From: a virus
Virus record (IMG/VR): IMGVR_UViG_3300013233_000579
Span: 1 to 25,997 of that record
Length of the DNA: 25,997 bases
Strand: one strand, 5' to 3'
Each line of letters starts with the position of its first letter. The stretch's first letter is position 1. Shown here in pieces: positions 1 to 25,997 of the stretch. The notes beneath the pieces were generated by a model. The model worked only from the letters and a program-made list of their open reading frames with translations, did no database searches and was not told the origin of the DNA. Made by a program: the position numbers and the translations under genes.

Positions 1-733
1 AGATGTAACCATATACTGCTACGCGGTTGAGCGTGTAGTCGGTTCGAGGGGCCATTATAACGGGTGCGGTGGTGCCGGCAAGGTAGTCCATTTCCTGGAT
101 GTGTGGGCCGGGGGTGGGGCCGGTTGCGCCGTAGGTGGAGGCGATGGGGATCAGGTCCATATCGACGTCTACGGAACGGTGTTTGGGGGTTGATCTTGTG
201 GTGATTTGGCCGCCGATGGAGGCGCGTTTATTGCCGGGGTCAATGACGGTTAAAGGCCAATTGAATGTGATTCCATGGCCGGGTTCGAATCTCGGACCAA
301 GCCACAGCGAGCCTATGGTTATGATGGCTTTTGCGGCCAGGGAGCCGGTGATTTGCCAGTAGCGGGCGGTGACCTCGGGCTCGATGCGGAGGAGGCTATG
401 GGAGGGTGCGCCAGGGACAACATACCGATCCAGTGCAACTGCCTGGTTGAGCTTTCCGGTGCCGGTCTGGGATGAGTCGCTGGCGGTGATTGTTACATTG
501 CCATCGGAGGTAACCACGTCGTGCCCGAGCAGGGCTATTACGCCGATTTGCTGTGATGTTGCGAGGTCCGCCTGCAACGTAATTGAGGTGTCTTCGACGA
601 TGAGGGAATTGGCCAGGGTTGGGTCTTGCACATTGGCGAGCGAGGTCAGGATGCCCTGAGCGGTGCCGTCGGTCTGGGACCATGCGAGGGTGGCCAGCGT
701 GGCGTGATTGATGTATGAGACGAATGCGGTCAT
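1..733 (-). CDS. Putative tail protein, 3' end missing (runs off left edge)
   Basis: An open frame begins at ATG 733 (MTAFVSYINHATL...) and stays open for about 244 codons to the left edge without a stop. The start lies one base after the stop of the preceding gene (stop at 735-737), so the two are almost certainly co-transcribed and translationally coupled. The protein is beta-rich in appearance (many T, S, V, I, G) with no signal peptide, membrane segment or catalytic motif that I can recognise. Lying two genes downstream of the tape measure, it is expected to be a tail-tip or minor tail protein of a siphovirus. The family is not recognised from sequence alone. Confidence is high that it is a gene, low for the exact role. 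Confidence 0.75.
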   Translation of the reverse strand, partial: MTAFVSYINHATLATLAWSQTDGTAQGILTSLANVQDPTLANSLIVEDTSITLQADLATSQQIGVIALLGHDVVTSDGNVTITASDSSQTGTGKLNQAVALDRYVVPGAPSHSLLRIEPEVTARYWQITGSLAAKAIITIGSLWLGPRFEPGHGITFNWPLTVIDPGNKRASIGGQITTRSTPKHRSVDVDMDLIPIASTYGATGPTPGPHIQEMDYLAGTTAPVIMAPRTDYTLNRVAVYGYI

Positions 734-734
734 G

Positions 735-2300
735 TCAGCCCCACAGTTCGAGTTCGGCGATGCCAGCGATGAGTTGGCTTCGGATGCCGGTGACCAAGAA
801 ATTGCGGCCGCCGATGGCTGGCTGGCCGAGTTCGTTGGTGATTGTGAGGCCGGCGGCGTCCTTGACCGTACCAATACCGATTACGTCTTGCGTATCGGAT
901 TCGACTGTGATTACATCGGCTATGTTTGCGGGGGAAAGGGTTGTGAGCGGGACGCGCATGGTCCAGCGCTGTGTGCCGACGAGAGAGTGCATATAGTCGA
1001 CCTCGAGTTGCCCTGTTGATATCGACGACAGGGTCGTCGGTATTGAGTCTGGCACTGCACCAGCATCTGATGCAGTGCCAGATTCGACGATGGAGAACTC
1101 GCGACTCAATCGGGCCCTATCCACTATAGAGACGGCGCCGGCTACGTCGCTGTCGCTCTGGACGGTAAAATTAGTACGTACGCCGAGCCTTGTTACGGCA
1201 TTTTTTATGCCCGCATAAGACGCGCTGACAGATCCGCCGATAACGCTATCATCGACAACGGCCACGCTCGCTACTGAGCCTGGGTCGACAATCCTCCTCG
1301 CAAATAACAGGCCAGACTGATCCATCCACCACGCGCCAGACACGCCAGCAACATGCATATCAATGAGATCTGACAGAGGCGTTGGGCGGTCGACGAATAG
1401 TTGATATCGATCTTGACTCGGGAACATTTGTTGCACTGCAGGGAGCTGAATGTCGTTCCCACCGTTGATGTTGTCTAGCAATTCCTGGCTGATATCAGCA
1501 GACGTCAGAGGCCCTGCGACGCCGTCCCATAAATTGACCATTTTTACGACCGCATTCCAGTGATTTCCGAGATCGAGCGACTGCGAGATGTCCTGACCAA
1601 TGTCGCAGGTCAACATGCCTGCCGGTTGGATGTTGAGATGAAATCCTCGAATACCGGATGAGTCTCCAGTGGCATCCCAGTCCCCTGATCCAGGGGCGTC
1701 ATTGCCGGCGACCAGCCCTTGGTCCAGAGCTATGCCCTGGTCGTATACAGCAGACAGTACTCCCTGAGCATGCCCGGCGGTATAGTCGAGGTTATTTGCA
1801 TCTATCAAGACTGGGGTGATATTGGACAACAACCCGATCGACACTGGATTTACACCGAGACCGGTATTTACATCAGGTATCGTGTCTCGCGGCAATAATA
1901 CGTCGAGCAATCGCGATTTGTCGCGCAGCGACAACAACACGTTTCCGGAAGATATTTCAATGCCGTCTGTTTGGCCTGCAAAGACAATTGTCCACAAGGA
2001 ATATTGTGCGGGATCCGTGCCGCTTCTGATGATTATTTTCCTGCCGTCCCAGGATTCGTATTGCCAGCCTGCTAGCGCATTGTCAACATTCGATGCTGTG
2101 ATTTTTCCCCAACTTGAAACGGATCGTTTGCGCGGAAGGACGGTTGAGCCGAGTTGCTGGTTTAGTTCAATCTCGCCGGCGATGCGGCCGTCGAAATACT
2201 GCCATGGCGGTGTGGCGGAGGCGTCGGTTGTGAAGCCAGCGCTTGCGACGTAGTGGGCCGGATCGGTGGCCGTGGCTGCGATTTCGATTGCGATTATCAT
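735..2300 (-). CDS. Putative tail-tip/hub structural protein (521 aa)
   Basis: A 521-residue protein starting at ATG 2300, whose first bases overlap the stop codon of the preceding gene (ATGA). The N-terminal 130 residues contain the pattern GKITASNVDNAL...DGRKIIIRSG...SLRDKSRLLD, which is a familiar style in tail-tip proteins of Mu-like siphoviruses. The rest is a long beta-type protein with residues such as WWMDQSGLLFARR near position 330. It has no signal peptide or enzyme motif. Its position directly after the tape measure and a small protein suggests a distal tail or hub component. The assignment is from context and style, not from a motif. Confidence 0.7.
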   Translation of the reverse strand: MIIAIEIAATATDPAHYVASAGFTTDASATPPWQYFDGRIAGEIELNQQLGSTVLPRKRSVSSWGKITASNVDNALAGWQYESWDGRKIIIRSGTDPAQYSLWTIVFAGQTDGIEISSGNVLLSLRDKSRLLDVLLPRDTIPDVNTGLGVNPVSIGLLSNITPVLIDANNLDYTAGHAQGVLSAVYDQGIALDQGLVAGNDAPGSGDWDATGDSSGIRGFHLNIQPAGMLTCDIGQDISQSLDLGNHWNAVVKMVNLWDGVAGPLTSADISQELLDNINGGNDIQLPAVQQMFPSQDRYQLFVDRPTPLSDLIDMHVAGVSGAWWMDQSGLLFARRIVDPGSVASVAVVDDSVIGGSVSASYAGIKNAVTRLGVRTNFTVQSDSDVAGAVSIVDRARLSREFSIVESGTASDAGAVPDSIPTTLSSISTGQLEVDYMHSLVGTQRWTMRVPLTTLSPANIADVITVESDTQDVIGIGTVKDAAGLTITNELGQPAIGGRNFLVTGIRSQLIAGIAELELWG

Positions 2301-2746
2301 CCCGCTGCCTGGACCATGATGGAAAAAACGGAAATGTCCCTCGTGCCACCCGTGTTGTTGTGAAACACGATGGTCGTATCCGCTGATTTTTCAAATCCGA
2401 TATGTGTCGCTTGAGGGGTCGATGATAATTCCGATCTGGACCCTTGCAACATGAGCGTTATGGTGAGTTTGTTGTGGAATAACATCGCCCACTCACCATT
2501 CTGCCCACCATTAGTTGACGCTATTATTATGCCTCTAGAAGGCACTGTAATATTTGCAGATGCTGCGTTGGCTATAGATTGTTGCAACAGAGCGTCGACA
2601 GAGCCGCCGCCGCTGAAGCTTAGAGGGCCGAGCGGTATGTCACTAGGGATGCCCTTGTGGTCTTTGCCGTCAGACGATTCTATATATATTACAGCACCTG
2701 CCGCATCGGCCGGTGTGATCTGTTGGTATGTGCTTAATCTTGGCAT
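2297..2746 (-). CDS. Small phage structural protein, tail-tip associated (149 aa)
   Basis: The start is ATG 2746 with AGAGG ten bases upstream, which overlaps the tape-measure stop codon. The N-terminus (MPRLSTYQQITPADAAGAVI) resembles the leading segment of phage tail-fibre or receptor-tip proteins that handle small repeated attachment units. The remainder is serine, threonine and glycine rich with beta-strand-like alternation and ends in SIMVQAAG. No membrane or catalytic motif is visible. Its position between the tape measure and the large tail-tip gene makes a minor tail or adsorption role likely. The function is inferred from position only. Confidence 0.6.
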   Translation of the reverse strand: MPRLSTYQQITPADAAGAVIYIESSDGKDHKGIPSDIPLGPLSFSGGGSVDALLQQSIANAASANITVPSRGIIIASTNGGQNGEWAMLFHNKLTITLMLQGSRSELSSTPQATHIGFEKSADTTIVFHNNTGGTRDISVFSIMVQAAG

Positions 2747-2751
2747 GATAA

Positions 2752-5700
2752 TTACCTCTGTAATGCAGCAATTGCGTTGGTCTGGCGCGTCGTTGCGTCT
2801 GCTATTTTGTCGCCCACGGTAACGGCCAGGAGGCGCGTTTCGGCGGCAAGAATATTGATCTGCCGGATAGTCTCGTCGGCTTGTTCAGCGCTGGGCGGCG
2901 GCACGGGCGGGATCACTGGTATGGGCTTGATCGGACCTGTCGTGCCGAGGCCCAGTGGTTTTGGCAGCGGCACGAACGGGATCACGTTGGATGGCCCAGA
3001 AGGTTGCGGCAGCGGGCCTACGAATTGCCCGCCTGGGAACTGCGGAAGGCCAGTGGGATCGGTATTGGCTATGATCTGGCGCAGCAGGTCGTTTGCGGTG
3101 CCCTGGGCGTTGACTACTTGGCCGAGGAGGTCGATGTCCTGGGTGACGCTGGGGAGCACGTTTTTGAAGAAGGGCGCGAGTTGATCCCTCAGGTCTGGCG
3201 CGAGCGCATTGACCGCCGTCTCCAAGATGTCTAGCGAGCTGGTAGCATCAGCAGACGTCACAGCAGTCTCTACTGCACGTAGGAGAGGCGTCAGGGTCGT
3301 ACCGATGTCAGGAGGCAGGCCGGCTATCCGGGATTCAAGCGAATCGTTTATCAAGCTGTTGGCATCGCGGATGCTGCCCAGGTCTACACCGAGGCGGCCG
3401 GCCAGACCAGACAGGTTCGCGCCCAGGGTCTGGGCGACGTCGGCGAGTGAAAGCGTGGTAGATAGTGTGAGGTCTTCCAGGTTGACGCCGAGTGCGGCGA
3501 CGAAATCCTGGAGGGGCACGCCCAGATCGTGTGCCAGATCGAGGATCGACTGCCCTGTCGCATCGGCCAGATCACGCAGATTCGCAGCAAGCGACAGGGC
3601 TATATCGCGTTCCTGGCTGGCACGTTGCTGCGCCAGCAGACGATCGCGCTCGGCTATCAATGCCGCCAGGTCCTCGGCGTTGACTGTGCCTCCCGTCTGC
3701 GGCCCGAGGCCGATATTGGCGCCCACGCCTGTCCTCGCTGCGCCGGCGTCTGTGATGCCTCGTAATGCGCCCGTCACCCGGGTAAAAATGTCCTGGAAAC
3801 CGCCGCTACTGGCGAAGAAATCACGCGCCTGGCCGAGGAATGCCTGAGCCACCTGGGGCAGCTTGTTGATGGCCGCGGCGTCGCCGCCCTGGGCGGCTTT
3901 GAGGGTTTCGTCGAATTGGCGCTTGGCTTCGTCGAGGCGCTGGCGCGGGGTCAGGGGCGACAGGTTGCCGAGCACCAAGGAATCGAGGAAATCCTTGATG
4001 CGCTGGATGTTGGCCAGCTCCTGGCCGAGCTGGGTGGTACGGGCCTGGCCGATGCCGGATATGCTGTTGCGCTGGGCTGTGTCTATTGCATTGATCTGGT
4101 CGTTGATCTGGCTCAGGCGGTCGGTGCCAAATAGTTGGTCGATCTGGCTGCTGACGGTGTCGGTCAGGGCGGCGATCAGGGCCTCGGCGCGCTGGGCGGC
4201 GAGTTGCTGGATCTGGGCGAGGTCGGACTGGCTGGCGCCGAGTGCTATGGCTGCCCGTGTGGTGTCGTTCATCTTGCGGGCGATGTCGCGCATTCCGCGC
4301 TGGAAATCGGTCAGGCGGTTGGCGTCCAGGGCGTCGGTTACGCCTTGTAGCAGGTCGGCGAGGTCCGCGGCACGGGCCTGTGTCAGCTCGCGGATCTGGC
4401 CGCTCTCCAAGGCGCGAATGCGGGCCAGCTCTTCTTCGGATGCGCCCAGATCCGTGGCACGTTGCAGGGTGTCTGCGGTGGCGCGCTGGATGCGCAGGAC
4501 CGCGGCTTCGTAGTCCGATAGCCCGAGATCTTGTAGGCTATTTCCTACACCGCGCAGCAGGCCGGCGAGGTCTTTCTGGCGCTGGATCTCGTCGGCCGTG
4601 AGCTGGCCTGTGGTGCCCAGGGCGTCGTTGAGTTGGCCTTGCAGGTCTACGACCACGCCGAGGGCTTGTGCTGCCTGCAGCCACTGCACGACGGCATCCG
4701 GGGCTAAGTCTCCGGCCAGGGCGGTCTCGAACGCGGCGCGGAATTGATCCTTGGTGGTGTCGGCGGCGAGGCCGAGGGCTGCGAGCTGGCTTTCCAGGGC
4801 CGGGCGCAGCGCTTCGATCTGTGATTGGAGCAATTCCGTGTTGCTGAAAAAGCTGGTGAAATAGCTCTGCCACAGCGACGCTGCATTGTCGATCCCGCCG
4901 GCGGCGTCGGCGATGTCGGAGGCGAAGCGCACCAGCATTTCGCGGGTGCCGTCGAATGCGATGCCGGCGGTGTTGAGCGCGGCTTCGTAAAGGGCGGTGG
5001 CGGCGGTGAGGCGGTCATACACCTGGGCCAATGTCTCGCCTTCCTTGCGCAGTTGCTCGGATATCCGCAGGTTGGCTGCTAAAGTCGTGTCCGGGCCCAG
5101 CAGCGCGGTGCCTGCTGTCACGCGTGAGCGGATATCCAGGGCGGTGCTGAGCGTTGCAATCTGCGCTTCCAGATCGCCACCGAACGCGTGTATGGCATCA
5201 CGGATTGGGTTGACCACCCGGGGTACGTCAATGGAGGCGATCTCGCCACCGAAATCGCGCAAGAGCGCCACCGTGCCGTCCACCACGTCAAAACTGCTCA
5301 CGATCGCGTCGAAGCGATCCTGCAGTATGTTTGCGAGTGTTATATCTCCTTTCTTGAACTGCTGCACCAAGCCGTCGAGCGCACCAGAAACGCTGGCGAT
5401 TTCGTCGGGCGTCAGAAATTCTGCTATCGATGCATCAAACGCCTGCAGCGCGTCGATGATCTGCTGTTGGATGTCATCCGTTATCCGTCTGAAATCGATG
5501 CCTACAAGACCCAATCCAGTCGCGAATACAGATTCTCTGCCGGTGGCTTCCGAACCCGATCCCACGCGAACGCGAGGTGTTTTTCCGCGCCCGAACAGGC
5601 CACCAATCGCACCGATGATCCCGCCGATCAGGGCGCCAAAACCACCGCCTATTTGCCCGCCTACCTGTGCGCCTGTTGCGCCTCCGCGTATCGGTCCCTG

Positions 5701-8124
5701 GCCGATGCCCAGACGACCCAATGCACTGTCCGAGTTGACGCCGCCCACCCGACCTCCGCCGATGCCAAAATCACTGTTTTGCCCCGAGCCGCCGATAAAA
5801 TCAACACCGTTAAATGCTCCGAACCCGCCTTGTATATCCTGGCTGGCACGGCCGAACTCATCGACCAAACTACGCAGGCTGAACTGCCCATCACGGAAAA
5901 ACTGTTCCCACATGTCTGCGCCAGCGCCTGAGAAATCATCCATGGTGCGCTTCATCTCTTCTTCGGAATCGCTCAAGCACTGGGCTACTTCCGTCGTCGA
6001 TTTACAACCAGCATCCTTGGTATCGGCAAAGTCGTTTTGCAGGTCAGACAGCGTGGTGCGGAGTTTGAATAACTGCCGTACTTCAGCCTCGGTGGCTTTG
6101 GCGTTGAACTGGCTGCCGGCAGCCATTGCGAGTGCTGCTCGGCGAGCGACTTCGCGGGCGATGGCCAATTCGCGTACGGCATCCGCGCCTTTGAGTTGTG
6201 CGATGATATCGGCCTGCAGCGTGCGGATTTCCTCAGCAGTCGATATGATCAGGTTTACGGATGCTTCTTTTGCTGCGCGCAATACGCGAGCTTTTTCTCG
6301 CAGCGCGGCTGTTGCGGCAGTGGTGGCTGCGGTTTCTTTTACTTGTGCCGAGCGCAATGCCGTGAGTTGGCGCTGCAGCTTGATGTTGGGGTCGAACAGA
6401 GCGTTAATGGCTTTTCGTTGTTTGTCGGTGGTCGCTGCATCTAGCGCTTTTTGACGGTCCAGCTCTAGTATTTGCGTCTTTGTTTTTCCGAAAACCTCGA
6501 TTGCGCGCTGCAGCGTGTCTGCTTGCTCTCGCATAGCGACTACTGCATCTTTAGTGATGCCTGAAGCTGCGGCAGTGGCCTTTATTTCAGCCTTTATTTG
6601 TTTTGCCAGGGTCTTGGTCGCCTTGCTTGCCAGGTCGGCGCTGATCTCATAATCGACCAAGCCGTCGATATTGGCGTCTATGGCTTTTTTGGCCGCGTTG
6701 GTTTCGCCGCGCAGGCGTTTGATCGCATCGGACAGGCTTTCCGATCGAACCGTGCCTGCGCGCAGCCTGTCGGCGAGTGCCTGTGTTGCAGCTGCTACTT
6801 TCTCCGAGCCTAAACTCTGTGCTTTGGCAATAAAGTCAAGCACGTCTGCCATCTTCGATTTGATCGACCCAATAAACAGCTCGAACCCCTTGCTCATCGC
6901 TGCAACGGCGACGTTGAAACCGAACTTCATTTCTTCCCAGGCTTTAAGCAAACCATCGACCAGCGCCAACCCAGCAAGCCGAGCCTGAAGAAACTGGTCG
7001 CGCAATATAGCACCGCCCTGCCATCCGGCGATACCCGCAAAGACGACCAACGCTGCACCATTCAGCGTCGTAAATGCGAGTGTAGCGGAACGTGCGGCTG
7101 TCGCTGTCGCAGTAATGCCAAGCTCTGCTGCGATAGACCTAGACACAAGCACTGACAGGGCGCTGGACAACAGTCTCGTCGCCAACGCAGCGCCCCTTGT
7201 GGCCAGCGCATAAGCAATCACTACCTTTGTCGCCCTGATTGCCACATCGATTATGGCGTCCAGATTCTGAGCGATGCTCTGAATGATGTCTGCCAGTTCC
7301 CTACTCGCCCCTGACGCCTGACTGGCCTGGCCGATGAACCGTTCCCAGGCGTTGCTGAGCTGGGTGACCGAGCGTTCAACGGTTAGCGGCAGCTTGCTGA
7401 ACTGTTCACCGATCACCTGCGCCTGCTGGGTCAATGCATCGATGATGATCTTGGTAGTCAGCTGGCCTTGGTTCGCCATTTTGCGCAGGGTGCCGATGTT
7501 GACGTTGAGGCTGTCTGTGAGCGCCTGGACGATGCGGGGAGACTGTTCCATTACAGAGCGGAATTCGTCGCCGCGCAACACGCCGGACGCCAGGGCCTGG
7601 CTGAGTTGGATGACGGTGTTGCGCGCTTCGGCGCCTGTGGCGCCGGATACGGCGAATGCCTGATTGATGGTTTCAGCGACGGCTACGGATTTTTCGACAT
7701 TGCCGTCCAGCGCACGGGCCAGGCGTTGGAATAGCGTTGTAGTGGCTTCGAGCGATGTGGACGTGCGCTGGCTGACGGCGAAAACGCCTTTCTGGGCCGC
7801 AACAAAATCCTCGGCGCTGCGGGTGGAAATCTTGATGCGTGCCGATAGATTGGCGTATTGATCGGCATTGCGTATCAGGCCGCGGACCGCGCCCAGGCCT
7901 GCTTGCGCGCCGATGAATCCAAGCACCAGGCGTTTGGCGGACTGTAGTTGTTTTTCTAGCCCTGAAACGCCTTTGGACGCCTTGTTAAATCCGCGTTGTG
8001 CTTTGCTGCCGGCGGCGTCGGATGTATTGCCCAGGCCGATGATGTCGCCCTTGACTTTGATCACTTCGGCCTTGAGGCCGCTGCCGTCCGCTTTGAGGCG
8101 TAATGTGACTACCGGGTCGCTCAT
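2752..8124 (-). CDS. Tail tape measure protein (1790 aa)
   Basis: This protein spans the tail lumen and sets tail length. Residues about 60-265 form the classic tape-measure domain, including SQALASGVLRGDEFRSVMEQ and the QLSNAWERFIGQ exit. Hydrophobic segments follow at about 300-375, typical of the part that helps DNA cross the inner membrane. Residues 701-765 (two Cys, then MDDFSGAGADMWEQFFRDG) resemble the region that normally lies near the C-terminus of such proteins, and a Gly-rich hydrophobic stretch follows at 780-846. About 940 more residues come after it, with a 69-residue tandem repeat, LGV-type pseudo-repeats (1528-1585) and a Pro-rich linker (about 1689-1747). ATG 8124 has only a weak AGATAAG upstream. 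At 1790 residues it is much longer than the lambda tape measure. Confidence 0.95.
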   Translation of the reverse strand: MSDPVVTLRLKADGSGLKAEVIKVKGDIIGLGNTSDAAGSKAQRGFNKASKGVSGLEKQLQSAKRLVLGFIGAQAGLGAVRGLIRNADQYANLSARIKISTRSAEDFVAAQKGVFAVSQRTSTSLEATTTLFQRLARALDGNVEKSVAVAETINQAFAVSGATGAEARNTVIQLSQALASGVLRGDEFRSVMEQSPRIVQALTDSLNVNIGTLRKMANQGQLTTKIIIDALTQQAQVIGEQFSKLPLTVERSVTQLSNAWERFIGQASQASGASRELADIIQSIAQNLDAIIDVAIRATKVVIAYALATRGAALATRLLSSALSVLVSRSIAAELGITATATAARSATLAFTTLNGAALVVFAGIAGWQGGAILRDQFLQARLAGLALVDGLLKAWEEMKFGFNVAVAAMSKGFELFIGSIKSKMADVLDFIAKAQSLGSEKVAAATQALADRLRAGTVRSESLSDAIKRLRGETNAAKKAIDANIDGLVDYEISADLASKATKTLAKQIKAEIKATAAASGITKDAVVAMREQADTLQRAIEVFGKTKTQILELDRQKALDAATTDKQRKAINALFDPNIKLQRQLTALRSAQVKETAATTAATAALREKARVLRAAKEASVNLIISTAEEIRTLQADIIAQLKGADAVRELAIAREVARRAALAMAAGSQFNAKATEAEVRQLFKLRTTLSDLQNDFADTKDAGCKSTTEVAQCLSDSEEEMKRTMDDFSGAGADMWEQFFRDGQFSLRSLVDEFGRASQDIQGGFGAFNGVDFIGGSGQNSDFGIGGGRVGGVNSDSALGRLGIGQGPIRGGATGAQVGGQIGGGFGALIGGIIGAIGGLFGRGKTPRVRVGSGSEATGRESVFATGLGLVGIDFRRITDDIQQQIIDALQAFDASIAEFLTPDEIASVSGALDGLVQQFKKGDITLANILQDRFDAIVSSFDVVDGTVALLRDFGGEIASIDVPRVVNPIRDAIHAFGGDLEAQIATLSTALDIRSRVTAGTALLGPDTTLAANLRISEQLRKEGETLAQVYDRLTAATALYEAALNTAGIAFDGTREMLVRFASDIADAAGGIDNAASLWQSYFTSFFSNTELLQSQIEALRPALESQLAALGLAADTTKDQFRAAFETALAGDLAPDAVVQWLQAAQALGVVVDLQGQLNDALGTTGQLTADEIQRQKDLAGLLRGVGNSLQDLGLSDYEAAVLRIQRATADTLQRATDLGASEEELARIRALESGQIRELTQARAADLADLLQGVTDALDANRLTDFQRGMRDIARKMNDTTRAAIALGASQSDLAQIQQLAAQRAEALIAALTDTVSSQIDQLFGTDRLSQINDQINAIDTAQRNSISGIGQARTTQLGQELANIQRIKDFLDSLVLGNLSPLTPRQRLDEAKRQFDETLKAAQGGDAAAINKLPQVAQAFLGQARDFFASSGGFQDIFTRVTGALRGITDAGAARTGVGANIGLGPQTGGTVNAEDLAALIAERDRLLAQQRASQERDIALSLAANLRDLADATGQSILDLAHDLGVPLQDFVAALGVNLEDLTLSTTLSLADVAQTLGANLSGLAGRLGVDLGSIRDANSLINDSLESRIAGLPPDIGTTLTPLLRAVETAVTSADATSSLDILETAVNALAPDLRDQLAPFFKNVLPSVTQDIDLLGQVVNAQGTANDLLRQIIANTDPTGLPQFPGGQFVGPLPQPSGPSNVIPFVPLPKPLGLGTTGPIKPIPVIPPVPPPSAEQADETIRQINILAAETRLLAVTVGDKIADATTRQTNAIAALQR
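3370..3543 (-). repeat. LGV-type pseudo-repeats inside the tape measure
   Basis: Residues 1528-1585 contain four related units: LAHDLGVPLQDF, VAALGVNLEDL, VAQTLGANLSGL and AGRLGVDLGSI. The spacing of hydrophobic residues suggests short amphipathic helices. Similar helical units occur in other long tape-measure proteins. Confidence 0.55.
4159..4572 (-). repeat. Tandem 69-residue repeat inside the tape measure
   Basis: Residues 1185-1253 and 1254-1322 of the tape measure align end to end. DLAGLLRGV, LSDYEAAVLRIQRA, DLGASEEELARIRAL in the first copy match DLADLLQGV, LTDFQRGMRDIARK, ALGASQSDLAQIQQL in the second. The copies are diverged, so this is an old duplication. It is predicted to be alpha-helical. 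Confidence 0.7.
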
Positions 8125-8152
8125 TACTTATCTGCGTGGCTGGTGAGTGGAT

Positions 8153-8174
8153 GCGGCGCCATGGTAGGCGCCGC
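8153..8174 (-). other. 8-bp perfect hairpin between lipoprotein and tape-measure genes
   Basis: GCGGCGCC and GGCGCCGC form a perfect 8-bp stem around a 6-base loop in the 64-base gap between the two genes. No T-run follows on either strand, so it is not a standard intrinsic terminator. It could protect an RNA 3' end or damp read-through into the tape measure. Confidence 0.6.
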
Positions 8175-8188
8175 TGCTTGTTGCCCGA

Positions 8189-8911
8189 TTACGGCGGCGG
8201 TGGATCCGCGGGTGGCGGGGGTGGCGGCGTTACCGGGTTGTCGTGTCGGTTATCGTTGTCACGGTTGGATCCATTGTCGTGGCTGTGATCATCCACGCTG
8301 TGATCATCGATGCTGTGGTCGTCCGTATCACCGACGCGCCCGCTCTGTCCGGACAGGTCGTCATTGCCCACGTCTTTACCGTCCGACTCTATGCGACCGC
8401 TGTTCTGGTTTTGCTGATTGCCGGCGATGCGTGGACCATCACCATTTGCGTCACCGATTACCGCGTGATCGCCAATATGCGTGCCGGAATCGATCTGGCT
8501 GTCATGCCGATCCACGGTTCGCACGCTGCGGTTGCTGCTGTCGTTAAACGAATCGCGGTAGGTGGGCCGGCCGAGTTCGTTGACTGCCTTGTAGAGCACT
8601 GCACCGGTAATTACATTCGAGATTGCAGCGCTGCCCTCTCGAATCATCGACCCTACTGTTTCATGTTGCATTGGGCGGATTGAGGTATCCGCCACCTTAC
8701 TGCCTCCGCAGCGCACGGACAGTTCGTGCACGCCTTTCAGTTCGATGGTTTCGCCGGGGTTGGCGGCGAGCGTGAAACAGGGCGCGCTTGCCGCCTCTGC
8801 CTGTGCGCGTGCGGTGTTGGCCTGGGCATTGTAATAGGCTGTTTCTGCTTCCGGGCTGATGCTGGCACAGCCGGCAAAGACTGCGACCAAGATAAAAATC
8901 AGGATTCTCAT
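8189..8911 (-). CDS. Signal-peptide lipoprotein with His/Asp-rich and polyproline tail (240 aa)
   Basis: The start ATG 8911 overlaps the stop of the tail-chaperone extension frame (ATGA). Residues 1-15 are a lipoprotein signal (MRILIFILVAVFAGC) with lipid attachment predicted at Cys15, and Ala at the next position favours the outer membrane. Residues 20-45 are Ala-rich. Residues 195-225 are a low-complexity His/Asp segment built on repeated DDHS units, and the chain ends in a polyproline tail (TPPPPPPADPPPP). An exported lipoprotein is out of place between the tail chaperone and the tape measure. It could act on the cell surface during infection, for instance in superinfection exclusion, but nothing in the sequence proves this. 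Confidence 0.8.
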   Translation of the reverse strand: MRILIFILVAVFAGCASISPEAETAYYNAQANTARAQAEAASAPCFTLAANPGETIELKGVHELSVRCGGSKVADTSIRPMQHETVGSMIREGSAAISNVITGAVLYKAVNELGRPTYRDSFNDSSNRSVRTVDRHDSQIDSGTHIGDHAVIGDANGDGPRIAGNQQNQNSGRIESDGKDVGNDDLSGQSGRVGDTDDHSIDDHSVDDHSHDNGSNRDNDNRHDNPVTPPPPPPADPPPP

Positions 8912-9581
8912 GACGATAGCCTCTCGTTATGTATGCGGGCGACTTCGCCGCCCAGTGAACGCACGTTGTCTACGAGCGCGATGTTGCACGGATAATCCAG
9001 CAGCTTTGCCACTTGCCCGATATCGCTCAGCGATACCGGGCCGGTGATGGTGGCGCCCGATGCCGTGGGGATCATGGTGTGGGTGCAGCGCATGTATACC
9101 TGTACCGTTTGCCAGTTGGCGGACAACACGTCGATGCTGTCCGCCGGTTTTTTGACCAGGCCGGCAGGGGCCCCGAATGCTTGCAGGTCCTTGTCGGCCT
9201 CATTGCTGCGCGGCCGCGTCAGTTCGTGCGCGACCGCTTGGAGTTTTTTGCGGCAGCGCCTGTGATGGAGATGAAGAACTGGTTGAAGGCAGCCATGGAG
9301 GTGAACAGATTGTCCTTGACCAATCGCAGCGCCTCGTCACGGGGATATGGCGCGCCCTGGTCATCGGCGACGCCTTCAACGCCAACCAGCACCTCATCGA
9401 GCACGTCGGAGATTTTCATCTCGCCATCGGCCATGTCGTCGGCCAGCGCCTGTGCGTTTGCGCGGTCCATATACCGGTATTCGGCGATGAACTTGTCGTG
9501 CGATTTCTTGTCCGGCGAGTCACCATCCGGCATGTCGACCTTGACGGTGACCTTGAACGTATCCTTTTTGACCAATTTCAT
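8908..9581 (-). CDS. Tail assembly chaperone, -1 frameshift extended form (gpGT-like, about 224 aa)
   Basis: After residue 113 of the short form, the -1 frame stays open without a stop from the slippery site to 8908, adding 111 residues (LQAVAHELTRPRSNEAD... through LSANWQTVQVYM to NERLSS). The extension has no well-placed start of its own: the only in-frame candidate nearby is a GTG at 9129 lacking a ribosome site. This is the organisation of lambda G/GT, where the T extension recruits the tail tube subunit. The frame continuity was checked codon by codon. Confidence 0.8.
9212..9249 (-). promoter_or_regulatory. Programmed -1 frameshift site with downstream stem
   Basis: On the minus strand the heptamer A AAA AAC (9249-9243) is in the correct phase for the chaperone frame (Ala111-Lys112-Asn113). 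Seven bases downstream GGTCGC (9235-9230) can pair with GCGGCC (9217-9212) across a 12-base loop, a usual position for a stimulatory stem. The heptamer is a canonical X XXY YYZ slippery sequence. Confidence 0.8.
9219..9581 (-). CDS. Tail assembly chaperone, short form (gpG-like, 120 aa)
   Basis: A 120-residue soluble protein starting at ATG 9581 with a strong AAGGAG nine bases upstream. It is charged and helical in its second half (RDEALRLVKDNLFTSMAAFN). It lies between the tail tube and tape-measure genes, which is where siphoviruses encode the chaperone that coats the tape measure during tail assembly. The last eight codons follow a slippery heptamer, so most ribosomes make this form and a minority continue in the -1 frame. 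Short chaperone length and location agree with lambda gpG. Confidence 0.8.
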   Translation of the reverse strand: MKLVKKDTFKVTVKVDMPDGDSPDKKSHDKFIAEYRYMDRANAQALADDMADGEMKISDVLDEVLVGVEGVADDQGAPYPRDEALRLVKDNLFTSMAAFNQFFISITGAAAKNSKRSRTN

Positions 9582-9629
9582 TGTGTTTCACTCCTTATAT
9601 ATACGGCTGTCCGTCAATCCCGCCTTCTA

Positions 9630-10568
9630 TCAGGTAAATGCGATGCTGGTTTCGTCGTCGCCGGCGGCGGACGAAAACGGCACGAAATCTAGCTTGAGAC
9701 CGCTTACGCCATCGATGTCCGTGGGTTGTGGCATCTTGAGTTGGGCCAGCGGATGGGTGATGGTGGCAATACTGCCTGCCGCGGTGCCGACAACGATGCT
9801 GATAGCGCCCTGGGTGGAGGCGCGTGCGATCGCGTAGTAGTCCTTGGTGCTCAACAGCGGGTTCCACATGTCGATCGATCCGGAGGCTTTGCGGTCGGTG
9901 GCAGCAATGAGATTCTGTTCCGAGGATTGCTGGAATTTGATCTCGCGACCCGAATCCATGGTATAGCCGATCATGTCGGCAGCCAGTCCGTGCACTGTGC
10001 CGGTGACGGTACTGGTGTCCAGGGCTACAGGAGCCAACCAGCTCGTATAATCGACCGCGGGTAGCGTGGCCTGGTCGATGGGACCGACAAACAATCCCGT
10101 GAACTTGAATTTCATCTTCGGGAAATCGCCGACTTTGATGTCCATGCCCGACAGCGTGCCGAGCGAGCCCAGGCCCTTGAACAATACGCCACCGATGTTG
10201 AGATAGATGGTGGCCGAGTCAGGGCTGTTGGTCACGGGCGCATAGGTGACGCTGGTTGCCGCGACGACGGTTTCCGAGAATCCCGCCGCACGCAATATGG
10301 CGCCTGTTTTCGGGGCGGTACCTGCCGTGCCCGACCCGAACAATTCGGCCGTGAATTCGACGGTGAAGCGTTCGTTATTCAGGATGAACACATCATTCTG
10401 GAACGTAGGTGTGTCGAAGGCGCGCGCCAGTTCGTCGTTCTCCAGCGTAAAGGTTACGTCCTGAGCCTTGATTGCGTCGGCTGCTACTGGCACGGCTTCC
10501 GTGCCATAGGTGCTTTCAAGCTTCAGCAGTAACGCCTTTTCCTTAAAATATCGGATTGCAACAGGCAT
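9630..10568 (-). CDS. Major tail tube protein (312 aa)
   Basis: The start is ATG 10568 with GGAG nine bases upstream. The protein opens with MPVAIRYFKEKALLLKLEST and reads as a beta-rich structural protein, with alternating hydrophobic and polar residues and many Thr, Gly and Val. The N-terminal phrase LESTYGTEAVPVAADAIKAQ is typical of tail tube proteins of Mu-like siphoviruses. It follows the tail terminator (gp37-like) and precedes the chaperone pair, exactly where the tube gene is expected. No sheath gene precedes it, which argues for a non-contractile tail. Confidence 0.85.
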   Translation of the reverse strand: MPVAIRYFKEKALLLKLESTYGTEAVPVAADAIKAQDVTFTLENDELARAFDTPTFQNDVFILNNERFTVEFTAELFGSGTAGTAPKTGAILRAAGFSETVVAATSVTYAPVTNSPDSATIYLNIGGVLFKGLGSLGTLSGMDIKVGDFPKMKFKFTGLFVGPIDQATLPAVDYTSWLAPVALDTSTVTGTVHGLAADMIGYTMDSGREIKFQQSSEQNLIAATDRKASGSIDMWNPLLSTKDYYAIARASTQGAISIVVGTAAGSIATITHPLAQLKMPQPTDIDGVSGLKLDFVPFSSAAGDDETSIAFT

Positions 10569-10570
10569 GG

Positions 10571-10723
10571 TTATTTGCTCCCTTTGCTGACTGGTTTGGC
10601 CGGTTGGGCTGCCTTGTGAACAGGTCGTCCGGCGCTGCCGGCAACTGCAGGACCTGTTGGCGCCTGGGTTCGTTTCGGCTTGCCGCCGGGTTTTTCGATT
10701 TCGTATCTGCCGCCACTGGCCAT
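10571..10723 (-). CDS. Small basic Pro/Ala/Lys-rich protein (50 aa)
   Basis: An ORF of 50 codons from ATG 10723 to TAA 10571, with GAGG nine bases before the start, lies between the stop of the tail terminator gene and the start of the tube gene. It fills the gap with 2-3 bases to spare on each side. The protein (MASGGRYEIEKPGGKPKRTQ...) is basic, has no predicted fold and resembles the short small-protein slot between gp37 and the tail genes of Mu relatives (Mu has a small gp38 there). Homology to gp38 is not established. Confidence 0.65.
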   Translation of the reverse strand: MASGGRYEIEKPGGKPKRTQAPTGPAVAGSAGRPVHKAAQPAKPVSKGSK

Positions 10724-10725
10724 GA

Positions 10726-11160
10726 TCAGTACCTCAAGGATTGTTCAGTTTTGAAAATGTCTTGCCACCACAGGTAGCCGTTGGCCCAGCGCAGAAATGC
10801 GCCACCGCCATAGGTGGTTTGAAAAAGTGCGCCCGGGGCTGTCCATCCGAGGAGTGAGTTCCAGATTTCGTTGCGCACCGGGCGCAGGTCTCGCCTTGCA
10901 TCTCGTTCTGCGCGCGAGTTTTTGATGACGACCAATACCGAGACCGACACCGTGACGCGCTGCACGTTGTTGCCGATGGTTGTGTTGCGGTTGACCGGAT
11001 CCGCGTCGGAACGCGCGGGCAACACGAACGCTGCCGGCACCGAGCGGATGACGTCGTTGGCGCCTTCCAGATCCGAGGCCACGCCGACCAGGCGCAGCGA
11101 TGGCGCGGCTGCTTTGATCTGGTCGACCCATGGGTCCAGGTCGAGTGTGGCTACTGTCAT
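10726..11160 (-). CDS. Tail terminator / Mu gp37-like protein (144 aa)
   Basis: ATG 11160 (MTVATLDLDPWVDQIKAAAP) lies 15 bases after the gp36-like stop. The protein has a central beta region (VQRVTVSVSVLVVIKNSRAERDAR when read with its flanks) and an Arg/Asp-rich helix (residues about 83-100), followed by WTAPGALFQTTYGG. This layout fits the family that caps the tail tube and joins it to the head in Mu-like phages (Mu gp37). Placement between the gp36-like connector and the tail tube supports it. No strong ribosome site is visible, so coupling to gp36 is likely. Confidence 0.75.
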   Translation of the reverse strand: MTVATLDLDPWVDQIKAAAPSLRLVGVASDLEGANDVIRSVPAAFVLPARSDADPVNRNTTIGNNVQRVTVSVSVLVVIKNSRAERDARRDLRPVRNEIWNSLLGWTAPGALFQTTYGGGAFLRWANGYLWWQDIFKTEQSLRY

Positions 11161-11175
11161 TTGAGCGGTCCATGG

Positions 11176-11670
11176 TCAGGCAAAGTCGCTGAGCGTGTCC
11201 GCATCGAAGACGCGGGACGGCGGCGTGAACTGCGGCGCATCGGCGCCCTGGTTGGGGTCGCCTGCGCCCAGGGTGATTGCACCCTTGGCGAGGTTTTCCA
11301 GGAATTTCGCTGCTGTCTTGTAGCGGCCGCTCACTTCGTCGGGCGCGTTTTGGTCGTGCAGGCGGAAACGGGCCAGGTCCATCGTGAAGACGCGCAGCAC
11401 CTTGGGTACGGGTGACAGCGGCAGGGTGTAGCGCGCCTCCAGATGGCCGTCGACGATCTCGGAGGCATCGGTGAGCGACTGGTTGATGTTGACCAGGGCG
11501 GCATCGGCCGCGGCGATTTCGGGCGCGGTGAACGCGGAGCGATCGCCGGCGTCGACGGTGAGCCGCATCAGGGCGCCGGTGACCACGGACAGATCCGTGG
11601 GCGTGGCTACCTGGGCAAGCTCATCGGCGCCGGCATACGCCATCAGGTCTGATGCGGTGGCGTAACTCAC
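11176..11670 (-). CDS. DUF1320 / Mu gp36-like head-tail connector (164 aa)
   Basis: The start is GTG 11670 (GTGAGTTACGCC), overlapping the preceding stop as GTGA, with GGAG five bases before. The N-terminus MSYATASDLMAYAGADELAQ and the later SLTDASEIVDGHLEARYTLPL are hallmark segments of DUF1320, the Mu gp36 family. The family is related to head-tail adaptor proteins of other tailed phages. Its neighbours are the gp35-like and gp37-like genes, the same order as in Mu. Confidence 0.9.
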   Translation of the reverse strand: MSYATASDLMAYAGADELAQVATPTDLSVVTGALMRLTVDAGDRSAFTAPEIAAADAALVNINQSLTDASEIVDGHLEARYTLPLSPVPKVLRVFTMDLARFRLHDQNAPDEVSGRYKTAAKFLENLAKGAITLGAGDPNQGADAPQFTPPSRVFDADTLSDFA

Positions 11671-12017
11671 ACAAGCTCCATCGCCTGGTCGCGCTGGGCG
11701 GCGGTGATTTCATAGCCGAGCATCGCTTCGAGTGCTGCCACCACTGGCTTGCCGCCCTTGGTGTAGTGCTCCGGGTTGTCCTTATCAAGGCCGTTGATGG
11801 CTGCGGCGATGTCAGCGATGGACGGGTCCGCGGCGGGCGCGGCTGCCGGTTCGGCGGGCGCCGGGCGTCTGGCCTTGCCAGCCGGCTTGTCTGCGACTTT
11901 CTCGGCCGCGCCAGCCGATACCAGCTCGGCCGCGTCCTTGCGGTCCAACTGGATCGGGTCACACGGCGGGGTGTGGAGTTCGCCGTTGTGCAGTATCGGA
12001 TGCAATACCTGGTACAT
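11667..12017 (-). CDS. Mu gp35-like (HI1506-type) protein (116 aa)
   Basis: ATG 12017 lies two bases after the major capsid stop. The protein begins MYQVLHPILHNGELHTPPCD, has an Ala/Pro-rich linker at about residues 48-65, and ends in INGLDKDNPEHYTKGGKPVV...LEAMLGYEITAAQRD. The C-terminal part is characteristic of the FluMu gp35/HI1506 family, always found next to the major capsid gene in Mu-like elements. The exact job in the virion is not known. Confidence 0.85.
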   Translation of the reverse strand: MYQVLHPILHNGELHTPPCDPIQLDRKDAAELVSAGAAEKVADKPAGKARRPAPAEPAAAPAADPSIADIAAAINGLDKDNPEHYTKGGKPVVAALEAMLGYEITAAQRDQAMELV

Positions 12018-12019
12018 GG

Positions 12020-12955
12020 TTACACCACTGTTTGCAGGAGGTAGCCGGCGCTGGAACCGGCGATAACCGGCGACACTTCGTCCGTTATCGGATACAGCCA
12101 GCTCTTGGCGTTGCGGTCCATATACGGGACCTCGACCACCGGATGGCCCTGAAGGCGATAGGTGTAACCGAATGACGGCAAGCCCATGTCGGCCACCGAG
12201 CCAATCTCAGTGAATGCAACGATGACGTTGTTGCCCCATACGTCGGTGAATGTACCCGCAGCATTTGCATAGATCGATTCTGCTTCCTTGAGTACCTTGA
12301 CGCCGAACAGAGATGCAAGCAGTTCGGGCGTTGGAATGTCGCGTCCGGTATATTTGATCCTATCGATGATTTTCGGGTGTTGGCGCAGCTTTGACATAAC
12401 CTGCGCTGAGACCAAGATGGTATTGGGCTTGCGGCCAATGCTGCTGCGCACCTGCTCCTTGGCGGTCTCGATATCGGCGATTGGATCGGAATTCGCAAAA
12501 TCCGACCATTTGGACGTGCCTGACAAGGCCACCGTGTTGCCGGCCGCGTAATTAGCTGCGGTTGTCGCCAGATCTGCGATGTCCTTTTCCAGGCGCAGGG
12601 CAATTTTGCGCTGGGTTTTGGCGATCGCGACCTTTGCGTTGTCGATGCCTGGTGTGTTATTGGCTTCTTGCAATTGCTCGAATGTGACCACACCCTCCAA
12701 CGCATGCTGGGTCAGAGCATACGGACTGCCGCTGTACCCATAATTAACGCGCTTGGTGTTGGCGCCTGGCGCACGATCGGTTGCGTCGAGCTGGAAATCT
12801 TCCTTGCCGAATGTGACGATCTTGCCGCCTCGCTTGGCCACATTGACCACCGGAAACAACGACTCTCCGACAAATTCTGCATTTTCGAACCCCTGCGCGA
12901 CCTGTGTTAATACCGGGTCGACCACACGGGCCTGGGCTGTTGTTTGCTGGGGCAT
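12020..12955 (-). CDS. Major capsid protein (311 aa)
   Basis: ATG 12955 has AGGAG eight bases upstream. The protein starts MPQQTTAQARVVDPVLTQVA and contains GFENAEFVGESLFPVVNVAK, the signature opening of a capsid protein family usually paired with DUF2190 decoration proteins. The middle (ALEGVVTFEQLQEANN, KTQRKIALRLEKDIADL) is the expected spine-helix region, and PNTILVSAQVMSKLRQHPK belongs to the body of the HK97-type fold. It occupies the position of Mu gene T. No N-terminal delta domain is visible, in line with scaffolding being supplied by the I/Z gene upstream. Confidence 0.92.
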   Translation of the reverse strand: MPQQTTAQARVVDPVLTQVAQGFENAEFVGESLFPVVNVAKRGGKIVTFGKEDFQLDATDRAPGANTKRVNYGYSGSPYALTQHALEGVVTFEQLQEANNTPGIDNAKVAIAKTQRKIALRLEKDIADLATTAANYAAGNTVALSGTSKWSDFANSDPIADIETAKEQVRSSIGRKPNTILVSAQVMSKLRQHPKIIDRIKYTGRDIPTPELLASLFGVKVLKEAESIYANAAGTFTDVWGNNVIVAFTEIGSVADMGLPSFGYTYRLQGHPVVEVPYMDRNAKSWLYPITDEVSPVIAGSSAGYLLQTVV

Positions 12956-12959
12956 TTCG

Positions 12960-13376
12960 TTATCTCCTGAGTAGAACTTCGATCAGTTCGCCGGCCGCCG
13001 TGGCTGCTTCGAGCGCGTCTGCGAACACAAATTCGGGGCCGTCGCCACCGGTGAGGATGGCGCCATTGGCGGCACTGGACGTCACTGCTGTTGCACCCGC
13101 TGCCACAGCGAGGGCTCCGGTAGCTGGCATGGCACGTCCTGTCGCGTCGACGATCAACGCTTCGCCGACGGCGATTGCGGCGCCGGATTCGACGACCACG
13201 GTGCCGGCAACGTCTAGCGTGATCTGGTCGCCGGCAACGCCGGCGAACCTTGCGACGCCCTGGATTTTTTGGCCCTGCACTGTCGCTTGCAGGCCGTCAA
13301 AGCCTACGCAGCGCTCTGCTGTGATTGCGCCGGCCGCGGCCAGTGTCAGGGCGAGGGTGCTGATTGATTGGCTCAT
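12960..13376 (-). CDS. DUF2190 capsid decoration protein (138 aa)
   Basis: ATG 13376 has GGAGG nine bases upstream, overlapping the stop of the protease gene. The protein is small, Ala/Gly/Val rich and beta-type, with ERCVGFDGLQATVQGQKIQG, GVARFAGVAGDQITLDVAG and AIAVGEALIVDATGRAMPAT. This is the pattern of DUF2190 head-stabilising proteins that bind the outer capsid surface. It sits between protease/scaffold and major capsid, its usual place. Confidence 0.88.
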   Translation of the reverse strand: MSQSISTLALTLAAAGAITAERCVGFDGLQATVQGQKIQGVARFAGVAGDQITLDVAGTVVVESGAAIAVGEALIVDATGRAMPATGALAVAAGATAVTSSAANGAILTGGDGPEFVFADALEAATAAGELIEVLLRR

Positions 13377-13381
13377 GGTGC

Positions 13382-13876
13382 TTATCCTCCGAGGGCCTGC
13401 ACTGCGACGGCGTAGTCACAGTTGTTTTGGGTTGCGTAGATGGTTGCCTTGCGGTGTAGATCGAGACGCGCAGGATCTAGCGTTGCATTTGCCGGACCGT
13501 TGAATTCGATGCGCTGGCCGGCGTCGCCCTGGTCGGCCGATTTCTCGGCAAACTGGATCTGCTCGGGCAGTGATTCCAGGAATTCGCGCAGCGCGGCGTC
13601 CGGGGCTTGCTTGGCTTCGCCCTGGGCGAATGCCACCTGCTCGCCCTTGGTGGCGAGCTGGTCGAGCAGTTCGACGATCACGGGCTGATGGCGCGGCAGC
13701 ACTTTGCCGGCATCGGCCAGGCCTTCGGCGAAAGCGGTCAATTCGGCGCGGCGCTGGGTTGATTCCTTCGCTGCAAGGGCGTCTTCACGGCGTTGTATTT
13801 CAGCCGCCTGGTCGTCCAGCTCCTGTTTCTTCTGGGCGAATTCCACGGCTGTGGTGTTGTCTTTTGGTGCAGGCAT
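13382..13876 (-). CDS. Z: Internal in-frame scaffold product (Mu Z-like, 164 aa)
   Basis: Within the protease gene, codon 267 is an ATG (13876) preceded by AGGAGG (13890-13885) at an eight-base spacing, one of the best ribosome sites in the window. Starting there gives MPAPKDNTTAVEFAQKKQEL and exactly the scaffold half. In Mu the scaffold Z is made from the 3' part of gene I in the same way. The separate protein is inferred from the ribosome site and that precedent. Confidence 0.65.
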   Translation of the reverse strand: MPAPKDNTTAVEFAQKKQELDDQAAEIQRREDALAAKESTQRRAELTAFAEGLADAGKVLPRHQPVIVELLDQLATKGEQVAFAQGEAKQAPDAALREFLESLPEQIQFAEKSADQGDAGQRIEFNGPANATLDPARLDLHRKATIYATQNNCDYAVAVQALGG

Positions 13877-14674
13877 GTCTGTGCCCTCCTCTTTGACGAT
13901 ATCGGTTGATTCGGAAAATTCTCTCTTGGGTAGTGCGTTTTTGAGCCTCGCAAGTGAAACTCCCAAAACACGCGCAAAACCAGCCAGCCTCTTTTCTGGC
14001 GGTCGCGCAATCCGACCGTTCAGGATCTGCTCGACAGTGCCAGCGTCGATGCCTGCTTCCTTGGCCATGCGCCGAATGACATCTGCACGATCTCCTTTAT
14101 CGGAATCAATCAGTCCATTCAGCAGACGCGACAATTCTGTCTCTGCGAATTCAGGCGCACCGGAGTCCAAATGACCAACAAAAATCGCTCGCAATAGATC
14201 GATCGCTCGATCTGTAATGCTGTTTTTCGAATGGCCGGAAAACTCGATCACGACCGGCTGGTCGGTCTCGGCGAAATGCGCCTGATCGGGCAGGCCCTTG
14301 ATGGCCGGCGGCTGGGCGCCGAGATAGCCTACGTGGCGCAGGTAATAATGCCCCGGCGTAGGGTTGTTGGGATCATCGGGGGCGAACAGCGCGGCGCTGC
14401 GTTTTTTGTAGCGCCCCTCGGCCACGCCGTCGGCGAATGCCGGCATGACCTGTCGGCCCTGCATCCACAGCTCGCCCTTGTCGGCCGTGAGCGCGCCAAC
14501 CCAGCCGTATGCGGGCGCGTCTGTTTTAGGATGGCCGATGACAATGGGCGCCTCGTGCTTGGACGGATCGTAGCTGGCAGCGATGTCGGCGACGTCCTGG
14601 TCCGAGAACACATAGGTCTTGCCGTTGGCAGCCAGGTGCTGGCCGGCGCGGAATATCTGGATGGATTCAGGCAT
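13382..14674 (-). CDS. I: Prohead protease/scaffold (Mu gp32, I/Z-like) with inserted HTH segment (430 aa)
   Basis: The N-terminal 130 residues (MPESIQIFRAGQHLAANGKT, APIVIGHPKTDAPAYGWVGAL, GRYKKRSAALFAP, YYLRHVGYLGAQPPAIKGL) match the Mu protein I protease domain that matures the prohead. Residues 267-430 form a charged helical scaffold (residues 276-310 look like a coiled coil) ending LHRKATIYATQNNCDYAVAV. Between them, residues about 196-248 read as a lambda-repressor-like helix-turn-helix (RRMAKEAGIDAGTVEQILNG then RLAGFARVLGVSLARL), which is not part of protease or scaffold. ATG 14674 has no ribosome site but follows the late-promoter motif at a fixed 29 bases. It is the first gene of the second late operon. 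Confidence 0.9.
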   Translation of the reverse strand: MPESIQIFRAGQHLAANGKTYVFSDQDVADIAASYDPSKHEAPIVIGHPKTDAPAYGWVGALTADKGELWMQGRQVMPAFADGVAEGRYKKRSAALFAPDDPNNPTPGHYYLRHVGYLGAQPPAIKGLPDQAHFAETDQPVVIEFSGHSKNSITDRAIDLLRAIFVGHLDSGAPEFAETELSRLLNGLIDSDKGDRADVIRRMAKEAGIDAGTVEQILNGRIARPPEKRLAGFARVLGVSLARLKNALPKREFSESTDIVKEEGTDMPAPKDNTTAVEFAQKKQELDDQAAEIQRREDALAAKESTQRRAELTAFAEGLADAGKVLPRHQPVIVELLDQLATKGEQVAFAQGEAKQAPDAALREFLESLPEQIQFAEKSADQGDAGQRIEFNGPANATLDPARLDLHRKATIYATQNNCDYAVAVQALGG

Positions 14675-14703
14675 GGGTGGATTGTGCCCATGCGGGGATT
14701 TGT

Positions 14704-14724
14704 GTGGGAGTTAAGGGTTTTGCT
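14704..14724 (-). promoter_or_regulatory. Late-operon motif, copy 1 (PI-like position)
   Basis: The minus strand reads AGCAAA-A-CCCTTAACTCCCAC. A copy with one difference (C at the seventh base) lies at 24849-24869. This copy ends 29 bases before the start codon of the protease/scaffold gene. In Mu, late promoter PI lies upstream of gene I. A weak -10-like CACAAT occurs 17-22 bases after the motif. Confidence 0.6.
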
Positions 14725-14824
14725 TAGGTTTGGACGGGAACGGAGCAGATGGGGAGATCGTTTTTTTATCGTATCACCCGGAGCGGATTTGATCTAATGT
14801 GACGCACCGTTTGTCTGGTTCCTA

Positions 14825-14852
14825 TTGTATTGTGCTGATATATCTGTATAAT
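14825..14852 (+). promoter_or_regulatory. Sigma70-like promoter of the plus-strand cassette
   Basis: A perfect TATAAT (14847-14852) lies 16 bases after TTGTAT (14825-14830), in an AT-rich stretch about 30 bases before the first cassette gene. The -35 matches the consensus only in its TTG. It faces away from the minus-strand protease gene, so the cassette has its own, independent promoter. Confidence 0.6.
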
Positions 14853-14879
14853 AATAACCGTCAACAAACAAACAGGACC

Positions 14880-15314
14880 ATGAAAATGAACGCGCGGCAA
14901 TACAACGACATGTACAACGAAGGCGGGGAAGGATACAACCCTTGCCAACGCGAAGCCAGGCAGGTTGAATCATCGGCCACCAAGCAAGACCAGATAAGCG
15001 AGATATACCGCAAAATTGCTCGCGAATGCGGATCGGTTGCGTCAGAGTGCAAGAACACGGATAAAAAAAAGGCTGCCTATTACGAGCAGATCAAACAAAT
15101 CGAAGCGGAAATCGAGAAGGGATTTATCGAGGAGTGGACGTTAAGCGTTACTCAAAAACGCCGCCAGGAATGGAAGGCATTTGTGATGAGCGTGGTCAAT
15201 AAGGATGGCATGGTCGACAAAAATGGAATGGATAAAATCCACTCACACACGAGAGAGCAAGGATGGGGATTAGAAGAAGTCAAAAAAGCAGTGCAAATGC
15301 ACGGCATGACATAA
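14880..15314 (+). CDS. Unknown charged helical protein, first gene of plus-strand cassette (144 aa)
   Basis: The likely start is ATG 14880, or ATG 14886 two codons later; AGGA stands 3 or 9 bases before them, and the second spacing is the better one. The frame is open further upstream to 14799, but that part crosses the promoter. The protein begins MKMNARQYNDMYNEGGEGYN and is rich in Lys, Glu and Gln, with a probable helical or coiled-coil stretch (about residues 38-85) and no membrane segment. I do not recognise the family. Codons are AT-richer than in the flanking head genes, a sign of recent acquisition. It occupies the first slot of a cassette at the anti-CRISPR position of D3112-like phages, so an anti-defence role is possible but unproven. 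Confidence 0.75.
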   Translation: MKMNARQYNDMYNEGGEGYNPCQREARQVESSATKQDQISEIYRKIARECGSVASECKNTDKKKAAYYEQIKQIEAEIEKGFIEEWTLSVTQKRRQEWKAFVMSVVNKDGMVDKNGMDKIHSHTREQGWGLEEVKKAVQMHGMT

Positions 15315-15326
15315 GAGGCAATCACG

Positions 15327-15683
15327 ATGATTTTCGACGCAAACGGAAAATGGAAGCTATACACCACAACAATCCCAGCGGCAGGTAAGCCGCTTGGCAC
15401 AATCCGCAGAGACGTCGGCGACACAGGTGCGCTGGTGTTGATCGAGAACACTGGAGTCTATGTCCAGGTCAATGCCGGCGTAATCCGTTCGCTACCGCAA
15501 CGAGAGGTGAAACAGATTCTCGGCCAGAAAATCTGCGGCGGACGGCCTCGATTCGGAGATGAACCAATGAAAAAAATGACCGTTATGCTGGACCAGGAAA
15601 CCATCGCGGCAGCGCGGGAACTGGGCTGCGGAAACCTGAGCGCTGGATTGCGTCAGGCTGTTCAGCGGCTCAATAAATCGTAG
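15327..15683 (+). CDS. Ribbon-helix-helix-like DNA-binding protein with N-terminal extension (118 aa)
   Basis: ATG 15327 has AGAGG eight bases upstream and lies 12 bases after the previous stop, so the two genes form an operon. Residues 1-78 (WKLYTTTIPAAGKPLGTIRR, ALVLIENTGVYVQVNAGVIR) form a small beta-type domain ending in GGRPRFGDEP. Residues 81-118 (MKKMTVMLDQETIAAARELG then NLSAGLRQAVQRLN) fit a ribbon-helix-helix: one strand, a helix, a Gly-Asn turn, then a second helix. Such folds bind operator DNA as dimers (Arc, MetJ, CopG). An internal ATG at 15567 with its own GGAG could make the 38-residue domain alone. A role as the cassette's autoregulator is inferred. Confidence 0.75.
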   Translation: MIFDANGKWKLYTTTIPAAGKPLGTIRRDVGDTGALVLIENTGVYVQVNAGVIRSLPQREVKQILGQKICGGRPRFGDEPMKKMTVMLDQETIAAARELGCGNLSAGLRQAVQRLNKS

Positions 15684-15737
15684 CTTGACAAATCGAATTC
15701 GCCGGATAGAGTCGAAGACAAGGCTTCATGCCCTGAT

Positions 15738-15839
15738 GGACCTCAATAAACCCACATTCGTTTTTGGTCGGGAGGTCCGGTGTCGGTAACGCCCGGGGCT
15801 TGATCCATCAAGTATGAACCTCCCGACCATTCCTTTTTT
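15738..15839 (+). ncRNA. Candidate attenuator: terminator hairpin with competing pairing in antirepressor leader
   Basis: TGGTCGGGAGGT (15765-15776) and ACCTCCCGACCA (15818-15829) form a perfect 12-bp stem, followed closely by six T (15834-15839), so it can act as an intrinsic terminator. The 41-base loop holds a second perfect hairpin, CTTGAT-CC-ATCAAG (15799-15812), and a weaker one (GGTG/CGCC). Upstream, GGACCTC (15738-15744) is exactly complementary to GAGGTCC (15772-15778), which uses bases of the terminator's 5' arm. The two pairings exclude each other, as in attenuators and riboswitches. It lies between the RHH gene and the antirepressor start at 15859. The ligand or trigger is unknown. 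Confidence 0.55.
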
Positions 15840-15858
15840 CATATCGATGGAGCGCGAA

Positions 15859-16413
15859 ATGATAGAAGTTTCTTTTTTGAGCCAAACCATACAGATGGCC
15901 AGGATCGAGGATCGTCCGTGGGTGTTCATCGATGTCCTATGCGAGCATCTCGGTATCGATACGCGTCGACAGGTGCTCCGTATGCGCAGGCATCATGATC
16001 GTGCCGGGCTGGAGTTGCGTGCCGTCAGAGACCAGGGAAAGGTGAGGTTGGCCGTGCCGCTGGAAGAGATCAATTGGTTCTTGCGGACCTTGCGTCCCAC
16101 TCTGCCGGATACGATTGCGTGCCTGCGACGATACCGAGGTGGATTGTTCTGGTCTCTGCTGCATGCATGGATACGCGCGGTAGGTCAATACATGAGCTCG
16201 TGGCAATATATGCAGCGGATGGTAAAACTAGCGCCCAGGCAATCACCCGGTTATGCAAAACGGCAGAAGGGTATCGATTGCTCGATGGCCGAAGAAATGA
16301 AACAAATGAGGGCCGACGGGCATCCACTGGCAGAGATATCTTTGCGTTTCGGCTATTCTCCAACGACCATCAGTCTTGTAGTGCACGACAAATACCCCTG
16401 CCTGTCGCTGTAG
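15859..16413 (+). CDS. P22-type antirepressor N-terminal domain protein with C-terminal HTH (184 aa)
   Basis: The start is ATG 15859 with GGAG six bases upstream; an in-frame ATG at 15814 lies inside the terminator stem and is rejected. Residues 1-110 match the P22_AR_N pattern: VSFLSQTIQMARIEDRPWVF, LCEHLGIDTRRQVLRMRRH, AVPLEEINWFLRTLRP, and a closing YRGGLFWSLLHAW. This family inactivates phage repressors by direct binding (P22 Ant). Residues about 142-180 (AEEMKQMRADGHPLAEISLR then FGYSPTTISLVV) read as a helix-turn-helix, so the protein may also bind DNA. It ends a three-gene cassette and is separated from the RHH gene by the attenuator-like element. Confidence 0.82.
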   Translation: MIEVSFLSQTIQMARIEDRPWVFIDVLCEHLGIDTRRQVLRMRRHHDRAGLELRAVRDQGKVRLAVPLEEINWFLRTLRPTLPDTIACLRRYRGGLFWSLLHAWIRAVGQYMSSWQYMQRMVKLAPRQSPGYAKRQKGIDCSMAEEMKQMRADGHPLAEISLRFGYSPTTISLVVHDKYPCLSL

Positions 16414-16439
16414 GACCTTTAATAAAATACTTCTCTGAA

Positions 16440-16478
16440 AAGCGATACAAGGGGTAGGGTTGAGATTTTCGATCGCTT
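16440..16478 (-). terminator. Weak possible terminator of the first late operon
   Basis: AAGCGAT (16440-16446) and ATCGCTT (16472-16478) pair perfectly over a 25-base loop. On the minus strand the stem runs into TTTTC. It lies just after the G gene and before the oppositely oriented cassette, where a stop for the minus-strand transcript would be useful. The long loop makes it a weak candidate. Confidence 0.3.
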
Positions 16479-16509
16479 AAATCGGCGCTAACGCGGTCTA
16501 TGTCTTGCG

Positions 16510-16971
16510 TCAATTCGCCAGAAAATTATGTGCTGCCTGCAAAATCTCCCTGCGATCTTTGTCGGAGATGCCGAGGAACGGTCTGGCTGGGACGGCGGCC
16601 GGGCCCGGGGGCATGTCGGGAGTGCCGCCGAACTGGTGCAGGGCTGCCTGGATGGCGTTGACGCTGATGCCTGCGAAATCGTCACCGAAATCCGGCACGA
16701 TCCGGTTGAGCATGTGGCCGCGGGCTTGGAGGATGTTGAGTCGCTGGCCGTGGGCTCGTTTCCGGGCAAGGGTTTTTGGTTTAAGTGGCGCCCAGGGGGT
16801 GCCGTCCGGGGCTACTTCGAGCTGGAAGCGCTCGCGGGTGGTGCGGAACATTCCCTCGGAGATCGAGGCCATGAGGGGGCGCAGTTTGGTGGCTTTTTCG
16901 GTCAGGGTTGCGAACACCCGGTTGATCTCCGCATCGTCCAGTTCTATGGAGATCGTGAATTCCTTGCTCAT
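16510..16971 (-). CDS. G: Virion morphogenesis protein (Mu gp31, G-like, 153 aa)
   Basis: ATG 16971 shares its A with the stop of the preceding gene (TGATG). The protein contains RTTRERFQLEVAPDGTPWAP, LKPKTLARKRAHGQRLNILQ, and a C-terminal VPARPFLGISDKDRREIL. These are conserved marks of the phage virion morphogenesis family (Mu gpG and P2 gpS), which takes part in tail completion and head-tail joining. In Mu, gene G precedes I/Z directly; here the plus-strand cassette separates them. Confidence 0.92.
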   Translation of the reverse strand: MSKEFTISIELDDAEINRVFATLTEKATKLRPLMASISEGMFRTTRERFQLEVAPDGTPWAPLKPKTLARKRAHGQRLNILQARGHMLNRIVPDFGDDFAGISVNAIQAALHQFGGTPDMPPGPAAVPARPFLGISDKDRREILQAAHNFLAN

Positions 16972-17285
16972 CAGTGCAGCATGGTGATTACTGGCAGCGA
17001 TGGATCCACTGGCGGTTCCTGCGGTGGATCCGGAAAATCATCCTTGACCTGTTCGGGCACCAACCATACCTCGCTCAGCACAACGGCCATGTCGCGGCGG
17101 CTGTGCAGTGGATCGCTGATGTCATAGCACGTCGGCATGGGGTTCGTGCATACGCTGCCGTCTGCCACGGCTTGCTGCACGCGGCGGCGTACCTCGTCTG
17201 CAGCGGGGCCTGTCAACGTGCCCTTGACCGGGTTCCATTCCACCCAGGTGGCGTTGCCTACATATGGAGTCAGAATCAGTTTCAT
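16971..17285 (-). CDS. Hypothetical protein between F and G (104 aa)
   Basis: ATG 17285 lies 16 bases after the F-like gene's stop and the reading frame fills the gap to G exactly. The protein (MKLILTPYVGNATWVEWNPV) has TGPAADEVRRRVQQAVADG as a likely helix, two Cys around NPMPT, and a Pro-rich end (DFPDPPQEPPVDPSLP). No signal peptide or membrane segment is visible. I do not recognise the family. A small head-assembly or connector role is likely from its neighbours; Mu has no gene at this spot. Confidence 0.75.
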   Translation of the reverse strand: MKLILTPYVGNATWVEWNPVKGTLTGPAADEVRRRVQQAVADGSVCTNPMPTCYDISDPLHSRRDMAVVLSEVWLVPEQVKDDFPDPPQEPPVDPSLPVITMLH

Positions 17286-17301
17286 ATCTCGCGGTTGAGC
17301 G

Positions 17302-18816
17302 TTATGGCTCGAAGTGGAACAAAACGCCGAGCACCAATTGTAACAACTCCACGTCTGAACGGTGCATTAACGCCAGGTTTTCCGGTTTGTCGGCGAGCAC
17401 ATACTGGAACGCCATGGTCAGCACTTCACGCGCCGGACGATCACCGCCATATTCCCTGCCGAAATACGGATTCAGATATTTGTCCGGCCGTGCCAATTCC
17501 TGCCTGTATCGGTCGTCATGCATCAACCTGCTTAGCAATTGCAGATTTTCATCAGCCGTACGCCGCCGGTGCAGTTGCTGGAATAGTTCGTCCAGCGCGG
17601 GGATCGCCTTCTGGATGCGATGCATGAATTCGTGCATCGCATTGCGCGGGTCACGCACCACCAGGTAGCCTTCTCCTGCATGGAACGTAACTGCCCCGAA
17701 TCCTTTTACGGTGACTCTCGCGCCTTCTGGCGCATCGCCGAACAACAGCGTCGTCGCGCCACCGCGTGATTGTTTCATCTTGACGTGCAGGGCCCCAAAC
17801 TCATCGGCCAGGGCAGTCCAGGTATCCGGCAACAACTGGCTGGCCTCGCGCACCAGCCTGGCGCCTTTGCCGCCATTTGCTATTTTGGCCGCGGTGCCGA
17901 TCGGGCGCACCAGGGGCAGGCGATCGCGGATGCGGCGGCGCAGTTTCAGGCCGAAATCCGGGGCGGCCGGGTCCAGGCCGTTGCTCAGTTCGTCCACCCA
18001 GCGATCGCCTGCAGCGAGATAGTCGTCCAGGTTTTTTGGACGGGCTTCGACGGTGTTGACGGATTTGCGCAGCCGGTCGGCCAGCGCGGTGTCCATGGTT
18101 TGTGCTTTCTTCAGCATCAGCGCCTGGACGCGCTTGTCCACGGGCGCGCCCGGGGTGAAATCAAATCCCGGGTCGATGCCTTTCGGCACCTGGTGTACTT
18201 CGCCTGTGACTTTGTCCACGAATTCCCGGCTGCCGTCGGTGGGGGCTTTGTCCGGACCTTTTTTGCCCAGACGCTCCAGGTCCCGCTTGCCCAGGGCGGT
18301 GACGCTGCACTGGCATCCCCAGCCGTTGGGCGGGTAATGGGTGCGCCACCAGGGATTGTCGTGGCGCAGGATCAGACCATCCCAGGAGACGTGCAGCGGC
18401 CGGGGGTTGGCCACGGCGTCGCTGTGGTGGTATTGCCACCAGGGGCGCAGGGAGAGCAGATCCGGATCCGTGAGCTGGCGGAAACGGCCGGCGGCATAGG
18501 CGCCGCGCAGGTTGGTCTCGTAGATGATGCGGGTGCGCCAACCGCGGCCGCCGTTGAAGCTCCAACCGTGACGCGCGACGATGCTGTCGAAGTCCTTGCG
18601 GAATTCCTCCAGCGTGGTGCCGCGGCTGATTGCTTTGTCTATCGCGTCGCGGAAGTCCTGGATCACGTCGGCTCGCTGGGCGCCGGCGACCATGAAGGCG
18701 ACGTTGTGCGCTTCTCGCCATACGTCTGCCCAGCGTGCCGTGGGCACGTTGATCTTGGAGCGGAAGAAATCGAGCGCTTCCTGGAATGGGCCAAAGGTGA
18801 TGTCAATGGAGCGCAT
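17302..18816 (-). CDS. F: Mu F-like minor head protein (gp30) with C-terminal zinc-metallopeptidase-like domain (504 aa)
   Basis: Residues 1-215 are the Mu F/SPP1 gp7-type head morphogenesis domain: GTTLEEFRKDFDSIVARHGW, RIIYETNLRGAYAAGR, PWWRTHYPPNGWGCQCSVTA (a conserved Cys-containing end). In these phages the protein sits near the portal and some copies enter the host with the DNA. Residues about 345-475 form an added domain with a classic zinc motif, H395-E396-F-M-H399, in NAMHEFMHRI, and a possible third ligand Glu464 in the helix REVLTMAFQYVL. This suggests a metallopeptidase effector fused to a packaged protein. ATG 18816 starts six bases after the portal stop. Confidence 0.9.
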   Translation of the reverse strand: MRSIDITFGPFQEALDFFRSKINVPTARWADVWREAHNVAFMVAGAQRADVIQDFRDAIDKAISRGTTLEEFRKDFDSIVARHGWSFNGGRGWRTRIIYETNLRGAYAAGRFRQLTDPDLLSLRPWWQYHHSDAVANPRPLHVSWDGLILRHDNPWWRTHYPPNGWGCQCSVTALGKRDLERLGKKGPDKAPTDGSREFVDKVTGEVHQVPKGIDPGFDFTPGAPVDKRVQALMLKKAQTMDTALADRLRKSVNTVEARPKNLDDYLAAGDRWVDELSNGLDPAAPDFGLKLRRRIRDRLPLVRPIGTAAKIANGGKGARLVREASQLLPDTWTALADEFGALHVKMKQSRGGATTLLFGDAPEGARVTVKGFGAVTFHAGEGYLVVRDPRNAMHEFMHRIQKAIPALDELFQQLHRRRTADENLQLLSRLMHDDRYRQELARPDKYLNPYFGREYGGDRPAREVLTMAFQYVLADKPENLALMHRSDVELLQLVLGVLFHFEP

Positions 18817-18822
18817 GGGTTA

Positions 18823-20277
18823 CTAAAACCCATTCATCACATCAAATCGCCCGGCCAGTTCAGAGGCTGCCAGGGCCCGCTGGATCAATGCTGCACGGCC
18901 GTCGAGGGGCACGGCGGAAAGGGCATTATCGAGCGCGGCCAGGGCATCTTGCAGGCTATCCGCACGGTCGATGATGTCACGCAGGGCCTCGATGTCGAGG
19001 TCGGTATGCGCGGCCACGTCCTGCTCCACCTTGTCTGCGGCGACACTGGCGAAGTCCTGCGGATCCGTGCCCTGGGCAAAGGTTGGTGCCGCTGCCGGGA
19101 CGGGTTGCGCCGGGGCCGGATCTGCCGCTTCGTATTCGTCGCCATAGGCCGATTTAACCCCTTGCAAAGTGGGCTTATATCCCACTTTGGACAGGCGTTC
19201 GTCACGCTCTGCGCGGGCATTGAGATCTTCCTGGTCTTCCAGATCGCGCCATACGCGCGGCGGTGCGGCGCCGGGGAAGTTCCAGTTCATCAGCCAGCAG
19301 ACGGGGCCGAGGTTGAAGCTTTCGTTTATCAGATCCGCGTCGGCTTTGACGAGGTCCTGGCGCACGTCCATGTGTACCTCGGCCTGGGATCTGGATGATC
19401 CCTGGTCGGTGGTCATGGTTTGGCCGAGGATCACCTTGGCGACGGCCGCGTTCATGAGCTCGTGGAGCTTGGCGTAGTCCACCGTGCCGGAGCGGGCGGC
19501 CTCGATCAGCTCTATTTCCATGCCGCGCGGGATGATGATTCCGGAATCGGTCTGGATGGCGGCCAGGGCATCGAGCAGTTTCGTGCGCTCGGAGGGACTT
19601 GCGCCGCTGTCGTATGTGCCCTTGGCCGTGGGCATGCCAAATTTCTCGAGAAAAATCAGCCAGAATTTTAGACCGTTGCGCTTGAACAACACCGGCCAAT
19701 AGAGCCAGTGGGCAAGTCCCATGCCGTAGGGCTCGTCGTCATTGTCGGCACCATTGGCGAAGGCCCAGAAATACGGTGCATCCGCTGGCTCTCCGTCCAT
19801 TGGGTGCTCTGGTGTGATCAGGCGCAGGCCGCCGTGTGCGTCAAAGCGGAAGCGTGACCGGTCGCGAACGCGGATGGCATCCAGGGCGATGGTGGCGCCG
19901 TCGCGCATATAGATGAGTTCCGCCGCGGCGAAGCCGTAGAACACGCCGTAGAGCATTTTTTCGGTGACGGCGTCCCAGCCCACGTGGTGCAGTTGCTCGG
20001 TGAGCCATGCGGCGGCGTTCTTGTCGATGCGTTTGTTGCCGCCGGGCTTTACCGCCCACTCGCGGCTGGTGACTGCGAGGCGGCGCTGTTGGAAACATGG
20101 TGCGACCTGGTCGTCGCGAAGCACTTCCTTATATATGGAGTAGTCGCCGCCGCCGCGGCCGAGCAGGATGGTGTCGGTTGGTTGCAGGATCGAGCTGGTG
20201 AATCCACGGGTGATGTCGCGGCCGTTGGCGATGGTGGCGATTTCGCGTTGCGGTTCGGGTTTGGGTAGATTGGCCAT
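18823..20277 (-). CDS. Portal protein, DUF935 family (Mu gp29-like, 484 aa)
   Basis: ATG 20277 shares its A with the terminase stop. Landmarks of the DUF935 portal family are present: RDITRGFTSSILQPTDTILL near the N-terminus, YGVFYGFAAAELIYMRDG in the middle, LIFLEKFGMPTAKGTYDSG, and SRSQAEVHMDVRQDLVKAD followed by NESFNLGPVCWLMNWNF. The C-terminal 100 residues are Ala/Asp rich. The portal forms the ring through which DNA enters and leaves the head. It lies between terminase and the F-like gene as in Mu. Confidence 0.95.
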   Translation of the reverse strand: MANLPKPEPQREIATIANGRDITRGFTSSILQPTDTILLGRGGGDYSIYKEVLRDDQVAPCFQQRRLAVTSREWAVKPGGNKRIDKNAAAWLTEQLHHVGWDAVTEKMLYGVFYGFAAAELIYMRDGATIALDAIRVRDRSRFRFDAHGGLRLITPEHPMDGEPADAPYFWAFANGADNDDEPYGMGLAHWLYWPVLFKRNGLKFWLIFLEKFGMPTAKGTYDSGASPSERTKLLDALAAIQTDSGIIIPRGMEIELIEAARSGTVDYAKLHELMNAAVAKVILGQTMTTDQGSSRSQAEVHMDVRQDLVKADADLINESFNLGPVCWLMNWNFPGAAPPRVWRDLEDQEDLNARAERDERLSKVGYKPTLQGVKSAYGDEYEAADPAPAQPVPAAAPTFAQGTDPQDFASVAADKVEQDVAAHTDLDIEALRDIIDRADSLQDALAALDNALSAVPLDGRAALIQRALAASELAGRFDVMNGF

Positions 20278-21635
20278 CAGAATCCTCTGTAGTCATGGCC
20301 GGCGCTGACGCCGCCGAAGCCTCGGTTGCTGGGGGCTAGCATGGTGGTGCTGGGGCGTGGGCCGGTGGATTGATATTCGAGCGTGACAGCCGGCGTATCG
20401 GCTGCGGAGACTGCCAGCGCCAGCGACCAGAAGCGGTCCGCGTGGCCATCGGTATCCGTGTCCGCAACCAGGCGGGGGATGCCGGTGGCGCCGACTACCT
20501 TGCTGACGGCGTGCAGATCCGCACGCATCAGCGGGTCGCCGGCGGGTATGCGCAGCCGCTGGTCCTGCATCAATTGCTTCAGACCCGTGGCCATGTCCAG
20601 CTTGCGCGCGCCGGAGAACAACATGCCTTCGATGCGCAGATCACCATGCCTGCGCTTGGCGTCTTCCACCGGTTTTTCGCCCATGCCGGTCTGGTCCATG
20701 GCGCCGCGTGATACGCGGTAGCGCTGGAATACGCCATCCAACAGGGCGTCCTGTTCCGCGAAGGAGCACTTGCGGCGCACAATCACCTCGCGCGTCCAGT
20801 AGACGTCGCCCACGGCCTCGATGACCCAGATTGCAAACAGATCATTGCGCGCGGCGATGTCTACACCGACAAATACAGGCTGGCCCTGGTAGTGCTCCGG
20901 TATCCCGGCGGCGACATGCTCGCAGCGGTTGATCAAATCGTAATCCAGCCAGGCATGGGCGGCATCCATCCAGTGCAACTCGAACTCCTGTTCCCAGCCG
21001 TCCGGGTCGGCCATACCGATGCGCAATTCGTCCACGTCGCGCGGCAGGCCTTGCTCGACCGCATGATAGATGTCCAGGGTGTGCCGGCTCCAGACCTGAT
21101 CAAGACTGGCATCGGTCATCAGTTCATAAAACCGGTTGCCCTTGCCGTTTGGCGTGGACACCACGCGGATCTTGTAGCCGGCTGCGACCACGGGATACAA
21201 GGCCCGCCAGATGGCGTGGCTGTCTTTGTGGAAGGCGAATTCGTCGAGAAACACGTTGGCCGAGAATCCGCGGGCGGTGTCCGGGTTGGCCGGCAATGCG
21301 GTGATGCGGGAACCGGAGGGAAAGCGGATTTCAAGGGCGTGTATATCGGGGTTGAATTCGTATTCAAGCGCCTGGAAACCGGCCTGGTGCGCTTCCAGGT
21401 GGCGCTTGCAGGTCTCCATGGCTTCGCGCGCCTGGCGCTCGCCGCGTGAGAGAATTACCCAGTGGGTGCGCTTGCCCTTGGCCTCCGCATCCAGGCAGTC
21501 GCCGATGATTTCCAGGGTGGTGGAGAATGTCTTGCCGGTTTGGCGCGCGAACATGCCGATCTTGAATCGAGCGTGGTCGGCCAGCCAGCGTTTCTGGTAG
21601 TCATATAGACGTATGGCTGCATCATGCGAGCCCAT
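20277..21635 (-). CDS. Terminase large subunit (Mu gp28-like, 452 aa)
   Basis: ATG 21635 overlaps the end of the DUF3486 gene by 14 bases. The ATPase domain shows the Walker A variant FARQTGKT (residues 29-36, Lys35) and Walker B FLDEF (Asp131, Glu132). The nuclease domain has the first acidic residue in VFVGVDIAARND (Asp259), others near Asp314 (MDQTGMGEK), and Asp400 (GHADRFWSLALAV). The protein pumps DNA into the prohead and, in Mu-like phages, cuts headfuls that include flanking host DNA. Length and domain order are normal. Confidence 0.95.
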   Translation of the reverse strand: MGSHDAAIRLYDYQKRWLADHARFKIGMFARQTGKTFSTTLEIIGDCLDAEAKGKRTHWVILSRGERQAREAMETCKRHLEAHQAGFQALEYEFNPDIHALEIRFPSGSRITALPANPDTARGFSANVFLDEFAFHKDSHAIWRALYPVVAAGYKIRVVSTPNGKGNRFYELMTDASLDQVWSRHTLDIYHAVEQGLPRDVDELRIGMADPDGWEQEFELHWMDAAHAWLDYDLINRCEHVAAGIPEHYQGQPVFVGVDIAARNDLFAIWVIEAVGDVYWTREVIVRRKCSFAEQDALLDGVFQRYRVSRGAMDQTGMGEKPVEDAKRRHGDLRIEGMLFSGARKLDMATGLKQLMQDQRLRIPAGDPLMRADLHAVSKVVGATGIPRLVADTDTDGHADRFWSLALAVSAADTPAVTLEYQSTGPRPSTTMLAPSNRGFGGVSAGHDYRGF

Positions 21636-22149
21636 AGATTTCTTCCCGCACTCGCTGCAAGGTCTTGGGATCCAAGGTGCCCGTCTTTTCCAACTTGTTG
21701 AGTTTTTCCGCAGCCAGCTTGCGCTCGTTGTCGCGGATCTGCATCTCGCGCCGCGTGGACAGCGTGCTGGCGGACTCCAGGTCCTTCAGTGCACGGGCCA
21801 GCAGGTTGACGTCTTTGGCGTCGAAGTCGCCTTCTTCGTGGGCCCGCATTGCGCTTTGGAAGGCGACCGTGTTGAGGATCTGGATTGCGCCGCGGCCGAT
21901 CTTGCCCTCGGGATCCGCGCCAAGCTTTTCGGCCCATACGCCGGCCATGGCCTGGGCCTGGCGGATGTTTTCGCCCTCGGCATCGAAGGTCTTCTTGTAG
22001 CGCCCGACGGCGGACTTGGACACGGTTGTGCCCATGGCCGTGAGCTGTGCGACGATTTCTTCGATCGTCGCCCGGCCGTCGCCGAGCAGGCGGTCCACCT
22101 GCTGTTTGATCTCGGGTGGAAGCTGGGTTATGGAGGATTTGCGGCCCAT
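21622..22149 (-). CDS. DUF3486 / Mu gp27-like small terminase candidate (175 aa)
   Basis: ATG 22149 (MGRKSSITQLPPEIKQQVDR) opens the hallmark N-terminus of DUF3486. A helix-turn-helix follows (GRATIEEIVAQLTAMG, TVSKSAVGRYKKTFD), then long helices with LARALKDLESASTLSTRREM. The combination of N-terminal DNA-binding helices and a helical oligomerisation region, next to the large terminase, fits a small terminase subunit that recognises packaging DNA. In Mu this slot is gp27. Confidence 0.9.
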   Translation of the reverse strand: MGRKSSITQLPPEIKQQVDRLLGDGRATIEEIVAQLTAMGTTVSKSAVGRYKKTFDAEGENIRQAQAMAGVWAEKLGADPEGKIGRGAIQILNTVAFQSAMRAHEEGDFDAKDVNLLARALKDLESASTLSTRREMQIRDNERKLAAEKLNKLEKTGTLDPKTLQRVREEIYGLA

Positions 22150-22150
22150 T

Positions 22151-22450
22151 TCAGGCCCCTGGGGCGGGACGCTTTACGCCAGTGACCACGCTGCGCCCTG
22201 CCGCCACGTCGGCGCCGGCGCTGGTGAGTTTGGCGACCACCACCGGATCTCGTTCGATGTGCTGGATCAGGCCGATTTCATCCAGCCAGTCGAGGTCAGC
22301 AAGCACTACCGCGCGCGCGGCGTCGTGGCCGAAGCGTTGCAGCGCCATGGTGAGGATGCTGGCGTTGAGCGTGTAGCCGCGGGCTTCGGCCAGCAGGCGC
22401 AGCAGCACCAGGCGGCGGTCTTCGGTGATGAGTTTTTCATAGTTGTTCAT
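22151..22450 (-). CDS. Mu gp26-like small protein, winged-helix-like (99 aa)
   Basis: ATG 22450 overlaps the DUF2730 stop by four bases (ATGA). LVLLRLLAEARGYTLNASIL then ALQRFGHDAARAVVLADLDW and a C-terminal AAGRSVVTGVKRPAP match the VpaChn25_0724-type phage protein family found at the gp26 position of Mu-like elements. The layout (helix, helix, recognition-like helix, then a beta-wing) resembles ArsR-type winged helices. Its role is not known. Confidence 0.85.
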   Translation of the reverse strand: MNNYEKLITEDRRLVLLRLLAEARGYTLNASILTMALQRFGHDAARAVVLADLDWLDEIGLIQHIERDPVVVAKLTSAGADVAAGRSVVTGVKRPAPGA

Positions 22451-22773
22451 TTGCGATCACGCAGCAGGTGTTCGCTGATCAGCGAGAGCTGGCGAAGTTG
22501 GGCTTCCTGTGAGCCGTTCATCCTTTGCAGCTCGCCATTCATGGCTTCCAGGCGTTTGTATATCCGCCCGATGTCGTCGTGGGTTGGACCCATGCTGATC
22601 TGCTTTTCGATCACCGATACCCGGCGCTCATTGACGGCTACCTGTTGGCTTAGCTCGCCCAGGGCTGCGCGTGTGGCCTTGCTGCGCGCGCTCATCCAGG
22701 TGTAAAACGCGATCGCGCCCATGGCGAGCGTTTGCCCCACGGTGAACCAAAACTGCCAGATACCTGTGTTCAT
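22447..22773 (-). CDS. DUF2730 / Mu gp25-like membrane-anchored coiled coil (108 aa)
   Basis: The start is ATG 22773, which overlaps the spanin stop (ATGA); the longer upstream frame runs inside the spanin gene and is not used. Residues about 5-23 (WQFWFTVGQTLAMGAIAFYT) form one membrane segment. The rest is a charged helix (ALGELSQQVAVNERRVSVIE, RLEAMNGELQRMNGSQEAQL) likely to be a coiled coil. This is the DUF2730 family, Mu gp25, located between spanins and gp26. Function unknown. Confidence 0.88.
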   Translation of the reverse strand: MNTGIWQFWFTVGQTLAMGAIAFYTWMSARSKATRAALGELSQQVAVNERRVSVIEKQISMGPTHDDIGRIYKRLEAMNGELQRMNGSQEAQLRQLSLISEHLLRDRK

Positions 22774-23402
22774 TGAGATGTACCCGTGGTTAACATTGTG
22801 ATTGCCTGATCTTGTTGGTCTGCATAGTGCAGCAGGCGTTGTTGGTAGGCATCGACCCGGTTCAACCAGTCGAGGATGGTGAGCGCGCCCTGGGCCGTCA
22901 TCCCGACGATGGCATAGTCGCAGTAGTCCCGCTGCCCTTCTTGGCATTGATCTTGCCAGTACTCGGCGTCTTTTGCGGTAACCGTAACGACAAGGGCGGT
23001 GTCGGGGGCGTAGGGCGCGCCGGCCGAAAGATCACAGGTTTTGCGGGCACCGGCATCAGGCGATCCAATGTGGCACATGACGAGAGCGAGACGGCGCTCA
23101 AAATCATTGCCGACATGGAAAGGCTTAGCGCGTAATTGGCTTTCATAGGACGACCTCATGGCGTTGATCTCGCGCTCCTTCTCTCCCAGGGTTTTGGCTA
23201 CGGCCGCATCTTTTACGGCCATTTGGTCGGCAAATCCCTGGCTCAGTTTGGCGGTTTTCTCCTGGTATTCGCGCGTTACGCGCTCGGTTTCGGCGGCTAC
23301 CTGATATTTGACGCGCGACTCCACAGCGGACGTATAGGCGGAGAACAACATCCAGATCGCGACGCCCATCACGCCCAGTACGCCGGCGAACATGCCCATC
23401 AT
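22770..23402 (-). CDS. Rz: Inner-membrane spanin, Rz-like (210 aa)
   Basis: The chosen start, ATG 23402, overlaps the holin-like gene's stop (ATGA); a longer frame to 23543 would run through that gene. Residues about 3-22 (MFAGVLGVMGVAIWMLFSAY) form an N-terminal membrane anchor. Residues 25-85 (AETERVTREYQEKTAKLSQG, KTLGEKEREINAMRSSYES) are a periplasmic coiled coil. A C-terminal part with several Cys (residues about 100-150) extends it beyond the usual Rz length. Together with the nested lipoprotein it would join the two membranes and cause the final step of lysis. Confidence 0.85.
   Translation of the reverse strand: MMGMFAGVLGVMGVAIWMLFSAYTSAVESRVKYQVAAETERVTREYQEKTAKLSQGFADQMAVKDAAVAKTLGEKEREINAMRSSYESQLRAKPFHVGNDFERRLALVMCHIGSPDAGARKTCDLSAGAPYAPDTALVVTVTAKDAEYWQDQCQEGQRDYCDYAIVGMTAQGALTILDWLNRVDAYQQRLLHYADQQDQAITMLTTGTSQ
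22898..23146 (-). CDS. Rz1: Outer-membrane lipoprotein spanin, Rz1-like, nested in Rz (82 aa)
   Basis: ATG 23146 has GAGG seven bases upstream. It lies wholly within the inner spanin gene in the +1 frame, as in lambda Rz/Rz1. Residues 1-24 are a lipoprotein signal (MKANYALSLSMSAMILSAVS then LSSC) with lipid attachment at Cys24. The mature 59 residues are Pro-rich (PARPTPPTPP), the mark of Rz1 proteins. Being nested, correctly started and correctly built, it is almost certainly real. Confidence 0.88.
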   Translation of the reverse strand: MKANYALSLSMSAMILSAVSLSSCATLDRLMPVPAKPVIFRPARPTPPTPPLSLRLPQKTPSTGKINAKKGSGTTATMPSSG

Positions 23403-23578
23403 TCTCGGTTCACCACGTGAGACCAGCCGCCGACCAGCGCGAGCATTGCCGGCAGGGTGGTGGTGAGCACGATTGCGGATTCCTTGCCGAGCACGAACAC
23501 AGACGCCAGCGTGATGACGATGCACGACGAGAGGGCGAACCATACGAGTCTGCGGCTGTTGCGGTATTTGTCGGTCAT
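23399..23578 (-). CDS. Holin-like two-membrane-segment protein (59 aa)
   Basis: ATG 23578 overlaps the previous gene's stop (ATGA). After a basic N-terminus (MTDKYRNSRR) come two hydrophobic stretches, residues 11-30 (LVWFALSSCIVITLASVFVL) and 35-51 (AIVLTTTLPAMLALVGG), with a short charged turn (GKES). This is the shape of a small class II holin. It sits directly before the spanin pair. Either this or the 40-residue protein upstream of the endolysin could be the holin, the other an antiholin. Confidence 0.75.
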   Translation of the reverse strand: MTDKYRNSRRLVWFALSSCIVITLASVFVLGKESAIVLTTTLPAMLALVGGWSHVVNRE

Positions 23579-23721
23579 GATGCGAATATCAGTTCCAGGC
23601 GGGCGCTCTGCAGCCAGCCGTCGGCCCAATCCAGGTATGGCCTGGACCACATTGGATGCGGGTTTGCGCGTCGTTCGACGCCGTCCCAGTAAGCGCCAGC
23701 GCCTTGTTCGAAGGCAGTCAT
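23575..23721 (-). CDS. Rmf/CrpP-like mini-protein (48 aa)
   Basis: ATG 23721 overlaps the previous stop (ATGA) and the end overlaps the holin start (ATGA), so it fits exactly between its neighbours. The residues AFEQGAGAYWDGVERRANPH and WADGWLQSA follow the pattern GxxAxxxG...NP...WxxGWxxA shared by ribosome modulation factor and CrpP-type small proteins. Rmf pairs 70S ribosomes into inactive dimers; CrpP was described as acting on ciprofloxacin, a claim that is disputed. The match is by pattern only; the true role in this phage is unknown. Confidence 0.7.
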   Translation of the reverse strand: MTAFEQGAGAYWDGVERRANPHPMWSRPYLDWADGWLQSARLELIFAS

Positions 23722-23987
23722 TGGCATTTCCCCGGCAGCATTTCGTCGCGTCGCATGCCGAGCATGAACACGATCAGATAGTCCCTCGGGTGGCGGGCGG
23801 CACAGCGCAGTACGCGCTGGCGTGCTTCCTCGCTCACTGGCTGGTCTGGCGTGATCTGCTCGCGTTGGTAACAGGTTGCGATGGTGCGCATGGAGATGAC
23901 TGCCTGGTGCTGCAGCCTCACTTTGAGCTCCGCATCCTGGGATGCGAGCGCCAGGGAGCCGGCAACGATGAGGTTAAGAATAGGCAC
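23718..23987 (-). CDS. Small exported or anchored protein of lysis cassette (89 aa)
   Basis: The start is GTG 23987, inside the last codons of the endolysin gene in another frame. The N-terminus (MPILNLIVAGSLALASQDAE) looks like a short signal peptide or membrane anchor. The remainder is helical and contains two Cys (CYQREQ and RCAARHPRDYLIVFML). I do not recognise the family. A role in control of lysis is suggested by the position between endolysin and holin-like genes. The longer open frame to 24164 is the shadow of the endolysin. Confidence 0.6.
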   Translation of the reverse strand: MPILNLIVAGSLALASQDAELKVRLQHQAVISMRTIATCYQREQITPDQPVSEEARQRVLRCAARHPRDYLIVFMLGMRRDEMLPGKCQ

Positions 23988-24495
23988 GGCGTAACCAGCC
24001 TTTGAGAAACTTTTCGAGCTGCGGTCTGCGCTGGGCCAGCAGACGATAGTATCCGGCACGTTCGGAGCGCATGGCGCATACCAGAGACACAGTGTGGGTG
24101 ACGCTGGTGACGGCCGCGACGGTTTGCGGGCCGAGTACGCCGTCGGGATCCACTTTGGCGCCACAGGCGCACAGGGCGCGCTGCAGGATCAGCGTGGCGG
24201 CGCGTTTGCCTGCATTGACCGCCATGTCGAAATGGCGCAGAACCACCTGCTCTGGCATGTCGTCATAATGGTTGCCGTGCCAGTAGCGCTGCCAGTAGAT
24301 ATCCATGGCCTGCTCGGTGGTCAAAGCGCGTACCGCATCACAACCCAGGGACTCGTCTCCGCGATGCTGGCGCAGGGTCTTGAGGGTGATGCCGTAATGG
24401 GTGCAGCCGCCGGGATCATCCGGATCGTCGACGTAGCCGCCTTCGTGCTCTAGCACCTTGTCGACCGCGCGAGAAAACACGGAGTCATACATCAC
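23974..24495 (-). CDS. Endolysin, glycoside hydrolase family 108 (173 aa)
   Basis: The start is GTG 24495 (overlapping the previous stop as GTGA) or ATG 24492 one codon later. The GH108 signature is EHEGGYVDDPDDPGGCTHYGIT near residues 16-37 when read in two parts: HEGGYVDDPDDPGG then THYGIT, with Glu18 (GTG numbering) as the catalytic acid. A second part (CGAKVDPDGVLGPQTVAAVT) is the peptidoglycan-binding repeat region seen in this family. It has no signal peptide, so it needs a holin to reach the cell wall. It cuts the glycan strands of peptidoglycan. Confidence 0.95.
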   Translation of the reverse strand: MMYDSVFSRAVDKVLEHEGGYVDDPDDPGGCTHYGITLKTLRQHRGDESLGCDAVRALTTEQAMDIYWQRYWHGNHYDDMPEQVVLRHFDMAVNAGKRAATLILQRALCACGAKVDPDGVLGPQTVAAVTSVTHTVSLVCAMRSERAGYYRLLAQRRPQLEKFLKGWLRRAYS

Positions 24496-24614
24496 AGCAC
24501 CGTGATCAGCAGCAACACGATGATGATGGCCAGCGCCAGGCCGGGGTATTCGACTACCTGGGTGCGCGTCCAGTTGAATGCGTTGGTGGCGTGAAATTTG
24601 ATTTTCTGGAACAT
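24492..24614 (-). CDS. Very small single-membrane-segment protein (40 aa)
   Basis: An ORF from ATG 24614 with a strong GGAGG six bases upstream, ending at TGA 24492 inside the endolysin start. The protein (MFQKIKFHATNAFNWTRTQV) has a polar N-terminal half and a hydrophobic C-terminal half (ALAIIIVLLLITVL), so it is probably a one-pass membrane peptide. It could be a pinholin-like or antiholin peptide. It is too short for family recognition. Confidence 0.7.
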   Translation of the reverse strand: MFQKIKFHATNAFNWTRTQVVEYPGLALAIIIVLLLITVL

Positions 24615-24617
24615 GGG

Positions 24618-24818
24618 TTACCTCCGCAGGAGCGCCCGCTTTCGGGCTCGGATCTGGTCGCGTATACGCTGGAATTCCTCCAGCGTAGGAAAATACTCGT
24701 TGACGTAGAATCCGACCGTCTTGCGCCAGGCAGCCGGCGCCGAGGCAATTGCTTCAGCGCGCTGCGCTTCCGGCAAATCGGCGATGTCAAGCGCCAAACG
24801 AAACGGTGATTCGGCCAT
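24618..24818 (-). CDS. Hypothetical helical protein, first gene of first late operon (66 aa)
   Basis: ATG 24818 has no ribosome site and lies 30 bases after the late motif. The protein (MAESPFRLALDIADLPEAQR) is helical, with a conserved-looking AAWRKTVGFYVNEYFPTLEE and a basic end (RIRDQIRARKRALLRR). It has no membrane segment. I do not recognise the family. As first gene of the lysis operon it may be regulatory. Confidence 0.7.
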   Translation of the reverse strand: MAESPFRLALDIADLPEAQRAEAIASAPAAWRKTVGFYVNEYFPTLEEFQRIRDQIRARKRALLRR

Positions 24819-24848
24819 GCGGGAATGCTATGGCCGGGGCCTGGATGC

Positions 24849-24869
24849 GTGGGAGTTAAGGGGTTTGCT
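24849..24869 (-). promoter_or_regulatory. Late-operon motif, copy 2 (Plys-like position)
   Basis: The minus strand reads AGCAAA-C-CCCTTAACTCCCAC, matching copy 1 (14704-14724) at 20 of 21 bases. It ends 30 bases before the first gene of the lysis operon and follows a strong terminator. Mu has Plys at this place. No good -35 hexamer is present, which fits an activator-dependent promoter. Confidence 0.6.
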
Positions 24870-24929
24870 GAGACTTTCGAGCGGCTAGCCTAGTTTGGCG
24901 CGATATTTTGGTGGCGTCAAATGGGCCGC

Positions 24930-24961
24930 AAAAAAAGCCCCGGCTATGCGGGGCTTTTTTT
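24930..24961. terminator. Strong bidirectional intrinsic terminator
   Basis: AGCCCCG and CGGGGCT form a 7-bp GC stem with a 6-base loop. Runs of seven A and seven T flank it, so it can terminate transcription in both directions. It separates the small-gene operon on the right from the late lysis operon on the left. Confidence 0.92.
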
Positions 24962-24976
24962 GTGGTGCTTACGTTT

Positions 24977-25008
24977 GTTTCAATCCGCTCCCGATGAGGG
25001 AGAGATGC
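24977..25008 (-). ncRNA. Candidate solitary CRISPR-repeat-like unit before terminator
   Basis: Read on the minus strand, this 32-base element contains CTCCC-TCATC-GGGAG, a 5-bp hairpin, and ends in GCGGATTGAAAC. A hairpin followed by GGATTGAAAC is the layout of type I-C and related CRISPR repeats, which are also about 32 bases long. It lies 15 bases before the strong terminator and there is no cas gene or array in the window. A solitary repeat followed by a terminator is the layout reported for phage RNA anti-CRISPRs (Racr). The first half does not match any repeat I can recall exactly. Confidence 0.35.
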
Positions 25009-25077
25009 GTCGGGGAAATGCCTTTCGGCCGTATCGCATGGCTTTCGATGTTGCCTGCTTCAATGAGGCCCCGACGC
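25007..25077. repeat. 9-bp perfect inverted repeat with 53-base loop
   Basis: GCGTCGGGG (25007-25015) and CCCCGACGC (25069-25077) are perfect complements. The right arm lies in the last codons of the HTH gene and the left arm abuts the CRISPR-repeat-like unit. The transcript of the 3' end of that operon could therefore fold into a long stem ahead of the terminator. Confidence 0.55.
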
Positions 25078-25242
25078 TGGATCAATCGTAGCATGATCTG
25101 GTAGACCATGCAATGCGTCCCAGTCCTTAGGCCGCGGGTTGCGTGCGATATTCGAAATTTGCCGCGCCGTAATGCCCCATCGGTCTGCGATTTCGCACAT
25201 TTTCCAACCCCTGCGTTTTGCTTCTGACGTAAATTTTTTCAC
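25060..25242 (-). CDS. Small helix-turn-helix DNA-binding protein (60 aa)
   Basis: The start is GTG 25242, overlapping the preceding stop (GTGA). Residues 5-38 (SEAKRRGWKMCEIADRWGIT then ARQISNIARNP) form a helix-turn-helix of the Cro/C1 or AlpA-like kind. The last 15 residues look unstructured. It is the last gene of a three-gene operon. In Mu the late activator C is encoded just before Plys, so this protein may be its functional counterpart, though it is much shorter than C; an Aca-type autorepressor is another option. Confidence 0.75.
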   Translation of the reverse strand: MKKFTSEAKRRGWKMCEIADRWGITARQISNIARNPRPKDWDALHGLPDHATIDPASGPH

Positions 25243-25430
25243 TGCACGAGTGCACAGTTCGGACAGGTTTCGCCGCCGTCAATGAACGGTCCTATATAGC
25301 GACATTTCGCGCATCGGCGGTCGTGTTCATCGTCATCCAGGCGGATGTAATCCACTTGTCGGCCGTCCCTGGTGCGTACTGCATGCGTGATCTCGCCGCG
25401 GTGCGAGATCACGAGACGGCGGAATGCCAT
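25239..25430 (-). CDS. Zinc-ribbon small protein (63 aa; longer start at 25535 possible)
   Basis: ATG 25430 has GGAG eight bases upstream and gives MAFRRLVISHRGEITHAVRT. The frame is open to ATG 25535, but that stretch has no ribosome site and contains a strong hairpin, so I prefer the shorter form. The C-terminus has two CxxC pairs, CAKC and CPNC, 15 residues apart, a zinc ribbon. Such small ribbons bind nucleic acid or protein partners. Function unknown. Confidence 0.6.
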   Translation of the reverse strand: MAFRRLVISHRGEITHAVRTRDGRQVDYIRLDDDEHDRRCAKCRYIGPFIDGGETCPNCALVQ

Positions 25431-25465
25431 GTCGGCCACTCCGCTATCTGTTGTGGTGGTCTTCT

Positions 25466-25491
25466 CCGACACCCGCTGACCTGGGTGCCGG
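25466..25491 (-). other. 9-bp hairpin between the two right-hand genes
   Basis: On the minus strand CCGGCACCC and GGGTGTCGG pair (one G-T pair) around an eight-base loop. It lies between the stop of the 153-residue gene and the preferred start of the zinc-ribbon gene. No T-run follows. It may stabilise or set the 3' end of the upstream message. Confidence 0.45.
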
Positions 25492-25515
25492 AGATAGACT
25501 CGGTGGATATGGGCC

Positions 25516-25977
25516 CTAGTCGTCTTCATCATCAATCCATGCTAACGATGCTTCGTCGGCTTCCCTATATGCGATCGTATCGAGCCCCTGTTGTCCCGTT
25601 TCCGGATCTTGTGCCCAAGAATCTTCCACCATGTATTTCCCGCAATGCCGACAGACCGTGGTTATAATCACACCTCCGCCGTGGCCATATACACCTGGGT
25701 TTTCCCTGCATCCGCCAACAACGGAATATGGTGATTGCCAATCATGCTCGTGGTATTCCACGCAATCAGGCTCAGACGGGTATACAGTCACATAATCCGA
25801 CAGTTCCTCGTCCGGATCTTCTTCGTTCCTAACGATAATGCGCACCCAGACCGTAGTCTCGGCACGATAGACCTCTTCGTCGAAGTCCATTAAGACATTG
25901 TGCAATGCTTCATCATCACTTTTGGCCACCACACAATCAGTTTCATAGCCGTCCTCAAAAACCCTATATGTGTTCAT
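25516..25977 (-). CDS. Acidic protein with Cys/His cluster (153 aa)
   Basis: ATG 25977 has AGGAG nine bases upstream. Residues 1-75 are very acidic (DDEALHNVLMDFDEEVYRAE, RNEEDPDEELSDYVTV). Residues 76-115 contain Cys and His in a zinc-site-like arrangement: CVEYHEHDW, then GGCRENPGVYGHGGGV, then CRHCGKY. After this comes DSWAQDPETGQQGLDT, a phrase that I associate with conserved hypothetical phage and plasmid proteins. No membrane segment. The strong negative charge would suit a DNA mimic or an inhibitor of a host protein, but this is inference. It heads the operon that ends with the HTH gene. Confidence 0.8.
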   Translation of the reverse strand: MNTYRVFEDGYETDCVVAKSDDEALHNVLMDFDEEVYRAETTVWVRIIVRNEEDPDEELSDYVTVYPSEPDCVEYHEHDWQSPYSVVGGCRENPGVYGHGGGVIITTVCRHCGKYMVEDSWAQDPETGQQGLDTIAYREADEASLAWIDDEDD

Positions 25978-25997
25978 CTATGATATCTCCTGTTGAC

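Follow-up and report, generated by a model that had tools for sequence, protein, structure and literature searches.

The antirepressor gene ant of phages P1 and P7 is silenced at the level of translation by the C4 antisense RNA, which base-pairs with the ant mRNA around the ribosome-binding site, and phage P22 has a small RNA, sar, that likewise prevents translation of an antirepressor (PMC12197685). The annotation of the P1 record gives the order a1-b1-c4-a2-b2-icd-ant, in which the a and b sites pair with an element in the second stem-loop of the RNA (b') and with an element in the linker following it (a'). In the D3112 record, the interval between G (orf29) and the protease (orf33) is occupied by AcrF2 (orf30), orf31 and orf32, which agrees with an earlier note on the DNA studied here that had named the corresponding interval as an anti-CRISPR position. 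The acr region of such phages was described as low in GC and variable (PMC4378225).

The DNA studied here, referred to as the window, spans a virus record of 25,997 bp from end to end, and this record is possibly a fragment. Its portal is 53% identical to the portal of Pseudomonas phage B3, and the late genes on its minus strand follow the Mu-like order of terminase, portal, F, G, protease, scaffold, major head protein and tail genes; the phage is a B3-like Mu siphovirus. Neither a repressor nor a transposase gene was recognised in these 25,997 bp, as expected if the early region has been cut off. The interval of interest is bordered on the left by the I/Z head maturation protease (13,382–14,674, minus strand; phrog_976, E 8.5e-90) and on the right by the Mu G homologue (tail completion/Neck1; 16,510–16,971, minus strand; Phage_tail_S, E 1.3e-29). 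The protease/scaffold protein (13,382–14,674) showed a Cro/C1-type HTH match (HTH_31, E 3e-6, residues 201–243), which is unusual for a head maturation protease. The F homologue (17,302–18,816) carries a C-terminal extension (residues ~387–496) that goes beyond the Mu F domain and matches other PHROG families (phrog_33618).

Three plus-strand genes (14,880–15,314, 15,327–15,683 and a third ending at 16,413) were found between the minus-strand G and I/Z genes, as the earlier note had described. Its statement that this cassette is AT-richer than its surroundings holds as well, because the GC content of the 1,835-bp G-to-protease interval is 50.8% against 59.1% for the record and falls below that of all 820 same-size sliding windows elsewhere in it. 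The whole interval gave no match in a nucleotide search of phages. From the features described below, the cassette probably carries a C4-type (P1 immI-like) antisense-RNA/antirepressor switch in an accessory slot between head genes, and what is best supported in it appears to be a switch of lysogeny and not an anti-CRISPR operon.

A 67-nt stretch separating genes 2 and 3 that was absent from the earlier note (15,765–15,831, plus strand) was predicted to be a C4-like antisense RNA; when 2 kb were searched, it scored 33.0 bits (E 1.5e-4) against the Rfam c4-2 model. The predicted fold consists of a 12-bp closing stem (TGGTCGGGAGGT/ACCTCCCGACCA) and two stem-loops joined in a three-way junction, with a free energy of −36.7 kcal/mol and a z of −4.66, and none of 200 shuffles was as stable. 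The stem is followed by CCTTTTTT, and this T-run is likely to be the terminator that ends the C4-like RNA. The score did not reach the 41 bits set for c4-2 at gathering, so that no match was obtained at that level, and the classical C4 model (RF01695) had no match in the window up to E 10; neither of the two Rfam families, c4-2 and C4, includes the RNA at its threshold. When C4-like RNAs were searched in 32 related loci, including 13 of the 16 filled slots described below, none came over the gathering score, and a DNA pattern of the RNA core gave no match. Searches for c4-2 in 369 and in 20 genomes yielded no match, for the controls as well. No close relatives of the RNA or of gene 3 were found, and hence no covariation evidence was obtained.

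A sigma-70 promoter-like sequence TTGACA-16-TAGAGT (15,685–15,712, plus strand), which agrees with the consensus at 10 of 12 positions, lies ~50 bp ahead of the C4-like RNA and is the candidate promoter of the C4/ant unit. It is the sole promoter that passed the scan in 14,600–16,600; as chance alone would give 1.9 matches of this kind in that region, it counts only by virtue of its location. LexA-type operators were found near neither this promoter nor the putative promoter of gene 1 described below.

Short elements that could pair with each other were mapped in the RNA and on both its flanks, all on the plus strand. In the RNA, the second stem-loop contains the antisense element b' TCCATCA (15,804–15,810) and the linker after it contains the antisense element a' TATGAA (15,813–15,818), both in the same structural places as their counterparts in P1 C4. 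Upstream of the RNA, the target a1 TTCAT (15,725–15,729) is complementary to ATGAA of a' and stands in the order of a1 in P1, and the target b1 TGATGGA (15,734–15,740) can form seven Watson-Crick pairs with b' TCCATCA. Downstream, the target a2 TTCATA (15,838–15,843) can form six Watson-Crick pairs with a', and the target b2 GATGGA (15,846–15,851), which is the Shine-Dalgarno core of gene 3, six with b'. The order in the sequence is the promoter-like site, a1/b1, the predicted three-way-junction RNA and a2/b2, of which b2 is the ribosome-binding site of gene 3.

The pairing was assessed in a restricted test in which b' and a' were confined to their structural places by rules taken from P1, and in this test, designed after the pattern had been seen, the window scored 24. 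Placed at random in other sequence, the RNA reached this value in 2 of 20,000 trials. The scores were 29 for P1 and 25 and 27 for L129 and L130, respectively, two confident c4-2 RNAs with paired target sites on both flanks, and none of 20,000 placements reached any of these three; another confident c4-2 RNA (L131) scored 0 and had no paired sites. With a looser statistic, sites on both flanks were equalled in 1 of 3,000 shuffles, and when G-U pairs were allowed, in 28 of 6,000 real-sequence placements in the window from which the true site was not excluded. The downstream sites taken alone were equalled in 95 of 3,000 shuffles.

A long GC stem followed by CCTTTTTT is also the form of an intrinsic terminator, and one is to be expected downstream of gene 2; the hairpin at 15,765–15,831 would then merely end the gene 1–gene 2 operon, and the complementarity in the leader of gene 3 would be coincidental. 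This explanation is very unlikely because the two internal stem-loops fit the c4-2 three-way junction at E 1.5e-4, the RNA has paired sites on either side, arranged as in P1 (2 in 20,000), and the promoter-like site is found ~50 bp ahead of the hairpin.

Gene 3 (15,859–16,413, plus strand) encodes a 184-aa putative antirepressor with a P22_AR_N domain and a C-terminal HTH. Its start is most likely ATG 15,859 and not ATG 15,814, as judged from the Shine-Dalgarno sequence GATGGAG (15,846–15,852) that precedes the former and from the location of the latter inside the C4-like RNA. The N-terminus matched P22_AR_N with E 4.9e-6 and 27.1 bits against a cut-off of 30.7, and the C-terminus matched HTH_38 (E 3e-4) and also HTH_28. 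Weak similarity was seen with anti-repressor PHROGs (E 0.002–0.004) and with an annotated phage antirepressor, which at 24.5% identity (E 5e-3) was the one match of gene 3 when plasmid and phage collections were searched by protein. The AlphaFold model of the protein was poor outside residues 11–80; its Foldseek viral matches were Ant N-terminal and Bro-N models, in the low-confidence N-terminal half, and a PDB fold search gave no significant match. No close relatives of gene 3 were found in IMG/VR or in genome contigs by single-sequence search. All the features of a C4/antirepressor module that were tested were found, except that the antirepressor call stays slightly short of the Pfam cut-off.

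Bro-N-type proteins can bind DNA, and the HTH_38/HTH_28 matches in the C-terminus of gene 3 would also fit a transcription factor. In such a case the RNA would still control gene 3, and the product, with its P22_AR_N-like fold and HTH, would regulate the cassette or the late genes directly. We consider this unlikely, as the known C4-type RNAs in P1 and P7 control antirepressors and the N-terminal domain of gene 3 is of the Ant type. Gene 3 is taken here as a putative antirepressor, with a direct DNA-binding role as a live alternative.

By analogy with P1, we infer the existence of the RNA, its repression of gene 3 and the inactivation of a repressor by the gene 3 product; the repression is proposed to be the same because the layout is shared with P1. 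In a lysogen, the C4-like RNA would terminate at the stem and T-run that it carries itself, and its a' and b' elements would pair with a2 and b2, thereby blocking translation of the antirepressor and leaving the repressor active. The antirepressor would be made when C4 is short relative to its target or when an incoming phage of different specificity is present, and by inactivating a repressor it would tip the prophage to lytic growth. The switch proposed here would bring control of the C4 type to a transposable phage of the B3 kind, a link for which no earlier report was found in the open literature, a scope outside of which most subscription papers fall. The pairs of a' and b' with the a and b sites give a simple prediction for compensatory mutation.

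The G-to-I/Z slot was compared in 126 related loci (L numbers) collected from IMG/VR, phage records and bacterial genomes with the F or portal protein as query. G and the protease were located in them by iterated profile searches, and both were present in 99 loci besides the window. The gap between the two genes was 452 bp or less in 83 of these 99, and the slot was filled with 0.6–3 kb of cargo, varying by locus and found on either strand, in the other 16. The gene swapping in this interval that the earlier note had predicted is thus seen among the relatives, and the slot is an accessory site. The cargo included a TIR-domain protein in a Glaciimonas prophage (L071, 10,197–10,889, minus strand; TIR_2, E 1e-13), which is possibly a phage-borne defence gene, SDH-type (ClpP-like) serine proteases in two different hosts (L060, 2,544–3,635; L083, 10,349–11,311), an AAA protein (L127) and Cro/C1-type HTH proteins (L002, L066 and L120). 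The slot of L003 contained a Bro-N antirepressor-like gene (7,766–8,557, plus strand) on the late-gene strand, with no C4 match even at a loose threshold. The remaining filled slots include cargo of unknown kind, one cargo was common to L015 and L016, and no gene shared with the window was found in any of the 16 filled slots.

In the slot that L015 shares with L016, an sRNA-Xcc1 (RF02221, 69.5 bits) was observed at 9,189–9,276 of L015 on the minus strand. It lies upstream of small unknown ORFs on the same strand (8,951–9,160 and 8,456–8,938) and makes up a second RNA-plus-genes cassette in the slot.

Because the cargo is so varied (TIR, SDH-type protease, AAA, HTH), the position in the slot is by itself weak evidence for an anti-CRISPR. 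The G-I/Z interval, familiar above all as the place of anti-CRISPR genes in Mu-like phages of Pseudomonas, would also admit an antirepressor controlled by a C4-like RNA, and with such cargo there, location in the interval should not count as evidence of anti-CRISPR function.

The first two genes of the cassette were analysed for a role of this kind. Gene 1 (14,880–15,314, plus strand) is an ORF with AGGA ahead of its ATG, and it encodes a 144-aa charged helical orphan. The earlier note had given the cassette its own promoter; one for gene 1 and gene 2 is plausible on reading the sequence, since its −10 is a perfect TATAAT (14,847–14,852, plus strand), but it is weak, with only TTGTAT (14,825–14,830) as −35, and it fails the promoter scan. 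Gene 1 had no significant match in Pfam, PHROGs, NCBIfam, PADLOC, viral contigs, phages, plasmids or 369 genomes, and a single-sequence search of IMG/VR found no close relatives of it. Its AlphaFold model was mostly helix at a pLDDT of 64, which is not confident. A match of gene 1 in L141 was rejected as spurious as it falls in a dehydrogenase-like reading frame. The earlier proposal that gene 1 is a candidate anti-defence protein found no tie to any Acr or anti-defence family in the searched collections, and such a function is possible as one option among many.

Gene 2 (15,327–15,683, plus strand) encodes a 118-aa protein with an N-terminal 'GKW..TTIP..GKP.GTI.R..DTGALV' domain and a C-terminus that is ribbon-helix-helix-like as judged by sequence (CcdA, weak, E 0.17). 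It is 38% identical (E 6e-22) over nearly its full length to a 145-aa gene (3,959–4,396) of L143, a record without a match to the portal of the window, in which this relative is divergent from an adjoining gene named Cro/YdaS-like from its sequence. Furthermore, the N-terminal 65 aa are 48% identical to a prophage gene in L140. No acr genes were recognised near these relatives in L143 and L140. Close relatives of gene 2 were not found in IMG/VR by single-sequence search, nor was the gene found in plasmid and phage collections by protein search. The earlier note had called gene 2 a ribbon-helix-helix-like protein and a possible aca; the first part stands on the C-terminal resemblance, but the relatives are found in early or prophage regions without a recognised acr. 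As an Aca, gene 2 would have a ribbon-helix-helix-like C-terminus and not an HTH, and general libraries gave no match. Gene 2 looks like a phage early-region regulator, and it is probably a DNA-binding protein that regulates either the upstream promoter or the early region of the phage.

A small orphan gene followed by a DNA-binding-like gene could form an anti-defence operon as in D3112-like phages, with gene 1 acting against a host defence and gene 2 as its aca-type repressor. The slot is that of AcrF2 in D3112, and the insert is accessory and low in GC, a feature also described for the acr region of this phage group (PMC4378225). We hold an anti-defence operon to be quite unlikely: gene 1 resembles no known family in the searched collections, the orientation is opposite to that of the D3112 acr, the relatives of gene 2 lie in early or prophage regions without a recognised acr, and the slots of related phages also hold TIR, SDH-type protease, AAA and HTH genes. 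It is not strictly exclusive with the C4-type switch, which concerns the C4/gene 3 half of the cassette. Both could be combined if the slot hosts a self-contained RNA-gated conflict module, in which the C4-like RNA restrains an HTH-bearing antirepressor directed against resident or competing prophages and gene 1 is a new anti-defence protein under the control of gene 2. This combination is improbable; if true, one cassette would serve both inter-phage and host-defence conflict.

The switch proposed here was compared with the described systems. The acrF2 region of D3112 (Casadabanvirus) shares with the window the G-to-head-protease interval and its low-GC accessory genes, but in D3112 these genes have the orientation of the late genes and in the window the opposite one, and no gene or RNA was found in common. 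With P22 Ant (P22_AR_N) and sar, the window shares the Ant-type N-terminal domain and, as far as can be inferred for the window, a small RNA blocking antirepressor translation; however, sar is a different RNA and the protein similarity is weak (PHROG E 0.002–0.004). The c4-2 family (RF02944, clan CL00128) and the RNA of the window have in common the three-way junction, a first stem-loop of the form GGU...AACGCC and the T-run after the stem, whereas the window RNA reaches 33 against 41 bits and is without the conserved UAUGG and CCUAA strands, its closing stem being paired through instead. The window differs from immI of P1 and P7 (C4, icd, ant1/ant2) in having no icd between the RNA and ant, in a short putative antirepressor with a C-terminal HTH, in a 67-nt RNA that is unmatched by RF01695 and in the location of the module within a head-gene cluster. 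In both, a promoter, which is a candidate one in the window, is followed by a1/b1, the C4 or C4-like RNA and a2/b2, which cover the ribosome-binding site of the gene that comes next, and b' lies in the second stem-loop and a' in the next linker; an antirepressor, putative in the window, is encoded downstream.
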